This document shows, piece after piece, positions 1-64,000 of a DNA stretch of 64,000 bases (position 1 is the stretch's first letter; each line of letters starts with the position of its first letter). Made by a program: the position numbers and the translations under genes. The notes under the pieces were generated by a model, which saw nothing but the letters and a program-made list of their open reading frames with translations, did not search any database and was not told where the DNA came from. Source of the DNA: Cloacibacterium rupense (GTDB lineage: Bacteria; Bacteroidota; Bacteroidia; Flavobacteriales; Weeksellaceae). The stretch lies in the NCBI RefSeq assembly GCF_014645495.1, contig NZ_BMLV01000001.1:676596-740595 (forward strand). The letters are read 5' to 3'.

Positions 1-313
1 CCTTGCCAAAGCACACGTAAAAGCGTTACAGAAACTCATTAATTCTACAGAAAAAACTCAAATCGATATTTACAATTTGGGAACAGGAAAAGGTAGTTCG
101 GTTTTGGAGGTGGTTCATGCATTTGAAAGTGCAAATGATGTAAAAGTTCCGTACCAAATATGCGAAAGAAGAGCAGGTGATATTACCATTGCCTATGCCA
201 ATGCAGACAAGGCAGAGAGGGAACTCGGTTGGAAATCTGAAACCAGTCTAGAAGAAGCTTTGAGAACCACTTGGCAATGGCAAAAATATTTAGAAACAAG
301 AGCATCTCTCTAA
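1..313 (+). CDS. galE: UDP-glucose 4-epimerase, C-terminal part (cut by window edge)
   Basis: The open frame runs in from the window edge (first full codon at base 2), so only the last ~103 residues are visible. GalE is a short-chain dehydrogenase-type NAD enzyme interconverting UDP-glucose and UDP-galactose. The visible part has the family's C-terminal features: a YNLGTGKGSSVLEVV block, a YANADKAERELGW block and a final WQWQKY-like helix. The ATG at 77 is internal and is not the start. A strong hairpin follows the stop. The family call is secure. The exact sugar substrate cannot be fixed from this fragment. Confidence 0.9.
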   Translation, partial: LAKAHVKALQKLINSTEKTQIDIYNLGTGKGSSVLEVVHAFESANDVKVPYQICERRAGDITIAYANADKAERELGWKSETSLEEALRTTWQWQKYLETRASL

Positions 314-339
314 ATAACAAAATTTTTGTGTTTTTTTAG

Positions 340-389
340 CTCGCAAGCCTATCATTATTCCATAGGATATAGGTTTTGCGAGTTTTTTT
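340..389 (+). terminator. Intrinsic terminator of galE
   Basis: Arms 340-352 (CTCGCAAGCCTAT) and 369-382 pair with small irregularities and are followed by a T run at 383-389. The hairpin sits 27 bases after the galE stop. The minus-strand gene on the other side ends at 388, and there is no good T run on that strand, so it serves mainly galE. Confidence 0.75.
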
Positions 390-1275
390 ATGCGTATAAT
401 CCATTGAAGAGCATGAAAATAACCCCTATAAAAACCCAAACTCTTAGAAGATTAATCACCCAAAACATTTTATTTTTCTGATGCGTAAGAATGGGAAATA
501 ATAAAAACCCATAAAAGAACATACTTAAAATAAAATACCAAGAAAAAATATTCAATTCATTTTGATTATTTACAATGACACCCGATACAACCACATTAAT
601 GGCTAAAACGATGGCAATGGTATTGTAGGTAACCTTTTTCTGAAAAACATTGGCCAAAGTACTGTATCCAAAAACTTTGTCTACATTTTTTGTCAATAAA
701 TCTTTAATTAGATCAATACTTAACATTAACAAAAACAGGTAGATTGCCATTAAAAAGATTTTCAGAGAAAAGTGCTGATAATAAACCAGCATCCCAAAAA
801 ATGGATACAAAGACAAACTTACGTACGTTAAATTATTAACAATCAAAATTTTACTTAATTTATGACTGTAATACCAAATAAAGAACTGATATACTAAGAA
901 AAAAATTAGAATTCTGGGCGAAAGAAGAGCAGAAATAATAAGGGATATTAAATTCAAAGTAATATAGCCATATAGAAAATATTTTTCCTTTAAAAAACTT
1001 TGTAATCTGGTTCTGAAAGGTCTTGCCACCCTATCCTTTTCATTGTCATAAAATCTGTTGATAATACCGCCTGCGGCAATGCTGAGAACAGAGCAAAATA
1101 TAATGCCATGAACTTTATAATCAAAAACAAATTTTCTTAGACTTTCTTCTTGATTGAACAAAAAAAAGGTAGAAACATATAACGCAAAAGTAAAAAGTAG
1201 AAGCACGAAAATCCTAGCTCCAAGAAGCAGGCTCATCAATTGAGATAGACGATAAAGAATAGGATTGTTTTTCAT
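388..1275 (-). CDS. UbiA-family prenyltransferase
   Basis: A multi-pass membrane protein of 295 residues with about eight hydrophobic segments. It has two Asp-rich sites typical of UbiA intramembrane prenyltransferases: NRFYDNEKD at residues 73-81 and DLIKD around 188-192. These bind the Mg-diphosphate of a polyprenyl donor. The upstream minus-strand gene is a mevalonate-pathway-type GHMP kinase, a pairing that fits isoprenoid metabolism. In related Flavobacteriia such genes are annotated as geranylgeranylglycerol-phosphate geranylgeranyltransferase-like, but the acceptor cannot be told from sequence. The first Asp site is NRxxDxxxD rather than the commoner NDxxDxxxD. Confidence 0.8.
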   Translation of the reverse strand: MKNNPILYRLSQLMSLLLGARIFVLLLFTFALYVSTFFLFNQEESLRKFVFDYKVHGIIFCSVLSIAAGGIINRFYDNEKDRVARPFRTRLQSFLKEKYFLYGYITLNLISLIISALLSPRILIFFLVYQFFIWYYSHKLSKILIVNNLTYVSLSLYPFFGMLVYYQHFSLKIFLMAIYLFLLMLSIDLIKDLLTKNVDKVFGYSTLANVFQKKVTYNTIAIVLAINVVVSGVIVNNQNELNIFSWYFILSMFFYGFLLFPILTHQKNKMFWVINLLRVWVFIGVIFMLFNGLYA

Positions 1276-1281
1276 TGTTTT

Positions 1282-1355
1282 GTAAAATCGAGAAATCGTA
1301 AAGTTGTTAAGAAAATTAAAAACGATTTTGCGACTTTACAACTAAACGATTTTGC
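1282..1355. repeat. Opposed 8-bp repeat arrays upstream of the ubiA-like gene
   Basis: Plus-strand units GTAAAATC, GAGAAATC, GTAAAGTT and GTTAAGAA run head to tail at 1282-1313. After a short gap, related units appear in reverse orientation (GATTTTGC, GACTTTAC, AACTAAAC, GATTTTGC) at 1324-1355. Together they fill almost the whole spacer between the prenyltransferase start and the kinase stop. Being opposed, they could fold as a weak stem in the transcript. Confidence 0.6.
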
Positions 1356-1360
1356 AAATC

Positions 1361-2287
1361 TTAAAATCTGTAAATAACTTCTTTATTGAAACCCTCTAAC
1401 ATTTTTTCGGCTTTTTCATAGTCTTTAGCAAAACCTAGAATGTAGCCACCACCGCCGCTACCGCAAAGTTTAAGGTAATAAGCATTAGTGTCAATCCCGT
1501 TTTTCCAAGCGTTATACAAATTGGTAGGAATCATGGGTTTGAAATGTACATACGCCCATTTAGAAAGGTTTTTGAGATTCTTAAAAAAAGGCGTCATTTC
1601 TTTATTGAGGAACGAGTCTATGCAAGCGTTGTTGTACTTGATAAATTCTTCTTTCAAAGTCTTGCGGAAACCTTCGTTTTTCAATTTTTCAAAGAAAATT
1701 TGCACCATTGGTCCGGTTTCACCTACAGAGCCAGAATCTATTAAGAAAATAGCACCTTTTCCCGCTTCTTCTTTAGGGATTGAGACCTTGTCTACACTTT
1801 CTTTATTTTCGATTAAAATAGGAAGATTCATGTAACAAATCAATGGATCTATTCCTGATGATTTACCGTGAAAATAAGATTCTAATTCACCAAAAACTTT
1901 TTTCAAGTCTTTCAGTTGAATTTTAGAAATACTTTCTGGTATATATTTTATGAAAGAATATTTTTCAAAAATTGCGGCTACCAAAGCTCCAGAACTACCT
2001 ACACCATAACCTTGCGGTATGTTAGAATCAAAAAACAATCCTTTTTCGATGTCTTTTTTGAATGCATCTACATCAATTTTAAAATCTTTCGGAAGCTCTA
2101 AAGTTGATAAATAATCAGAATATTTTTGTAGGGATTCGTTAGATTTTTTTTCAAAATCAGATTGATTATCAGAGAATTTGAGAGTGCCTTTGTAGAAACT
2201 ATAGGGTAAGGTAAGTCCTTGAGAATCTTCTATGATTCCGTACTCTCCGAAAAGTAATATTTTAGCGTAAAATAACGGGTTGGTCAT
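1361..2287 (-). CDS. GHMP kinase, mevalonate kinase-like
   Basis: A 308-residue GHMP-superfamily kinase. The ATP-binding motif 2 is clear at residues 91-100 (PQGYGVGSSG) and motif 3 near the C terminus (LCGSGGGGYILG). The N terminus (FYAKILLFGEYGIIE) matches mevalonate kinases, which phosphorylate mevalonate in the cytosolic isoprenoid pathway of Bacteroidetes. The UbiA-like gene lies 85 bases downstream on the same strand. A promoter -7 motif lies just upstream. A related sugar or isoprenoid kinase cannot be excluded. Confidence 0.82.
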   Translation of the reverse strand: MTNPLFYAKILLFGEYGIIEDSQGLTLPYSFYKGTLKFSDNQSDFEKKSNESLQKYSDYLSTLELPKDFKIDVDAFKKDIEKGLFFDSNIPQGYGVGSSGALVAAIFEKYSFIKYIPESISKIQLKDLKKVFGELESYFHGKSSGIDPLICYMNLPILIENKESVDKVSIPKEEAGKGAIFLIDSGSVGETGPMVQIFFEKLKNEGFRKTLKEEFIKYNNACIDSFLNKEMTPFFKNLKNLSKWAYVHFKPMIPTNLYNAWKNGIDTNAYYLKLCGSGGGGYILGFAKDYEKAEKMLEGFNKEVIYRF

Positions 2288-2311
2288 TAACTCATTTTAT
2301 GTTTGGTAATG

Positions 2312-2319
2312 CAAAGATA
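2312..2319 (-). promoter_or_regulatory. Candidate -7 promoter element of the GHMP kinase gene
   Basis: The minus strand reads TATCTTTG, matching the Bacteroidetes -7 consensus TAnnTTTG, 24 bases before the start codon. I see no well-spaced -33 TTG, so this is a partial match. Confidence 0.5.
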
Positions 2320-2365
2320 ATAAAAAATCTTTTTCAATTATAAATATACTGATTTTCAACAAATT

Positions 2366-3010
2366 TCAAGCCAAATTTTCTAAAATAATTCGTTTTATTT
2401 TTTCTGAATGATTAAGTGTCATAAAATGAGTTCCACCATCAATTAAATAATCATACTTTACGAAATAATGAGGTAAAATTAAATCTCTATTTCCATGGAT
2501 ATGAATAATATCTTTGAAATAATTTTCATTTTTCCAATTGATAATTTGGTGTAAAGCCCATTTCAAAAAGCTCTCATCTGTATTTTTTACAATATCTTTC
2601 AAGAGAATTTTTTCAAAAATGTTTTTTGCTCCAAATACGAAGTAAGTGAGAAAATTAACACTCTTAAAAAATGAAATTGGAATAATTTTCAATAAATTTA
2701 ATTTGCCTAAAACTCTGTAATAGAAAGGAATTTCGAACTTTGTTTTAGCTGAAGATAAAAGAAAAATTTTCTTAAATTTTCTAATTTTTGAAATTTCTAC
2801 GGCTAACATTCCTCCGAAAGAAAGTCCGATTAAAATAGCATTTTCATCAGTCAAGCTTTTAGAAATTCTTAAAGCATAGTTTTGCAAAGTTTCTTTTTCA
2901 AGAGGAAAAATCCAATCGATATGGATAACATTGTAACCATCAAAAGAAAAATTTTGGAACATTCTTTTGTCGGCGCCAAGTCCGCTGATTATGTAGATGG
3001 TAGGTTTCAA
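2366..3010 (-). CDS. alpha/beta hydrolase
   Basis: A 214-residue soluble protein with an alpha/beta-hydrolase signature: an N-terminal SGLGADKRMF segment, which in this fold precedes the oxyanion hole, and a nucleophile elbow GLSFGG. Late Asp and His candidates occur in HGNRDLILP and GGTHFM. Substrate unknown. It starts 3 bases after rsgA stops, so the two are probably co-transcribed, though no functional link is evident. Confidence 0.75.
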   Translation of the reverse strand: MKPTIYIISGLGADKRMFQNFSFDGYNVIHIDWIFPLEKETLQNYALRISKSLTDENAILIGLSFGGMLAVEISKIRKFKKIFLLSSAKTKFEIPFYYRVLGKLNLLKIIPISFFKSVNFLTYFVFGAKNIFEKILLKDIVKNTDESFLKWALHQIINWKNENYFKDIIHIHGNRDLILPHYFVKYDYLIDGGTHFMTLNHSEKIKRIILENLA

Positions 3011-3013
3011 AAA

Positions 3014-3940
3014 TTACATTTGATTTTGTTCTTCTGCTTCTTCCATCAATTTCAAATAAGTAATGTATCTGCTTTCTAATATTTCGCCAGTTTCTAACGC
3101 TTCTAAAACGGCGCATTTTGGTTCGTTGATGTGTTTGCAATTATGAAATTTACAATCTCTTCCTTTTTCAAAAATTTCTGGAAAATAATGCTGAATTTCT
3201 TCTTTTTCTACATCTATCATTGCAAATTCTCGAACTCCAGGAGTATCTATTACAGCGCCACCGAAATGCCAAAAATGCATTTGAGCAAAAGTAGTGGTAT
3301 GTTTCCCTTTATTATGTGTTTCAGAAATGATATTGGTTTTAAGATTCAAATCGGGTTGAAGTGCATTTACCAAAGTTGATTTCCCAGCACCAGAATGTCC
3401 GAAAAACACAGAAGTTTTATCTTTAATAATGGTCTGAAGTTTATCTAAATTCAGTTTGTCTTCAGAAGAAACTTGCAGCGTTTGATAACCCAGATTTTCA
3501 TACATTGCTTGTAATTCTTCTACCAGTTCTACTTCTTCAAAATTCAATAAATCTATTTTGTTAAAAAGTATCAAAACAGGAATATTATACGCTTCGCAAC
3601 ACGCCAAAAAACGGTCTAAAAAACCTAGAGAAGTTTCGGGAGATTGCAGTGTAAAAATAATACAAGCCAAATCGAGATTACTTGCAATGATGTGCGCTTC
3701 TTTAGATAAATTCACTGATTTTCTGATGAGATAATTTTTGCGCGGTTCTATTTTGGTAATCCACGCAATGTCATCTTTTTCGAGTTGAAATTCCACAAAA
3801 TCGCCCACAGCCAAAGGATTGGTTAATCTGGTTTTTATCAATTTAAATTTCCCACGAATTCTCGCCTCGAAAACTTTTTGGGTTTCCAAATCTAAAACTT
3901 GATACCAACTTCCTGTTGATTTTGTGATGAGTCCTTTCAT
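3014..3940 (-). CDS. rsgA: Ribosome small-subunit-dependent GTPase A
   Basis: RsgA (YjeQ) is a circularly permuted GTPase that helps 30S subunit maturation. In order: an OB-fold N terminus (~1-70), G4 NKID at 127-130, G1 GHSGAGKS at 181-188, G3 DTPG at 232-235, and a C-terminal zinc module with Cys263, Cys268, His270 and Cys276. The 308-residue length is normal. The permuted G4-G1-G3 order is diagnostic. The ATG start gives the expected N terminus (MKGLITKSTGSWY). Confidence 0.96.
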   Translation of the reverse strand: MKGLITKSTGSWYQVLDLETQKVFEARIRGKFKLIKTRLTNPLAVGDFVEFQLEKDDIAWITKIEPRKNYLIRKSVNLSKEAHIIASNLDLACIIFTLQSPETSLGFLDRFLACCEAYNIPVLILFNKIDLLNFEEVELVEELQAMYENLGYQTLQVSSEDKLNLDKLQTIIKDKTSVFFGHSGAGKSTLVNALQPDLNLKTNIISETHNKGKHTTTFAQMHFWHFGGAVIDTPGVREFAMIDVEKEEIQHYFPEIFEKGRDCKFHNCKHINEPKCAVLEALETGEILESRYITYLKLMEEAEEQNQM

Positions 3941-3944
3941 TAAT

Positions 3945-3972
3945 TATAATTGATGAGTGATAATTGACTAAT
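3945..3972. repeat. 7-bp repeat array between rsgA and fic
   Basis: Four degenerate heptamers, TATAATT, GATGAGT, GATAATT and GACTAAT, lie head to tail in the spacer and run into the last codon of the Fic gene. They resemble the GATGATT-type units around arsR (39163-39225 and 39693-39727). Confidence 0.5.
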
Positions 3973-4753
3973 TTTTGAGTGAATTTACAGTCATTAATAG
4001 AAAATCTAGAGACTTGTTGTAGTCTAAATCATCATAATTATCACCTAATTTTTGAATATTTTGATAATATTGTTGATGATTTTGATAATAATTTCGTTCT
4101 AAAGTTATAGCTTGAGCATTTAAACCAAATTTTGAAAGCAAAAACCATTTTTCTAATAATCTTGCACTTCTTCCATTTCCATCATTCATTGGATGAATAT
4201 TTACAAAAACTAAATGTATCATAGATGCAAAATAGAAAACTTCATTTTCATCTAACATTTCATCTAATAAAAACTCTATATCAGAAAATAATTTTTCTAA
4301 TTCATTTTTTACATTGTACTGATTACAAGCGGTATATACTATTCTATCATTATGATCCGTAACAAACATTAATGAATTTCTTATTTTCCCTCTCGAATTT
4401 TCAGGTAATAAATTCTTGCTCAAAAGTTTATGCAATTCTAAAAAATTATCATAATTAAGTTCTAATTCAGGCAATTGAATATACGCATCATATAAATCAT
4501 CAATTTTCTTTGTTAAATCTGGAACAAATTCAATATTTAACAATTTATATTTCAAATAACTGTCTGCTTCCATTGGTTCTCCTTCAATTTTAGATGAATA
4601 TATGGAAGAAACAGAGTTATAAAACCTAAAAAAATCAACAATAAATCCGCTTTCATCCTCTGCTTTCTCATTCAAAACATCTATAACAGAAAAATCAATT
4701 TTCTCCTTAAAATCTTCTAATAAATTGGTATTTAAAATTTTCAAATTCATCAT
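3968..4753 (-). CDS. Fic family protein with N-terminal inhibitory motif
   Basis: A 261-residue Fic-domain protein. The active loop at 187-198 reads HPMNDGNGRSAR, i.e. HxFx[D/E]GNGRxxR with Met in place of Phe. Catalytic His187 and the phosphate-binding GNGR are intact, so AMP transfer from ATP to a hydroxyl is the likely chemistry. The N-terminal SSKIEG at 53-58 fits the [S/T]xxxE[G/N] inhibitory helix, which would make this a self-inhibited (class II) Fic enzyme. No toxin-antitoxin partner is adjacent. Target unknown. The second Met (4750) is an equally possible start. Confidence 0.88.
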   Translation of the reverse strand: MMNLKILNTNLLEDFKEKIDFSVIDVLNEKAEDESGFIVDFFRFYNSVSSIYSSKIEGEPMEADSYLKYKLLNIEFVPDLTKKIDDLYDAYIQLPELELNYDNFLELHKLLSKNLLPENSRGKIRNSLMFVTDHNDRIVYTACNQYNVKNELEKLFSDIEFLLDEMLDENEVFYFASMIHLVFVNIHPMNDGNGRSARLLEKWFLLSKFGLNAQAITLERNYYQNHQQYYQNIQKLGDNYDDLDYNKSLDFLLMTVNSLKN

Positions 4754-4782
4754 TGCAATTTACAAAATTCTTGTTAAAAAAA

Positions 4783-4806
4783 GAACGCGCCTTTTTTGGC
4801 GCGTTC
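4783..4806 (-). terminator. Intrinsic terminator of the DAHP synthase/chorismate mutase gene
   Basis: A perfect 9-bp GC-rich stem, GAACGCGCC / GGCGCGTTC, with a T6 loop (plus-strand view). On the minus strand it is followed by a T7 run at 4776-4782. It begins 21 bases after the gene's stop and separates it from fic. Confidence 0.88.
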
Positions 4807-4827
4807 CTACAATATATTTTGATAATT

Positions 4828-5904
4828 TTAATCAATCATAATATTATTTTGAACCTCAATAGATTCTTCGTGAATTGCTTTGAAAACTTTTTCTATAAAT
4901 TCTTGAGACATCCCTGTTTCAGAAGCTTTTTGGTTGGCATATTCTGTAATTACCTTCCATCTGTCTGGTTGGAAGATGGCGATATTGTTTTGTTTTTTCA
5001 GAGTCCCGATTTTTTCAGAAATCTTCATTCTGCTTGATAGTAAGCTAATTAATTGGAAATCAATATCAGAAATTAAAGCTCTGTGTTTGCCCATTTCGTC
5101 ATCAAAACCAGAAATATCAGAATTTCTAATTTGTAAACTTCCTAGCATATCTGCTAGAACTTCTGGTGTAATTTGTTGAGAAGCATCACTCCACGCTGCA
5201 TCTGGATTCGGGTGAGATTCTATCATAGCCCCTTCATAACCTACGTTGAACGCTTCTTGGGTAATATCTTTCAATAAATCTCTTCTACCACAAATGTGAG
5301 AAGGGTCTACAAACATAGGGATATTTGGATATTGATTTTTAAAATCTAAAGCAATTTGCCAATTGGGAACGTTTCTGTATTTGGTTTTTTGGTAAGAAGA
5401 AAAACCTCTGTGAATTACCCCTAGATTTTTCACATCTTGGCCTAAAAGTCTTTCAAGAGCACCAATCCAAAGTGCTAAATCTGGGTTTACCGGATTTTTC
5501 ACCAAAACAGGTTTGTTGGTTCCCTTCAAAGCTACTGCAATTTCTTGAACCGTAAAAGGATTTACGGTAGAGCGTGCTCCAATCCAAAGAATATCTACAT
5601 CAGCTTCTAGAGCAGCATACACGTGATGTGCGTTTGCCACTTCTGTAGCTGTTTTAAAACCAAATTCGTCTTTTACTTTTTTAAGCCAATTAAGACCGAT
5701 AACACCAACACCTTCGAAACCGAAAGGTTTGGTTCTAGGCTTCCAAATTCCAGCTCTAAAAATAGGAACCTCTGCCCCACTTTCTTTTAATCTTTGAGCT
5801 GTTTCTAGCATTTGCGCTTCTGATTCTGCGCTACAAGGTCCCGCAATGATAAGCGGAGTTGGAAATTCTTTAATCCAACTGTTGTCTAAATCTTTTAAAT
5901 CCAT
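4828..5904 (-). CDS. Bifunctional DAHP synthase / chorismate mutase
   Basis: A 358-residue fusion. Residues ~1-260 form a DAHP synthase of the KDO8P-synthase-like (type I beta) class: IIAGPCSAES, then KPRTKPFGFEG, KNPVNPD and DPSHICGRRD. It condenses PEP and erythrose 4-phosphate at the first step of the shikimate pathway. Residues ~265-358 are an AroQ-type chorismate mutase helical domain (DEMGKHRALISDIDFQL then a KIGTLKKQN-like helix), which commits chorismate to prephenate and in such fusions commonly acts as an allosteric sensor. It stands alone between a leader hairpin and a terminator. Confidence 0.93.
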   Translation of the reverse strand: MDLKDLDNSWIKEFPTPLIIAGPCSAESEAQMLETAQRLKESGAEVPIFRAGIWKPRTKPFGFEGVGVIGLNWLKKVKDEFGFKTATEVANAHHVYAALEADVDILWIGARSTVNPFTVQEIAVALKGTNKPVLVKNPVNPDLALWIGALERLLGQDVKNLGVIHRGFSSYQKTKYRNVPNWQIALDFKNQYPNIPMFVDPSHICGRRDLLKDITQEAFNVGYEGAMIESHPNPDAAWSDASQQITPEVLADMLGSLQIRNSDISGFDDEMGKHRALISDIDFQLISLLSSRMKISEKIGTLKKQNNIAIFQPDRWKVITEYANQKASETGMSQEFIEKVFKAIHEESIEVQNNIMID

Positions 5905-5930
5905 TCTACTTATGCTTCTTCTGATTATTT

Positions 5931-5959
5931 AAAAAACAAAAACGCAAAGAATGCGTTTT
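5931..5959 (-). promoter_or_regulatory. Terminator-like hairpin in the 5' leader (attenuator candidate)
   Basis: On the minus strand an 8-bp perfect stem, AAAACGCA / TGCGTTTT (plus-strand 5939-5959), is followed by T-G-T6 (5931-5938). The run ends 26 bases before the start codon. A TATCTTTG element sits upstream at 5984-5991, so the hairpin would fall inside the leader. It could be an attenuator of this aromatic-pathway gene, or simply the terminator of the preceding DUF389 gene. I see no leader peptide. Confidence 0.45.
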
Positions 5960-5983
5960 GGTTATTGCTCTTATAATTTTGTT

Positions 5984-5991
5984 CAAAGATA
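5984..5991 (-). promoter_or_regulatory. Candidate -7 promoter element of the DAHP synthase gene
   Basis: The minus strand reads TATCTTTG (consensus TAnnTTTG), 79 bases before the ATG. No convincing -33 element at the usual spacing. Confidence 0.45.
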
Positions 5992-6078
5992 GAAATTTTA
6001 GTTAAATTTTGGTTTCTAATTCTCAAAAAATCAAGAAAATTTCTCAATTTTTGCATTAAAGGAAGTAGAAATTAGAAT

Positions 6079-7356
6079 TTATTTGAAGACTTCTACATTT
6101 TTTATATTTAATCTTTGTTGTATCCAATTTTTAAATTGCAATTCATCTTCTTCTGAAAGCGGAGTTTCGGCTTTGTAAATAAGAATGGTTTTCTTTACTA
6201 GGCTATCTCCTTGCGCAAAATTATTATTAGAGACCGTAATGGCATTTATATTAGGAAATAAGATTTTACTTTCTTTAAGTAGTTGAGTATTATCAAATAT
6301 ATTTTTGGATAATTCTTGTTCTAACTCTATTATTTTTTTGTCTTTTTCATCACTTTTAGAAACTTCATTGAGAAGATCATCTTTTAAAAGACTTGTATCA
6401 TCAGAAGCACTTTTTTTAATCTCTATGTTTGTATTTTCAATTCCAAAATCATTGAGTTTTTTATTTAGCATATCCACTTCATCTTGAGAATAGTTTTTAC
6501 TTAAAAGTGCCAATTCTATTTTTTTAGGATTGGTAGAAAAACTAACCTTTTTATAGATTAGGGTATGCCCTTTGTCTACAATTTCTTTTTCTAAAAACTC
6601 ATTAACTGATAGTCTAAATTTTTGTTCTTGATAAAGAGAATAAGCAAAATAAACACTAGGAATAAGAATAAGAACCGACACTATGGTAACGATATTCTGT
6701 ACTCTTTTTTCTTCTTTCTTATCCACAAAATTAACAGGTGGATATTTTAGAAATTTAACAATGATAAAAGTTGATATCCCTATAAAAACGCAATTGATGG
6801 TATATAAAAACAATGCTCCGAAGAAAAATTTTAAATTACCCGTTGCCAAACCGTAGCCTGCGGTACAAAGTGGAGGCATTAAAGCAGTGGCTATGGCAAC
6901 CCCTGGAATTGGGTTACCTTTTTCGACTCTAGTAATGGCAATTACGCCAACCAAACCACCAAAAAAGGCAATTAAAACATCATAAATATTAGGCGATGTT
7001 CTTGCTAAAAGTTCTGATTGTGCTTCTTTGAATGGACTCAAAAGAAAATAAATGCTAGAAACCAAAAGACTGGCTATGGTAGCAATTAAAAGATTTTTGA
7101 GGGATTTTCTAAGCAAATGAAAATCAAAAATACCCAATGCAAAACCTGCTCCTACGATAGGTCCCATTAAGGGAGAGATAAGCATTGCCCCAATGATTAC
7201 TGCAGTAGAATTTACATTGAGCCCAATGGAAGCTATAAAAACTGCTGCCATTAAAATCCAAAGATTAGAGCCTGTAAAAGATATATTACTTCTTACATTT
7301 TCTAGGACTGCTCTTTTATCTTCTTCGCCTTTGTGTAAATCAAAAAACTTATTCAT
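6079..7356 (-). CDS. DUF389 membrane protein
   Basis: A 425-residue protein whose N-terminal half holds several membrane segments with the conserved DUF389 signature IIGAMLISPLMGPIVG, followed by ATALMPPLCTAGYG. The C-terminal ~200 residues are mostly hydrophilic with a coiled-coil-like stretch. The family is widespread and its biochemical role is not established. The start lies 2 bases after the dnaX tau frame ends, so it is probably transcribed with dnaX. Confidence 0.85.
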   Translation of the reverse strand: MNKFFDLHKGEEDKRAVLENVRSNISFTGSNLWILMAAVFIASIGLNVNSTAVIIGAMLISPLMGPIVGAGFALGIFDFHLLRKSLKNLLIATIASLLVSSIYFLLSPFKEAQSELLARTSPNIYDVLIAFFGGLVGVIAITRVEKGNPIPGVAIATALMPPLCTAGYGLATGNLKFFFGALFLYTINCVFIGISTFIIVKFLKYPPVNFVDKKEEKRVQNIVTIVSVLILIPSVYFAYSLYQEQKFRLSVNEFLEKEIVDKGHTLIYKKVSFSTNPKKIELALLSKNYSQDEVDMLNKKLNDFGIENTNIEIKKSASDDTSLLKDDLLNEVSKSDEKDKKIIELEQELSKNIFDNTQLLKESKILFPNINAITVSNNNFAQGDSLVKKTILIYKAETPLSEEDELQFKNWIQQRLNIKNVEVFK

Positions 7357-7358
7357 TT

Positions 7359-9040
7359 TTAGCTTAAATCTAATTTTAATAAATCATCCAATTCCTTCAA
7401 AACTGGATTAATGTCTACATATTTTTCAAAAATTGATTTTTTGGTAACAATCTCCTTTTTTAAGGAAACATCATTGCTAAACTCCACTACAATTTTATAA
7501 TTATTTACTTTTCTTTTAAAATGGTTGAAAAACTCGGTTTGTACTTTTTCGAATTCGTGTTTCACTGAATCTGAGGGATACAGAATATGGATAAGATTTT
7601 CGTCTTTTTTATGAATTTTCAGCGTGTTTACTGCATAGAAAAGAACGGTATTTTTTTGTTGCAAATCGTCTAGAAAAATTTTCCATTCTCTTTGTAAATC
7701 TACTTCAGAAAAGTGGTGGTCAGGTAAATCTTCTTCTTTTTTTGCAACTACATGTACCTCTTCTTGCTCCTCTTTTTTGTTAAGATTTGCCAGAATGCTG
7801 AATTCAGAATTTATCACTTTTTTAGCGATAGGTTCAGCTATTTTTTTTATGACTTTTTCTGGAGTTGTAGTAGATGATTCAGATTTTTTTTCCTCAACTT
7901 TAGGTAGTTCTGTTTTTTTCTCTACCAACTTACCTTTAAGAAGTGGAGCTAATATTAAGAACTTTTTTTTTTTACATCTGCTCCATTTGCAGTAAGGCTT
8001 GACAATTGCATCAGTGCAATTTCTACTGTAAGTCTTGGGTTTTTAGAATTTTTATAGTTGATATCTGCGTGATTACAGATTTCAATAGCGTCTATTAATT
8101 GTTGAGCATTCCATTTTTGGGCTTGTTCAGCATATTTAGCTTTTGTTTTTTCTCCTACTTCTATTAAGGCAAGTGTAGAAGCATTCTGCGCCATCATTAA
8201 ATCTCTAAAATGACTTCCTAGACCTGCGATAAAAATATGAGGATCAAATCCCTTTTTCACAATTTCGTTAAATGCAGATAAAACACCTGGAATATTATTT
8301 TCTTTCGCTAAATCTACAATCGTAAGATATTGATCGTAATCTAGAATATTGAGAACTTCGGCAGCTTTGGCAAGCGTGATGTTTTTCTGAGTAAAAGTGG
8401 CCAATCTATCAAAAATAGATAGCGCATCTCTAAGTGCACCATCTGCTTTTTGAGCGATAAGGAAAAGTGCATCGTCTTCGTAAGTGATACCTTCTTTGTC
8501 TGCAATTTTTCTAAGATGTTCCTGAATGTCTTCGATGGTGATTCTTTTAAAATCATAAATCTGACATCTCGATAAAATAGTAGGAATAATCTTGTGTTTT
8601 TCTGTAGTTGCTAAGATAAAAATAGCGTGTGCAGGCGGTTCTTCTAACGTTTTAAGAAAAGCATTAAAAGCTGCTGCAGAAAGCATATGCACCTCATCTA
8701 TAATATACACTTTGAATTTTCCAACTTGTGGTGCGAAACGAACTTGATCTATCAATTCTCTGATGTCATCTACAGAGTTATTAGAAGCTGCATCTAATTC
8801 ATAAATATTAAATGCAAAACCGCTATCATCTGAAGCACCAGACTTTTCGTTGATTTTTCTTGCTAAAATTCTGGCACAAGTAGTTTTACCAACTCCTCTT
8901 GGTCCGCAAAAAAGCAAAGCTTGAGCCAATTGACTGTTATCTATGGCGTGTTCTAGAGTATCTGTAACGTGAGATTGCCCTACAACAGTGTCAAACTCTT
9001 GCGGACGATATTTTCTTGCTGATACAATAAAATTTTCCAT
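7359..9040 (-). CDS. dnaX: DNA polymerase III tau subunit, made by -1 frameshift
   Basis: Two open frames join if the reading frame moves by -1 at the A11 run (plus strand 7963-7973), giving about 560 residues. The downstream frame (7359 to ~7970) has no ATG at its head. It encodes a Lys/Glu-rich linker and a C-terminal domain (HHFSEVDLQREWKIFLDDL onward), the layout of a DnaX tau tail that binds polymerase core and helicase. Ribosomal frameshifting or transcript slippage (A12) would both make tau. A sequencing error in the homopolymer is the alternative. Tail residues agree poorly with well-known species but the position is right. Confidence 0.82.
7955..9040 (-). CDS. dnaX: DNA polymerase III gamma subunit (zero-frame product of dnaX)
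   Basis: Reading straight through the A run ends at TAA two codons later, giving 361 residues: the AAA+ clamp-loader motor plus domain III. Walker A GPRGVGKT at 46-53, Walker B DEVH at 115-118, and the SRC sensor motif (LSRCQIYDF) near 160 are intact. The four-Cys zinc module normally between Walker A and B is missing; the segment reads INEKSGASDDSGFAFNIYEL. A -7 element lies only 4 bases before the ATG. Confidence 0.93.
   Translation of the reverse strand: MENFIVSARKYRPQEFDTVVGQSHVTDTLEHAIDNSQLAQALLFCGPRGVGKTTCARILARKINEKSGASDDSGFAFNIYELDAASNNSVDDIRELIDQVRFAPQVGKFKVYIIDEVHMLSAAAFNAFLKTLEEPPAHAIFILATTEKHKIIPTILSRCQIYDFKRITIEDIQEHLRKIADKEGITYEDDALFLIAQKADGALRDALSIFDRLATFTQKNITLAKAAEVLNILDYDQYLTIVDLAKENNIPGVLSAFNEIVKKGFDPHIFIAGLGSHFRDLMMAQNASTLALIEVGEKTKAKYAEQAQKWNAQQLIDAIEICNHADINYKNSKNPRLTVEIALMQLSSLTANGADVKKKSS
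7963..7985 (-). promoter_or_regulatory. dnaX slippery site with upstream GGAG
   Basis: The minus strand has GGAG, then CAGATGT, then eleven A and a G. Zero frame reads GTA AAA AAA AAA AGT TCT TAA. A -1 slip opens the tau frame. The GGAG is placed like the internal Shine-Dalgarno stimulator of E. coli dnaX. I see no obvious downstream hairpin. Confidence 0.7.
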
Positions 9041-9044
9041 TGGT

Positions 9045-9052
9045 CAAAAATA
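9045..9052 (-). promoter_or_regulatory. Candidate -7 promoter element of dnaX
   Basis: The minus strand reads TATTTTTG, with its final G only 4 bases before the ATG at 9040. If used, the transcript would be leaderless or nearly so. Confidence 0.45.
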
Positions 9053-9113
9053 TTGATTTTTTTCTGAATTTTAGAAATTCTAAAGAAATAAACCTAGAAA
9101 AGTTACTAACAAA

Positions 9114-9145
9114 AAACTGCATCAGAATAATTTCTGAAGCAGTTT
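9114..9145 (-). terminator. Terminator after the secreted-protein gene cluster
   Basis: Arms 9114-9127 (AAACTGCATCAGAA) and 9132-9145 (TTCTGAAGCAGTTT) pair with one mismatch. On the minus strand the T run follows directly. It lies 24 bases after the stop at 9169, between this gene and dnaX. Confidence 0.75.
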
Positions 9146-9168
9146 ATTTAATTTAAAATTTAAAATAA

Positions 9169-10593
9169 TTATTCTTCTATAAACCATCGCTGGTTTTTTC
9201 CGCCAAAATATGGAGAAAAATTCACAGGTGTTCCTAACTGAATATTCAGGTTATCTGTTTGTAGAACGTGTTTTCTGTCTCCAGAAAGTTTGATAATCCA
9301 ACTTCCATCACAATATCTTATAAAGGCCATTTCTTCACCTTGTCCGTTCGTTTTTGCAAGTAAAGGTTGTGTATCACCATTGAACTGAAATCCTAATTTC
9401 TGATTATTATAAGGATTGATAAAATGATAATAAAATTGATTTGCTTTTCTAATATACCATTTTTCGCTTTGTAGATTTTTATCATCATTCATCACTATTA
9501 CATCACCTCCATTTAATAAATCTGTGGTGAAATTAGGAGCAAAAGCATTCCTGAATTTATAGGCAACTGAAGGATTGAAAGCATCTGGATTTGTTACGTT
9601 AATCTTATTTTTTTCAGCATCATTCGTAACCAATTCAAAAGAATAAAAAACCGTGTAATCTCCGTTTAAACCAGAAGCATCTTTATATTTTAGCGGAATA
9701 ATTCCTTTTCCATAACCAAAATCTGTATTAGCAATTCTATTAAAAGAAGAAGCATCTAATTGTATATTTAGCGGATTGTACATTCCGTTATTCATACCAA
9801 TTGGTCTATCATTTGGTCTTCCTGCATCTACAGAATTTGCAGTTATAAATTTTTGTTTGTCTTGAGGAGCAAATTCTTCATAATTGACTTTGTAAAAATT
9901 TTGAAATTGCTGAATTACAGTTGGAGGCGGAAAAACTCCAGGTGTAGAATCATCATAACTGCCTAAGTTAAAAGGATCATTAATGCCAGTTCCTGTAAAC
10001 ATTTTAAAAGGAACAGAAGCTAAAGCAACAGGAGCGTTTAATAAATGTCCAACAAAACTATCGTGCCAAAAAGTAGTGAGGAAATCTGCAGGTCCGTCCC
10101 ATTCCATAATTGAAGGTGTAATTAACACCGATTTTCCGTTAGACAAATCTCCTTCCCAAAGAATAAAAGGTAACAAATCACCTTTCGCGGAAGCATTATT
10201 TTTCCAAGGCTCTACATCAGGAATTTGGTCTCCAGTTTGAATTCCTCCCAAATTTCCTACTGCGCTTCCTGCCATTGCTCGTTTTTCTTGCGTTTCTCTT
10301 GCGTTTACATCTCCGAAAGTTCTGGAACGAAGTTTTATTGCTGTTGAAGGCATAGAAATTCCGCTAGAATTGATGAGAACCGCAGTAGAAGTAAGATAAA
10401 TTTCGTCGTGTTTCCCGTCTCTTTCTAGCATATCATCTACCGTTTCACGATTACAGATAAAACCTTTAGCAGTAACTCTGTAATATGAATTTCCTTTGGT
10501 ATTAATAGCTTGTGCATTTTTAATTTTTCCTATTTGTGCATTGAAACCAGTGCAAAAAAGCAAAGTAATGCAGGTGAAATATATATTTTTCAT
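9169..10593 (-). CDS. Secreted protein of unknown function with ricin-like C-terminal end
   Basis: A 474-residue protein. The ATG at 10593 gives a good signal peptide (MKNIYFTCITLLFCTGFNAQ); the upstream TTG at 10617 would overlap the previous gene and spoil it. The mature part has no catalytic motif I recognise. The last ~90 residues (WYIRKANQFYYHFINPYNNQKL... to GKNQRWFIEE) look like a ricin-type beta-trefoil lobe, where QRW is typical, so carbohydrate binding is possible. It is the last of three secreted-protein genes downstream of the two-component system. Confidence 0.75.
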   Translation of the reverse strand: MKNIYFTCITLLFCTGFNAQIGKIKNAQAINTKGNSYYRVTAKGFICNRETVDDMLERDGKHDEIYLTSTAVLINSSGISMPSTAIKLRSRTFGDVNARETQEKRAMAGSAVGNLGGIQTGDQIPDVEPWKNNASAKGDLLPFILWEGDLSNGKSVLITPSIMEWDGPADFLTTFWHDSFVGHLLNAPVALASVPFKMFTGTGINDPFNLGSYDDSTPGVFPPPTVIQQFQNFYKVNYEEFAPQDKQKFITANSVDAGRPNDRPIGMNNGMYNPLNIQLDASSFNRIANTDFGYGKGIIPLKYKDASGLNGDYTVFYSFELVTNDAEKNKINVTNPDAFNPSVAYKFRNAFAPNFTTDLLNGGDVIVMNDDKNLQSEKWYIRKANQFYYHFINPYNNQKLGFQFNGDTQPLLAKTNGQGEEMAFIRYCDGSWIIKLSGDRKHVLQTDNLNIQLGTPVNFSPYFGGKNQRWFIEE

Positions 10594-10600
10594 TTGTATT

Positions 10601-11458
10601 TTATTTAGGTTCTTCAATAATATCGGTAGTGAGTTTTATATTTGAGATATAGAATTTATTATCATCTTTATATTCACCAGTGGTAAAAATAATAGCATTG
10701 TATTTTACATTTTCTTCAAAAGCATCTTGCACATCCCAAATTTTTTCACCGTTCAAGAAAACTTTTAATTGCGTTCCGTTTCGCATAAATTGTACTTTTC
10801 CCAAATTCTTTTCGATGGTGAAAACACGTTGCGCTTTTTCGGTTTTTGATGTTTCTTTTCCGTTTTCGTAGAGCATCATTCTGGTTTGTCCTTTGTCTTT
10901 ATCACCAAATTCTATCGGGTGAATTCCTGTTTTCACGCCAGTTCCATCATATCTATTTTCTCCCCATTTTTTGAAATCTGTTTTTAAAACCTTTAACGAT
11001 GCAAATACTGTTGCTAATTCTTTGGTATTGTATTTAAAATTTTCATTGGTATAAACATCGAACTCAAAACTGAAATTTTCTGGAAGGTTTCTATCTTTCA
11101 AAACTTTATCTTTAATTAATTTTTCGGGAATTAAAGTTTTAAATGTAAATGCGCCTTCACTTCCTAGTTGAAGCCAGTTTTTGCCATCTAACTCTACAAT
11201 TTGAGCCGAAGAATTAGTCATCATACTTACAGGAAATCCTTTACCTGCAGAGAAATTTTCAGAAAATAAAACGGTATTTCCTTCAGAAAATTCTTTAGAA
11301 GATTTAGATTTTGAAGAATTTCCAGAAACCTTTTCTTTCGCTTTTTTTTCTAATTTTTCTTTAGTCTTATTACCTGCTTGTTTTAGTAAATCGCCAAATT
11401 GAGCGTTAGAAAAACCGAAAAGCATTATGGTAATAACCATTAAAATATTTTTTTTCAT
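10601..11458 (-). CDS. Secreted protein, lectin/LamG-like, unknown function
   Basis: A 285-residue protein with a signal peptide (MKKNILMVITIMLFGFSNAQ), a Lys/Ser-rich charged linker at ~25-60, and a beta-rich domain (FSENFSAGKGFP ... FSFEFDVYT ... LKVFLNGEKIWDVQDAF). This pattern of a measured strand followed by a NGxxIWD turn resembles concanavalin/LamG-like domains found ahead of OmpA domains in Flavobacteriia, but no OmpA domain is present. The next gene's ATG lies 7 bases after the stop. Confidence 0.75.
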   Translation of the reverse strand: MKKNILMVITIMLFGFSNAQFGDLLKQAGNKTKEKLEKKAKEKVSGNSSKSKSSKEFSEGNTVLFSENFSAGKGFPVSMMTNSSAQIVELDGKNWLQLGSEGAFTFKTLIPEKLIKDKVLKDRNLPENFSFEFDVYTNENFKYNTKELATVFASLKVLKTDFKKWGENRYDGTGVKTGIHPIEFGDKDKGQTRMMLYENGKETSKTEKAQRVFTIEKNLGKVQFMRNGTQLKVFLNGEKIWDVQDAFEENVKYNAIIFTTGEYKDDNKFYISNIKLTTDIIEEPK

Positions 11459-11493
11459 AGTATTGATATTTGTAAGGTTTTTATTAAAAAAGG

Positions 11494-11925
11494 TTATTGA
11501 TATTGTTTTAGAAAGTTTTCTATTTCAATCATTTCAGCTTTAGAAACATTTTCAGAAATCACAATGGTAGAACAAGTTTCACAATTAGGATTTACGGGTT
11601 TCGGTCTAATGTTGGTCACCGAAAATTTAGGATTATTGTTGCTTTTTACAATAGGTTTCCCTACATAATCCGCGTCCATTAAAGGCGGAATTACTGGTGG
11701 TCTCCAACTTGCTTTATCCAATTTATTAACGGGTTTATCTCCCAAAATTTGCGCAATTTTACCTTTAGTTTCTAAAATTCTGAAATCTCCATACACACTT
11801 TTTTCGTGTTTTGCTTTGAAGTTCTCCCATTCTTTTTGCGGAATTGGTTTGGTGGTTTTCATTACTGTTTGTGCAGAAAATAAAGCACAAAACATTATCA
11901 TTAAAATTGAAAGTTGTGTTCTCAT
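11494..11925 (-). CDS. Small secreted protein of unknown function
   Basis: A 143-residue protein. I chose the ATG at 11925 because it gives a signal peptide (MRTQLSILMIMFCALFSAQ) and a 7-base gap to the previous stop. The mature part is Pro- and Lys-rich, with WRPPVIPPLMDADYVGKP and a CETC pair near the C terminus that could form a disulphide. No known domain recognised. It is the middle gene of the secreted trio. Confidence 0.7.
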   Translation of the reverse strand: MRTQLSILMIMFCALFSAQTVMKTTKPIPQKEWENFKAKHEKSVYGDFRILETKGKIAQILGDKPVNKLDKASWRPPVIPPLMDADYVGKPIVKSNNNPKFSVTNIRPKPVNPNCETCSTIVISENVSKAEMIEIENFLKQYQ

Positions 11926-11932
11926 AATTATT

Positions 11933-13009
11933 TTAGTATTTAATAAATTTTTGTTTAGAAATTTTTCCATTTTCTGAAATTTCTGTGAGGTAATTACCTT
12001 TTGGCAATTCAGAAATATTGATTTTAGATTGTTTAGAAAAGGTTTTTACCAACTTACCTGAAACATCATAAATTTTAATCCAATCTATATTTTTAGCATC
12101 GATATTGAGAAAATCTTTTACAGGGTTTGGATAAATTTTCACCTTATTTTTTGTCGTATTTTCGTCTATAGAAAGATAATTAAGTGAAGAAAGAGGAAGA
12201 TTATTAACCTGAATAAAAAAATCAGAATCAGGGGAATTAGCCATTACATAAAACGTTTGTCCTGGATTTACAAAAAAACTTGCTGTTCTGTAAGTGTGGC
12301 CATTTCTTACGTATTGATAATCTGTAAAAGCTTCACCAGCAATCCATTGTGTTACTTGTTCAGTATTATTGGTAGGTAAAAAATCTTTATAAACATTAAA
12401 CTCTGGACAAAAAGCACCTAATTTGTAGACCTTAACATCTACACAAACTCCAGAACTGGTATTGTTTACATATCTTAAACCGTATTGATTAGAAGCGATT
12501 CCATCTGTAGAAAAAGTGATTGTTTGAGTATTGCATTGAGAAGAAGGATAAAAATGAAATTTTGTGAAAAAATTATTCATTGAATAGTTTATTGTATTTC
12601 CTACATTGATAGAAAAACCCAATAAAGGAATACTATAATTTACAGTGGCATCATTAGAAACTACATTTCCTATTCCTTCACTAAGAGAACCTGCTGCATT
12701 AGAAGGAATAAACATAGAAACGGTACCAGTAGCATTCATACCCATCACTCCTACAATAAAATTCTGTGTTTCAGCAATTATTAAATCTTTTGGTTTTATA
12801 AAAGCTTTTATAGGATTTGCAGAGCCATAAATCACAACATCTGTAGCTGTAAATCCTGCAACGGGTTCGCTAAAATTTACTTGAAAATAAACAACAGATT
12901 TGGTAGAATTAACATCCTGAACTCCAGAAAGCGGAGCTACAGTAACTGTAGGAGCAGCAACTATTTTCCCGAAAATTAGGAAAATGATAATAATGTAAAA
13001 GTTTTTCAT
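11933..13009 (-). CDS. T9SS-secreted Ig-like protein
   Basis: A 358-residue protein with a signal peptide (MKNFYIIIIFLIFGKIVAA), a bacterial Ig-like domain at ~20-130 (FQVNFSEPVAGFTATDVVI), a Cys-containing beta-rich middle, and a ~70-residue type A sorting domain at the end (KIYPNPVKDFLNI, then KIYDVSGKLVKTF and LPKGNYLTEI). The sorting domain directs export by the type IX system and usually cleavage or surface anchoring. Ligand unknown. It is the first gene after the LytTR regulator and carries a direct-repeat operator candidate upstream. Confidence 0.85.
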   Translation of the reverse strand: MKNFYIIIIFLIFGKIVAAPTVTVAPLSGVQDVNSTKSVVYFQVNFSEPVAGFTATDVVIYGSANPIKAFIKPKDLIIAETQNFIVGVMGMNATGTVSMFIPSNAAGSLSEGIGNVVSNDATVNYSIPLLGFSINVGNTINYSMNNFFTKFHFYPSSQCNTQTITFSTDGIASNQYGLRYVNNTSSGVCVDVKVYKLGAFCPEFNVYKDFLPTNNTEQVTQWIAGEAFTDYQYVRNGHTYRTASFFVNPGQTFYVMANSPDSDFFIQVNNLPLSSLNYLSIDENTTKNKVKIYPNPVKDFLNIDAKNIDWIKIYDVSGKLVKTFSKQSKINISELPKGNYLTEISENGKISKQKFIKY

Positions 13010-13068
13010 AATTGCAAGTATTTTTATTCAAAATAAATGCAATACATAATAGCTAATCAATGATTTTG

Positions 13069-13098
13069 AGAATTTGGCGGAAGTTTTTAGAATTTGGC
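13069..13098 (-). promoter_or_regulatory. Direct-repeat operator candidate (LytTR-type)
   Basis: AGAATTTGGC occurs at 13069-13078 and again at 13089-13098 (plus strand), a period of 20 bp, i.e. two helical turns. LytTR regulators bind such paired ~9-10 bp direct repeats. The second copy overlaps the response-regulator stop codon, and both lie 60-90 bases upstream of the secreted protein gene at 13009. A single related copy lies ahead of the kinase gene (16974-16988). Confidence 0.55.
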
Positions 13099-13841
13099 TA
13101 TATCTTTTTAATTAAATCCAAAAACTCATCTTTTCTATGTCTGCTTATAGAAATTTGGGTTCCGTCTTTCATTACGAGATAGGCGTTTTCTCCCTTATAG
13201 ATTTTGTCGATATGATTAAGATTGATAAAATGTGATTGATGAATCCTGAAAAAATCTTGCCCTAAAAATTTCTCTTCTACTTCTTTCAAGGTTTTCGTGA
13301 GCGTTATTTTTCGTTTATCCATCAAAAAAATATGAGAATAATTGCTCTCGCTTTCAATTCTTATAATGTCTTCAAAATCAAAAAATTGAAGAGAATGATT
13401 AACCGGCAATGCAATTCTTTTTTCTTTTGGTTTTTGCAATTGAGACATTAATTTTTGTAAACTTTCGTCAAAAACAGAATGATTTTCTAATTTTGAAATT
13501 TTGTTTATTGCTTCTTTAAGTTCTTCAAAATCAATAGGTTTTAATAAATAGTCTAATGCCGAAAATTTAAAAGCTTTTATCGCAAACTGATTATAAGCAG
13601 TGGTAAAAATGACTTTGTATTTATAATTTTTAGTAGCCGTTAACACATCAAAACCATTGATATGAGGCATTTCTATGTCAAGAAAAACCAAATCTGGTTG
13701 ATGCTTTTCTATAGCATCAATTCCTGCTTTTCCACCGTTGCATTTTTCTAAAATTTCTACATTTGGGCAGTATTTTTTTAGTAAAATTTCTAAAACTTCT
13801 AAAGCGTTATTTTCGTCGTCTATCAATATCGTTCTAATCAT
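13098..13841 (-). CDS. LytTR-family response regulator
   Basis: A 247-residue regulator. The receiver domain (1-120) has the acidic pair in DDENNA, phospho-acceptor Asp in FLDIEMPHINGFD, the switch Thr in FTTAYNQ and Lys in LLKPID. The C-terminal ~100 residues are a LytTR DNA-binding domain (RIESESNYSHIFL ... FFRIHQSHFINLNHI ... ISRHRKDEFL). Its start overlaps the kinase stop by 4 bases (ATGA), so the two are translationally coupled and form a cognate pair. Confidence 0.95.
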   Translation of the reverse strand: MIRTILIDDENNALEVLEILLKKYCPNVEILEKCNGGKAGIDAIEKHQPDLVFLDIEMPHINGFDVLTATKNYKYKVIFTTAYNQFAIKAFKFSALDYLLKPIDFEELKEAINKISKLENHSVFDESLQKLMSQLQKPKEKRIALPVNHSLQFFDFEDIIRIESESNYSHIFLMDKRKITLTKTLKEVEEKFLGQDFFRIHQSHFINLNHIDKIYKGENAYLVMKDGTQISISRHRKDEFLDLIKKI

Positions 13842-16800
13842 AGCATTGTTTTTTGAAAAGGAATTTTTATTAAAACTTTAGTTCCTGCTGCATTTTCATT
13901 TTCGTTATACAAATCGATAATCTCAAAACTAGTCTGCAATTCAGAAGTTTTGTTAAGGGTTTCTATTCTGTTTTTGGTAATTTCTGTGCCATAACTTTTC
14001 TTTCTGAGTGATGTTTTACTGCGCAATTCTTCAGCTTTTTTTCTTCCGACACCATTATCTTCTATCGTTACTTCTAAAAGGTTTTCATCTATTTTTTTGA
14101 AATAAATTTTCAAAAATCCTTTTTCATTTTTATGAAGTAAACCGTGCCAAATTGCATTTTCTACAGAAGGTTGTATCAACATAGAAGGTATTAAAATATG
14201 TTCTGCATCTAAATTATCATCCACAGAAATTTCGCTTTCAAAATGTTTTTCGAAGCGCATATCTTCCATTTCTATATACAGAGTAAGCAATTGAATTTCA
14301 CTACTTAATGTGATGAAATTCTGATTGCTATGATCTAAAATTAACCGAATTAATCTTGAAAATTTGGTTAAATATTGAGACGCTTTCTCCGAATCATTTT
14401 TCAAAATATAATTCTGAATACTATTAAGAGAATTAAAAATAAAATGAGGATTCATCTGCGCGCGAAGTGCTTTCATTTCTAATGCTGCAATGTCTTGTGC
14501 AAATTTTGTTTTCAACTTCGCTCGTTCTTTTATCTGATTGATTTTATAACGATTAAAGAAATAAATTCCAGCAAAAATCAACGTTCCTAAAATGGTGTAA
14601 AACCACCAAGATTTCCAAAATGGAGCGGAAATGGTAAAAGTAATTTTAGTAGGCTCTCCCCAAACTCCTTCATTGTTGGCAGATTTTACCCAAAAAGTAT
14701 AAGTTCCGCTTTCCAGATTAGAATAAGAAATCGTATTGCTTTTGGTTTCTACAAAATCTTTGTCTAAACCTTCTAATTTATAAGCAAAAGTATTTTGATT
14801 AAAATTATTATATACATCTGAAAACCAATCAATAGTGATGAAATTTTGAAAGTATTTTAATTTCAAATTTTCAGAAAACGGAATTTCTTTATCCAATATT
14901 TTGATAGCAGAAATGGTGGTTTTTGGTTTCAAAAGATTTTGTTGGTAATGATTCAAATCAATTACCGAAAGTGACGCATAATGATTGATATACACATTTC
15001 CGTCATCAGAAAAATTGATAGGAACTGCACTATTACTTTCTTTCAAACCATTTTGCATTGTAATTACCGAAATGTTTTTACCTTTTTTAGCATCAAATTT
15101 TGCTAAACCAGACAAAGTCCCAATCCAGAGAAATCCTTGCTTGTCGAAAAACAAATTTCCACAAAAATCTGAAGGTAAACCAGAATTTTGTTTGTTAAAA
15201 TTAAGTAGTGTTTTAAAATCTTTACTCAACTTAAAAATACCATTATCATTGGTAGAAATCCAAATATTTCCTACAGAATCTTCGGCAAAAAATTGCGATA
15301 GTTTAATTTTAGCACCTGTATTTTCTGCTTTCTGGTTGGCTAATTTTTTAAATTTTTTAACAACAGGATTGTATTGATAAACACTTTCTGTTTTCCCGAA
15401 CCAAATATTGCCATTTTTATCTTTAAATCTTGGCGAAATCGTATTTTGCGAGTTCGTTTTTATGGTTTTATCAATATCCCAAAGATTAAAATGATGTAGA
15501 TTTTTGTTAGAAATATTGTAGATATAAAATCCGTTATTTGAAGAGGCAATGTAAAGATTTCCTAGGTTATCATTCTCTATTCTGCCTAAAACACCAGAGG
15601 TTTTAATAGGAATATAATTCAATTTTTTACTTTGAAAATCTACCTGAAAAAGATTGAGCGAAGACGTTCCAAAAATTTGATTTTTTTTGGTTTTTGTTAA
15701 ATATTGAATTCCGTTTAAAGCTTTAAAATTACCTTTAAGAAGAGGATTTTCTATGAGATTCATCTCATTTTTTTCGTTGAGCCAAAGCAAACCGTTGCTG
15801 GTATTATTAGCAATTAAAACTTCGTTTCCAATTTTCATACTTCCAAAAGGTTCTACAAAATATTTTGCAAAAGGATTGAAAAGTGTGACGTTTTTTATCT
15901 GAAAATTTTGCCAAGGCAACATAGCGAGTCCATTGTAAGAACCTATCCAAATGTTATTTTCTCTATCTGCAAAAATTTTACAAATATTAGAAATTTTGAA
16001 TGAATAATCGTCTTGAAAACTATTTTTAAAACTAAGAATCTTTTTGTTTTTGAGATTATAAATGCCTAAAGTTCCCGAAGAAAACCATATCTCATCTCCC
16101 GCTTTTGGTAAAACTAAATTCACAAAATAGCGATTGTCTGCGTTTTCTGTCTTCTCTTCTTTTAGCGTGTTATAAGAAATTTGGTTGGTTTGTAAATTAA
16201 GTGTAGCAATTCCATCTATTCCGCAAGCTAAAATTAAGGAATTGATTTTGGCATTGAAATAACCGTCTTCAAAACTATTTTTAGTAGGTTTTCCGTTTTC
16301 AAAATTGAAAATTGGGACAATAACTCCATTTAAATTGAATTTAAAAATTCCGTTGTTAGAAAGTGCGTAATACCAATTTCCTGCTTTGATGATTTTGGTA
16401 ATCAATTTACTTTCATCTGATAAATATTGACTTTGGGGAATAAAATGCTTTGTTTTTCCTGTTTTTTTATTGATGAAAAACCAATAATCTTTCATCGTTC
16501 CTACAAAAACATTTTCTTTTTCGGCCTCACAAAAATTTAAAATATTAGAAGAAATAGCTTCATTTAATTTTTCAATATTATAATTAAAGCTTCTGAATTG
16601 TTGAGTTTCTGGATTTAAAATTTGAAGAGCATTGATGCTAGAAAGCCAGATTTCTCCTGAACTATCCACAAAAACATTTTGCAAAATATTAGAAATTTGA
16701 TGGCCTGCAATATCTTTATCACTTTTAATATTCTTAAACTTTACCCCATCAAAAAGATACAAACCACTTTGTGTGCCTATCCAAATTCTATTTTTTTTGT

Positions 16801-16933
16801 CTTGTGAAATATTATACACAAACTTATCAGAAATACCATCTTTTTCAGAAAAATTGATGAAACGATAAGCCAATTCTTGCGAATGAATCAGCGAGAAAAA
16901 GAAAAGCACAAAGAGAAAAAAACATCGTTTCAT
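13838..16933 (-). CDS. Propeller-sensor histidine kinase (LytS/YehU-like catalytic core)
   Basis: A 1031-residue inner-membrane kinase. After a signal peptide (~1-18) come two-component propeller repeats with recurring IWIGTxSGL motifs forming a large periplasmic beta-propeller (~25-690), a Y_Y_Y domain (~695-770; LEGLDKDFVE), one membrane helix (~778-798), and a His_kinase domain whose phospho-His lies in QMNPHFIFNSLNSIQ, followed by an HATPase with EDNGVGRKKAEEL. The architecture is like hybrid-type polysaccharide sensors but with a separate LytTR partner. Signal unknown. Confidence 0.93.
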   Translation of the reverse strand: MKRCFFLFVLFFFSLIHSQELAYRFINFSEKDGISDKFVYNISQDKKNRIWIGTQSGLYLFDGVKFKNIKSDKDIAGHQISNILQNVFVDSSGEIWLSSINALQILNPETQQFRSFNYNIEKLNEAISSNILNFCEAEKENVFVGTMKDYWFFINKKTGKTKHFIPQSQYLSDESKLITKIIKAGNWYYALSNNGIFKFNLNGVIVPIFNFENGKPTKNSFEDGYFNAKINSLILACGIDGIATLNLQTNQISYNTLKEEKTENADNRYFVNLVLPKAGDEIWFSSGTLGIYNLKNKKILSFKNSFQDDYSFKISNICKIFADRENNIWIGSYNGLAMLPWQNFQIKNVTLFNPFAKYFVEPFGSMKIGNEVLIANNTSNGLLWLNEKNEMNLIENPLLKGNFKALNGIQYLTKTKKNQIFGTSSLNLFQVDFQSKKLNYIPIKTSGVLGRIENDNLGNLYIASSNNGFYIYNISNKNLHHFNLWDIDKTIKTNSQNTISPRFKDKNGNIWFGKTESVYQYNPVVKKFKKLANQKAENTGAKIKLSQFFAEDSVGNIWISTNDNGIFKLSKDFKTLLNFNKQNSGLPSDFCGNLFFDKQGFLWIGTLSGLAKFDAKKGKNISVITMQNGLKESNSAVPINFSDDGNVYINHYASLSVIDLNHYQQNLLKPKTTISAIKILDKEIPFSENLKLKYFQNFITIDWFSDVYNNFNQNTFAYKLEGLDKDFVETKSNTISYSNLESGTYTFWVKSANNEGVWGEPTKITFTISAPFWKSWWFYTILGTLIFAGIYFFNRYKINQIKERAKLKTKFAQDIAALEMKALRAQMNPHFIFNSLNSIQNYILKNDSEKASQYLTKFSRLIRLILDHSNQNFITLSSEIQLLTLYIEMEDMRFEKHFESEISVDDNLDAEHILIPSMLIQPSVENAIWHGLLHKNEKGFLKIYFKKIDENLLEVTIEDNGVGRKKAEELRSKTSLRKKSYGTEITKNRIETLNKTSELQTSFEIIDLYNENENAAGTKVLIKIPFQKTML

Positions 16934-16973
16934 TATAATGCAATTTACTAAAAAGGATTAAACTAAGATGTTT

Positions 16974-16988
16974 TTTTGAGTATTTGGC
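16974..16988 (-). promoter_or_regulatory. Half-site resembling the LytTR direct repeat
   Basis: TTTTGAGTATTTGGC at 16974-16988 matches TTTTGAGAATTTGGC at 13064-13078 with one difference. It lies 41 bases upstream of the kinase start, where an autoregulatory site would be expected. The second copy 20 bp away is poor. Confidence 0.4.
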
Positions 16989-17055
16989 AAAAGAATTGAG
17001 TAATAAACAGTTTATATATTTTTATTTCAAAATCATTTAAATTTAATTAAACAAA

Positions 17056-17080
17056 AAACGCCACTTAAAAAGTGACGTTT
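17056..17080 (-). terminator. Intrinsic terminator of the membrane pyrophosphatase gene
   Basis: Arms 17056-17066 (AAACGCCACTT) and 17070-17080 (AAGTGACGTTT) pair with one mismatch. On the minus strand a T run follows. It begins 20 bases after the stop at 17101. Confidence 0.8.
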
Positions 17081-17100
17081 AAAAAATATTTCTCGGAAAG

Positions 17101-19422
17101 TTACTTACAACATTCGTAATGTAATGCTTTACAATCTTTTCCTTCTGCTTTGCATTCTTTCTTACATTCTTCAGAACAAGCGATTTTGCTATCGCAATTT
17201 TCTTTACTTGCGGTATTACAACAACTCCCGTGTAATGATGCAGTGTTCTTAGAAACTGCTTTTTGCAAAATTTCTATTTTTTCTTTTCTATCTTCTTGAA
17301 TTTTTTCAGAATAAATTTTAGCTAAAGTAGGTGCAATAACCAAAGAAACGATAGACATTAATTTAATCAAAATATTCATTGATGGTCCCGAAGTATCTTT
17401 GAAAGGGTCTCCTACGGTATCTCCTGTTACAGAAGCTTTGTGCTGGTCTGAACCTTTATAGAAGGTTTCTCCGTGAATTACTGCTCCTTTTTCAAAAGAT
17501 TTTTTGGCATTATCCCAAGCACCACCAGCATTGTTTTGAAACATTCCAAGTAAAACACCACTTGCAGTAGCACCAGCCAAGAAACCTCCTAGAACTTCAG
17601 GTCCCCAAATAAAACCTACTAATAGAGGCGTTACAATAGCAACAGAACCTGGCAATAACATTTTTTTGATAGATGCATCTGTAGAAATTGCTACACATTT
17701 ATCGTATTCTGGTTTCCCTGTACCTTCTAAAATACCTGGAATTTCTCTAAACTGACGTCTTACTTCTTCTACCATTGCCATTGCTGCTTGTCCTACGGCA
17801 TTAATTGCTAAAGATGAAAAGATAAAAGGAATCATTGCTCCGATAAATAAACCCGATAGTACATCAGCTTTGTAAATATCTATTCCATCTATCCCAGCAA
17901 TCCCCACAAAAGCTGCGAATAAAGCAAGTGCTGTAAGAGCAGCAGAAGCAATCGCAAATCCTTTCCCTGTAGCAGCTGTGGTATTTCCTACTGCATCTAG
18001 AATATCTGTTCTTTCTCTTACTTCTTTTGGCAATTCGCTCATTTCTGCAATTCCCCCTGCATTATCTGCAATAGGTCCAAATGCATCTATTGCCAATTGC
18101 ATAGCCGTGGTAGCCATCATTCCGGCAGCAGCAATTGCTACACCGTAGAGACCAGCACAAAGATAAGAGCCCCAGATTCCAGCAGCCAAGACCATCATTG
18201 GAAAAAGTGTAGACTCCATACCCACGGATAAGCCACCAATAATATTGGTAGCGTGGCCCGTAGAAGACTGATTAATAATACTCTTCACAGGTCTTTTTCC
18301 CATTGCTGTATAATATTCTGTAATAAAACTCATTAGAGTACCAACTACTAAACCTACCATTATGGCCCCAAAAACCCCAAGTTTAGTAAATTCAAAACCT
18401 CTAAGAGTCATATTTTCTGGCAAAAGATAATTCACTAAGAAGTATGAAACAATAGCGGTGATAATAATACTTCCCCAATTTCCTAGATTTAAAGCTTTTT
18501 GAACTTTTGCAGTTGTATCATCTGAAGCATCAGAAATTTTCACAAATAGAGTTCCTAGTATTGAAAATATAATTCCTAAACCAGCTATTAGCATTGGCAA
18601 AAGAATTGGAGCAAAACCTCCATAATTATCTATAGATTCTGTTTCTCTACCTAAAACCATGGTAGCCAAAACCGTTGCCACATAAGAACCGAAAAGGTCA
18701 GCTCCCATACCTGCAACATCTCCTACGTTATCTCCTACATTATCAGCAATGGTAGCAGGATTTCTTGGGTCATCTTCAGGAATTCCAGCTTCAACTTTTC
18801 CTACTAAATCAGCACCTACATCAGCAGCTTTGGTATAAATACCACCACCTACTCTAGCGAAAAGTGCAATAGATTCTGCACCTAGAGAAAAGCCAGTAAG
18901 AATTTCTATGGTTCTTTCCATTGCCACAGTATCTACATTAGAATCTGGAGCAAAAATTTGTTTGATAATTAAAAATAAAGCTCCTAAACCTAAAACAGCA
19001 AGGCCTGCAACCCCCATTCCCATTACAGAACCTCCCGTAAAAGAAACTTTGAGGGCCTTTGAAAGTGATGTTTTGGCAGCTTCTGCAGTTCTTACATTGG
19101 CTTTTGTAGCAATTTTCATCCCAATAAAGCCAGCAGTTGCACTGAAAACAGCACCAATAATAAAAGCTACCCCAATACTCCAATGTGAATTGGCATTGCT
19201 ATAGCCCATAATTCCTAATAAAATAGAAACAATAATCACAAAATACGTAAGTATACGATATTCTGCTTTCAAAAAAGCCATTGCACCATCTGCAATGTGA
19301 CCACTGATTGTTTGCATTTTTTCACTTCCTGCAGGTTGCTTACTGACCCAAGTCCCTTTAATAAAAGTGTAAAAAAGAGCAATTAAGCCAAAAACAGGCA
19401 CCAAATAAAATAGTAAATCCAT
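17101..19422 (-). CDS. hppA: Membrane-bound ion-pumping pyrophosphatase
   Basis: A 773-residue, ~16-helix integral membrane pyrophosphatase that couples PPi hydrolysis to Na+ or H+ export. The substrate signature [18 protein letters not shown] and the mirrored DNAGGIAEM acidic cluster are present. [10 protein letters not shown] has Ala where K+-independent enzymes have Lys, so K+ stimulation is expected. Odd: the last ~45 residues after the family's normal end are hydrophilic and hold nine Cys (SCCN, ENC, IAC, EEC, KEC, KDC, ECC). The soluble pyrophosphatase is the next gene upstream. Na+ versus H+ cannot be settled by eye. Confidence 0.94.
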
Positions 19423-19549
19423 ATATTAATTTTTGTTAAAATTTAGTTGGCTCTAATATAATAAAATCTCTCAAACAAAAAATAATATGATAAAAATCAT
19501 ATTTAAAAACTGATTTTTATCTTATTTTTCGATAAAAATCATAAAAAAA

Positions 19550-19566
19550 CCGAGCTAATTGCTCGG
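19550..19566 (-). terminator. Intrinsic terminator of ppa
   Basis: CCGAGC / GCTCGG stem (19550-19555, 19561-19566) with a 5-base loop. On the minus strand a T7 run follows at 19543-19549. Placed 33 bases after the ppa stop. Confidence 0.85.
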
Positions 19567-19598
19567 CATGTTATAACTTTGATTGATTTTGTACTTTT

Positions 19599-20216
19599 TT
19601 ATAAAGAACCACCAAATTTGTCTGAATAATCTTTAAGAGAAGCATTAATTACTTCTTTTGCATGTTCAGCACCATATATTTCTTCTATTCTACAAGTCGC
19701 TTCTTCGTATGGTAAATTCTTGTAAGTTAAGAAGTAATGCTTCAGTCTGAAAACTTCAGCTTGAGGCAATTCTGAAATATCTTTCATATGCCCATATACT
19801 TGATCTCCAACCATTACCGCTACAATTTTATCATCAGCTTCCCCTTTATCAATCATTTTAAAACCACCAATAGGAATAGCATCCATTAACAAACCACCAG
19901 AGTGAATATTGTGGCTACAAAGTACCAAAATATCAAGTGGGTCGTGGTCACCTTCAGAAACATCTGTAGCACCTTCTCTAATGGCTAATTTTTTTACTTC
20001 TTCGTGGCAATATGTTCTAGGAATAAACCCATAAAGTGCTGGAATAATATTTGAAAATTTCTGTGGTCTATCTACTTTTAAGTAACCACTTTTTTTATCT
20101 ACTTCGTATTTTATGGTATCCGAAGGAACAATCTCAATGAAAGTATTTACCACATTTGGAGCATCTTCTCCTGCAGAAATTCCGTGCCATGGATGTGCTT
20201 TAAAATTTGGAATCAT
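19599..20216 (-). CDS. ppa: Soluble inorganic pyrophosphatase (family I)
   Basis: A 205-residue cytosolic family I pyrophosphatase hydrolysing PPi to 2 Pi with Mg2+. The active-site Asp cluster DHDPLDILV and the phosphate-binding DKKSGYLKVDRP segment are clear. It is slightly longer than the usual 175 residues because of N- and C-terminal extensions, normal for Bacteroidetes. It lies upstream of hppA on the same strand, separated by a terminator, so the two can be regulated separately. Confidence 0.95.
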   Translation of the reverse strand: MIPNFKAHPWHGISAGEDAPNVVNTFIEIVPSDTIKYEVDKKSGYLKVDRPQKFSNIIPALYGFIPRTYCHEEVKKLAIREGATDVSEGDHDPLDILVLCSHNIHSGGLLMDAIPIGGFKMIDKGEADDKIVAVMVGDQVYGHMKDISELPQAEVFRLKHYFLTYKNLPYEEATCRIEEIYGAEHAKEVINASLKDYSDKFGGSL

Positions 20217-20247
20217 AATTTTTTTTTAGTTTTATATATTAATTCAT

Positions 20248-20760
20248 TTAATTGACTAGTAACGCTTCTTTTCTCAAATCTTCTATGGTTTCTGCGATAT
20301 AATCACCTCCTTCTACATAGTTCATCAATAACACGGTCTTATAATCCTTCAATGTCGCATTAGAATTAAGATTTTCATAGGTCTTTCTTAGGAGTAAAAG
20401 AATATTATTTTTAGAAGCTACGATATTTTCCCAAGAATTTTTAGAAATATACAATTGCTGAGAAGCATTGTACTCGAATTCCTCTGAAATGCTTTTTTCT
20501 AGCAGATAGATCAGTTCATGAATTTCTAATTCTGAATCAAATTTGCCTACTAAGTTAGACGGTTTCATTCTTTCTAGGAAGAGCGTCATTCTTTCGTATG
20601 CTTGTATTTTTAAATTCCCATTAGATTTAATGGTCAAAAGCTTTAATTCTCTGTTCTTTAATTTAATGTAATTGTACACAAATTGCCTTAAAAGTACAAT
20701 TATAGGAAGTGCAATAATCAGTGCAAAAGCATAGGGCATTAAATTTTCAAAATCCATCAT
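20248..20760 (-). CDS. Conserved hypothetical protein with N-terminal membrane helix
   Basis: A 170-residue protein with one membrane helix at ~8-28 (MPYAFALIIALPIIVLLRQF) and a helical cytoplasmic part (MTLFLERMKPSNLVGKFDSE). I do not recognise a functional family, but the layout and the MERMKPSNLV-like segment recur in Flavobacteriia, next to ppa. Met2 is an equally likely start. 31 bases separate it from ppa, so they probably share a transcript. Confidence 0.7.
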   Translation of the reverse strand: MMDFENLMPYAFALIIALPIIVLLRQFVYNYIKLKNRELKLLTIKSNGNLKIQAYERMTLFLERMKPSNLVGKFDSELEIHELIYLLEKSISEEFEYNASQQLYISKNSWENIVASKNNILLLLRKTYENLNSNATLKDYKTVLLMNYVEGGDYIAETIEDLRKEALLVN

Positions 20761-20837
20761 TTAATAAGAAATGTGGTGCAAATGTAATGATAATTAGTGT
20801 TTAATGAAAATGTTATCTAGAAATTCAACATTTCTGC

Positions 20838-21515
20838 TTACAATAAACCTTGTTCTGAGAAACTAAAAAAAGAATTTTCACCAATGATGAAATGGTCTAG
20901 AAGTTTAATATCTAACAAATCTCCTGCTTCTTTTATTCTTCTGGTGATAGAAATATCTGCTTGACTAGGGTTCAAATTACCTGTAGGATGATTGTGAGCA
21001 ACTACTACTGAGGTTGCAAAATGCTCTATTGCAACTCTAAAGATAACCCTTACATCTACCAAAGTACCTGAAATACCACCTTTTGAAATTTGAGTCTTAT
21101 AAATGACATGATTTTTTTGGTTCAAAAAAATGGCCCAAAACTCTTCAGTTTGTAAATCTGAAAGATACTGAGAGAAAATTTTATACATATCATTCACAGA
21201 AGTTATTTTTTCTTTTTCTGGAATTTCTTGTGCCGCTTTTCGTCTCCCAATTTCTAGTGCAGCAGCTACAGAAATGGCTTTTGCTTCTCCTATTCCTTTG
21301 AATTTCATTAAATCTTTGATAGATAGTTTACTCAGTTTTTGCCAATTGTAATCTACACTTGCCAGAATTTTCCTTGCTAATTCTACTGCAGAATCTTCAT
21401 TATTTCCACTTCCTAAAATGATGGCCAATAATTCTGAATCTGAAAGTGAAGATTTTCCTTTCAAAAGAAATTTTTCTCTTGGTCTGTCATCTTCTGCAAG
21501 AAATTTAATGCTCAT
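20838..21515 (-). CDS. radC: RadC/UPF0758 JAB-domain protein
   Basis: A 225-residue protein with an N-terminal helix-hairpin-helix region (~1-85; LMKFKGIGEAKAISVAAALE) and a C-terminal JAB/MPN metalloprotease-like domain carrying the JAMM-type motif AHNHPTGNLNPSQAD. A role in DNA repair was proposed from E. coli but is doubtful; the biochemical function is unknown. I use the ATG at 21515 (MSIKFLAEDDRPREK), because the sequence upstream is repeat DNA and would only add a repetitive tail. Confidence 0.9.
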   Translation of the reverse strand: MSIKFLAEDDRPREKFLLKGKSSLSDSELLAIILGSGNNEDSAVELARKILASVDYNWQKLSKLSIKDLMKFKGIGEAKAISVAAALEIGRRKAAQEIPEKEKITSVNDMYKIFSQYLSDLQTEEFWAIFLNQKNHVIYKTQISKGGISGTLVDVRVIFRVAIEHFATSVVVAHNHPTGNLNPSQADISITRRIKEAGDLLDIKLLDHFIIGENSFFSFSEQGLL

Positions 21516-21530
21516 ATTCGTTATTAGTTT

Positions 21531-21580
21531 GGTTTGATGTGGTTTGATGTGGTTTGAAATGGTTTGAAATGGTTTGACTT
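21531..21580. repeat. 10-bp tandem repeat upstream of radC
   Basis: Five tandem decamers, GGTTTGATGT twice, GGTTTGAAAT twice, GGTTTGACTT once. The same unit in reverse (TTTCAAACC type) recurs near 55435-55464. The array lies in the presumed radC leader. Confidence 0.85.
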
Positions 21581-21585
21581 TCAAA

Positions 21586-21648
21586 CTTCGTACTTCTAAT
21601 TTTGTACTTTTGAATTCGTACTTCTGAATTCGTACTTCTGACTTATAA
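21586..21648. repeat. 7-bp tandem array between lolD-like gene and radC
   Basis: Nine head-to-tail heptamers in 63 bp (plus view): CTTCGTA, CTTCTAA, TTTTGTA, CTTTTGA, ATTCGTA, CTTCTGA, ATTCGTA, CTTCTGA, CTTATAA. On the minus strand the unit reads AAGTACG/AAGTCAG. The array runs into the stop codon of the ABC-transporter gene. Same family as 22425-22459, 31521-31583 and 62321-62355. Confidence 0.85.
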
Positions 21649-22308
21649 AATCATTCCGTCTTTCATGACTAATTTTCTATCAGTGCTTTCCGCTAATTCT
21701 TTGTTGTGGGTTACGATTACAAAAGTTTGGTTGTATTTATCTCTTAAATCAAAAAATAATTGATGAAGTGCATCTGCATTTTTGGAATCTAAATTTCCTG
21801 TAGGTTCGTCTGCAAAGATAATTTTTGGTGAATTGATTAAAGCTCTAGCAACAGCTACACGCTGTGCTTCACCGCCTGAAAGTTCTTTGGGTCTATGGTC
21901 TACTCTATGGGCAATGTGCAATTCTTCGAAGAGTTGAAAAGCTTTGTCCATCGATTCTTTTTCATTTTTTCCAGAAATTCTAGTGGGCAACAATACGTTT
22001 TCTAGTGCCGTAAATTCTGGTAACAACTGATGATGCTGAAATACAAATCCTATGTTTTGATTTCTGAATTTAGAAATTTCTCTATCACTCATTTTCAGGA
22101 AAGATTGCTCTGCCAAAGTGAGTTGGGTATTGTATTTATCCGGGTTGGTAGGCAAATCTAGTGTGCCTAGAATTTGTAGCAAGGTAGATTTACCAGCGCC
22201 AGATTCTCCTACTATAGATACTATTTCGCCCGTTTTGATTTCTAAATCTACACCTTTTAAGACTTCTAATTGCCCGTATGACTTATGAATATTGGTTGCT
22301 TTAATCAT
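21643..22308 (-). CDS. ABC transporter ATP-binding protein, LolD-like
   Basis: A 221-residue ATPase with Walker [10 protein letters not shown], signature [10 protein letters not shown], Walker [14 protein letters not shown] and the H-loop VTHN. The length and motif spelling fit the LolD/MacB group, which powers lipoprotein release from, or efflux at, the inner membrane. No permease gene is adjacent, so the partner is elsewhere. The stop lies in the 7-bp repeat array. Confidence 0.9.
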
Positions 22309-22388
22309 AGTTCAAAAATAGTAAATAGATTTGAGATTTACTCACGATTTTATTTGATAATTTTGGAGTTTGTGAATGCTCCGCATTT

Positions 22389-22409
22389 GAGATTCGAGAT
22401 TTGAGATTT
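22389..22409. repeat. Short 7-bp array (GAGATTT type)
   Basis: GAGATTC, GAGATTT, GAGATTT in tandem, part of the 474-bp gene-free stretch between the LolD-like gene and pdhC. Confidence 0.5.
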
Positions 22410-22424
22410 TTTCAAATTTGTTGG

Positions 22425-22459
22425 AAGATGGAAGTCAGAAGTTAGGAGTACAAAGTTGG
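22425..22459. repeat. 7-bp tandem array (AAGATGG/AAGTCAG type)
   Basis: Five heptamers in a row: AAGATGG, AAGTCAG, AAGTTAG, GAGTACA, AAGTTGG. AAGATGG is the same unit that appears three times inside the copper ATPase gene. Confidence 0.75.
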
Positions 22460-22571
22460 ATCTTTCACTAGAAAATGTTAAATTTCATCAAAAGTTGCTT
22501 ACTGAAATCAAGGTAAAATTTGTTTGATAATGGAGAGTTCTCCTATGAAAAAGTATATTTCTATAAAAAAA

Positions 22572-22724
22572 GGAGCGTTTCCGCGTAAGTGATTGTAGCA
22601 GAAACCCCGCAATGAATGGCGCGAGCGAAGCGAGCGGCGATGAATGAGGAGTTGTAGCGGAAAGCACGGTCCCGTTATAAAATAGCTTTGGATATTAGCT
22701 TTGGTTTTATAACGGGATACGCCC
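22572..22724 (+). other. Structured GC-rich intergenic element (three-way junction candidate)
   Basis: Nested pairing: outer GG(A)GCGT 22572-22578 with ACGCCC 22719-22724; TTCCGC 22579-22584 with GCGGAA 22657-22662; and a perfect 13-bp hairpin TCCCGTTATAAAA 22670-22682 with 22705-22717. The first arm encloses a direct repeat GCGAGC-GAA-GCGAGC. It is far richer in G+C than its surroundings and contains no plausible gene. From general familiarity with Flavobacteriia spacers I suspect a dispersed element. Strand is assigned arbitrarily. Confidence 0.6.
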
Positions 22725-22733
22725 AGACAAAAA

Positions 22734-22759
22734 AATCCCTCCAAAAATTTGGAAGGATT
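22734..22759 (-). terminator. Intrinsic terminator of pdhC
   Basis: AATCCCTCCAAA / TTTGGAAGGATT with one mismatch and a 2-base loop. On the minus strand a T run follows at 22727-22733. It lies 24 bases past the pdhC stop. Confidence 0.85.
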
Positions 22760-22782
22760 TTGTAAAATATAACTGTGAGATT

Positions 22783-24384
22783 TTACAGTAACATGGTAAG
22801 TGGGCTTTCTAGGTAAGTTCTCAAAGTTTGTAAGAACTGAGCACCTGTAGCACCATCTACCACTCTGTGGTCGCAAGCTAAAGACAATTTCATGGTGTTT
22901 CCTACAACGATTTGTCCGTTTTTAACCACTGGTTTTTCTATAATTGCACCTACTGAAAGGATACAAGAATTCGGTTGATTGATGATTGAAGTAAATGTTT
23001 CGATACCAAACATACCTAGGTTAGAAATAGAAAAAGTAGAACCTTCCATTTCGTTGGCTTTCAAAGCTTTAGTTTTAGCTCTAGAAGCCATATCTTTTAC
23101 CGATGCAGAAATCTGGTTGTAGGTCATAAAATCTGTATTTTTAAGTACAGGAACTACTAAACCATCTGGAACTGCTACTGCAACACCTACATTGATATTC
23201 CCGTGGTGGATGATTTTATCACCTGCCCAAGAAGAATTAATCTGAGGATGTTTTCTTAGTGCCAAAGCAGTAGCTTTGATCACCATATCGTTGAAAGAAA
23301 CTTTGGTATCTGGTAAACTATTAAGCTCTTTTCTAGCTTCGATAGCTTTGTCCATATTAATTTCTACCATTAAGTAATAGTGAGGAGCAGTGAATTTACT
23401 TTCAGCTAATCTCTTCGCAATTATGTTTCTCATTTGAGAATTTTGAGTTTCTGTAGTTTCGCCAGCTACGAAATTTACGGCAACTTGTGCAGCAGGAGCA
23501 GAAACTGGTGTAGAAGCAGCTTGTGCAGGCGCAGCACTTGGTTGATAATTTTCTATATCTTTTTTAACGATTCTTCCGTTATCTCCACTTCCTTTAACTG
23601 TAGAAATATCAATTCCTTTTTCAGAAGCCATTTTTTTGGCTAGAGGAGAGATATTGATTCTACCGCCAGTTGAAGCACTTGCAACTACAGGAGCTGAAGC
23701 AGCAACCGCAGGAGCAGAAGCTTGAGAAGTTTCTGCAGCAACAGGAGCAGCTACTTTACCACCACCAGCTACAACAGCAGAAACATCTGTTCCCGCAGGG
23801 CCGATAATGGCTAAAATATCATCTACTTTAGTTGAACTACCTTCTGCAACACCTGCAAACAATAGTGTACCATTAAATTCAGATTCAAAATCTTGAACTG
23901 CTTTATCGGTTTCTATTTCTGCAAGGATATCGCCTTCTTTTACGGTATCGCCTACGTTTTTGTGCCATTTAGCTACTTTACCTTCCGTCATGGTATCAGA
24001 AAGTCTTGGCATAGTAATTACTTCTACGCCAGCAGGAATTTCTGCAGCAGCAGAAGCAGCAGGTGCTGGAGTTTCATGAGCTACCGGGGCAGCCTCTACA
24101 ACTGGTGCAGCTGCGGTACCACCAATCAATGAAGAAACATCTTCGCCGGCGTTACCAATAATTGCTAAAACGCTATCTACCGGAGCGTTGCTTCCTTCTT
24201 CAACACCAATATATAATAGAGTACCATTGAATTCAGATTCGAAATCTTGTACTGCTTTATCAGTTTCTATTTCGGCTAAAACATCGCCTTCTTTTACGGA
24301 ATCTCCTACTTTTTTATGCCATTTTGATACTTTCCCTTCCGTCATTGTATCAGAAAGTCTTGGCATAGTGATTACTTCAGCCAT
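22783..24384 (-). CDS. pdhC: Pyruvate dehydrogenase E2, dihydrolipoamide acetyltransferase
   Basis: A 533-residue E2 core subunit that passes the acetyl group to CoA. It has two lipoyl domains (~1-80 and ~125-200; lipoylated Lys in the two ETDKA motifs), Ala/Pro-rich linkers, a peripheral subunit-binding domain (NISPLAKKMASEKGIDI ... DNGRIVKKDI) and a C-terminal acyltransferase domain ending in the catalytic DHRVVDGATGAQFL. It starts 4 bases after pdhA stops, so one operon. E1-beta and E3 genes are not in the window. Confidence 0.96.
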   Translation of the reverse strand: MAEVITMPRLSDTMTEGKVSKWHKKVGDSVKEGDVLAEIETDKAVQDFESEFNGTLLYIGVEEGSNAPVDSVLAIIGNAGEDVSSLIGGTAAAPVVEAAPVAHETPAPAASAAAEIPAGVEVITMPRLSDTMTEGKVAKWHKNVGDTVKEGDILAEIETDKAVQDFESEFNGTLLFAGVAEGSSTKVDDILAIIGPAGTDVSAVVAGGGKVAAPVAAETSQASAPAVAASAPVVASASTGGRINISPLAKKMASEKGIDISTVKGSGDNGRIVKKDIENYQPSAAPAQAASTPVSAPAAQVAVNFVAGETTETQNSQMRNIIAKRLAESKFTAPHYYLMVEINMDKAIEARKELNSLPDTKVSFNDMVIKATALALRKHPQINSSWAGDKIIHHGNINVGVAVAVPDGLVVPVLKNTDFMTYNQISASVKDMASRAKTKALKANEMEGSTFSISNLGMFGIETFTSIINQPNSCILSVGAIIEKPVVKNGQIVVGNTMKLSLACDHRVVDGATGAQFLQTLRTYLESPLTMLL

Positions 24385-24388
24385 ATTT

Positions 24389-25390
24389 TTAGTTTTCTAA
24401 TTTGTCTAAGAATGGATAATTTGGTTCAGAATAAACATATTCATACATTTTCTCTGGAGTTGGATATGGAGATTCTTCAGCGAATGCTTCACAAACATCT
24501 ACAAATTCTCTAGATTTTTGTTCGATTGCGTCTAATTCTTCTTCAGTAGCCCAATTATTTTCTAAAATTCTGTTTTTCACCAAAACGATAGGGTCTTCTT
24601 CTTTTTTTACCGCAACTTCTTCTTTGGTTCTGTATGGTTCAGCATCAGACATAGAGTGACCTCTAAATCTGTAAGTTCTAGCTTCAATAAAAGTAGGTCC
24701 ATCACCTCTTCTTGCTCTTTCGATTGCTTCGTAAGCTACCTCTGCTACTTTTTCTGGGTCCATAGCATCTACTGGCATACAAGGCATCTCATAACCAAGA
24801 CCTAGTTTGTAGATATCTTCGTGGTTGGCTGTTCTTTTTACAGAAGTTCCCATGGCGTATTGGTTGTTTTCTACTACAAATACTACAGGAAGTTTCCAGT
24901 TCATAGCCATATTGAAAGTTTCGTGTAGAGAACCTTGTCTTACGGCACCATCTCCGAAGAAACAAATATTAACTGCATTTCTTTCAAAATATTTATCTGC
25001 GAAAGCAATACCAGCTCCTAAAGGAATTTGTCCTCCTACAATACCGTGACCACCGTAAAATCTGTGCTCTTTGCTGAAAATGTGCATAGAACCTCCCATT
25101 CCTTGCGAAGTTCCGGTAGCTTTACCACAAAGTTCTGCCATAATTCTTTTGGGGTCTACACCCATTGCCATAGGATGTACGTGACAACGGTAGGCAGTAA
25201 TCATAGAGTCTTTAGATAAATCCATTGCATGGGTAAAACCAGCAGGAATGGCTTCTTGACCATTGTATAAATGTAAAAAACCTCTAATTTTTTGTTTAAG
25301 GTAAAGTGATCGACACTTATCTTCAAATCTTCGCCACATTGTCATATCTGCATACCATTGTAGATAGACTTCTTTAGAAAACTCTTTCAT
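24389..25390 (-). CDS. pdhA: Pyruvate dehydrogenase E1 component, alpha subunit
   Basis: A 333-residue thiamine diphosphate enzyme subunit; decarboxylates pyruvate with E1-beta. The TPP/Mg motif GDGAVRQGSLHETFNMAMNW..NN is complete, as is the regulatory-loop-like RFRGHSMSDAEPYR. First gene of the pdhA-pdhC operon; pdhB is elsewhere, as is usual in Flavobacteriia. A -7 promoter element lies upstream. Confidence 0.95.
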   Translation of the reverse strand: MKEFSKEVYLQWYADMTMWRRFEDKCRSLYLKQKIRGFLHLYNGQEAIPAGFTHAMDLSKDSMITAYRCHVHPMAMGVDPKRIMAELCGKATGTSQGMGGSMHIFSKEHRFYGGHGIVGGQIPLGAGIAFADKYFERNAVNICFFGDGAVRQGSLHETFNMAMNWKLPVVFVVENNQYAMGTSVKRTANHEDIYKLGLGYEMPCMPVDAMDPEKVAEVAYEAIERARRGDGPTFIEARTYRFRGHSMSDAEPYRTKEEVAVKKEEDPIVLVKNRILENNWATEEELDAIEQKSREFVDVCEAFAEESPYPTPEKMYEYVYSEPNYPFLDKLEN

Positions 25391-25455
25391 CTATTTCGTA
25401 ATATTTATTTTTTGTTAAATTCTATGCCTAAACATAGCTTGTGTAAATTACTGTG

Positions 25456-25463
25456 CAAAAATA
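25456..25463 (-). promoter_or_regulatory. Candidate -7 promoter element of pdhA
   Basis: The minus strand reads TATTTTTG, 65 bases before the pdhA ATG, in the divergent spacer shared with the PAP2-like gene. Confidence 0.45.
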
Positions 25464-25554
25464 GTAAATTTCTTTCTTATTATTATTAAACTTATGTAAT
25501 AAATAATGACGAATGTTTTTATCAATGAAAAAACGTATTTTTGAAATTCAAAAT

Positions 25555-26169
25555 ATGAAAATGTCAATAAACAAAAGCTTTCCGGTTCTTATCACGATTT
25601 CTAATATTATATCTAATGTTCTGAATCCACTATTTTCTTTACTGATTTTTTTAGCAGTCTATTCTTATGAAAAAAGCGATGGCAAATTTAATCTAACAAG
25701 TTTCCTTTTACCTATTGCTCTGGTAGTAATCCCCATTTTTGGATGGATTTACTGGAATGTAAAAAAGGGGAATTACACCAATATGGATGTCTCTAACAGA
25801 GAACAAAGAAACAGCTTGTATCTATTTAACTTCTTCATTATCAGCATCTATATAGCAGCACTATTCTACACCAAACAAAATTTTGATTACATTTTAATCA
25901 TCATTTTTTTACTGATTTTGCTAGTGGTAATGTTTCTGAGCAATTTATTTATTAAAAGCTCTATGCATACCAGTTTTAATGTTTTTGTAAGTGCTTTATT
26001 CTTTAGTTTAAATCCAATTTATGGATTGATATGGTTATTTTTGACATTATTAGTGGCTATTTCTAGAGTTATTTTAAAAAGACATACGGTAAAAGAAGTA
26101 ATAATGGGTGCATTAATTGCCACTGTCATTTCTTTTGTTTATCTTTATTTCGATATTCAGAATCATTAA
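25555..26169 (+). CDS. PAP2-like membrane protein
   Basis: A ~204-residue protein with six hydrophobic segments. SSMHTSF matches the second PAP2 phosphatase motif (SxxH) and SRVILKRHTVKEVIMG the third (SRxxxxxHxxxEV), but the first motif KxxxxxxRP is not clear, so activity as a lipid phosphatase is uncertain. The in-frame ATG at 25513 is less likely, because a TATTTTTG promoter-like element (25536-25543) would lie inside it. The divergent neighbour is pdhA. Confidence 0.65.
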   Translation: MKMSINKSFPVLITISNIISNVLNPLFSLLIFLAVYSYEKSDGKFNLTSFLLPIALVVIPIFGWIYWNVKKGNYTNMDVSNREQRNSLYLFNFFIISIYIAALFYTKQNFDYILIIIFLLILLVVMFLSNLFIKSSMHTSFNVFVSALFFSLNPIYGLIWLFLTLLVAISRVILKRHTVKEVIMGALIATVISFVYLYFDIQNH

Positions 26170-26181
26170 TTTAGATTAGAA

Positions 26182-26565
26182 ATGGAACACTTGAAACCTT
26201 TGACTACTGGCGAAGAAAACCTCATGAAAGTCATCTGGAATTCTGATAAAAAATACCTAAAAGACATCTTAGCTGTTTACCCAGAGCCCAAACCCCATCA
26301 AAATACCATTTCTACATTTTTGAAAAATTTGGTCGAAAAAAATTACTTGATGACCACTCTAGAAGGTAGAATTTTCAGGTATGAAATTGCTGTTTCTAAG
26401 AAATCCTATAAACTATTTTTGCTTAAAAATTTCATTCAAGACTTTTACAATAGCAATCCGAATGAGCTATTGGTAGACCTTATGAGTGAAGGTTTGATTC
26501 AACTTTCTGTTGCTGAGAAGGAGAAGGAGAAAGACAAAAAGAAAAAGAAAAAAAAGAAAAAGTAA
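26182..26565 (+). CDS. BlaI/MecI/CopY-type transcriptional repressor
   Basis: A 127-residue winged-helix protein (LTTGEENLMKVIWN ... HQNTISTFLKNLVEKNYL) of the BlaI family, which bind as dimers and are usually inactivated by a BlaR1-type membrane protease. No BlaR1 gene is next to it; the next gene is a DUF4153 membrane protein. The end is a Lys/Glu run finishing in nine or so Lys codons (AAG/AAA), unlike typical BlaI. 12 bases after the PAP2-like gene, likely same transcript. Target and inducer unknown. Confidence 0.85.
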   Translation: MEHLKPLTTGEENLMKVIWNSDKKYLKDILAVYPEPKPHQNTISTFLKNLVEKNYLMTTLEGRIFRYEIAVSKKSYKLFLLKNFIQDFYNSNPNELLVDLMSEGLIQLSVAEKEKEKDKKKKKKKKK

Positions 26566-26643
26566 ACTCACCAAATGAAGGATGGTAAATGCTAAAATTC
26601 CCGAAAATAAAATCACTCTAGATTCTAAAACATCCTAAACACT

Positions 26644-28419
26644 ATGAAATCCAAATTACAAGAAATTCTGAGCAAAGCTGGAAGTGTTTTTCAGAATTAT
26701 GCATACGTGCTATTGATGGCGCTATTGGCCGCAATTACTATGACATTATTGATTGAAAGTGATTCTTTAAAAGAAGAAAGCCTGAACGTTTATACCCGGG
26801 TTATTATTGTTTCATTATTGGGAATTTCGTTGCTTTTTTCTCTGACTATTTTAGCCGAAAGAATTGGCAAAACAACAATCCTTAGCCTTTTTGGAATAGG
26901 ATTTCTGGTTGTCTTTTATCAATTTTTCCTTCCTCATCATAACTCAGGTTTTACAGATGTACACAGAGTTCTGATAGCCGTTAGTTTTATTCTGAGTCAT
27001 CTTCTGGTTTCATTTATTGGTTTTTTGGGCAAAAACAATGAAAAATCTTTTTGGCAATTCAATAAAAATCTTTTTGTAAATGTAGTTTTAACAGGTATTT
27101 TCACGGCAGTTTTGGTGGGTGGAATTATGCTTGCCATTACCGCAGTTGACCAACTTTTTGACCTAGAGTTAGACCAAAAAATATATCCTAAAACCTTCTT
27201 TTTTCTGGCTATTTTTGGCAGCTGTTTTATCTTTTTATTATTCAATGAAGATGGCATAAAATTCTTAGAAAAAGATGGAAATTATCCTGACATTCTTAAA
27301 TTTTTCGTACAATTTATATTGATTCCACTTCTTATCATCTATGCGGTGATTTTATATTTCTATGGCGGCAAAATACTGATTAAATGGGATTTGCCAAGAG
27401 GTTGGGTCTCTTATCTTATATTAGCTTATAGTTTGGTTGGAATATTGGCTTTGTTGCTTGTATTCCCATTAAAGGAAATCTCTACCAAATCTTGGGTTAA
27501 GGGATTTTCTAAAATTTTTTATTTTGCGTTGCTTCCTCTTTTGGTTTTGCTTTTCGTGGCTATTTTCACCAGAATTTTAGAATATGGTTTTACAGAAAAT
27601 AGATATTATGTCTTACTATTGGCCATTTGGCTTACTTTAATCGTTTTATATTTCAGTTTTTGGAAACATCCAAATATTAAATTTATCCCTATTTCGCTTT
27701 TCATTTTTGGCTTATTCTCATTGGTTTTTCCGTATTTCAATACTTTTTCGGTTTCTAAAAACAGTCAGAAAAAAGAATTAGAAGAAATTTTGGTTAAAAA
27801 TAACTTGTTAGAAAATGGTAAAATTAATTTTAATAAACGAATCAATAATTCTGACGCAAACGAAATTTCCGAAAAATTTAATTTTTTAAGAGAAAGAAAT
27901 GAAATAAATTATTTGAAAAAATATTTCAATGAAAAAGAACTAAAAAATATCTCATTTTTTAACCAAAGAAAAATGAGATTTCAAATCAAAGACGAGTTCA
28001 AAAATATCAAGTACAACAACGAGATTAAGAAAGGTGAAAAATACACAAGAGTGAGTATAATGACCGAAGAATTTAGTTATGATGTAAGAGATTACGAGCA
28101 AATATTCAAAGTCTATAATTATGATAATCAAGATTTTGGATTTGATGGGAATACGTTTTCATTGAAGGGCTTCAATGGAAATCTAACGCTTTATTATAAC
28201 AACAAAGACATTGATTTATCACCAGACATTTTAAAAATTGTGAAAGAACACCAAAATAAAGAAGGAGAAATCATTGTTCCTAAAATTTCTTTTACCAAAA
28301 CGGTAGGAAACTACGAATTAAAATTTCTTATAGAGCAAATAGATTACAATCGTTATGCTGGCAAAAGAGGAACTTATTTTATCAATAATGATATTTTGGT
28401 TCTTATCAAGAAGAAATAA
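26644..28419 (+). CDS. DUF4153 membrane protein
   Basis: A 591-residue protein with about eleven membrane segments in the first ~370 residues and a hydrophilic Lys/Asn-rich C-terminal domain of ~220 residues. The membrane part fits DUF4153, a Bacteroidetes family of unknown function. It follows the BlaI-like repressor by 78 bases. I cannot assign a transport or enzymatic role. Confidence 0.75.
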   Translation: MKSKLQEILSKAGSVFQNYAYVLLMALLAAITMTLLIESDSLKEESLNVYTRVIIVSLLGISLLFSLTILAERIGKTTILSLFGIGFLVVFYQFFLPHHNSGFTDVHRVLIAVSFILSHLLVSFIGFLGKNNEKSFWQFNKNLFVNVVLTGIFTAVLVGGIMLAITAVDQLFDLELDQKIYPKTFFFLAIFGSCFIFLLFNEDGIKFLEKDGNYPDILKFFVQFILIPLLIIYAVILYFYGGKILIKWDLPRGWVSYLILAYSLVGILALLLVFPLKEISTKSWVKGFSKIFYFALLPLLVLLFVAIFTRILEYGFTENRYYVLLLAIWLTLIVLYFSFWKHPNIKFIPISLFIFGLFSLVFPYFNTFSVSKNSQKKELEEILVKNNLLENGKINFNKRINNSDANEISEKFNFLRERNEINYLKKYFNEKELKNISFFNQRKMRFQIKDEFKNIKYNNEIKKGEKYTRVSIMTEEFSYDVRDYEQIFKVYNYDNQDFGFDGNTFSLKGFNGNLTLYYNNKDIDLSPDILKIVKEHQNKEGEIIVPKISFTKTVGNYELKFLIEQIDYNRYAGKRGTYFINNDILVLIKKK

Positions 28420-28458
28420 AAGCCGTCTAAGTTAAAGTAGATTTTAATATCCATAAAA

Positions 28459-28482
28459 AAAGCGACTTAAAAAAGTCGCTTT
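28459..28482. terminator. Bidirectional terminator between DUF4153 gene and RRM gene
   Basis: Perfect stem AAAGCGACTT / AAGTCGCTTT with a 4-base loop between convergent genes. T-rich tract on the plus side (28481-28491) and A run on the other side, so it can work in both directions. Confidence 0.85.
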
Positions 28483-28489
28483 CTATTTT

Positions 28490-28834
28490 TTACCAACGGC
28501 TTCCTCCGCCGCCTCTGTTATTTCCATAACCTCCGCCTCTGTTATTTCCATAACCACCTCCACGGTTGTTATCAAAACTTCTGCGTGGTTTTTCTTCTCT
28601 TGGTTTAGCTTCAGAAACGTTTAGTTCTTTTCCGTTAAATTCTTTACCGTTTAGAGCTTCAATTGCTTGACCTCCTTCTTCGTCAGTCATTTCTACGAAA
28701 CCAAATCCTCTTGATTTACCAGTTTCTCTGTCTGTGATGATTTTGCAAGACTGTACTTCTCCAAATTCTGAAAACAACTCGTTTAATTGATAATCTTTAG
28801 TTGTGTAATTGATGTTTGAAACAAAAATGTTCAT
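28490..28834 (-). CDS. RRM-type RNA-binding protein, glycine-rich tail
   Basis: A 114-residue protein: one RNA recognition motif (1-80) with RNP2 IFVSNI and RNP1 KSRGFGFVEM, then a basic linker and a tail built from repeats of GGGYGNNR, encoded by a tandem ~24-bp repeat (28503-28570). Bacterial proteins of this layout act like cold-shock or RNA-chaperone proteins. Single gene between a terminator and a 200-bp leader-bearing spacer. Confidence 0.92.
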   Translation of the reverse strand: MNIFVSNINYTTKDYQLNELFSEFGEVQSCKIITDRETGKSRGFGFVEMTDEEGGQAIEALNGKEFNGKELNVSEAKPREEKPRRSFDNNRGGGYGNNRGGGYGNNRGGGGSRW

Positions 28835-29042
28835 TGTTTAAAAAAAATTAAATTAATAAAAAAATTGATAGATTATAAAGGAAAGTCAAAAACGAATGAA
28901 CATTAATTGAAGTGCATTTATAAAATCTTCCGCAATATACATCTTTTATTTTATAATTTGATAATAATTCTTCGCTTCTAGTAAAAATTTACAAAAATTT
29001 CACATATCATAATATTTTAAAAACCAATGCAATGCATCTGTT

Positions 29043-29909
29043 TTATGGCACTTTATGCCCTTGACTAGATTCTAGCAAAGCAAACCAATCTTCAATTGTT
29101 AAATCTATATCCAAAGATTTTTTAAGAGATTTTATGCTTTCTATTTTAGAGGTTCCTACAATCGGTAAAATTCTAGATGGATGTTTCAAAACGAAGGCCA
29201 ACAATAATTGTGCTTCATCTGCATTGTATTTTGTAGTCAAATCATCTAAAACAGATTTTATTCTAGCTGTTTTTTCAGAATCTTCAGAAAAATAAGTTCC
29301 CATCACACTCCAAGCCATTGGCAGCATTTTTTTCATCATCATTTGGTCTATTGTTCCATCATAAAATGCTTTGGTTTCCGTCAAAGAAACTTCCACTTGA
29401 TTGGTCACCAATTGTGGAAAATATTTAGAAATTAAATCAAACTGAGTAACCGAAAAATTGCTTACCCCGAAATCTCTCACTTTACCAGAACTTCTCAAAA
29501 TTCCGAATGCAGCGGCTATTTCTTCAGGATTCATCAATGGTGAAGGACGGTGAAGCAATAACAAATCGATATAATCTGTTTTCAGATTTTTCAAACTCTC
29601 ATCTACTTGATTTAGAATATATTCTTTAGAATAATTATAATATTTCAAAGGAAAATTTTTCTTTTCCGAAGGCATACAAATTCCGCATTTGGTAATTAAC
29701 TGAATTTTTTCTCTGTCAATTTTCATTTCAGCAAAAGCGCTCCCGAATAATTCTTCAGTAGTGTAACCACCATAAATATCCGCATGGTCAAAAGTATATA
29801 AATCTTCTTCTAATGAGGTTTCTATTAATTTTTGAACTCCACTTACAGAATGATTTGCACCCCAAATTCCCCATCGCATTACCCCTATGATAATTTTAGA
29901 AAAATCCAT
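29043..29909 (-). CDS. Aldo/keto reductase
   Basis: A 288-residue NADPH-dependent AKR of the YdhF-like group. Catalytic Asp and Tyr lie in FDHADIYGGY, Lys in LITKCG and His in LLLHRPSP; the cofactor end reads LPIVGTSKIES. The ATG at 29909 is chosen, because a TAACTTTG promoter element ends 15 bases upstream and the other ATG (29924) touches it. Substrate unknown. Confidence 0.9.
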   Translation of the reverse strand: MDFSKIIIGVMRWGIWGANHSVSGVQKLIETSLEEDLYTFDHADIYGGYTTEELFGSAFAEMKIDREKIQLITKCGICMPSEKKNFPLKYYNYSKEYILNQVDESLKNLKTDYIDLLLLHRPSPLMNPEEIAAAFGILRSSGKVRDFGVSNFSVTQFDLISKYFPQLVTNQVEVSLTETKAFYDGTIDQMMMKKMLPMAWSVMGTYFSEDSEKTARIKSVLDDLTTKYNADEAQLLLAFVLKHPSRILPIVGTSKIESIKSLKKSLDIDLTIEDWFALLESSQGHKVP

Positions 29910-29924
29910 AATTTTAATTTTCAT

Positions 29925-29932
29925 CAAAGTTA
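29925..29932 (-). promoter_or_regulatory. Candidate -7 promoter element of the aldo/keto reductase gene
   Basis: The minus strand reads TAACTTTG, 15 bases before the ATG at 29909. It argues against the longer protein. Confidence 0.45.
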
Positions 29933-30064
29933 AAATTATCTCTTCAATTGTGAAGCAATTATTTGTAAAAACAGAACCTTCACATCTATACAATTATAGT
30001 TTTCTTCGATAAAATCAATGAAAAGAAAGTATTTTAAATTAACCATCAGTTAATATTTATAGCA

Positions 30065-30072
30065 TAATTTTG
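30065..30072 (+). promoter_or_regulatory. Candidate -7 promoter element of the thioesterase gene
   Basis: TAATTTTG, 22 bases before the ATG at 30095; no clear -33 box. Confidence 0.45.
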
Positions 30073-30094
30073 TGGCTTGAAAAAAACAATGTAG

Positions 30095-30487
30095 ATGAAT
30101 TATCACACAAGAAAATGGATTAAACCAGAAGATTTAAACGCCAACCACACGCTTTTTGGAGGCAAATTATTACAATGGATAGACGAAGAAGCCGCTTTGT
30201 ACGCCATTATTCAATTAGAAAATCCGAGAACTGTTACCAAATATATTTCCGAGATTAATTTCGTAAATTCTGCAAAACAAGGAGATATTATAGAAATCGG
30301 GATTGAAGTAATCAATTTTGGGAGAACTTCTATTACGCTTAGCTGCGAGGTAAGAAACAAAATGACGCACCAAACCATTATTACTATTGACAAAATTGTT
30401 TTTGTATCTTTGGATAAAAATGGAAATCCACAACCCCACGGAAAAACCGAAGTGGAATATGTAGAAGACCGATTAGGCAAAGGATAA
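30095..30487 (+). CDS. Hotdog-fold acyl-CoA thioesterase
   Basis: A 130-residue single-domain hotdog protein of the YciA/ACOT type. The helix segment NHTLFGGKLLQWIDEEAA carries the usual catalytic Asn/Asp-bearing region, and ISEINFVNSAKQGDIIEI the strand that follows. It would hydrolyse acyl-CoA. The HMA-AraC regulator begins at the next base after its stop codon, so the two are co-transcribed, though their roles look unrelated. Confidence 0.9.
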   Translation: MNYHTRKWIKPEDLNANHTLFGGKLLQWIDEEAALYAIIQLENPRTVTKYISEINFVNSAKQGDIIEIGIEVINFGRTSITLSCEVRNKMTHQTIITIDKIVFVSLDKNGNPQPHGKTEVEYVEDRLGKG

Positions 30488-31048
30488 ATGCAAATTTTTA
30501 TTAAAAATATGGTTTGTAACCGCTGCATTTCTGCAGTGGAAGATGTTTTCCGAAATTCTGAAATTGATTTCGTTTCGGTCAATTTGGGTTGGGGGGATAT
30601 TTCTACAGAAATTTCAAAAAATCAGTTTGAAAAACTCAACGAAAATCTAAAAAAATTAGGTTTTGAAATTCTAGAAGATGCATCACAAAAACAAATCGAA
30701 AACATCAAAAAACTGATTTTAGAAAAAGTTCAAAATCTTGATATTAATGAAGAATTCTTGCTTTCTAAATACCTTTCAGAAAAACTCAACAAAGAATACA
30801 GCAGTATTTCTAAAGTTTTCTCACAAACCGAAAACATTACTTTAGAGCAATATTTTATTCTTCAAAAAATTGAAAAAGTAAAGGAACTTTTGATTTATCG
30901 CGAACTCACCCTTTCTCAGATTGCTGATAAATTAGGTTATAAAACGGTTCAACATCTTTCTCAACAATTCAAAAAAATCACAGGATTTTCGCCATCACAA
31001 TTTCAAGAACTCAAAGAAAAAAAGAGACTTCCTATTGATTTGATTTAA
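30488..31048 (+). CDS. HMA-AraC fusion regulator, probably copper-responsive
   Basis: A 186-residue protein. The N-terminal ~65 residues look like a heavy-metal-associated ferredoxin-like domain with the metal site NMVCNRC (GMxCxxC type). The C-terminal ~65 residues hold two AraC helix-turn-helices (TLSQIADKLGYKTVQHLSQQF, then KKITGFSPSQF). The usual sugar-binding cupin is absent. It lies 109 bases upstream of the copper ATPase, so activation of that gene by Cu(I) is the natural inference. Confidence 0.85.
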   Translation: MQIFIKNMVCNRCISAVEDVFRNSEIDFVSVNLGWGDISTEISKNQFEKLNENLKKLGFEILEDASQKQIENIKKLILEKVQNLDINEEFLLSKYLSEKLNKEYSSISKVFSQTENITLEQYFILQKIEKVKELLIYRELTLSQIADKLGYKTVQHLSQQFKKITGFSPSQFQELKEKKRLPIDLI

Positions 31049-31102
31049 AATTTTCATTTGCCAAAATCTTAAAAATCTAAATTTCATAACATTCTGCCAT
31101 GA

Positions 31103-31133
31103 TTTGATAATGGTTTTTATTTGATTAATTTTG
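31103..31133 (+). promoter_or_regulatory. Promoter of the copper ATPase gene
   Basis: TTTG (31103-31106), 19 bp, TAATTTTG (31126-31133): both Bacteroidetes boxes at the consensus spacing, 24 bases before the ATG at 31158. It shows that copA can be transcribed apart from the regulator. Confidence 0.72.
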
Positions 31134-31157
31134 AAATTTGTATCAAAATTAAGAAAG

Positions 31158-33683
31158 ATGAATACCAAAAAATATAACGTTCTGGGAATGTCTTGCGAAG
31201 GCTGTCAGAAAAAGATTTCTTCTGCTTTAAATAATGTTGAAGGAATAAAAGCAGATGTAAATCTCGCAGGAAACTTCGTTGAAATCACTTCTGAACAAGA
31301 AATCGACTTAGAAAAACTCAATTCAGAGCTTAAAAATGCAGGAAACTACGTTTTAGAAGATCCCGAAAAACCAAAATCTACAGAATTTATTCCACCTCAA
31401 GACAGAGTTTCTATAAGTTCAGTTTATTATTGTCCGATGGAATGCGAAGGCGAAAAAGTCTATTTCGTGCAAGGAAAACGTTGTCCAGTTTGCAACATGT
31501 ATTGCGTTCCGATTGAGGAAAAGACGGAAGATGGAAGATGGAAGATGGAAGCTAAAAGCCAGAAGCTAGAAGCAAAAAGCGGTTACTTTTGTCCTATGTT
31601 TTGTGAAGGCGATAAAACCTATCCCGAAAATGTAGGTTGCCCAGTTTGTGGAATGGATTTGGTGAAAATCACAGGAAATGACGATGAATCTGAAGATGAA
31701 ACTTACAGAAATCTGAAAAAAAAGATCTGGATTTCTGTAGCTTTTACTGTCCCAGTTTTTATTTTATCGATGGGAGGAATGTTTTTTGAGTTTCCTTTCA
31801 GCGCTAGAGTTTCTGGAATTTTACAATTAATTTTCACGATTCCTGTTGTATTTTTCACAGGATGGTTTTTGTTTAAAAGAGCTTGGATTTCTTTTAAATC
31901 TTGGAATCTTAATATGTTTTCATTGATTGGTTTGGGAGCAAGTGCTGCTTTTATTTACAGTATTTTCGCATTATTTTTTCCGAGTTTAATTCCTCACGAA
32001 TTCATGCACAATCATCATGAAGTTCCGCTTTATTTTGAAGCAGTTGCCGTGATTTTAACTTTGGTGATTTTCGGACAAATGTTGGAAGCAAAAGCCCATC
32101 AAAAAACAGGAAATGCCATCAAAGAATTGATGAACCTTTCGCCAAAAGAAGCACATCTTATTCAAAATAATGTAGAAAAAAACATTCCGATTTCGGAAGT
32201 AAAAATTGGAGATATTTTAAAAGTAAAACCTGGAGAAAAAATTCCTGTTGATGGAGAAATTATCGAAGGAAATACCACAATAGACGAAAGTATGATTACG
32301 GGTGAACCGATTCCTTCTGAAAAAAAATTAGGCGACAAAGTCACTTCTGGAACCATCAACGGAAACCAAGTTTTCTTGATGAAAACAGAGAAAATTGGCA
32401 AAGACACGCTTCTTTCACAAATTATAGAAATGGTAAATTCTGCAAGCCGAAGTAAAGCTCCTATCCAAAAACTCACAGATAAAGTTTCTAAATTTTTTGT
32501 TCCTGTTGTGATTGCAATTTCAGTATTAACTTTTATTTTTTGGTTCATTTTCGGGGGAGAAAATCGGGCAATTTTTGCTTTAGTAAATGCTTTGGCGGTT
32601 TTAATTGTAGCTTGTCCTTGTGCATTAGGTTTGGCAACGCCAATGTCTGTAATGGTAGGAATTGGGAAAGGTGCCAGAAACGGAATTTTAATTAAAAACG
32701 CAGAAGCACTGGAAAATTTAGAAAAAGTCAACGTCATCATCACTGACAAAACAGGAACTTTAACAGAGGGAAAACCTTCTTTAACACAAATTTTCACAGA
32801 AAATTTTAACGAAAATGAAGCGTTACAATTGGCTGCTTCTCTTAATAAAAATTCTGAACATCCACTTTCGCAAGCCGTTTTAAACCATGCAAAAAATTTA
32901 GAATTGAAAGATGCTAAAAACTTTGAAAACATTTCAGGAAGAGGAATTTTAGGGCAGATAGATGCTAAAAAAATATTCCTTGGAAATATTCATTATCTCA
33001 AAGAAAATCAATTTGAAATTTCTGAAAAACTGCTTCAAAAAGCTGAAATTTTAGAAAACGACGCGAATACTGTTTCTTATTTAACAATTGATGGAAAAGC
33101 AGTTGGTGTTTTTGGTTTTAAAGATCAAATTAAAGAAAATGCTAAATCTTCCATCCAATTTTTACAAAATAAAGGCATCGAAATCATCATGATGACAGGT
33201 GATAACGAAGCTACTGCAAAACATGTTGCCGAAAATTTGGGCATTAAAAAATATGTTGCTAATTGTCTTCCTCAAGATAAAATAAATGAGGTTAAAAACC
33301 TCCAAAATCAAGGGAAAATTGTAGCCATGACAGGTGATGGAATTAATGACGCTCCTGCTCTAACACAAGCCAACGTAGGAATTGCGATGGGAACAGGAAC
33401 GGATATTGCGATGAATTCTGCGGAAATTACTTTACTGAAAGGTGATATTTCGGGCGTTGCAAAATCTAAAATATTGAGTGAAAAAATGATGAAAAATGTA
33501 AAAGAAAACTTGTTTTTTGCTTTTGCTTACAACACCCTCGGAATTCCGATTGCTGCAGGTTTACTCTACCCTATTTTTGGCGTTTTATTGTCGCCAATGT
33601 TTGCCGCTGCTGCCATGAGTTTTTCATCGGTTTCGGTAATTGCCAATTCTTTGAGATTGAATAATGTGAAGTTGAAAATTTAA
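31158..33683 (+). CDS. copA: Copper-exporting P1B-type ATPase
   Basis: An 841-residue Cu+ export pump. An HMA domain (Cys13-xx-Cys16 in GMSCEGC) is followed by two Cys-rich heavy-metal-binding modules (YYCPMECEG..CPVCNM and YFCPMFCEG..CPVCGM), then eight membrane helices with the CPC site (ACPCALGLATP), phosphorylated Asp in DKTGTLTEG, the SEHPLS motif and GDGINDAPAL. The TTG at 31131 is not the start; the ATG at 31158 follows the promoter. The linker between the two metal modules (residues 122-142) is encoded entirely by a 7-bp tandem array. Confidence 0.95.
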   Translation: MNTKKYNVLGMSCEGCQKKISSALNNVEGIKADVNLAGNFVEITSEQEIDLEKLNSELKNAGNYVLEDPEKPKSTEFIPPQDRVSISSVYYCPMECEGEKVYFVQGKRCPVCNMYCVPIEEKTEDGRWKMEAKSQKLEAKSGYFCPMFCEGDKTYPENVGCPVCGMDLVKITGNDDESEDETYRNLKKKIWISVAFTVPVFILSMGGMFFEFPFSARVSGILQLIFTIPVVFFTGWFLFKRAWISFKSWNLNMFSLIGLGASAAFIYSIFALFFPSLIPHEFMHNHHEVPLYFEAVAVILTLVIFGQMLEAKAHQKTGNAIKELMNLSPKEAHLIQNNVEKNIPISEVKIGDILKVKPGEKIPVDGEIIEGNTTIDESMITGEPIPSEKKLGDKVTSGTINGNQVFLMKTEKIGKDTLLSQIIEMVNSASRSKAPIQKLTDKVSKFFVPVVIAISVLTFIFWFIFGGENRAIFALVNALAVLIVACPCALGLATPMSVMVGIGKGARNGILIKNAEALENLEKVNVIITDKTGTLTEGKPSLTQIFTENFNENEALQLAASLNKNSEHPLSQAVLNHAKNLELKDAKNFENISGRGILGQIDAKKIFLGNIHYLKENQFEISEKLLQKAEILENDANTVSYLTIDGKAVGVFGFKDQIKENAKSSIQFLQNKGIEIIMMTGDNEATAKHVAENLGIKKYVANCLPQDKINEVKNLQNQGKIVAMTGDGINDAPALTQANVGIAMGTGTDIAMNSAEITLLKGDISGVAKSKILSEKMMKNVKENLFFAFAYNTLGIPIAAGLLYPIFGVLLSPMFAAAAMSFSSVSVIANSLRLNNVKLKI
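31521..31583 (+). repeat. In-frame 7-bp array inside copA
   Basis: Nine heptamers: AAGACGG, AAGATGG three times, AAGCTAA, AAGCCAG, AAGCTAG, AAGCAAA, AAGCGGT. 63 bp equals 21 codons, so the frame is kept, although the unit shifts phase by one base each time. It encodes a hydrophilic linker (KTEDGRWKMEAK and on). Confidence 0.9.
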
Positions 33684-33684
33684 C

Positions 33685-33714
33685 TTGATTTTTTAACCTA
33701 AAAATGTAACTTTG
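33685..33714 (+). promoter_or_regulatory. Promoter of the amidase gene
   Basis: TTG (33685-33687), 19 bp, TAACTTTG (33707-33714): both boxes at consensus spacing, 20 bases before the ATG. Confidence 0.7.
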
Positions 33715-33734
33715 AAATCAATAAACTATAAAAA

Positions 33735-35300
33735 ATGAAAAGAAAACTTTTATCAATGCTTTCAATTGCATCATTTATAATAATGAATGCACAAAATACA
33801 GATTACAACAAAGATTTTAAATTTTTAGAATATGACATCGAAAAGCTTCAAAAAGGCTATCAAAACAAAGAATATAAAATTACAGATGTTGTAAAATCTT
33901 ATTTGGAAAGAATTGAAAAAGTGGATAAAACCGGAGCAAAACTCAATGCTGTAATTACGGTAAATCCTGATGCAATGAAGATTGCAGACAGTCTAGACCA
34001 AGTTCCTGCTCCCTTAAGAAAAGGCGCACTTTTTGGCGTTCCAGTTTTATTGAAAGATAATATCGATACCAAAGACAAAATGCCAAACACTGCAGGTTCT
34101 TTGGCGATGAAAGATTCTTTTCCGTTACGTGATGCTTTTTTGGTTGAAAAATTAAGAAAAGCAGGTGCTATCATCATTGGGAAAACCAATCTTTCTGAAT
34201 GGGCCAATTTCCGTGGAATAATGTCTGTTTCTGGCTGGAGTGGAAATGGTGGTTTAACTAAAAATCCATATGATTTAACGAGAAATACTTGTGGTTCTAG
34301 TGCTGGTTCCGGCGCTGCCATTTCTGCAAATTTGGGAATTTTCGCCATTGGAACTGAAACCAATGGTTCTATTATTTGTCCGAGTAGCGTGAATGGAATT
34401 GTGGGGTTAAAACCAACGGTTGGTTTGGTGAGCAGAAGCGGAATCATCCCTATTTCTGTTTCGCAAGATACAGCAGGACCAATGACGAGAACGGTAAAAG
34501 ATGCTGCGATTGCTCTTGGTGTTTTGACAGGTGTAGATGAAAAAGATAGCCATACTTTAGCATCAAAAAATCAGACAAAAACAGATTATACATCTTTCTT
34601 AAAACCAGACGGTTTAAAAGGAAAACGAATTGGCTATTCTAAAAAATCAAGTGGGAATGTAAAAGTAGATGCTTTATTTCAAGAAAATTTAAAATTTTTG
34701 GAGAAAGAAGGCGCTATTTTAGTTGAAATTTCAGAGGAGCCTGTTTCCAATGAAATTCAAGGAAAATCTTTTGAATTGATGGTTTTGGAATACAAAGATG
34801 GATTGAACCAATATTTCAAATCTTTAGGAGCAAATGCCAAAATAAAATCGGTAGAAGAATTGATTGCCTTCAACAAAAATAGTCCTGAAGAAATGAAATA
34901 TTTCAAACAAGAATTTCTAGAAATGACACAGGCTACCAAAGGAATGCAAGATGAAAATTATGCTAAATTGTTAAAAGAAATTCAGGAAGGAAGCCGTAAA
35001 AACGGAATTGATGCCACACTTAAAAAATATCAATTACACGCTCTCATCGCTGCTTCTACCAGTCCAGCTTGGAAAACGGATATGGTAAATGGCGACAATT
35101 ATATTTTTGAAGGTTCTGGCGCTGCTGCGATTGCTGGTTATCCTAGCATTACCGTTCCTATGGGAAATATTGATGGATTACCGGTTGGAATTTTGTTTTA
35201 CGCAGAAGCATGGAGCGAAGGAAAACTCATCAATATGGCGTATTCTTTTGAACAAAAAAATCCTCAAAGATTAGTTCCTCAATTTAAAAATGGAAATTAA
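33735..35300 (+). CDS. Secreted amidase-signature enzyme
   Basis: A 521-residue protein with a signal peptide (MKRKLLSMLSIASFIIMNAQ) and the amidase signature: catalytic Lys in LLKDNIDTKD, Ser in TCGSSAGSGAA and the nucleophile Ser in TETNGSI. It resembles GatA but is exported and lacks GatB/GatC neighbours, so it hydrolyses some small amide in the periplasm. Its 3' end overlaps the next gene by 11 bases. Confidence 0.92.
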   Translation: MKRKLLSMLSIASFIIMNAQNTDYNKDFKFLEYDIEKLQKGYQNKEYKITDVVKSYLERIEKVDKTGAKLNAVITVNPDAMKIADSLDQVPAPLRKGALFGVPVLLKDNIDTKDKMPNTAGSLAMKDSFPLRDAFLVEKLRKAGAIIIGKTNLSEWANFRGIMSVSGWSGNGGLTKNPYDLTRNTCGSSAGSGAAISANLGIFAIGTETNGSIICPSSVNGIVGLKPTVGLVSRSGIIPISVSQDTAGPMTRTVKDAAIALGVLTGVDEKDSHTLASKNQTKTDYTSFLKPDGLKGKRIGYSKKSSGNVKVDALFQENLKFLEKEGAILVEISEEPVSNEIQGKSFELMVLEYKDGLNQYFKSLGANAKIKSVEELIAFNKNSPEEMKYFKQEFLEMTQATKGMQDENYAKLLKEIQEGSRKNGIDATLKKYQLHALIAASTSPAWKTDMVNGDNYIFEGSGAAAIAGYPSITVPMGNIDGLPVGILFYAEAWSEGKLINMAYSFEQKNPQRLVPQFKNGN

Positions 35301-35976
35301 AAAGAAACTCGTTGTTTTATCAGGAGCAGGAATTTCTGCGGAAAGCGGAATTTCTACATTTAGAGATTCTAACGGACTTTGGGAAAATCACCGAATCGAA
35401 GATGTGGCTTCACCTGAAGGTTTTAGAAGAAATCCGCAGTTGGTTTTAGATTTTTATAATTTGAGACGAAGACAATTGAAAGAAGTAAAACCCAATCTCG
35501 CTCACGAAATTTTAGCAGAATTAGAACAGAATTTTGAAGTTTATATCATTACTCAAAATGTAGATGATTTACACGAAAGAGCGGGTTCTAAAAACGTAAT
35601 TCATCTTCATGGTGAACTGAAAAAAGTACGTTCTGTAAAAGATGAAACCCAAATTTATGATTGGGAAGATGACTGTAATTTGGGTGATTGTGATGAAAAA
35701 GGCGACCAACTTCGTCCGCATATAGTTTGGTTTGGAGAAATGGTTCCAGAAATGGATAATGCGGCAGAAATAGCTTCTGAAGCTGATATATTTATCGTGA
35801 TAGGAACTTCTATGCAAGTTTATCCTGCTGCTGGATTGATTCATTACGTTCCTAAGAATTGTGAAATTTATGTAATTGACCCGCATTTAGAAAACCAGTT
35901 CACCAAACACGAAAATTTCTTGAAAACACCTGCTACCGAAGGAATAAAGATTTTAAGAGAACGATTATTAAAATAA
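35290..35976 (+). CDS. cobB: Sir2-family NAD-dependent deacylase
   Basis: A 228-residue class III sirtuin: GAGISAESGISTFRD, TQNVDDLHERAG with the catalytic His in HLHGEL, and the RPHIVWFGE segment. YNLR after residue 55 matches the Tyr-xx-Arg pair linked to desuccinylation in CobB/SIRT5. The zinc site is reduced: only a CNLGDC pair is seen. It removes acyl groups from protein lysines using NAD+. The start overlaps the amidase by 11 bases, implying coupled translation. Confidence 0.93.
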   Translation: MEIKKKLVVLSGAGISAESGISTFRDSNGLWENHRIEDVASPEGFRRNPQLVLDFYNLRRRQLKEVKPNLAHEILAELEQNFEVYIITQNVDDLHERAGSKNVIHLHGELKKVRSVKDETQIYDWEDDCNLGDCDEKGDQLRPHIVWFGEMVPEMDNAAEIASEADIFIVIGTSMQVYPAAGLIHYVPKNCEIYVIDPHLENQFTKHENFLKTPATEGIKILRERLLK

Positions 35977-35999
35977 AAAGCGAGAAAAAATCTCGCTTT
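35977..35999. terminator. Bidirectional terminator between cobB and acr3
   Basis: AAAGCGAGA / TCTCGCTTT around a 5-base A loop, placed between convergent stops at 35976 and 35998 with T-rich flanks on both strands. Confidence 0.8.
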
Positions 36000-37029
36000 A
36001 TTTATACCATTTTTTCTTTAACCAAAGACTGGCTTTCACCAATAAAATAAGCACTGGAACTTCGATAAGAGGACCAATGACTCCTGCAAAAGCTTCTTTA
36101 GAATGAATCCCAAAAACAGCAATGGCAACAGCAATCGCGAGTTCAAAGTTATTTCCAGTGGCGGTGAAAGAAACCGAAGCGTTTTTATCGTAACAAATGC
36201 CTAATTTACGATTGATAAAAAAACTGCTGAAAAACATCAATACAAAATAAATCACCAAAGGAACGGCAATTTTAAGCACATCTAAGGGCAATTCTACAAT
36301 TTTGTCGCCTTTTAAACTGAACATCACCACAATCGTAAACAACAATGCATACAAGGTAATTGGCGAAATTTTAGGAACAAATTTTCTGTTGTACCATTCT
36401 TTTCCTTTTTGTAAAATCAAGAAATATCTCGTTAAAAAGCCTGAAACAAAAGGAATTCCTAAATAAATGGCGACACTTATGGCTACATCTTTCATGGGAA
36501 CAGAGATGGCAAAATCTCCAAAACCAAAAAATTTGGGTAAAAAATTGATGAACAACCAAGCATAAAAACTATAAGTAAAAACTTGAAAAATACTGTTTAG
36601 CGCGACTAACATAGCGGCGTATTCTCTGTTTCCGGAAGCCAAATCATTCCAAACAATCACCATTGCAATACATCTTGCTAAACCAATCAAAATTAATCCC
36701 ACCATATAATTGGGTTCATCTTTTAGGAAAATTATTGCCAAGACGAACATCAAAATTGGTCCAATAATCCAGTTGAGGAGCAATGAAACTCCCATCACCT
36801 TTTTATCTTTAAAAGCCATTGGCAAAAGTGAATAATCTACTTTGGCTAACGGTGGAAACATCATCAGAATCAAACCAATAGCTAATGGAATATTAGTGGT
36901 TCCACTAGAAAAATGATTAATGGTTTCTGGAATCGCTGGAATAAATTTCCCGAGCAAAACTCCAAAAATCATTGCTGAAAAAATCCATAATGTTAAATAT
37001 CTGTCGAGAAATTTCAGTTTGGGTTTCAT
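35998..37029 (-). CDS. acr3: Arsenite efflux permease, ACR3 family
   Basis: A 343-residue protein with ten membrane segments of the ACR3/bile-acid transporter fold. The conserved [16 protein letters not shown] helix holds the essential Cys of ACR3, and the later [14 protein letters not shown] helix matches as well. It exports arsenite. Last gene of the arsR operon, 21 bases after the arsC-like gene stops. Confidence 0.94.
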
Positions 37030-37050
37030 GTTAATTTTTATGAGTCTGTT

Positions 37051-37665
37051 TTATGATTTTCTTAAATTTTCAAAGACAAATTTCATTTCTGTAGCGATTT
37101 CTAAACTTCTGTTGAAATACGTTTCGTTCATTTCAGCAGTTCCATCAGATTTTTTAGGATCTTCGTATTTTATTGAAATTCTAGCTTCTGCACCGTAAAC
37201 AATTGGGCAATTTTCATCAGCAGAATCACACGTGAGAATGGCGGCAAATTCAGACTTTGGGTTGAAATCATCATTGTATTTTTTAGAAAAACAAACCACA
37301 GCATGTTCATTTTCGGCAAATTTCACCGCATAAACAGGATTTTCGGTTTCAGAAAGTTTTAGAATTTCAAAACCTTGCTTTTGAAGCGTTTCTGCAACTT
37401 TCGGGAACATTGCTGTAGATTCTGTTCCGCCAGAGTAACAAAACACATTTTTCACTCCAAAATAATAAGCCATAGTTTGTGCCCAAATTTGAGAAAGGTG
37501 ACTTCTTCTGGAATTATGAGTGCAAATAAAATTCAACCTAACTTCTTCATTTTTAGATGTTTTAAAATTGATATAATCAACTAAAGGTTGAAGTACTGCT
37601 TTTCTTTCACTTGAAATATTAACAGTGGAAAGTTGGGTAATTAATTCATTGATTTTTAGATACAT
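37051..37665 (-). CDS. arsC: Arsenate reductase, low-molecular-weight phosphatase type
   Basis: A 204-residue protein with the phosphatase-like loop FICTHNSRRSH (Cx5R) at ~47-57, used for arsenate reduction in thioredoxin-coupled ArsC, and further Cys at AILTCDSADENCP. It is longer than classic ArsC (~135), with an N-terminal helical extension, as in Bacteroidetes homologues. A tyrosine phosphatase role is possible, but operon context favours arsenate. Confidence 0.82.
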   Translation of the reverse strand: MYLKINELITQLSTVNISSERKAVLQPLVDYINFKTSKNEEVRLNFICTHNSRRSHLSQIWAQTMAYYFGVKNVFCYSGGTESTAMFPKVAETLQKQGFEILKLSETENPVYAVKFAENEHAVVCFSKKYNDDFNPKSEFAAILTCDSADENCPIVYGAEARISIKYEDPKKSDGTAEMNETYFNRSLEIATEMKFVFENLRKS

Positions 37666-37666
37666 T

Positions 37667-38290
37667 TTAACTTATTTTTTTTAAAAATTCACAAAAAATA
37701 AAATTCTGAGTCGTTTCGAAAGGTGTTTTATGAACATCTTCGAAACTGTTGAGCATTTCGAAATGATGTCCGAAAATTTGTTGAAATTTATCTTCGCTGT
37801 ATTGAGTAATTTCTAAACCACTGCATTTCAAAGGGCCAGATTCTGAAAAAGTTCCTACAAAATAATAGGCATTTTCCGCAGAAATATGATTAATCAAGTC
37901 AATATATTTTTGAATATCTTCAGGTTTTGTTAAGAAATGAAAACTCGCTCTATCATGAATGACATCAAATTTTTCAAAGGTTGTAAAATCTAAAACATCA
38001 GATACTACAAAATTGACTTTTTCTGCATTTTCACCTAATCTTTTTTTGATTCTTTCTATTGCATTTTCAGAAATATCAAGTAAAGTAAGACTTTCATAAC
38101 CTTGCTCTAAAAGATTATCAATCAAATAACTATCTCCTCCACCAATTTCTAAAATTCTGGAAGTTTTTGGTATTTTATTTCTTTCAAAAAATTGCAGAGA
38201 AGTTTCAGGTTTCTCTTGATACCAACTTACTTCTGTTTCTTTTTTTGTGGCGAAAACATTTTCCCAATGTTGCTTTTTATTTATTTCCAT
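37667..38290 (-). CDS. Class I SAM-dependent methyltransferase
   Basis: A 207-residue Rossmann methyltransferase: ILEIGGGDSYLIDNLL (motif I), LTLLDISENAIE (motif II), VNFVVSDVLDF and VIHDRASFHFL. It resembles the TehB/thiopurine-type group. It starts 1 base after a stop-neighbouring position of arsC on one side and 28 bases after arsM on the other, i.e. inside the ars operon. Substrate unknown; metalloid or thiol methylation is an inference from context. Confidence 0.85.
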   Translation of the reverse strand: MEINKKQHWENVFATKKETEVSWYQEKPETSLQFFERNKIPKTSRILEIGGGDSYLIDNLLEQGYESLTLLDISENAIERIKKRLGENAEKVNFVVSDVLDFTTFEKFDVIHDRASFHFLTKPEDIQKYIDLINHISAENAYYFVGTFSESGPLKCSGLEITQYSEDKFQQIFGHHFEMLNSFEDVHKTPFETTQNFIFCEFLKKIS

Positions 38291-38318
38291 AGTTTAAAGT
38301 AAACAATCCTTCAAGGAT

Positions 38319-39158
38319 TTAGCAACAACCCGTATTCGGTGTACAACAACCTACTACTTTTTCTGCATACACTGTGATGCTGTAAATTCTGGTGGTAGAA
38401 TCTTTATACTGCTGAATTTCTTCTTCGTTCAGATAATTTTTCAAAATATCATCAGGAACTATAATCGGTTTTTTCTTCTGTAAAGTAATGTTTTTAAAAC
38501 CAGAATTTTCGATAATTTTCAAATATTCCTCCATTTGAATGGCCGAAGCTACGCAACCTGCGTACATTTCGGCAGCAGATTTTATTTTTTCTGGCAAATC
38601 ACCTACCAAAACAATATCCGAAATCGAAAAATGACCTGTTGGCTTCAGAATTCTTTGCACTTCTGCAAATGCTTTTGGCTTATTCGGCACCAAATTCATC
38701 ACGCAATTGCTTACTACAACGTCGGCAACATTGCTCATCAAAGGAATATTTTCTATGTCACCCAACCTAAATTCCACATTATTAAAACCTAATTTATCTG
38801 CATTATTTCTCGCTTTTTCTATCATTTCTGGCGTAAAATCTATCCCAACTACTTTACCAGTTTCGCCAGTTTCTGCGCGTGCCACGAAACAATCATTTCC
38901 TGCTCCACTTCCTAAATCTACTACGTAATCGCCTTTTTTTATTTTTGCAAATTCTGTGGGCAAACCGCAACCTAATTTCAAATCTGCATCAGGATTATAC
39001 CCTTCTAAATGGTCATAATCATCCGTCATTATATTATAAACTTCTGTACTGCAACCGCCACTTCCACAACAAGATGAAGCGTTAGTATCTTGGTTTTGCA
39101 AAGCAATTTCTGCATATTTTTGCTTCACCATTTCTTTAATTTCTTCGTTGGTATTCAT
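38319..39158 (-). CDS. arsM: Arsenite methyltransferase
   Basis: A 279-residue SAM enzyme. Motif I reads VVDLGSGAGNDCF and VGIDFTPEMIEKA; the conserved arsenic-binding Cys occur in KLGCGLPTEF, VVSNCVMNL and GCVASAI. The N terminus has SSCCGSGGCS and the C terminus GCCTPNTGCC, extra Cys clusters common in bacterial ArsM. It methylates arsenite. Second gene of the operon, 200 bases from arsR, with a structured element in between. Confidence 0.94.
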   Translation of the reverse strand: MNTNEEIKEMVKQKYAEIALQNQDTNASSCCGSGGCSTEVYNIMTDDYDHLEGYNPDADLKLGCGLPTEFAKIKKGDYVVDLGSGAGNDCFVARAETGETGKVVGIDFTPEMIEKARNNADKLGFNNVEFRLGDIENIPLMSNVADVVVSNCVMNLVPNKPKAFAEVQRILKPTGHFSISDIVLVGDLPEKIKSAAEMYAGCVASAIQMEEYLKIIENSGFKNITLQKKKPIIVPDDILKNYLNEEEIQQYKDSTTRIYSITVYAEKVVGCCTPNTGCC

Positions 39159-39162
39159 AATT

Positions 39163-39225
39163 GATAAATGATTTTTGATGATTGATAATTAATTTTAGAT
39201 TATAAATTTTGTATTTTAGATTAAT
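39163..39225. repeat. 7-bp tandem array upstream of arsM
   Basis: Nine heptamers in 63 bp: GATAAAT, GATTTTT, GATGATT, GATAATT, AATTTTA, GATTATA, AATTTTG, TATTTTA, GATTAAT. It fills the arsM 5' flank and abuts the structured element at 39232. Confidence 0.7.
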
Positions 39226-39231
39226 TTTTAG

Positions 39232-39333
39232 CAGCTATTCCTGCTTTCACTACTCGCTTTTTTATAAATTCTCCTATTCTAGCCCATTTCTAATTTATAA
39301 AAAGAGCTCAAACATGCCGTTCAATCAGGGCTG
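39232..39333 (-). other. Structured intergenic element in the ars operon
   Basis: Nested inverted repeats: CAGC 39232-39235 with GCTG 39330-39333, CCTG 39240-39243 with CAGG 39326-39329, and a perfect 12-bp stem TTTTTATAAATT 39259-39270 with 39292-39303. Also AGCCC in the spacer and the arm (39281-39285). G+C is higher than around it. No gene fits. Probably a dispersed element of Flavobacteriia; a role in processing or attenuating the arsR-arsM transcript is possible. Confidence 0.6.
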
Positions 39334-39358
39334 GTTACGTTTCGTTTTCAAAAGTACT

Positions 39359-39688
39359 TTAACAGCAAGATTTCTGCTTGTCTATTTTCCTGAAAATTTC
39401 AGAAATAAAATGTTCCATTTTTTTCAATGTTTCGGGATTTATGCAATAGCAAATGGCTTTTCCATCAATTTCACCTTGTATAATTCCTGCGTTTTTCAAT
39501 TCTTTCAGATGTTGAGAAACGGTAGGTTGAGCCAATTTCACTTCCTCAACTATGTCGTTACAAATACAAGCGTCTACAGAAAGCAAATATTCTACAATTG
39601 CAATTCTTGCAGGATGAGAAAGTGCTTTCATCAGTTTGGCTACTTCGTTTTGTTCTTCTGTAAAATGTTCTGTTTTAGAAATTCCCAT
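39359..39688 (-). CDS. arsR: ArsR-family metalloregulatory repressor
   Basis: A 109-residue winged helix-turn-helix (LMKALSHPARIAIVEYLL, LAQPTVSQHLKELKNAGII). Metal-site candidates: CIC in DACICND ahead of the recognition helix and a C-terminal CC. Dissociates from DNA on binding arsenite/antimonite. First gene of the ars operon. Confidence 0.93.
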   Translation of the reverse strand: MGISKTEHFTEEQNEVAKLMKALSHPARIAIVEYLLSVDACICNDIVEEVKLAQPTVSQHLKELKNAGIIQGEIDGKAICYCINPETLKKMEHFISEIFRKIDKQKSCC

Positions 39689-39692
39689 GTTT

Positions 39693-39727
39693 TATAAATG
39701 ATGATTGATGATTGATGAATGATATTA
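39693..39727. repeat. 7-bp tandem array upstream of arsR
   Basis: TATAAAT, GATGATT twice, GATGAAT, GATATTA, beginning 4 bases before the arsR start codon. Same unit type as at 39163-39225, so arsR is flanked by two arrays. Confidence 0.7.
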
Positions 39728-39786
39728 ATTCATATTTTCATATTGCAATATTACAATAATAATTTTTAAAACAAAAATTTTCTTCA

Positions 39787-39794
39787 TAAATTTG
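39787..39794 (+). promoter_or_regulatory. Candidate -7 promoter element of the YggS-like gene
   Basis: TAAATTTG, 17 bases before the ATG at 39812. Confidence 0.45.
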
Positions 39795-39811
39795 AAAAGT
39801 AAAATCTAATT

Positions 39812-40465
39812 ATGTCAGTTCCTGAAAATTTCAATAAAATAAAAGCATTAATTCCTGAAAATGTAGAATTAGTAGCGGTTTCTAAATTTCATCCTATAGA
39901 AAAAATCAAAGAAGTTTATGATTGTGGGCAGCGTGTTTTTGGTGAAAACAAAGTTCAAGAGCTTCTTACAAAAGTAAATGAACTCCCATCAGATATCCAA
40001 TGGCACTTGATAGGACATTTACAAACCAATAAAGTGAAATACATTGCTCCTTTTATAGACACTATTCAAAGTGTGGATAGTGAAAAAGTACTTTTAGAAA
40101 TCAACAAAGAAGCAGTCAAAAATAATAGAAAAATAAAAGTTCTGCTTCAAGTAAAAATCGCAGAAGAAGACACCAAATATGGTCTTGAAATTCAGGAAGC
40201 AAAAGAAATTTTCAGCAATTATTTAGAACAAAAATACCCGAATGTAGAAATTACTGGATTGATGGGAATGGCTACTTTTACCAATAACAAAATCCAAGTT
40301 AAAGCGGAATTTATGGTTCTAAAATCACTTTTTGATGAACTGTCAAAATTCAAAAAATTAGAAAAACTCTCTATGGGCATGAGTGATGATTTTCCATTAG
40401 CGATAGAATGCGGGGCAAATTCAGTAAGAATAGGTTCAGCAATTTTCGGGATTAGAAATTATTAA
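39812..40465 (+). CDS. YggS-family PLP-binding protein
   Basis: A 217-residue PLP homeostasis protein (PLPBP/YggS), a fold-type III barrel. The cofactor Lys is in AVSKFHP, followed by FGENKVQEL, WHLIGHLQTNKVKYI, GLMGMAT and SMGMSDDFPLAI. No enzyme activity is established for the family; it buffers pyridoxal phosphate. Stands alone. Confidence 0.95.
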   Translation: MSVPENFNKIKALIPENVELVAVSKFHPIEKIKEVYDCGQRVFGENKVQELLTKVNELPSDIQWHLIGHLQTNKVKYIAPFIDTIQSVDSEKVLLEINKEAVKNNRKIKVLLQVKIAEEDTKYGLEIQEAKEIFSNYLEQKYPNVEITGLMGMATFTNNKIQVKAEFMVLKSLFDELSKFKKLEKLSMGMSDDFPLAIECGANSVRIGSAIFGIRNY

Positions 40466-40565
40466 ATTTTTCTTTTATGTCTCTAAAAGTGTCAAAATAT
40501 AGAAAAATCACATTTTTTTTGATAAAAACATCAAAATTCTATCAATAAACGCAAAAAAAATTAAC

Positions 40566-40573
40566 TAAATTTG
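40566..40573 (+). promoter_or_regulatory. -7 element abutting the response-regulator start
   Basis: TAAATTTG ends 4 bases before the ATG at 40578, so any transcript from it would be leaderless or nearly so. Confidence 0.4.
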
Positions 40574-40577
40574 CCTT

Positions 40578-41762
40578 ATGCAAAAAGTATTAATCGTAGA
40601 AGACGAAAAAGCCATTTCTGGCGTCCTTCATAGCATTTTATCAGACGAACTTACAGATTATGAAATCTTAGTGGCAGAAGATGGGCTAGAAGCCTATAAA
40701 TTATTAGAAAAAGATGACTTCGCACTGATAATTTCTGATATCAAAATGCCTAAATTATCCGGTTTAGAACTTCTAAAACAAGCTTTACAGTTGAAGCCAG
40801 ACACTACTTTTGTGATGATATCTGGTCATGCAGATATAGACACTGCAGTAAGTGCTCTAAAAGATGGTGCTTATGATTTTATCTCGAAACCCATTGACAT
40901 CAACCGATTGATTACCAGTGTAAGAAATGCATTAGATAGAAAAAACTTGGTACAAAAAGCCAATACTTTACTTAAAGAAAATACTCAACTGAAGAAAAAA
41001 GTGAGCAAAAAATACCAAATGATTGGTCAATCTGCGGCACTTTCAAAAATTCAGGAAATGATAGAAAAAGTAGCACCTTCTGATGCTAGAGTACTTATTA
41101 CCGGACCAAATGGAGCTGGTAAAGAATTGGTAGCACACGCTATTCATAGCCAAAGTGAGAGAAACAGAGGACCAATGATTGAGGTAAATTGTGCCGCTAT
41201 TCCTTCGGAACTCATTGAAAGTGAATTATTTGGCCACGTAAAAGGTTCTTTTACAGGTGCTATTAAAGACAAGCAGGGTAAATTTGAACTCGCCAATGGT
41301 GGCACTATTTTTTTAGATGAAATTGGAGACATGAGTTTGGTGGCTCAGGCAAAAGTATTAAGAGCTTTACAAGAAAGCAGAGTTTCGCCAGTAGGAAGTG
41401 ACAAAGAAATAAAAGTAGATGTAAGAGTGATTGCCGCTACCAATAAAGACTTAAAAAAAGAAATAGAACAAGGAAAATTTCGTGAAGATTTATTCCATAG
41501 ATTGTCCGTAATAGAAATTTATGTACCAGCGCTAGACGAAAGAAAAGAAGACATTCCGCTTTTGGTTGCTCATTTCGCACAGGCTATTGCAGACGAACAA
41601 GGGAATGCCGTGAAAGCTTTCGACCCAAAAGCCATAGAAGCTTTACAAGAATTTAGTTGGACAGGTAATATCAGAGAACTGAGAAACGTAGTAGAACGTT
41701 TGATTATTCTCGGTGCAAATCCTGTAACTGTAGAAGATGTAACTGCTTTTGTAAGAAAATAA
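40578..41762 (+). CDS. NtrC-type sigma-54 activator without DNA-binding domain
   Basis: A 394-residue protein. Receiver (1-120) with Asp in LIISDIKMPKLSG, then AAA+ domain (~145-380): Walker A GPNGAGKE, the sigma-54-contact loop GSFTGA (GAFTGA in most), Walker B GGTIFLDEIGD and the R-finger region FREDLFHRL. It ends soon after GNIRELRNVVERLI, so the C-terminal Fis-type HTH is missing. It may activate from solution or from another protein. No adjacent kinase gene; a histidine kinase lies at 44195. Confidence 0.9.
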   Translation: MQKVLIVEDEKAISGVLHSILSDELTDYEILVAEDGLEAYKLLEKDDFALIISDIKMPKLSGLELLKQALQLKPDTTFVMISGHADIDTAVSALKDGAYDFISKPIDINRLITSVRNALDRKNLVQKANTLLKENTQLKKKVSKKYQMIGQSAALSKIQEMIEKVAPSDARVLITGPNGAGKELVAHAIHSQSERNRGPMIEVNCAAIPSELIESELFGHVKGSFTGAIKDKQGKFELANGGTIFLDEIGDMSLVAQAKVLRALQESRVSPVGSDKEIKVDVRVIAATNKDLKKEIEQGKFREDLFHRLSVIEIYVPALDERKEDIPLLVAHFAQAIADEQGNAVKAFDPKAIEALQEFSWTGNIRELRNVVERLIILGANPVTVEDVTAFVRK

Positions 41763-41855
41763 TAATCCCTAAGACGGAAGATTTAACAAAAATATATAAA
41801 ACCATACTAGTTTGTGTGGTTTTTCTTATTTTTAAATTTCAAAACCAAAATCCTA

Positions 41856-42380
41856 ATGGCCAAAAAAATTATAGTACTAGCCTCTATAGTCCTGTTTTAT
41901 ACCGCATACAATTATCATGTGAACAAAGGCTTTCCACTGATTGTTTTTCTTGTTTGTTTGAGTATTATAGCATTTTCAATAGCAAAAATATATTCAGATA
42001 GTGCATTAAATGATGAAAATACTTTTGAAGAAACTGAAAAAAAATTTGATAAAATCAATAACAATGATGGCATTTTTGAATACAAAAGTGATGGATTTTA
42101 CCTAAAACAAAATAAGACTAGAGAATATATTAAATGGATAGAAATAGAAAGTGTGATTTACTTTGATTATCATATCCTTAAGAATGTAAATAGTACAGGT
42201 ATTGAGATTTCGACTTCCCATAAAATCTATAAAATTCATAATAATGATGAACGAAGTATGGGAATTGAAAAATTCGAAAATGAATTGAATAAAAACATCA
42301 ACAAAAATGAATTGTATGATTCTGAAGTTTTGTCAGATGGTTCTTCAAAAACTCCTCTTTATATAAAATCAAAAATTTAA
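41856..42380 (+). CDS. Hypothetical membrane-anchored protein
   Basis: A 174-residue protein. The ATG at 41856 (MAKKIIVLASIVLFYTAYNY) gives two short hydrophobic segments in the first ~45 residues; the GTG at 41814 would add a meaningless Phe-rich tail. The rest is a soluble domain (YIKWIEIESVIYFDYH) reminiscent of PH-like domains. No family recognised with confidence. Confidence 0.6.
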   Translation: MAKKIIVLASIVLFYTAYNYHVNKGFPLIVFLVCLSIIAFSIAKIYSDSALNDENTFEETEKKFDKINNNDGIFEYKSDGFYLKQNKTREYIKWIEIESVIYFDYHILKNVNSTGIEISTSHKIYKIHNNDERSMGIEKFENELNKNINKNELYDSEVLSDGSSKTPLYIKSKI

Positions 42381-42443
42381 ACTTCGCTCAAAAATCAATT
42401 AAATTAAATGGTTTTTCTTAATTTTATGCTTTAAAATAAATTC

Positions 42444-44057
42444 ATGAAAAAAATAGGTTTACTTTTCGTAGTCATTAGTCAGATTGCTATTGCACAAACT
42501 TTCACCAAAATAGATACTTTAAAAGGTTCTGATACTAAATTCAGAAATTTTTGGGATGTTAAAAAGTATCGACTTTCTGTAGAGCCCAATATTTCAGAAA
42601 AATCTTTGAAAGGAAGCAATAAAATTGAATTTACCATTACCAAAGACATCCTTAATCCTACGTTTCAAATAGACCTACAACAACCTATGAAAGTAGAGAA
42701 ACTTATTGCAAGTTTTCCAACGGTTGACAGCTACAAAAGAGATGGAGATTTTATTTACATTAATGCCAAAAAGAAATTTAAAAAAGGTGAAAAATACACC
42801 ATAGATATCGATTATTCAGGAAATCCTAGAATTGCAAAACGTGCACCTTGGGATGGTGGTTGGGTTTTTACTACCGACAAACAAGGAAATCCTTGGGTTA
42901 CGGTAGCGCAGGAAGGAGACGGAACTAGCCTTTGGTTGCCTTCTAAAGATATCTGGAATGACGAACCAGACAATGGTGTAGAAATGAAAATTATCACGCC
43001 AAAAGACTTAACAGGTGTAGGAAATGGAAAATTGATTTCCAAAACTACAGAAAATGACAAAAACGTTTTCGTTTGGGAGGTTAAAAATCCTATTAATTTG
43101 TACAATTTAGCTCCTGTGATTGGGAAATTTGCTCATTTTTCTGAAATCTACGATGGCGAAAAAGGAAAGCTCAATTGCGATTATTATGTTTTGGATTATA
43201 ATTTAGAAAAAGCAAAAATTCAGTTTCAACAAGTGAAATCTATGTTGAAATCTTTTGAATATTGGTTTGGTCCTTATCCTTTTTACGAAGACAGTTATAA
43301 ATTGGTAGAAACGCCCCATTTAGGAATGGAACATCAATCTAACGTTGCCTATGGCAATCATTATCTAAATGGTTACTTAGGAAACGACCTATCAGGAACT
43401 GGTGTGGGCTTAGCTTGGGATTTTATTATCATTCACGAAAGCGGACACGAATGGTTTGCCAACAATATTACCGCAAAAGACCAAGCTGATATGTGGATTC
43501 ACGAAGGATTTACTTGTTATTCTGAAACACTTTACACAGAGAGTTTACTCGGAAAAGAAAAAGCGGAACTTTACATCAAAGGAATTAGAAATAATATTCA
43601 AAATGACAGTCCTATTATTGGAAAATATGGCGTAAGAAATGAAGGCAGTGGCGATATGTATTACAAAGGTGCAAATATGTTACACACCATTAGAACTGTA
43701 ATTAATGATGATGAAAAATTCAGACAAATTTTAAGAGGTTTAGGTAAAGATTTTTACCATCAAACGGTAACTACAGTGCAAATTGAAAATTACATTTCTA
43801 CAAAATCTGGAATTAACTTTTCTAAAGTTTTTGACCAATATCTCAGAACCACCCAAATCCCAACTTTGGAATATTCTCAAGAAGGAAATATCCTGAAATA
43901 CAGATGGACAAACACCGTAGATGGTTTTGATATGCCGATTAGAATTAACGGAACGGAAACGATTTCGCCATCGAAAGATTGGAAAACAATGAGTCTAAAA
44001 GATAATTCTGATGTAAAATTTGATGATAATTATTACGTGAAATATCAAAAAAATTAA
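42444..44057 (+). CDS. Secreted M1-family metallopeptidase
   Basis: A 537-residue aminopeptidase-like zinc protease with a signal peptide (MKKIGLLFVVISQIAIAQ). Zinc site HESGHEWF...WIHEGF (HExxH with Glu 19 residues on) and the substrate-anchor loop GMEHQS where many M1 enzymes have GAMEN. N-terminal beta-saddle domain as usual; the C-terminal helical domain is short. It acts outside the cytoplasm. Confidence 0.93.
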   Translation: MKKIGLLFVVISQIAIAQTFTKIDTLKGSDTKFRNFWDVKKYRLSVEPNISEKSLKGSNKIEFTITKDILNPTFQIDLQQPMKVEKLIASFPTVDSYKRDGDFIYINAKKKFKKGEKYTIDIDYSGNPRIAKRAPWDGGWVFTTDKQGNPWVTVAQEGDGTSLWLPSKDIWNDEPDNGVEMKIITPKDLTGVGNGKLISKTTENDKNVFVWEVKNPINLYNLAPVIGKFAHFSEIYDGEKGKLNCDYYVLDYNLEKAKIQFQQVKSMLKSFEYWFGPYPFYEDSYKLVETPHLGMEHQSNVAYGNHYLNGYLGNDLSGTGVGLAWDFIIIHESGHEWFANNITAKDQADMWIHEGFTCYSETLYTESLLGKEKAELYIKGIRNNIQNDSPIIGKYGVRNEGSGDMYYKGANMLHTIRTVINDDEKFRQILRGLGKDFYHQTVTTVQIENYISTKSGINFSKVFDQYLRTTQIPTLEYSQEGNILKYRWTNTVDGFDMPIRINGTETISPSKDWKTMSLKDNSDVKFDDNYYVKYQKN

Positions 44058-44080
44058 TGCTAAATATTCAATGACTTTCG

Positions 44081-44104
44081 GCTCCAAACGGAGCCAATTT
44101 TTTT
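44081..44104 (+). terminator. Terminator of the M1 peptidase gene
   Basis: GGCTCC / GGAGCC with a 4-base loop, then AAT8. It begins 24 bases after the stop. Confidence 0.8.
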
Positions 44105-44131
44105 TCAAAAAAAAGATTTTTAATTCTTTAA

Positions 44132-44177
44132 CACCCCGACTTCGCTTCGTTCAGCCACCCCTCTGAAAGAGGGGAAC
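44132..44177. other. GC-rich hairpin element in convergent spacer
   Basis: A CCCCGACTTCGCTTCG stretch followed by a CCCCTC / GAGGGG hairpin (44158-44163, 44169-44174) with a TGAAA loop and no T run. It stands out by composition from the A+T-rich surroundings. Familiar as a recurring spacer sequence in Flavobacteriia, but I cannot confirm copy number here. Confidence 0.4.
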
Positions 44178-44194
44178 CTACTCTACTCCAAATA

Positions 44195-45349
44195 TTAGGA
44201 TTTGAGTACAATTCTAAAGGTAGTACCCTTTCCTACTTCGGATTCTGCAATTTTGATATCGCCATTGTGGTATTCTTGTATCACACGCTTTGCCAAAGAC
44301 AAACCTAATCCCCACCCTCTTTTTTTGGTAGAATAGCCTGGCTTAAAAGCATTTCTAATTTGTGCATTGCTCATTCCAGAGCCAGAATCTTTGACATCAA
44401 TCAAGATATTTTTGTTCTTATAATAAAGATTTATGGTCAAATTTCCTTCGCCTTTCATTGCATCTACAGCATTTTTAACCAAATTTTCAATCACCCAACT
44501 TATCAAAATTCTATTGTGAGGAGTAAGAACTTCTGATGAAGGAGTTTTTAAATCAAAAATTACTTTTCTGGAAATTCTTGACTTTAAATAATCAAAATTC
44601 TGTTGAATGGTTTCCTTTAAATTCAAATCATTCAACTCAGGAACCGAACCAATTTTAGAAAAACGCTCAGAAATGGTTTTCAAACGATTGATGTCTTTAT
44701 TAATTTCTACCAAACCATCATCATTTCTGTTTTTATCGAGTTTCATAATCTCAATCCAACCAATCATAGAAGATAACGGCGTGCCAATTTGGTGTGCTGT
44801 TTCCTTTGCCAAACCTGCCCAAAGCATAGATTCATCGGATTTTTTAATCGTTCTCAAAAACCAAAACGAAAACAATAAATAAGCTCCAATAAATAGCGCC
44901 AAACCATAAGGATAATACCTGAGATAATTTAATAAATCTGAGTTATCATAAAAAACAAATTGATTGTTAAAATTGGGCAACTGAATTTCGAACGGAGGAT
45001 ATTTATCTTCCATTTCACTAATTTTTTGCTTCAGTTTTTCGGGATTTTTCAGAATATCATCCGTAATATTTTTACTTTGAATTAAGTTTTTATTCTTGTC
45101 TGTTACAATAATGGGAATGTTTTCGTTTTCATTGATTACATAGAGAGAAAGTTCATTAAGTCTAGAGTCAAAATCCTCATTATCTTGCAAATATTTCATT
45201 GCGGTAGCCAGAGATTTTATCCTTTCGGATTCTTTTTCTCTAAGATGATTAATCAGAAAATTAGAAGACACCGCCAAACCAATTACAATGATGGTAAGGA
45301 CTGTAAAAACAAACCAATTATTAATTTTAGAAAGAAGGTTTTTTCTCAA
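44195..45349 (-). CDS. Sensor histidine kinase
   Basis: A 384-residue inner-membrane kinase: helix at ~10-32, a small periplasmic sensor (~33-145), a second helix (~147-167), HisKA with phospho-His in ETAHQIGTPLSSMIGWIEIM, and an HATPase with ENLVKNAVDAM (N box), DSGSGM (G1) and KKRGWGLGLSLAKRV (G2). HxxGTP instead of HELRTP groups it with NtrB-like kinases. It may be the partner of the sigma-54 regulator at 40578, which lies 2.5 kb away. Preceded by a 7-bp array. Confidence 0.93.
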   Translation of the reverse strand: MRKNLLSKINNWFVFTVLTIIVIGLAVSSNFLINHLREKESERIKSLATAMKYLQDNEDFDSRLNELSLYVINENENIPIIVTDKNKNLIQSKNITDDILKNPEKLKQKISEMEDKYPPFEIQLPNFNNQFVFYDNSDLLNYLRYYPYGLALFIGAYLLFSFWFLRTIKKSDESMLWAGLAKETAHQIGTPLSSMIGWIEIMKLDKNRNDDGLVEINKDINRLKTISERFSKIGSVPELNDLNLKETIQQNFDYLKSRISRKVIFDLKTPSSEVLTPHNRILISWVIENLVKNAVDAMKGEGNLTINLYYKNKNILIDVKDSGSGMSNAQIRNAFKPGYSTKKRGWGLGLSLAKRVIQEYHNGDIKIAESEVGKGTTFRIVLKS

Positions 45350-45351
45350 AA

Positions 45352-45393
45352 CGACTTAAATATTTACGACTTTTGATTTACAATTTACGATTT
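45352..45393. repeat. 7-bp tandem array between the histidine kinase and dacB
   Basis: Six units in 42 bp (minus view): AAATCGT, AAATTGT, AAATCAA, AAGTCGT, AAATATT, TAAGTCG. It occupies nearly the whole spacer between the kinase start (45349) and the PBP4 stop (45405). Confidence 0.75.
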
Positions 45394-45404
45394 AAAAAAT
45401 TAAG

Positions 45405-46754
45405 CTACTTCAAAACGTTTAAAACATTATAGAGTGCATTACTAAGGTCTGTTGCCTGATAATTATTCATAATAATAGAAAAAACATAGTTTTTTCCTGT
45501 TGCAGAAGTGTGATAACCAGCAAATGCTCTGCTGTCTTTTATGCTTCCACTTTTCATTTTCATCCCGTTTGCCATTATTGGGAAACCATCATAATAAGCC
45601 GAAAACCATGGTTGTTTTTTTGCCCAAAGTAATGCCTGAACTTCTGCTTTTGCCGAAGCGTAATTCTGTGGCGAAAGTCCGCTTCCGTCTACAAAATTAA
45701 TCATTCTTTCGTCAATTCCTCTGAATTTCCAGAAAGATTTAAGGTATTTTATACCGCTTTCAAAACTAGGATTTCCTGTTTTTTCTTTCGCCATAGTTTT
45801 TACGAAAGTTTCCCCAAAAAGATTGATACTTTTCTTTAAAAACCAATACACTATTTTGTCTAAGGTAGGCGATTTATATTCTAAAATCACTTTATCATCA
45901 GGAAATGAAATCGGCTTTTCACCATTGATTACTTTTTCAGAATTAATCATTATTTTCCCTTTGAAATCTATATTTTGTTTTTTCAATTCCTCTGCTATTT
46001 CTATTGCCAATTGCATGGGTGGATTAGGCATTGCGCCAGAAACTTTCATCGCCTTTGCAGGCAAACTTCCGTTGATATGGGCAAATTCAGAATAGGGCGA
46101 AGTGTAGATTATACTCTTGTCAGAGCTGCCTTCTGCTCTTAATTCATTGACCCACTTTACATCATTCAGGTATGAAAAATTTTTAATTTCTTTGCCAAAA
46201 GTATTGACTTCGAAAACATTCTCTCGCCAGTTTACGCCCCAAACTCCAGCTCCGTAATAATTGCCTATATCATTCCAAGGCCAACCACCAGGTATTTTTT
46301 GAAAATCAAAAAAAGTATCATCTATAACTATATCTCCTGAAATTTTAGAAATTTTGTTCTTTTTTATGGCTTCTATTACTTTTTGTTTAAAATTTTCTGC
46401 TTTATACCCATCAAACCTGTCATTTCCTAAAGTAGGATCACCGTTTGAAGTAATGTATAAATTACCATCAAAAGCTATTTTGGTCTTATATTGATAATCC
46501 TTCCCCAAAGTTTCTAGAGCAGCAGCTGCAGTAAAAACCTTCATGGTAGAAGCAGTAGAAAGTCCTTTTGTGGATTGATAATCGTAGATTTGATTGCCAT
46601 TTTCGTCTGTTACATAAAAAGATAAACTTCCAGAAAACATAGGTTCAGATTCTAAAAGTTGTTTTACTTTATCATCCAACTGTTCAGAAATTGGTTTTTG
46701 AGCTAAAAAAGCTTGAGAAACAATAAAAAAAAGTAAAAAAAGACAATTCTTCAT
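45405..46754 (-). CDS. dacB: D-alanyl-D-alanine carboxypeptidase/endopeptidase (PBP4, S13)
   Basis: A 449-residue periplasmic penicillin-binding protein that trims peptidoglycan. Signal peptide ~1-18; active-site SxxK in STASTMK, SxN in DGSGLSPQN, and KTG-type KSGSIKDSRAFAG. The inserted domain typical of S13 enzymes lies between the first and second motif. Single gene with a 242-bp upstream spacer shared with a divergent small gene. Confidence 0.94.
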   Translation of the reverse strand: MKNCLFLLFFIVSQAFLAQKPISEQLDDKVKQLLESEPMFSGSLSFYVTDENGNQIYDYQSTKGLSTASTMKVFTAAAALETLGKDYQYKTKIAFDGNLYITSNGDPTLGNDRFDGYKAENFKQKVIEAIKKNKISKISGDIVIDDTFFDFQKIPGGWPWNDIGNYYGAGVWGVNWRENVFEVNTFGKEIKNFSYLNDVKWVNELRAEGSSDKSIIYTSPYSEFAHINGSLPAKAMKVSGAMPNPPMQLAIEIAEELKKQNIDFKGKIMINSEKVINGEKPISFPDDKVILEYKSPTLDKIVYWFLKKSINLFGETFVKTMAKEKTGNPSFESGIKYLKSFWKFRGIDERMINFVDGSGLSPQNYASAKAEVQALLWAKKQPWFSAYYDGFPIMANGMKMKSGSIKDSRAFAGYHTSATGKNYVFSIIMNNYQATDLSNALYNVLNVLK

Positions 46755-46959
46755 TTGGAAGTGATTTTAAATAAAAAAACTACTATTCAATTCAAAGATA
46801 AATAAAAATATCTTCCGGGAAATCGTAAAAGACAAATAGTATTTAAAATAGCGAATAATCGCAGTATTTACAATTATCAAATTCACAAAATAAAATCTGA
46901 TTTTTATCAATTTTTCAACAATATTGTATTTTTTAACAATTTTTAACGCAAATTATATG

Positions 46960-46967
46960 TACATTTG
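46960..46967 (+). promoter_or_regulatory. Candidate -7 promoter element
   Basis: TACATTTG, 29 bases before the ATG at 46997; no clear -33 box. Confidence 0.45.
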
Positions 46968-46996
46968 TTTCAACAAAAACATAAAACTTAAAAATC

Positions 46997-47431
46997 ATGG
47001 CATACACAATTGTTGGGCTTTTTCCTAGCCAAGAAAATTCGAAAAAAGTTTCGGAAGGTTTAGAAAATATAGGCTTTAAAAATGAAGATTATATTATCTA
47101 TTTAGAAGAGAAAAAACCAGTGCATAAATCTTTTTGGGCTAAACTTTTTACTGAAAATATAGACGAAGAAGCAATGAATGTAGATTCTCTGATCGTAAGT
47201 GTGGGGATCAACAATAATGACGAATTAGAAAATGCTAAAAAAGTTTTTAAAGACAACAGTGTAGTTAATATTTACACTTTAGAAGAATTAGACTTCGGAA
47301 AAGCAGTTGACCTAGAGTATGTAAAAAAAGTGGTTGCGCTAAAAGCAAAAAGTTTAATCTATGCTATGCCACAAGCCAAAACTTCTAGCACAGACATCCA
47401 TACAGGTATCTCATCTGAAGTAGGTTCATAA
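46997..47431 (+). CDS. Small conserved protein, possibly YflT-like stress protein
   Basis: A 144-residue soluble protein. The first ~110 residues (YTIVGLFPSQENSKKVSEGLENIGF...) resemble the ferredoxin-like general-stress YflT/DUF1269 domains, which have a similar hydrophobic strand and an acidic helix. The C-terminal ~30 residues look unstructured. The resemblance is weak. It is a single-gene transcript, promoter on one side and terminator on the other. Confidence 0.6.
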   Translation: MAYTIVGLFPSQENSKKVSEGLENIGFKNEDYIIYLEEKKPVHKSFWAKLFTENIDEEAMNVDSLIVSVGINNNDELENAKKVFKDNSVVNIYTLEELDFGKAVDLEYVKKVVALKAKSLIYAMPQAKTSSTDIHTGISSEVGS

Positions 47432-47480
47432 AATCGAAATTTATCTAAATTATTTCATATCAAATTAATTTTTTCTACAA

Positions 47481-47506
47481 AACCCGAATTTTGGTTCGGG
47501 TTTTTT
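47481..47506 (+). terminator. Intrinsic terminator
   Basis: AACCCGAA / TTCGGGTT with a 6-base loop followed by T6, 50 bases after the stop at 47431. Confidence 0.85.
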
Positions 47507-47580
47507 GATTTTTAACAATCATTAACGATAGGCATTGATGCAATTTTTGTATATTCGTTAAGTTAAAATCACAATTGAAG

Positions 47581-49779
47581 ATGGTATATGATATAGAAAA
47601 AGAAAATAAAGAAATTCAGCAACGGTACAAAAACCTGATTTCTAATACTTATAGAACCCTGGATGAAGAGCAAAACAAAATTATACGTAAAGCTTTTGAT
47701 ATCGCTTTAGATGCTCATAAAGACCAGCGAAGGAAAACAGGTGAACCCTACATCTATCATCCGATAGAAGTTGCCAAAATTGTTGCCAACGAAATAGGAT
47801 TAGGTACTACTTCTATTGCTTGTGCATTGTTGCATGACGTAATTGAAGATTCTGATTATACCTATGAAGATTTAAAAAAGATTTTTGGAAAAAAAATAGC
47901 AGACATTGTAAATGGACTTACCAAAATCTCGGTAATGAACCATCAAAACATCTCTGTACAATCCGAAAATTACAGAAAACTTCTTCTTACACTTTCAGAA
48001 GATTTCAGAGTGATTCTCATCAAAATTGCAGACCGTTTGCACAATATGCGAACGCTAGAAAGCATGAGAGATGACAAACAGAAAAAAATTGCTTCAGAAA
48101 CGGTATACATCTACGCTCCTCTAGCCCACCGTTTAGGTTTGTACAATATTAAATCTGAACTTGAAGATTTATCTCTTAAATACAACAATCCTGATGTTTA
48201 TTATGAAATTGCAGATAAACTAGAAGTTGCAAGAGACCAAAGAGAAAAATACGTAGAAGAATTTAAAAAAGAAGTTTCTGAGCAGTTGAAAGAAGAAAAT
48301 CTAAACTTCACCATTAAAGGTAGAGCCAAAGCCATTTCTTCTATTTACAGAAAAATGCTCAAGCAAAATGTCTCTTTCGAGGAAGTTTATGACAATTATG
48401 CCATTAGAATCATTTACAAATCTGATGCCCGAAACGAAAAATTTATCGCTTGGAAAATTTATTCTATTGTAACAGACTTATACCACAGCAATCCGCAAAG
48501 AATGAGAGATTGGATTACCAACCCGCGTTCTACAGGCTATGAAAGCCTTCATCTTACCGTTTTAGGGCCTGATAAAAAATGGATTGAGGTACAAATTCGT
48601 TCTGAAAGAATGGACGAAATTGCCGAAAAAGGAGTTGCGGCTCATTACAAATACAAAGAAGGTTTCAAACAAAATAGTGATGATAGAAACTTTGAACAAT
48701 GGGTTACCCAAATAAGGGAAGTTATAGAACAACAACAAAACCTCTCTACTACAGAACTTCTAGACAATATCAAACTAAATCTATACTCTAAGGAAGTTTT
48801 TGTTTTCACACCCAGAGGCGAGATTAAAATATTGCCAGTAGGCTCTACTGCATTAGATTTTGCATTTTCTGTACACACAGACTTGGGAATGAAATGTCTT
48901 GGAGCTAAAGTAAATGGCAAATTAGTTCCTATTTCTTATGTTTTACAAAATGGTGACCAAATAGATATACTTTCTTCGCAAAACCAAAAACCCAAACAAG
49001 ATTGGCTAGATATTGTAATCACTTCTAAGGCAAAATCTAGGATAAAAGCTGCGCTCAACTCCGAAAAAAACAATCAAGTTACAGAAGGTAAAGAAATTTT
49101 CTTAAGAAAATTAAGACATGCCAAAATTAATTATACCGAAGAAGAGGTCAATAATATACAACGATATTTCAACCTAAAAACTTCTCAAGACTTATTCTTG
49201 AAATTTTATGATGGCACTTATGATACCACAGACCTTAAAAAATATGTAGATTCTAAAAGTGCTATCAAAACATTTTTACAAAAATTTAGAAAATCGTCTC
49301 CTACTGCTTTTGAGGAAGCTCCTAATACCGATTTAGACTTAATTGTCTTTGGAAAAGATGAAGAAAAACTCAATTACACCTTTGCTAAATGTTGCACGGT
49401 AATCCCAGGTGACAAAATTTTTGGATTTATCACCATTTCTGATGGCATCAAAGTCCATAATGATAGTTGCCCTAATGCTATTAATCTGCGTGCTAATTAT
49501 GACTATAGGGTAATGCCTGCAAAGTGGGTAAACGAGCAAAGATACAGCAGTAGAGTAAAAATAGAAATAGAAGGCATAGACAGAAAAGGGTTGGTAAACG
49601 ACATTACAGAAGTGATTAGTAATGCCATGAATATAGATATGAGAAGTATTTCTATTGAAAGTCATAATGGTATTTTCTTAGGCACCATCACACTAGAGGT
49701 AAAAAATAAAAATCAACTAGAAGAAACCCTGAAACAACTAAAAGGTGTTTTTAGTGTAACAACCGTAAAAAGAATGTAA
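47581..49779 (+). CDS. Bifunctional (p)ppGpp synthetase/hydrolase
   Basis: A 732-residue Rel/SpoT protein. In order: HD hydrolase (HPIEVAKIV, HDVIED) ~45-195, synthetase (~230-340; YESLHLTVLGP, EVQIRSERMDEIAE), TGS (~390-455; FVFTPRGEIKILPVGSTALD), a helical Cys-containing region, and C-terminal ACT (~660-732; VKIEIEGIDRKGLVNDI). HD residues are intact, so hydrolysis is expected as well as synthesis. The ATG at 47581 is chosen over a TTG two codons earlier. Confidence 0.95.
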   Translation: MVYDIEKENKEIQQRYKNLISNTYRTLDEEQNKIIRKAFDIALDAHKDQRRKTGEPYIYHPIEVAKIVANEIGLGTTSIACALLHDVIEDSDYTYEDLKKIFGKKIADIVNGLTKISVMNHQNISVQSENYRKLLLTLSEDFRVILIKIADRLHNMRTLESMRDDKQKKIASETVYIYAPLAHRLGLYNIKSELEDLSLKYNNPDVYYEIADKLEVARDQREKYVEEFKKEVSEQLKEENLNFTIKGRAKAISSIYRKMLKQNVSFEEVYDNYAIRIIYKSDARNEKFIAWKIYSIVTDLYHSNPQRMRDWITNPRSTGYESLHLTVLGPDKKWIEVQIRSERMDEIAEKGVAAHYKYKEGFKQNSDDRNFEQWVTQIREVIEQQQNLSTTELLDNIKLNLYSKEVFVFTPRGEIKILPVGSTALDFAFSVHTDLGMKCLGAKVNGKLVPISYVLQNGDQIDILSSQNQKPKQDWLDIVITSKAKSRIKAALNSEKNNQVTEGKEIFLRKLRHAKINYTEEEVNNIQRYFNLKTSQDLFLKFYDGTYDTTDLKKYVDSKSAIKTFLQKFRKSSPTAFEEAPNTDLDLIVFGKDEEKLNYTFAKCCTVIPGDKIFGFITISDGIKVHNDSCPNAINLRANYDYRVMPAKWVNEQRYSSRVKIEIEGIDRKGLVNDITEVISNAMNIDMRSISIESHNGIFLGTITLEVKNKNQLEETLKQLKGVFSVTTVKRM

Positions 49780-49782
49780 GCC

Positions 49783-50943
49783 ATGATTATCACCAATTAT
49801 TTCAAAAAATTCTTTCAAATTGCACAATCCTCAGGAAATTTACTCATTATCTGTGTAATCTTATCTCTTATGATTGCTAACTCTTCTTTAGGAAGTAGCT
49901 TTCAAGAATTATTAGATTACCAACTAGGAAGTTACAGCATTAGCCTTTGGATTAATGATGGATTGATGACCATTTTTTTTCTATTGGTAGGATTAGAGAT
50001 AAAACGTGAAATTTTAGAAGGAGAACTTTCTAGTTTTAAAAACGCCACGTTGCCCATATTTGCAGCTCTTGGCGGTATGCTAGTTCCTGCTGCTATATTC
50101 TATTTTTTCAATCAAGGTTCTAAGTACGAAAACGGCTGGGGAATTCCTATGGCTACAGACATTGCATTTTCTTTAGCTATAATTTCTATGTTGGGAAAAA
50201 GAGTTCCGGTTTCTGTCAAAATTTTTCTTACTGCTTTGGCCATAGTAGATGACTTAGGCGCTATAGTAGTTATAGCAATTTTCTACACCGAAAAACTCGA
50301 AACAAATTACCTTTTGCTTTGCGGCTTGGTGATGCTTATTTTAGTGGCATTAAATTTCTTTAAGGTCAAAAGACATATTTTTTACTTAATTCCAGGAGTT
50401 TTCCTTTGGTATTTTATGCACCATTCTGGTATTCACGCTACAATTGCAGGTGTATTATTAGCATTTACCATTCCTACTAATGACAGTGACACAGAAATAT
50501 CTCCGTTAGAAAAACTAGAAGAAAAACTTCACACGCCAGTAAATTATTTTATAATGCCGATTTTTGCATTGGCCAATACCAATATTAAATTTCATGATGG
50601 TATGGTAGATGGGCTGTTTACCAACTTTGGTTATGGAATTATCTTAGGCTTGGTATTAGGAAAAGTAATCGGTATCAATCTGTTTTCTTTTATCGCCATC
50701 AAATTAAATTTGAGTGATTTGCCTAATAATAGCAAATGGTCTCAAATGATAGGAGCAGGTTTATTGGCAGGAATTGGTTTTACTATGTCTATTTTTATTG
50801 CTTTACTTTCTTATAAAAATGACATAGAAATTCAAGATGAGGCCAAGTTTGCTATTTTGGTAGCATCTGCCCTATCGGGATTTATGGGATATTTTTTATT
50901 AAAAGCGATATCTGACAAATACGATTCTCTAGAACACGATTAA
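49783..50943 (+). CDS. nhaA: Na+/H+ antiporter NhaA
   Basis: A 386-residue, ~12-helix antiporter. The ion site is clear: FFLLVGLEIKREILEG, MATDIAFSLAI and ALAIVDDLGAIVVIAIFYT with the paired Asp. It exports Na+ in exchange for protons. Starts 3 bases after the Rel/SpoT stop, so translated from the same message. Confidence 0.95.
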   Translation: MIITNYFKKFFQIAQSSGNLLIICVILSLMIANSSLGSSFQELLDYQLGSYSISLWINDGLMTIFFLLVGLEIKREILEGELSSFKNATLPIFAALGGMLVPAAIFYFFNQGSKYENGWGIPMATDIAFSLAIISMLGKRVPVSVKIFLTALAIVDDLGAIVVIAIFYTEKLETNYLLLCGLVMLILVALNFFKVKRHIFYLIPGVFLWYFMHHSGIHATIAGVLLAFTIPTNDSDTEISPLEKLEEKLHTPVNYFIMPIFALANTNIKFHDGMVDGLFTNFGYGIILGLVLGKVIGINLFSFIAIKLNLSDLPNNSKWSQMIGAGLLAGIGFTMSIFIALLSYKNDIEIQDEAKFAILVASALSGFMGYFLLKAISDKYDSLEHD

Positions 50944-51012
50944 GTGTAGCCTTTATCAATAATAAAAACAGATTTAGAAAAAAATTGTATCTTTACTCTC
51001 CGATTTTTTAAA

Positions 51013-51492
51013 ATGGAAAAAGAATTAAAAATTAAATTTTCTCAGATAGCAATTAACGATTTATCAGAAATCGAAAGACAACTTTTCGAATCATCTAAAA
51101 AAGCAAGAGAAAATGCTTATGCTCCGTATTCTCATTTTCATGTAGGCTGTGCCGTACTTTTAGAAAATGGCGAAATCATCACCGGTAATAATCAAGAAAA
51201 CGCAGCATACCCTTCTGGATTATGTGCAGAAAGAGTGACTATTTTTCACATAGGAGCTAACTATCCTGATGTGAAAATCACTAAATTGTTTGTCATAGGA
51301 GGCCCGTCTAGATTAGCAACCTTCAATACCGCTACTCCACCCTGTGGAGGATGCAGACAAAGTTTACTAGAATACGAAACCAAGCAAAACCTTCCTATAG
51401 AAATCTATTTTTCTGGGTTAGAAGGCAGCGTTTATAAATGCAATTCTGTAAAAGATTTACTACCATTTTCTTTTGACGCAAGTTTTTTATAA
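51013..51492 (+). CDS. cdd: Cytidine deaminase
   Basis: A 159-residue homotetrameric-type deaminase, converting cytidine to uridine. Zinc and catalysis: CAER (Cys-Ala-Glu) in SGLCAERV, and PPCGGCRQ; substrate loop FHVGCAVLLENGEIITGNNQEN. Followed by a terminator and the B12 riboswitch. Confidence 0.95.
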   Translation: MEKELKIKFSQIAINDLSEIERQLFESSKKARENAYAPYSHFHVGCAVLLENGEIITGNNQENAAYPSGLCAERVTIFHIGANYPDVKITKLFVIGGPSRLATFNTATPPCGGCRQSLLEYETKQNLPIEIYFSGLEGSVYKCNSVKDLLPFSFDASFL

Positions 51493-51500
51493 AATATTGA

Positions 51501-51533
51501 AAATCCATCAGTTCACCAATTGATGGATTTTTT
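51501..51533 (+). terminator. Terminator of cdd
   Basis: AAATCCATCA / TGATGGATTT with a 10-base loop, then a T run, directly after the cdd stop. Confidence 0.8.
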
Positions 51534-51568
51534 ATTAAAAATAGTTTCATCAATCTTAAATTAAAATA

Positions 51569-51576
51569 TATCTTTG
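51569..51576 (+). promoter_or_regulatory. Promoter -7 element of the riboswitch transcript
   Basis: TATCTTTG just ahead of the conserved riboswitch core; only a TTT-like -33. Confidence 0.5.
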
Positions 51577-51581
51577 CATTG

Positions 51582-51779
51582 CTTTTGGTTCCCGAAATAT
51601 CGGGATGTAAAAGGGAATTTGGTGTAAATCCGAAACTGTCCCCGCAACTGTAAATCGTATAAAAGTCGGAAGTCTGAAAGAATACCGAAGTTTATTAATT
51701 TTCTACAAAAAAGCCATTGTTTCATTTTTAAACGAGATGAGAAGGCGTAGAAAATGCGAAAGTCAGGAGACCTGCCAAA
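51582..51779 (+). promoter_or_regulatory. Cobalamin (B12) riboswitch
   Basis: Conserved blocks occur in order: GGGAATTTGGTGTAAATCC, AACTGTCCCCGCAACTGTAA, and the closing B12-box region GAAAGTCAGGAGACCTGCC (51759-51776). Variable helices lie between. It would switch off the downstream TonB receptor gene when adenosylcobalamin or a related corrinoid is plentiful. The leader is long: 143 bases from the box to the ATG. Confidence 0.95.
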
Positions 51780-51921
51780 AACAATCCAAAAAATCAATAC
51801 TTTCGGAGGAAAAGTAGAGAAATTCAAAAGAATTCACTTGATAAAGTGTTTTCTAAAATTTCTGTATTACTCTTTTTAGAGGCATTGATTTTTAGAATGT
51901 TTAACTAAAAATCAAAAAAAA

Positions 51922-53838
51922 ATGAAGAAAAACCTAGTCTTTGCAGGTTTATTATTTGTGACGGGCGTATCGCAAATGACTGCACAAGAAAAAGAAGGTA
52001 ACATACCCGAAGTTACCATTGCTGCAAAATCTAACCAACAATTGCACAAAACCGGAAAAAATGTACAACTCATTACTTCTAAAGATTTAGAAAAGTACAA
52101 AGGTCAAAATCTGAGTGAAGTACTATCCCAAGTTTCTGGTTTTCAAATCACTGGAAATTTAAATAACAATACCGAACCAAAATCTCTGAAAATAAGAGGC
52201 GGAAAAATGGCAAACGTAGTTGTGTTAGTAGATGGAGTTCCGCTAAAAGATGTTACAGGAAACGATTATAACGCAGTAGATTTAAGACTTTTTGCCGCTG
52301 AAAACATTGAGAGCATTGAGATTCTAAACGGCGCATCATCGGTTTTGTATGGTTCTAATGCTACGGTATCTGTAATCAATATCAAAACTAAGAAAAACTC
52401 ACAAAAAAACATAGAAGGCAGAATTGGAGCTAGAATAGGTAGTTTTGGTACTTTTTCTCAAAACGCTCTAGTGAACGGAAAAATAGAAAAATTTAATTAT
52501 CAAATTACTGGTTCTAACGAAAAATCAGACGGAATTTCTTCGGCTGAAGGACCAGATTCTTTCGATAAAGATGGCTACGAAAAACAAAACATTAATACCC
52601 AATTTGGCGTTCAATTAGGAAAACTTAACTTGAATTTTAATGGTGGTTATCAGCATCATTTTTATGATTTTGACAATGGTGCTTTTTCAGATGGAACGTA
52701 CAGAGGAAATGACGAGCAACTTTTTGGAGGTATCAATGCTCAATTTCAATACGAAAAAGGAAATTTAGTCTTCAATAGCAGAATTAATGGAAATGATAGA
52801 TTGGTACAAAATTTAGCGGGCAATTCTTACCAAGACCAATACAGCTACAAAGGAAGAAACATTTTTACCGAACTTTACAATCAGTACAAAATCTCAGAAA
52901 ATATTAATGTAGTAGGCGGATTACAATATGAAGTTCAGAATTTAGGCTCTGAAAATTTACCTTGGGGAGGTGCTGCTTTAGAAGATGTTTTAAACTTTGA
53001 CAATACCCGAGTTTCCACTTTTGATGCTTTTATTAATACCAATTTACAAATTTCTGATTTTCATTTGGATTTAGGCGGAAGATTAAATAATCACTCTAAA
53101 TACAACAGTCATTTCGTATATAGCATTAATCCCTATTATCTGAAAAACTTAGAGCAATATTATTACAAAATAGGATTCTCTTATGCTACGGCATTTATTG
53201 CGCCTACGTTGTATCAAACGTATGGTTCTTTGCCTTATACCTTGGCTAATTTTGATTTAAAACCAGAAACCAACAGTTCTTACGAAATTGATTTTAGCAT
53301 AGGAAAACCAGACCAAAGTTTTGTGATCAATGCAAGTGCTTTTCTACGAGAAGAAAGAGATGTTTTTGCATACCAAACAGTAGATTTTACGACTTATGCA
53401 GGTAAATTCTTAAATGTGGACAGAAATAATATAAGAGGTTTAGAATTTGGGTTAAAATATAAAATCAACGAAACAGTTAATTTCGGAGGGAATTTTAGTT
53501 TTGCTGAAAAAAGTAATGTCGCAACCAGATTGCGTGCTCCTAAACAAAGAGCTAATGCATTTGTAGAAGTTCTTCCTTTTAAAAATAGCAGAATCAATAT
53601 TGCTTACCAATATGTTTCTAAGAGAGACGATGCGTACTACGATAGCTCAACATACAGTACCCAAAAAGTAGTTTTAGATGCATTTAATTTATTCAATGTA
53701 AACATCAATCAAAAATTGGGAAAAAACGTTGAAGCTTTTGTTAATGTAAGTAATTTATTCAATACCAGTTATGTAGATGTTATCGGTTTTAAGACAAAAC
53801 CAAGAGCTTTTACTTTAGGAATTGATTATAAATTTTAG
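51922..53838 (+). CDS. btuB: TonB-dependent receptor, cobalamin type
   Basis: A 638-residue outer-membrane receptor. Signal peptide ~1-21; TonB box near EVTIAAK; plug domain (~35-150; KDLEKYKGQNLSEVLSQVSG, LYGSNATVSVINI) and a 22-strand barrel ending in a terminal Phe (TLGIDYKF). The upstream B12 riboswitch assigns it to corrinoid uptake; the receptor itself has the length and style of BtuB. No BtuFCD genes are next to it. Confidence 0.9.
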   Translation: MKKNLVFAGLLFVTGVSQMTAQEKEGNIPEVTIAAKSNQQLHKTGKNVQLITSKDLEKYKGQNLSEVLSQVSGFQITGNLNNNTEPKSLKIRGGKMANVVVLVDGVPLKDVTGNDYNAVDLRLFAAENIESIEILNGASSVLYGSNATVSVINIKTKKNSQKNIEGRIGARIGSFGTFSQNALVNGKIEKFNYQITGSNEKSDGISSAEGPDSFDKDGYEKQNINTQFGVQLGKLNLNFNGGYQHHFYDFDNGAFSDGTYRGNDEQLFGGINAQFQYEKGNLVFNSRINGNDRLVQNLAGNSYQDQYSYKGRNIFTELYNQYKISENINVVGGLQYEVQNLGSENLPWGGAALEDVLNFDNTRVSTFDAFINTNLQISDFHLDLGGRLNNHSKYNSHFVYSINPYYLKNLEQYYYKIGFSYATAFIAPTLYQTYGSLPYTLANFDLKPETNSSYEIDFSIGKPDQSFVINASAFLREERDVFAYQTVDFTTYAGKFLNVDRNNIRGLEFGLKYKINETVNFGGNFSFAEKSNVATRLRAPKQRANAFVEVLPFKNSRINIAYQYVSKRDDAYYDSSTYSTQKVVLDAFNLFNVNINQKLGKNVEAFVNVSNLFNTSYVDVIGFKTKPRAFTLGIDYKF

Positions 53839-53864
53839 ATATCATTCATTTGTGTTTATGTGTT

Positions 53865-53899
53865 AGCTTCGAAGGACTTCGGTCTTTCGGAGCTTTTTA
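53865..53899 (+). terminator. Terminator of btuB with UUCG tetraloop
   Basis: A 13-bp stem (53865-53877 with 53882-53894, two G-T wobbles) closed by TTCG, then T5. Between convergent genes. Confidence 0.85.
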
Positions 53900-54904
53900 T
53901 TTGCTTTTATCATCTATCATAATTGCATTCTCATCTGTATTTTCTAGAAATTCTGGAATATCTTGATGAAATTCTTCTACATCTTTTTTAAGTTCATCTG
54001 CTAAAAGTTTTTCCATTCTCAATTTTCTGAAAGCTAGGTTTAATTCATTTCCTAAAAGTAGAAGAATCACATTAAAATTCACCCAAATCATTAAGATAAT
54101 AATAGAACCTATAGAACCATATAGAACGTTATATCTGGCAATTTTACTCACATAAAAAGCAAACAAATAAGTGGTTACAATAAATAAAATGGTAGAAAAA
54201 ATAGCACCAGGAATAGCATACCTGAATCGTGTAATTCTCTCTGTTCCTACCCAATAGAAAAGGGCCAACAAAAAGAAATAAAACAACGGAAAAGAAATAA
54301 AACTGATGATTTTGGTAAGATTATCAACTAACCATGTAATATCATATTCTGGGGTAAAAAGCTTAAGTACCACTTCAGAATAATAAATACCCAAAAGAGA
54401 AAGAAAAATAATGCTTATAAAACCAATAGTAATAAAAAATGAGGTTATATATTCCTTAACATCACTTTTTTTCTCTTCTGTATGTTCATTAAAACCATTA
54501 ATCAAAGAAAAAGTTCCGTTAGTAGCAAATATTAGGGCAATAACAATCGTGAAATTACTGATGCTCTTCATATTTGGGATGATACTATTTTGAATATAAT
54601 TAGACACATCTGCTTGCATATGCGCAGGAAAAACCTTGTGCATTAATACTTCAAAAATATAGAACTGAAGCTTGTCATAATGTGGTAAATACGGCAAAAT
54701 AGACAACAAAAAGAGAATAAAAGGGAACAAACTGAGAAAGAAACTCCAAGAGATTGCTGCGGCTTGTCTCAAAATTTTATTTTTAAAAATACCTTCACCG
54801 TATATTTCAAACATTTTCCAGAGTGAAATTCCCAAAATCGGAATATGCAATTCATCTAAAAAACGGTGAATTTTTAAAATAAATGTAGGGGTTTTGAGGC
54901 GCAT
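53897..54904 (-). CDS. YihY/BrkB-family membrane protein
   Basis: A 335-residue protein with about six membrane segments, long cytosolic N terminus, and the family's AAAISWSFFLSLFPFILFLL and GSIGSIIILMIWVNFN segments. The C-terminal tail is acidic and hydrophilic. Once called RNase BN, now of unknown function. The ATG at 54904 is chosen over a GTG at 54925, which would lie almost against the divergent rlmH. Confidence 0.88.
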   Translation of the reverse strand: MRLKTPTFILKIHRFLDELHIPILGISLWKMFEIYGEGIFKNKILRQAAAISWSFFLSLFPFILFLLSILPYLPHYDKLQFYIFEVLMHKVFPAHMQADVSNYIQNSIIPNMKSISNFTIVIALIFATNGTFSLINGFNEHTEEKKSDVKEYITSFFITIGFISIIFLSLLGIYYSEVVLKLFTPEYDITWLVDNLTKIISFISFPLFYFFLLALFYWVGTERITRFRYAIPGAIFSTILFIVTTYLFAFYVSKIARYNVLYGSIGSIIILMIWVNFNVILLLLGNELNLAFRKLRMEKLLADELKKDVEEFHQDIPEFLENTDENAIMIDDKSK

Positions 54905-54939
54905 TATTCTATATTTGCAATACACAAATATAATAATAA

Positions 54940-55413
54940 ATGAGAATAAACCTACTTTGTATCGGGAAAACAGATGACAAAAAAATCACAGAACTCATCT
55001 CCTATTACATTGCTAGATTGCCAAAGCATTGGAATTTTGAAATGATAGAAATTCCAGATGCTAAAAATGCCAGAAATTTAAGCGTTGATTTACTAAAAAA
55101 GGAAGAAGCTAAATTATTCTTTAATCAAATAGAAAACTCAGATCTAGTGATTCTTTTAGACGAAAAAGGCAAAGAATTTACCAGCCGAGAATTTGCTCAG
55201 AAACTGAATCATTATCAAAACAATTCCATCAAAAGAGTTTGCTTTTTAATCGGCGGAGCTTATGGTTTTTCTGATGAAATATATAGTAGAGCTAATGAAA
55301 AATTGTCTCTTTCTAAAATGACTTTTACTCACCAAATGATTAGATTATTTTTCGTAGAACAAATCTACCGAGCAGACCAAATCTTGCAAGGAAAACCTTA
55401 TCATAATGATTGA
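54940..55413 (+). CDS. rlmH: 23S rRNA (pseudouridine1915-N3)-methyltransferase
   Basis: A 157-residue SPOUT methyltransferase acting on helix 69 of 23S rRNA in assembled ribosomes. Matches the family end to end: ILLDEKGKEFTSREFAQ, FLIGGAYGF (SAM knot) and SKMTFTHQMIRLFFVEQIYRA. Length typical. Confidence 0.96.
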   Translation: MRINLLCIGKTDDKKITELISYYIARLPKHWNFEMIEIPDAKNARNLSVDLLKKEEAKLFFNQIENSDLVILLDEKGKEFTSREFAQKLNHYQNNSIKRVCFLIGGAYGFSDEIYSRANEKLSLSKMTFTHQMIRLFFVEQIYRADQILQGKPYHND

Positions 55414-55434
55414 TGTTAGATGTTGGGAATCAAA

Positions 55435-55464
55435 TTATTCAAACCACTTCAAACTATTTCAAAC
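55435..55464. repeat. 10-bp tandem repeat at the 3' end of the PAP2 gene
   Basis: TTATTCAAAC, CACTTCAAAC, TATTTCAAAC. Reverse complement of the GGTTTGA-type decamers upstream of radC (21531-21580). It overlaps the last codons of the PAP2 gene. Two GATGTTA/GATGTTG heptamers precede it at 55412-55425. Confidence 0.65.
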
Positions 55465-56014
55465 TTTTATTAACAACTTTCAAAGCTAAAAAAGAAAAGA
55501 AGATTCCTAAAACAATTCCCATAAAAGCGCCGAAAAGTACATCTCCAGGAAAGTGCATTCCTAAATAAATTCTACTGTAGGCAACCGTAGAAGCCCAAAC
55601 TAGTAAGAAGTAAGGCAACCATTTTAGTCTTTTCCCCAATAAAATGGTCAAAAATGTTGCTATAAAAAAGGAATTAGAAGAATGTGCAGAATAGAAGCCA
55701 AATTGAGCACCGCATTTCACTTCTCTTATTAAACCTTCTAGTGAAGGGTCATGACAAGGTCTTAATCTCTCGAATCCGAATTTAAAAATATTGGCAATTT
55801 GGTCTGATGCCGTAATGCCTAATGCGATGAAAAGAAGAATGTATAAAAAAGATTTTCTGCTAAAATTTTTGAACAAGAAATAAAGAAAAATGATATAAAG
55901 TGGAATCCAAAACCACTTCTCAGAGACTAAAATCCAAAATTGGTCAAAAGTAGAATTTCCTAAATTATTTAGGAAAATCATGGCTTTTTTGTCTTCTAAA
56001 ATAATTTCTTCCAT
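55454..56014 (-). CDS. PAP2-family phosphatase
   Basis: A 186-residue protein with about five membrane segments. All three motifs are present: KFGFERLRP (KxxxxxxRP), SAHSSNSF (PSGH-like) and SRIYLGMHFPGDV (SRxxxxxHxxxD). It could act on undecaprenyl or lipid phosphates at the periplasmic face. Starts one base inside the tatA stop codon (TAATG), so translation is coupled. Confidence 0.92.
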   Translation of the reverse strand: MEEIILEDKKAMIFLNNLGNSTFDQFWILVSEKWFWIPLYIIFLYFLFKNFSRKSFLYILLFIALGITASDQIANIFKFGFERLRPCHDPSLEGLIREVKCGAQFGFYSAHSSNSFFIATFLTILLGKRLKWLPYFLLVWASTVAYSRIYLGMHFPGDVLFGAFMGIVLGIFFSFLALKVVNKSLK

Positions 56015-56370
56015 TATCTACTTACTGGCCCATTATAATCATCACTCAATTGGTCTATTTTCTCTTCTGTTGCTTTATTAGAATCAGATGCATTAAGGTC
56101 AAACTGCTTTCTTAGGTCAAGTTCTTGCTTTATTTTTTCGGTTGGATCATATTCTTGAGCTGCTTTTTTCACTTTTTCGATTTCTTTTTTAATTTCAGAA
56201 ACCGGGTTATCTGCCTCTTTCATTATTTCAGATTTTACATCTTCCATGGCATCTTTCATTTTTCTTACACCTTGTCCTAATCCTCTTGCGATTTCAGGGA
56301 TTTTATTTGGGCCAAAAAGAACAACGATTACCAAAGCAATCATCAACATTTCTCCAAAACTTAGTTCCAT
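56014..56370 (-). CDS. tatA: Twin-arginine translocase TatA/TatE-type subunit
   Basis: A 118-residue protein: N-terminal membrane helix (GEMLMIALVIVVLFGPNKIP), the conserved hinge FGPNKIPEIARGLG, an amphipathic helix and a long charged coiled-coil-like tail, which is longer than in classical TatA. It forms the Tat translocation pore. Followed by a PAP2 gene with overlapping codons. Confidence 0.9.
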   Translation of the reverse strand: MELSFGEMLMIALVIVVLFGPNKIPEIARGLGQGVRKMKDAMEDVKSEIMKEADNPVSEIKKEIEKVKKAAQEYDPTEKIKQELDLRKQFDLNASDSNKATEEKIDQLSDDYNGPVSR

Positions 56371-56402
56371 ACTACTAATATTTTATAGGGTACAAATTTA
56401 TT

Positions 56403-57617
56403 CTATTTTTTCTTTTGAAAAGCAAAATATACAAAAAATACGCTGGCAAACATTAAAATAAATCCTAAAAAGAATGGTGCACCAGCAAACTGAAAAGGCG
56501 CAGAGTTATGCGTAAAGTAAAAAAACAAATTGGTCATCAGCGGAGGCCCAATCATAGAAGTTAGGCTCATTAAGCTTGCTAAGGTACCTTGTAACTCACC
56601 TTGTTCATTTTTAGGAACTTGAGTAGAAATCACAGATTGTAATGCTGGTCCTGCAATACCGCCCAATCCATAGAAAATGAGTATGGCAAACATCATCCAT
56701 TCTTTTTGTGCATAAGCAAACATCAGCATACCCATGGCATAAATAGACAATCCATAATAAATACTTCTTTCATTGCCAATTCTTGGATTAAGATATCGTA
56801 TCAATCCTCCTTGTACCAGAATAGCCATCACTCCTGAAACACCTAATGACAATCCTACCATCTTAGAATCCCAATTGAATTTAAAGATGGTGAAATAAGG
56901 CCAATTGGTTTGTATGGCATGACCTGCAATATAAACTAAAACCAAAGCAACAATTAAATTTAAAATCTGAGGATATTTTTTTAATCTTAATAATGCACCA
57001 AAAGGATTGGCTCTCTTCCAATCAAAATCTCTTCTGTGTTTTTTATCTAAACTTTCGGGTAAAAGAAAATAACCAAAAACAAAATTAATTAAGCATAGTA
57101 CAGAAGCTGCATAAAAAGGAACTCTAGCTCCATATTGCCCCAATAAACCTCCCAAAACAGGACCTATAATGAATCCTAAACCAAATGCCACCCCTATTAG
57201 ACCAAAATTTTTGGCTCGATCTTTATCTGTAGAAACATCTGCTATATATGCTGTGGCTGTAGTAATACTAGCTCCTGTAACTCCAGAAAAAATTCTTCCT
57301 ACAAAAAGCCAAAAAATATTGGGAGCTATAGCTTGAATTAAAAAATTAATAGAAAATCCAAGTAAAGACGCTAAAATGATGGGTCTTCTTCCAAATTTAT
57401 CACTAAGACCACCCATAACCGATGCAAAAATAAACTGCATAGAAGCGTACATAAGCACCAAATATCCCCCGTACTTTGAGGCCAAACTAATGTCACCTCC
57501 AATTAATTCTTCTATCAGTTTTGGAGCTACAGGAATGATGATTCCCCAACCTGTAATGTCTATAATTAAGGTGATAAAAATAAACCAAATCCCGACTGTT
57601 TTTTTTGAACTTTCCAT
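56403..57617 (-). CDS. MFS transporter, TCR/Tet-like
   Basis: A 404-residue, 12-helix major facilitator. Motif A reads GGLSDKFGRRPI and motif C GLGFIIGPVLGGLLG, placing it with DHA1 drug/proton antiporters and near TetA in sequence style. Chromosomal relatives are common and substrate is unknown; I do not infer tetracycline resistance. Confidence 0.88.
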   Translation of the reverse strand: MESSKKTVGIWFIFITLIIDITGWGIIIPVAPKLIEELIGGDISLASKYGGYLVLMYASMQFIFASVMGGLSDKFGRRPIILASLLGFSINFLIQAIAPNIFWLFVGRIFSGVTGASITTATAYIADVSTDKDRAKNFGLIGVAFGLGFIIGPVLGGLLGQYGARVPFYAASVLCLINFVFGYFLLPESLDKKHRRDFDWKRANPFGALLRLKKYPQILNLIVALVLVYIAGHAIQTNWPYFTIFKFNWDSKMVGLSLGVSGVMAILVQGGLIRYLNPRIGNERSIYYGLSIYAMGMLMFAYAQKEWMMFAILIFYGLGGIAGPALQSVISTQVPKNEQGELQGTLASLMSLTSMIGPPLMTNLFFYFTHNSAPFQFAGAPFFLGFILMFASVFFVYFAFQKKK

Positions 57618-57673
57618 TTATTTAATAAAAACGAATTTACACTTTTTCTAATTAAAAAATAACTTCCAATAAA

Positions 57674-57695
57674 AAAGCGCTCCGAAGAGCGCTTT
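57674..57695 (-). terminator. Terminator of secDF
   Basis: AAAGCGCTC / GAGCGCTTT with a 4-base loop (TTCG on the minus strand), T run following on the minus strand. 4 bases after the secDF stop. Confidence 0.88.
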
Positions 57696-57698
57696 TAT

Positions 57699-60590
57699 CT
57701 ATATGTTAGATGTTGTCCTTTCGTGTGGAGATTCCTCTTTACCTGTCTTAAGGAATTCATATGCTAATGCAGAAGCGATGAAAACTGAAGAATAAGTACC
57801 GAAGAAAATACCTAGGAATAGCGCAAACATAAATCCTCTAAGGTTCTCACCTCCGAAGAAGAAGATGGCTAAAATCACTAGAATTACAGTGAAAGAAGTA
57901 TTGAATGTTCTACCTAATGTACTAGAAATAGAATCATCAAATAAACCTGCCAATGTAAGAGATTTTTTCTCTCTAAGATATTCTCTAATTCTGTCAAATA
58001 CAATCACGGTATCGTTTATCGAGTAACCGAGGACGGTAAGAATAGCTGCAATAAAATCTTGGTTAATTTCCATATTAAATGGCATCATATTCTTGAAGAA
58101 CGAGAAGAATCCAAGGATAATAATCGCATCATGCGCTAAAGCTGCTACAGCACCTAGAGAGAACTGCCACTTATCAAATCTAAATAAGATATAAATGAAA
58201 ATCCCTAACAAAGATGCTAAAACGGCAAGAGTACCCCCTGTTTTGATATCATCAGCAACCGTAGGTCCCACTTTAGTAGAAGAAACCACTCCTACTTCAC
58301 CTTTATTGGCATCCTTAAAATCATCCAAAGTAGTTTTTGCAGGTAAAAATTGTTTTAATCCTTCAAAAAGTTTTTGTTCAATATCTAAATCTGCTGCTAC
58401 TGATTCGTCGTTAATTTTATAATCGGTAGTAATCTTTAATTGATTATCACTACCAAAAGTTTTTACATCTACAGCTTGTTGCTCTCCTTTTTCAACAAAT
58501 AATTTAGCCAAAGACTCGTGAGCTTTTGTAGATTCTATATTTTTATCAAATCTAACTACATAACTTCTACCTCCTTTGAAATCTACCCCGGTTTTGAAAC
58601 CTAGCGTTACAATAGAAATAATACTAGCAATGGTAAGAATAGTAGAGAATACATAGGCATACTTTCTTTTTCCAATAAAATCTATCCAGATATTTCTGAA
58701 CCAATTTTTAGTCACTGGAGTCCAAACAGAAAGAGATTTACCTTTATTTAATCTATGGAAAATCATTACTCTAGATAAAAGTACCGAAGTAAAGAAAGTC
58801 ATAATCAAACCAATACCTGTAGTTACCGCAAATCCTTTGATAGGACCTGTACCAAAAATAAATAATACTAAAGCAGTAAGCAATGAAGTAAGGTGACCAT
58901 CTATAATTGCACTTAGTGCGTGTTTGAAACCATCTGTATATGCTTGTTTGATGGATTTACCAGCAAATAATTCTTCTTTGGTTCTTTCGTAGATAATTAC
59001 ATTGGTATCCACTGCAATTGCCATGGTAAGTACAATCCCTGCGATACCAGGAAGCGTAAGTGTAGCATTGATGGAATCCATGATACCAAAAAGGTAAAAC
59101 AAGTTGAATATCATGGCAATAATCGCATAAACACCAGCACCACCATAGTAGAAAATAATGTAGGCAACGATAATTAAGAATGCGATGAAGAAAGACATTA
59201 ACCCAGAATCAATAGATTCTTGACCTAAAGAGGGCCCTACTACATCAGACTGAACCACTTTAGCAGAAGCAGGTAATTTACCCGCACCTAGAACATCCGT
59301 TAAATCTTTAGCTTCTTCTTGAGTAAAGTTACCAGAAATCTGAGATCTACCACCTGTAATTTTTTGATTAACATTTGGAGCGGTATACACGATATTATCT
59401 AGCGTTACAGCAACAGGTTTACCTACGTTTTTCTCAGTAAGAGTAGCCCAAGATCTAGCACCTTCGGTATCCATTTGCATATCTACCACTATTCTACCTA
59501 AGTTATCATAGTTGATATTGGCATTATCTACTGCACCATCTACTGGAGCTTTCCCGTTGATATTACCTCTGATTGCAAATAAAACTAAATTGTCTGGGCT
59601 TTCAGTTTCTGGTTTGTAAGCCCACATAAATTTTGTAAACTTAAGATTAGCCGGTCTTAATTTTATTGCAATATTGCTATTGATAATTTTATTTATCGCA
59701 GCAGTATCAGATAATTTAATATTCCCTACTCCAGCTTGTCTTAGAGACTGTAGCTGTAGCATATTCATTAAATTGGTGTTTTTAGCAACACCAATAGAAT
59801 CTGCTTTTAAAGGAACAATTTTAGATAATTGCTCAAGATAAGGATATACTTCGTTGATTTGTTGTACTTCCCAGAACTGCAATTTTGCAGAAGTAGAAAG
59901 CATTTTTTTCACTTTATCTTTATCTTTGATACCTGGCATTTCTACCGCAATTCTACCAGTTCCAGGAACACGTTGTACATTTGGTTGTACGGCGCCCATT
60001 TTATCAATTCTGGTTCTTATTACCTCGAAAGCTGTACCTACAGAAGCATCAATTTTCTTTCTGATGATAGATTTTACTTGATCATCAGTAGTATTGAACT
60101 TAATTTCGCTACTTAATTTTTGGGTTCCAAAAACTTCTGGGCTAGCTAATTTCAGGTTAGCACCTTTAGCTTTGTTAAGTTCTTCAAACTGAGTAAAGAA
60201 ATCTTCGATATAAGGTTTTGTAGAATTTCTCTGAACTAAATCTGTTTTGTCTAGTGCTTCAATCACGATAGGATTGGTAGAATAATTGGTTAAATCATTC
60301 ACCAAATCTCTTTGATTAATTTCTAGTAAAACATTAATACCCCCTTTTAAGTCTAGACCAAGCTTCATTTCTTTTTGCTTAGCTTCAGGGTAATTGAGTT
60401 TAGTAAAACCTAAGTTTAAGGTATCCTTAGAAAGACGTGCTAATTCTTTATTATACTTAGCTTCATCATCTCCTGCAATAGCTTTTGCTTCTTTTTCTAT
60501 CTTGCTTGCATACCAAGTTGGCAGTAATTCATTGATACAAATAAGCCCAAGAACAATTGCTACAATCGTAATAAGTCCTTTTCCTTGCAT
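57699..60590 (-). CDS. secDF: Protein translocase subunit SecDF (fused)
   Basis: A 963-residue fusion of SecD and SecF, the proton-driven partner that pulls proteins through SecYEG. SecD part: MKLGLDLKGGINVLLEI, then a periplasmic P1 domain and IAVDTNVIIYERTKEEL; SecF part: GVDFKGGRSYVVRF, then YSINDTVIVFDRIREYL. Twelve membrane helices. Fusion is normal for Bacteroidetes. The last residues TTSNI share a 13-base stretch with the repeat-rich spacer near 55411, probably by chance. Confidence 0.96.
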   Translation of the reverse strand: MQGKGLITIVAIVLGLICINELLPTWYASKIEKEAKAIAGDDEAKYNKELARLSKDTLNLGFTKLNYPEAKQKEMKLGLDLKGGINVLLEINQRDLVNDLTNYSTNPIVIEALDKTDLVQRNSTKPYIEDFFTQFEELNKAKGANLKLASPEVFGTQKLSSEIKFNTTDDQVKSIIRKKIDASVGTAFEVIRTRIDKMGAVQPNVQRVPGTGRIAVEMPGIKDKDKVKKMLSTSAKLQFWEVQQINEVYPYLEQLSKIVPLKADSIGVAKNTNLMNMLQLQSLRQAGVGNIKLSDTAAINKIINSNIAIKLRPANLKFTKFMWAYKPETESPDNLVLFAIRGNINGKAPVDGAVDNANINYDNLGRIVVDMQMDTEGARSWATLTEKNVGKPVAVTLDNIVYTAPNVNQKITGGRSQISGNFTQEEAKDLTDVLGAGKLPASAKVVQSDVVGPSLGQESIDSGLMSFFIAFLIIVAYIIFYYGGAGVYAIIAMIFNLFYLFGIMDSINATLTLPGIAGIVLTMAIAVDTNVIIYERTKEELFAGKSIKQAYTDGFKHALSAIIDGHLTSLLTALVLFIFGTGPIKGFAVTTGIGLIMTFFTSVLLSRVMIFHRLNKGKSLSVWTPVTKNWFRNIWIDFIGKRKYAYVFSTILTIASIISIVTLGFKTGVDFKGGRSYVVRFDKNIESTKAHESLAKLFVEKGEQQAVDVKTFGSDNQLKITTDYKINDESVAADLDIEQKLFEGLKQFLPAKTTLDDFKDANKGEVGVVSSTKVGPTVADDIKTGGTLAVLASLLGIFIYILFRFDKWQFSLGAVAALAHDAIIILGFFSFFKNMMPFNMEINQDFIAAILTVLGYSINDTVIVFDRIREYLREKKSLTLAGLFDDSISSTLGRTFNTSFTVILVILAIFFFGGENLRGFMFALFLGIFFGTYSSVFIASALAYEFLKTGKEESPHERTTSNI

Positions 60591-60625
60591 TGTTTATAGT
60601 TTACAACATTTAAAATTATAGTCGG

Positions 60626-60633
60626 CAAATATA
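60626..60633 (-). promoter_or_regulatory. Candidate -7 promoter element of secDF
   Basis: The minus strand reads TATATTTG, 35 bases before the start codon. Confidence 0.4.
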
Positions 60634-60753
60634 ATGATTTTCAGTTTAAATAAGAATTTTGTTTACATGATTTTTTGATAAATAGCAAAATAAAAAAATC
60701 TTTGATAAATCAAAGATTTAAATATATGTTAATCAAATAAATTAAATTAAAGC

Positions 60754-61188
60754 TTACTTCTTGTTATTATCCCATTCTTTAAGCAAATCCTCAAAAAATG
60801 ATTTCACTTCAGCTTTACTACCTTCTACACTTACTTTAAAAGAGGTACCGTCTATTTTGTTAATCATTAAATATGGACAATACGTTAATCCAGCGTTGTA
60901 AATAGTGTCAATAGACTTTATATCTTTATAAAATGCAGAATAAATTACATTTTTACTTTCATCTTCTTTATCAATCCAATATTTTGCAACCCTTTTATTC
61001 GTAAAAAAATTCCCTGAATTTTCTTTTCTATACTCTGAATAAAACTTAATAATTTTTTCATTTTCATCTATAAGATTTAAATCCTGTATTAAGCTAATAT
61101 TAGATTTATTCAAAGTATCATTAGTTTCTATTTTATTACAAGAAACTAACAAAACTAGAGAAACAAAATTTATTAAAAATGATTTCAT
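60754..61188 (-). CDS. Small lipoprotein of unknown function
   Basis: A 144-residue protein. The ATG at 61188 gives a lipoprotein signal peptide (MKSFLINFVSLVLLVSCNK) with lipobox LVSC. The mature domain of ~125 residues is mixed alpha/beta with many Lys and Asp; no known family recognised. The start at 61209 (TTG) would put charged residues before the signal. Confidence 0.65.
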   Translation of the reverse strand: MKSFLINFVSLVLLVSCNKIETNDTLNKSNISLIQDLNLIDENEKIIKFYSEYRKENSGNFFTNKRVAKYWIDKEDESKNVIYSAFYKDIKSIDTIYNAGLTYCPYLMINKIDGTSFKVSVEGSKAEVKSFFEDLLKEWDNNKK

Positions 61189-61239
61189 AATATAAAATTT
61201 CTCTCCCAATCTAACACTCTAAAACTCTTCCACAAAAAA

Positions 61240-62649
61240 TTAAACCGTCATAGAAAACAGCCTCGTTTCAGGCATTTTTCTCATCATTCTCAGGTCAAAT
61301 GCCATGGCAACATTTCTGGTAAAAACTCTGCCTTTTTCTGTAATTTTTACAAAATCTTCTGACAATTCTACCAAACCATCTTCTTGCATTTCCTTTAATT
61401 TTTCTAATGCTTCTGGCAATTCTGCAAATGTATTTTTATCCGTAAACTCGGTTTCTAAATGGCACATCAGATTGAGAATATGTCTTCTGATGATTAAATC
61501 TTCTTCGTTTAAAATATGTCCTCGGAAAACCGGAATTTTGCCTTCTTCCACTCTTTTTTGGTAATCTTCTACTGTTTTTTCGTTTTGTGCAAAACCATAC
61601 CAAGAATCCGAAATCGCAGACATCCCCAAACCTACCATCAATTGCGTATTGCTAGAAGTGTAACCCATAAAATTACGATGCAGCTTTTTTTGAATTAAAG
61701 ATTGGTACAAATCGTCACTTTCTAGAGAAAAATGATCCATTCCCACTTCTATATACCCTAAATCTTCCAGCAATTTTTTTCCGTTTTCGTAAAGTTTGCG
61801 TTTTTCTTCGCCGCTTGGCAAATCATTTTCATCAAAACCTCTTTGCCCAACTCCTTTTATCCAAGGAACGTGAGCATAAGAATAAAATGCGAGTCTATCT
61901 GGCTTTAATTCGAGGGTTTTTCTGATGGTCAATTCCATAGCTTCCCAAGATTGATGAGGCAACCCAAAAACCAAATCGTGAGAAACACTTTTGTAGCCAA
62001 TTTCTCTTGCCCATTCTGTCACGTTTTTTACATTTTCGAAAGGTTGAATTCTATTGATGGCTTTCTGAACTTTTAAATCATAATCTTGCACCCCAAAACT
62101 GCATCTTCTGAATCCTAAATCATATAAAGTTTGCAAATGTTCTTTGGTGGTATTGTTTGGGTGACCTTCAAAAGAAAATTCTGGATTTTCGGCTATTTCT
62201 ACGGTACTAAAAATTCCTTCTAATAAAATTTTTAAGTTTTCTGGTGAGAAAAAAGTGGGAGTACCTCCACCGAGATGTAATTCTTTTAATTTGGGAGTAA
62301 TTGAGTGATTGAGTGATTGAATCTCTTCCGAATTCGGACTTCCGACTTCGGACTTAAACAAATCAAGGTACAACTTCCACTCCTTCAAAACACTTTCTAG
62401 ATAAGGCGTTTCTACCGAGTGTTGTTTGGTAATTCTTTTATGACAAGCGCAAAAAGTACAAAGATTTTCACAAAACGGAAGGTGAATATAGATAGAAATT
62501 CCTTCTTCTGCATTGCTTTCGTTAAATGCTTTGATGACCGTATTTTGCCATTTTCCTGAAGAAAAACTTTCGTTTTCCCAATACGGAACGGTAGGATACG
62601 AAGTATATCTAGGTCCTGGAATATTGTATTTATCGATGAGTGAGTTCAT
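61240..62649 (-). CDS. hemN: Oxygen-independent coproporphyrinogen III dehydrogenase
   Basis: A 469-residue radical SAM enzyme; converts coproporphyrinogen III to protoporphyrinogen IX without oxygen. Cluster motif CENLCTFCAC (CxxxCxxC), GGGTPTFF and the HemN C-terminal domain are present. An extra ~21-residue stretch (residues ~99-119, KSEVGSPNSEEIQSLNHSIT) between helix 2 and the GGGTP strand is encoded by 7- and 8-bp repeats and has no counterpart in the usual alignment I recall. Confidence 0.94.
   Translation of the reverse strand: MNSLIDKYNIPGPRYTSYPTVPYWENESFSSGKWQNTVIKAFNESNAEEGISIYIHLPFCENLCTFCACHKRITKQHSVETPYLESVLKEWKLYLDLFKSEVGSPNSEEIQSLNHSITPKLKELHLGGGTPTFFSPENLKILLEGIFSTVEIAENPEFSFEGHPNNTTKEHLQTLYDLGFRRCSFGVQDYDLKVQKAINRIQPFENVKNVTEWAREIGYKSVSHDLVFGLPHQSWEAMELTIRKTLELKPDRLAFYSYAHVPWIKGVGQRGFDENDLPSGEEKRKLYENGKKLLEDLGYIEVGMDHFSLESDDLYQSLIQKKLHRNFMGYTSSNTQLMVGLGMSAISDSWYGFAQNEKTVEDYQKRVEEGKIPVFRGHILNEEDLIIRRHILNLMCHLETEFTDKNTFAELPEALEKLKEMQEDGLVELSEDFVKITEKGRVFTRNVAMAFDLRMMRKMPETRLFSMTV
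62297..62355. repeat. 7-/8-bp array inside hemN
   Basis: Heptamers (minus view) AAGTCCG, AAGTCGG, AAGTCCG, AATTCGG, AAGAGAT at 62321-62355, then octamers TCAATCAC twice and TCAATTAC (62297-62320). Frame is open through all of it. Two repeat types meet in one gene. Confidence 0.85.
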
Positions 62650-62673
62650 ATTATGAGCTACGAGTTATGTGAA
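62646..62673. repeat. Short 7-bp array at the hemN start
   Basis: Minus units TTCACAT, AACTCGT, AGCTCAT, AATATGA overlap the hemN start codon and leader. Weaker than the others. Confidence 0.4.
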
Positions 62674-62775
62674 TTAAAATTTTGAGAGAGCAAAAGTACA
62701 AATTTTATTTCCCACAGATTACACAGATGTTCATAGATTTTTTCATCGATTATTATCCGATTTATAAGTAATCAT

Positions 62776-63789
62776 TTAATTAGAAAACTCTGCTTTAAGA
62801 ATTCTATTTTTCCCTGCAAAAACCAACATATTTTCATCTATCCATTCTACTACGTAGAGATTTTTTTCTTCAGAAATCACTTTCCATGTTTGCCCAAAAT
62901 CATTAGAATAAGAAATATCACCGTCACCAACCGCTATTATTTCTTTTCCACCAGAATTTGGTCGGTATTTAACACAGGTTTTATACCCAGAATTTTTACC
63001 AGAAGCTACGCTTTGCCAAGTTTCTCCTCCGTCTGAAGTTACCGCAATATTATTAATGTTGTCCTTTTGTTGGGTATAATCTCCACCAACGGCAATTCCT
63101 AATTTTTTATTGTAAAAATCTATAGAATAAATTCCTGTAGAATTGGCTCCGTTTACAAATGGCGTACTAAAAACATCCCAATGAAAAGGCTTGTCCCAAG
63201 TGAATTTAAAAATCCTAGAAGTTTTGCCACCTGTTGCAATCCAAACGGTATTTCCTATGGTAGCAATATTGGTATTGCTGGCCGCAAAATGAGCTTCGCC
63301 ATCATTATACAATGGGATAATTCCGTCATCTTGATTGTAATTTTTCTTGGTGAAAATTCTAAAATGCGCTTTATTTTTTTTGGTAGGGTCACTTATGGCG
63401 ATTCCTCTTCCGTTTTTATCATAAGAAAAAGCATCGTAAAATGCGGTTCTAAGGGTGTCTTTATAAAAAATTTCGTAAGATAAATCTCTTTTATCAATTT
63501 TGTAAAAATATGCTGGACTTTCTATATTAGCTGTGTAAAGCAATTGGTCATAATGCGCTAAAGTCCTGAATTCTATTTTTTCTTTTGATAACCTCACTTG
63601 CTTTTTTCTGATGGTGTCTTTTAGATGTACATAACCTAGCTTAGCATCTGTACCTGCATAATAAACCTTACCATCTACAATCTGTATGGCTCTAATGCTG
63701 ATTTTATCTTTTAATAAAAGACTAAAATCAAGTTTCTGAGCATTGAAAACTTGAAAACACAAAATCAATAAAACTGCTATTTTTCTCAT
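62776..63789 (-). CDS. Secreted YCF48/BNR-like beta-propeller protein
   Basis: A 337-residue protein with a signal peptide (MRKIAVLLILCFQVFNA) and repeated BNR-type Asp-box motifs (SDGGETWQSVAS, NDFGQTWKVISE) of the YCF48/sialidase-like propeller class. In Flavobacteriia such proteins are often annotated as oxidoreductases, without support here. Ligand unknown. Confidence 0.8.
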   Translation of the reverse strand: MRKIAVLLILCFQVFNAQKLDFSLLLKDKISIRAIQIVDGKVYYAGTDAKLGYVHLKDTIRKKQVRLSKEKIEFRTLAHYDQLLYTANIESPAYFYKIDKRDLSYEIFYKDTLRTAFYDAFSYDKNGRGIAISDPTKKNKAHFRIFTKKNYNQDDGIIPLYNDGEAHFAASNTNIATIGNTVWIATGGKTSRIFKFTWDKPFHWDVFSTPFVNGANSTGIYSIDFYNKKLGIAVGGDYTQQKDNINNIAVTSDGGETWQSVASGKNSGYKTCVKYRPNSGGKEIIAVGDGDISYSNDFGQTWKVISEEKNLYVVEWIDENMLVFAGKNRILKAEFSN

Positions 63790-63807
63790 AAATCCAAAAA
63801 TAAAAAA

Positions 63808-63830
63808 AATTCCGCAACGGGTGCGGAATT
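63808..63830 (-). terminator. Terminator of the permease gene
   Basis: AATTCCGCA / TGCGGAATT with a 5-base loop; T run on the minus strand. It begins 16 bases after the stop at 63846. Confidence 0.85.
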
Positions 63831-63845
63831 TAGTATGATGAATTT

Positions 63846-64000
63846 TTAATCTTTATCGTGTAAATCAATATCAACATCTTGTAATGGTTCTTGCTCAGCT
63901 TTGAAAGTTTCTCCGAAGCCTCCATTTTGAAGCTTTGAGTGTCTTCTACTGTATAAGAAATAAATAATAAATCCTAATACTAACCAAATAGCAGAATATG
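63846..64000 (-). CDS. Amino acid permease, C-terminal end (cut by window edge)
   Basis: About 51 codons are open up to the window edge. They show a last membrane helix (SAIWLVLGFIIYFLYS) followed by the basic SRRHS and an acidic tail (EPLQDVDIDLHDKD). This layout fits the C terminus of an APC-superfamily amino acid permease, but the fragment is too short for certainty. Confidence 0.55.
   Translation of the reverse strand, partial: YSAIWLVLGFIIYFLYSRRHSKLQNGGFGETFKAEQEPLQDVDIDLHDKD

Follow-up and report, generated by a model that had tools for sequence, protein, structure and literature searches.

A heptamer array within the gene of a copper-type ATPase

The window, that is, the whole stretch of 64,000 nucleotides of Cloacibacterium rupense DNA analyzed here, encodes a CopA-like copper-type P1B ATPase, denoted CopA for short. 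The protein passes the copper-translocating P-type ATPase subfamily model TIGR01511 (592 bits, cut-off 397), does not pass the CopA equivalog model NF007952 (658 bits vs. cut-off 1316), and contains the Pfam domains HMA (residues 7-62), HMBD (143-170), E1-E2_ATPase and Hydrolase. The closest named relative of its N-terminal 200 residues among genome contigs is Cloacibacterium normanense (88%). The features of the locus are as follows:

31158..33683, + strand: CopA-like copper-type P1B ATPase, 841 aa (translation, Pfam, TIGR01511)
31431..31499, + strand: first cysteine-rich metal-binding-like module CPMEC...CPVCNM, residues 92-114, upstream of the linker (invariant cysteines)
31521..31583, + strand: array of nine heptamers, codons 122-142, KTEDGRWKMEAKSQKLEAKSG; four AAGAYGG units followed by five AAGCNNN units
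31584..31667, + strand: HMBD (PF19335), residues 143-170, directly after the linker (Pfam 41.6 bits, cut-off 23.6)

The register from the ATG at 31158 places the heptamers exactly on codons 122-142. The units are, in order, AAGACGG, three copies of AAGATGG, AAGCTAA, AAGCCAG, AAGCTAG, AAGCAAA and AAGCGGT. TRF reports period 7 at 31521-31551 and 31549-31580, the pattern of AAG every 7 bp, four times over, gives 6 overlapping matches in the window (mean 0.02 in 100 dinucleotide shuffles), all of them inside this array, and the shift-7 self-identity of the 66-nt CopA linker, 0.75, is equalled by none of 1000 shuffles. In its period (7), number of units (more than 3) and excess over chance, the array is thus a heptanucleotide tandem repeat. 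Coordinates, frame, TRF and shuffles all agree with the preliminary description of this DNA, in which nine AAG-headed heptamers made up exactly 21 codons between two metal-binding modules. The units named there, AAGACGG and AAGATGG, are present, but only four of the nine are of the AAGAYGG type, the other five being AAGCNNN.

The linker lies between the CPMEC...CPVC module, for which no Pfam match of its own is listed and whose cysteines are invariant in an alignment of 15 sequences, and the HMBD. In an AlphaFold2 model built from 15 sequences (mean pLDDT 63.3), pLDDT is below 50 at residues 121-140; judging by this model, the segment encoded by the array is probably a disordered or flexible linker. 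It may serve as a flexible spacer between the metal-binding modules, in which case the sequence itself would not be required. The array of the window forms no hairpin (folding z -0.40).

The CopA linker in related bacteria

The genome of the window (G000; 3.17 Mb in 13 contigs) was compared with those of six Cloacibacterium congeners (G001-G006), one genome per species. A linker is present in all 80 CopA loci examined, of which 64 were parsed (22-38 residues, counted after PIE) and 16 were recognized by a looser pattern. Most of the parsed loci (57 of 64) belong to Chryseobacterium or Weeksellaceae MAGs, have linkers of 27-28 residues and show the 7-bp period in no case (p<0.05). The period is also missing in two Riemerella, one Bergeyella and one distant Cloacibacterium MAG (p=0.10). 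By contrast, differing heptamer arrays occupy the linker in four of the seven Cloacibacterium genomes: AAGATGG in G000, CAATCAG in G001, CAATCGG/CATTCGG in G005, and AAGTTCG followed by TCGAATC in G004. The remaining three (G002, G003 and G006) have a common non-repetitive, His-rich linker of 31 residues. Outside the genus, the linker of Soonwooa buanensis contains nearly four copies of CCAAGAA and three and a half of CAACCCT, and none of 1000 shuffles was as periodic.

Compared by eye, the arrays of the window and of G001 agree in unit number and register and can be aligned over their 3' halves; together with the linkers of the other congeners, this indicates that the unit type changed, with position and frame kept. 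The frame is open in all seven genomes. The preliminary description held that it survived only because nine units equal 63 bp, but there is nothing special about this number, given that a congener has an 87-nt heptameric linker in the same place; it is a survival filter. Absence of the segment in relatives had been proposed as the sign of an insertion, and none of the loci examined lacks a linker here. Simple insertion of the array into CopA is therefore ruled out, and, because the linker is found in all 80 loci, the repeat replaced or overwrote a pre-existing one. The conservation of the 21 residues in relatives, which would have argued for an ordinary linker, was not seen either.

Repeat modules in loops of other proteins

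Loops of this kind were identified in the genes for CopA, HemN, a Dcp-like peptidase, CysRS, PolA, TrpF, 3-hydroxyacyl-CoA dehydrogenase and two glycosyltransferase-like proteins (GTa and GTb). The modules that occupy them are denoted A (AAGTCRG), B ((CAATCAG)n followed by (GAAAGC-type)n), C (CAAGAAY type) and D (GAGATAC+CTCGAAA). The second in-gene slot of the window is that of HemN:

61240..62649, - strand: HemN, oxygen-independent coproporphyrinogen III oxidase (TIGR00538, 425.9 bits, cut-off 324.95)
62325..62355, - strand: in-frame heptamers AAGTCCG AAGTCGG AAGTCCG AATTCGG AAG (minus-strand reading), FKSEVGSPNSEE
62295..62320, - strand: 8-bp repeat right after the heptamers, in the same loop (TRF period 8)

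For the whole HemN loop, heptamers and octamers together, p is just 0.04 at period 7 and 0.0025 at period 8. In the comparison of orthologs identified by synteny, which took in G000-G003 and G006, the loop is short and empty (LFEEKPKLKEL) in G002, G003 and G006, and a CAATCAG composite module (B) occupies the same position in G001.

The Dcp loop is even more variable. It contains A in G000 and G005, B in G002, D in G001, CAAGAAY+CAACTAA (C) in G004 and a short C-like stretch, the periodicity of which is not significant, in G006, and it is short and empty in G003. Orthologs with an empty site were thus found for HemN and Dcp, and none was found for CopA among the 80 loci. The proposal that intergenic repeat DNA had expanded into a gene is thus partly supported: a new insertion is ruled out for CopA, and insertion into an empty short loop is seen in HemN and Dcp.

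In the CysRS loop, G000-G003 have B, G004 has the CAAGAAT type (C; p=0.005), G006 has the same type weakly (p=0.083), and G005 has a REP-like sequence, CACGCTGAGTGGAGTCGAAGC, which is a reversed relative of the one described below for GTa and GTb. Among the best 30 of the 117 family genomes with a CysRS match, modules were seen by eye in eight, namely, the seven Cloacibacterium genomes and G017, a member of another genus that has B. The structure model of CysRS is poor (mean pLDDT 45.7), with a low-confidence coil at 356-365 between two better helices. In PolA, the identity of which was established in G000 only, CAATCAG arrays occupy the linker between the 5' nuclease and 3'-5' exonuclease domains in G000-G003. 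The array in G000 (C7:48234) is directly followed by a GCGAGCGAAGCGAAGC-type sequence (GTCATTGCGAGCGAAGCGAAGCAA) instead of the second half of B; we take this sequence to resemble a common intergenic palindrome.

Four types of heptamer are found in the TrpF loop, with a palindrome-like insert nested in one of them, and 3-hydroxyacyl-CoA dehydrogenase of G001 contains a CAAGAAY array. The GTb loop is of the AAGTCGG type in G000 and G004, of the CAAGAAT type in G001 and G006, and REP-like in G003; a close ortholog was not found in G002 and G005. GTa, which gave no Pfam match at 1e-5 and which we presume to be glycosyltransferase-like from the resemblance of its motifs, has AAGTCGG in G000, a REP-like sequence in four congeners and another sequence in two; in these congeners, period 8 is significant in six of six and period 7 in none (p<0.01). 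The REP-like sequence that fills the loops of GTa in the four congeners and of GTb in G003 is GATGCTTCNACTNCGCTCAGCATGACA. A search of the open-access literature with four strings of 15-16 bases yielded no printed record of it.

Heptamer repeats across the genomes

In G000, matches to the CopA stretch were found in 29 places, its own included. Searching G000 for AAG repeated five times at 7-bp spacing (AAGx5) gave 36 raw matches, which merged into 23 distinct arrays. Long genes contain four of these (the genes for CopA, an M3 peptidase and two glycosyltransferase-like proteins); the rest, where classified, are found in short frames, at the edges of genes or in intergenic DNA. The classification took in all arrays but C7:45578 and C7:49172; the script gave no segment for five of the 23, three of which lie, by eye, between genes. 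The statement in the preliminary description that the same units occur in non-coding spacers is borne out by many arrays in the genome, mostly intergenic where classified; within the window itself, a second array with four AAG repeats is absent. The window does contain an intergenic array of another type:

21585..21641, - strand: AAGTACG/AATTCAG-type array that begins at the upstream gene's stop codon

A 24-bp repeat of 2.5 copies is also found in the window (28509-28567), within a minus-strand open frame of 114 aa.

In 460 kb of G000, a sample partly chosen around matches and including the window, there are 40 period-7 segments, compared with 0-13 at each of the periods 4-6 and 8-13; among longer periods, 14, a multiple of 7, is represented by 32 segments, 15 by 2 and 16 by 10. 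A mostly even sample of 400 kb of G001 contains 8 period-7 segments and 0-5 at the periods 4-6 and 8-13, with 6, 0 and 3 segments at periods 14, 15 and 16, respectively. Third-order Markov controls gave no segments at any period. Among short tandem repeats, heptamers are thus the most frequent in this DNA, and the majority of the period-7 segments in the sample lie between genes.

The sampled stretches of G001 and G002 contain 63 AAGx4 arrays (39 and 24, respectively), seven of which were flagged inside long frames. Four of the seven were accepted as in-gene arrays (3-hydroxyacyl-CoA dehydrogenase, CysRS, GTb and TrpF). The other candidates, L260, L271 and L274, were dropped as coding arrays because the array sits close to the upstream limit of its frame, and the true start may lie farther downstream. 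AAGAGCC/AAGTAAA-type combinations of heptamers are frequent in both genomes, mostly outside long frames. AAGGATG arrays occur in four places in two regions of G002 (C1:1360809, 1360893, 1586396 and 1587085), each inside a 104-codon open frame, and are possibly parts of a repeated element.

For CAATCRGx2, 42 matches were found in the genus, 30 of them with loci, which merged into four gene sites (Dcp, PolA, CysRS and CopA) and five non-coding or gene-edge sites. This motif is found nowhere in the genome of G004, which carries C rather than B in Dcp and CysRS. The strict triple unit of B is present in just seven of 395 Bacteroidota genomes, G000 included. Dispersed copies of the modules are therefore both intergenic and in frame within genes.

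Periodicity of variable loops

For 40 loops with a minimum length of 24 nt, from the genes for CopA, Dcp, CysRS, GTa, GTb and TrpF, periodicity was compared with that of 1000 dinucleotide shuffles per loop. At p<0.01, period 7 was significant in 26 loops, period 8 in seven, and periods 4-6 and 9-12 in none. These six genes were chosen because one member had an array; once these seeds are left out, period 7 is significant in 20 of 34 loops. In an unselected comparison of 29 proteins of the window (77 ortholog pairs), 62 variable segments included five with period 7: CopA (window and G001), HemN (G001) and, weakly, the same leucine-rich segment of two congeners. Each of the other periods accounts for 0-4 segments, and most of the variable segments are not heptameric. 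Most variable loops are therefore not slots, and CopA and HemN have the only clear ones among the 29 proteins.

Origin of the repeat modules

CopA, Dcp, CysRS and HemN, as well as PolA of G001-G003, all show the order of the composite module B, in which (GAAAGC-type)n comes after (CAATCAG)n; the second half is missing in PolA of G000 and in several intergenic copies. The B modules of HemN (G001) and Dcp (G002) are nearly identical (60/63 locally, 60/65 globally) and share irregular units, although the genes are unrelated and the species different. In a tree of five loop-trimmed proteins, G000 and G004 are separated from G001, G002, G003, G005 and G006 with a support of 100; the latter five are ~95-96% identical, and the support of the inner branches is 36-90.

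When five B modules were folded, three had z between -3.2 and -3.8, with -2.27 for CopA of G001 and -1.75 for PolA of G002. An inverted pair of AAG (A) arrays between genes had a folding z of -3.37. As a general property, a hairpin is ruled out for the modules tested of types C, D and E and for those of type A in genes, and it is partly retained for B. Some B modules form ladder-like hairpins with short pairs spaced 7 nt apart, the second half being like an inverted, degenerate first half. We found neither an enzyme that would do the copying nor a target-site duplication or mobile vector. Carriage of the B module by a plasmid or phage was likewise rejected, there being no match in either collection (the low-complexity filter of BLAST may hide some).

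It is possible that the encoded peptides are ordinary low-complexity Lys/Glu linkers in which repetition of the DNA is incidental, and, indeed, they are rich in K, E, S and Q, the CopA segment has pLDDT below 50, and linkers vary among relatives. The repetition, however, is in the DNA at a period that is not a multiple of a codon, with periods 4-6 and 9-12 absent (p<0.01, 40 loops), whereas repetition at the codon or peptide level would favor multiples of 3, and the same units form intergenic arrays, all of which makes this explanation extremely improbable. Nearly as hard to sustain is a phase-variation (contingency) locus in which changes in the number of units switch CopA on and off by frameshift: one 7-bp unit more or less would indeed shift the frame, but the units are imperfect, with the longest identical run being three, and the frame is open in all seven genomes of the genus.

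Local slippage alone, in which the polymerase slips in 7-bp steps at each locus independently and shared units reflect a unit preference, is a more serious contender. Heptamers are over-represented in many bacteria, and slippage related to the polymerase footprint has been put forward (PMC4692102, PMC4679880). By eye, units within arrays differ by single bases, and the unit types of intergenic arrays grade by single-base steps, so that some changes could be due to local slippage. As the sole process, it nevertheless appears rather unlikely, considering the recurrence of the composite B order in five genes, the irregular units common to the HemN and Dcp modules at 60/63 identity, and the REP-like and palindrome-like modules, which are not heptameric, in the same slots. 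Homologous recombination between species could alternatively have moved alleles of gene segments, each array having been gained once, long ago. The CysRS loops of G004 and G006 are alike, by eye, in both flanks and module despite their positions on opposite sides of the best-supported split, and B in CysRS is also found in another genus (G017, L341); transfer of alleles between species probably accounts for some of the patchiness, as in CysRS. As a full account it is unlikely, more so than slippage, because it leaves unexplained the five states of Dcp in five species that are ~95-96% identical (concatenated proteins) and the same module in unrelated genes.

We favor, with a probability of roughly 0.7, the interpretation that heptamer repeats, which are mostly intergenic, entered tolerant loops of proteins in frame, by copying, and subsequently gave way to other modules. 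The slots would be disordered linkers or variable loops, the CopA segment being one of several, and the modules that enter them would be heptamer arrays, some 8-bp arrays and REP-like palindromes. These modules would arrive from other arrays through template switching, conversion or an element-copying step of some kind, rather than through purely local slippage; slippage might then trim or extend the array, and selection would retain only the net in-frame, stop-free, hydrophilic outcomes. A further and more tentative idea, to which we give somewhat less than even odds, is that heptamer arrays are copyable elements that, by an undescribed route, continually rewrite tolerant loops of essential enzymes (CysRS, PolA and HemN). 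If so, the peptides encoded by the repeats would be interchangeable among closely related species, at positions that are fixed in the protein.

Relation to known repeats and implications

Heptanucleotide repeats of cyanobacteria are known as STRR. Sections of PMC4679880 and PMC4692102 describe TAACTGA heptamers in Beggiatoaceae, Cyanobacteria and some Bacteroidetes, and GGGAATC in Xanthomonas; heptamer repeats in some Bacteroidetes, including Elizabethkingia, are mentioned in parts of PMC4679880, PMC4692102 and PMC6749651. As in the systems described there (PMC4679880, PMC4692102), the units found here are 7-bp tandem repeats, mostly intergenic and different in neighboring species. The intragenic arrays reported in those sections are mainly in hypothetical proteins, with one near the end of the PurC gene (PMC4679880, PMC4692102), whereas the arrays described here are in conserved enzymes and vary among species at fixed loops. 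In the open-access literature searched, we found no paper reporting an exchange of heptamer modules at fixed loops in conserved enzymes, which does not prove absence.

Rickettsia palindromic elements (RPE) are described in PMC1950309 as repeats dispersed between genes and in frame inside protein-coding genes, and the proteins that carry them are counted in a section of PMC2635572. Here, too, copies are both intergenic and in frame within genes. Unlike the palindromic RPEs, the array of the window consists of tandem heptamers without a hairpin (z -0.40), and one slot can hold different repeat families in sister species. Of the traits of RPEs and REPs, a palindromic hairpin unit is found in only part of the modules and not in the array of the window, and empty sites in orthologs are found for HemN and Dcp but not for CopA. 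Intragenic REPs of the GTAG and CGTC families, according to excerpts of PMC3733652, encode ~20-30 residues as dimers or groups, many of them in genes of DNA synthesis and repair, and PolA (DNA polymerase I) is a slot here as well. Those REPs are hairpin elements discussed there in connection with tyrosine transposases (PMC3733652), whereas most of the modules described here are heptamer arrays. In-frame colonization of genes by RPEs and REPs is known; heptamer arrays that swap between sister species appear to be a new form of it.

The slots document, in nature and in replicate, how repeat DNA from between genes turns into protein, a record in which the same loop can be seen before and after and with several alternative inserts. 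They bear on the question of why 7-bp repeats dominate some bacteria and whether copying spreads them, and they mark insertion-tolerant sites in core enzymes.
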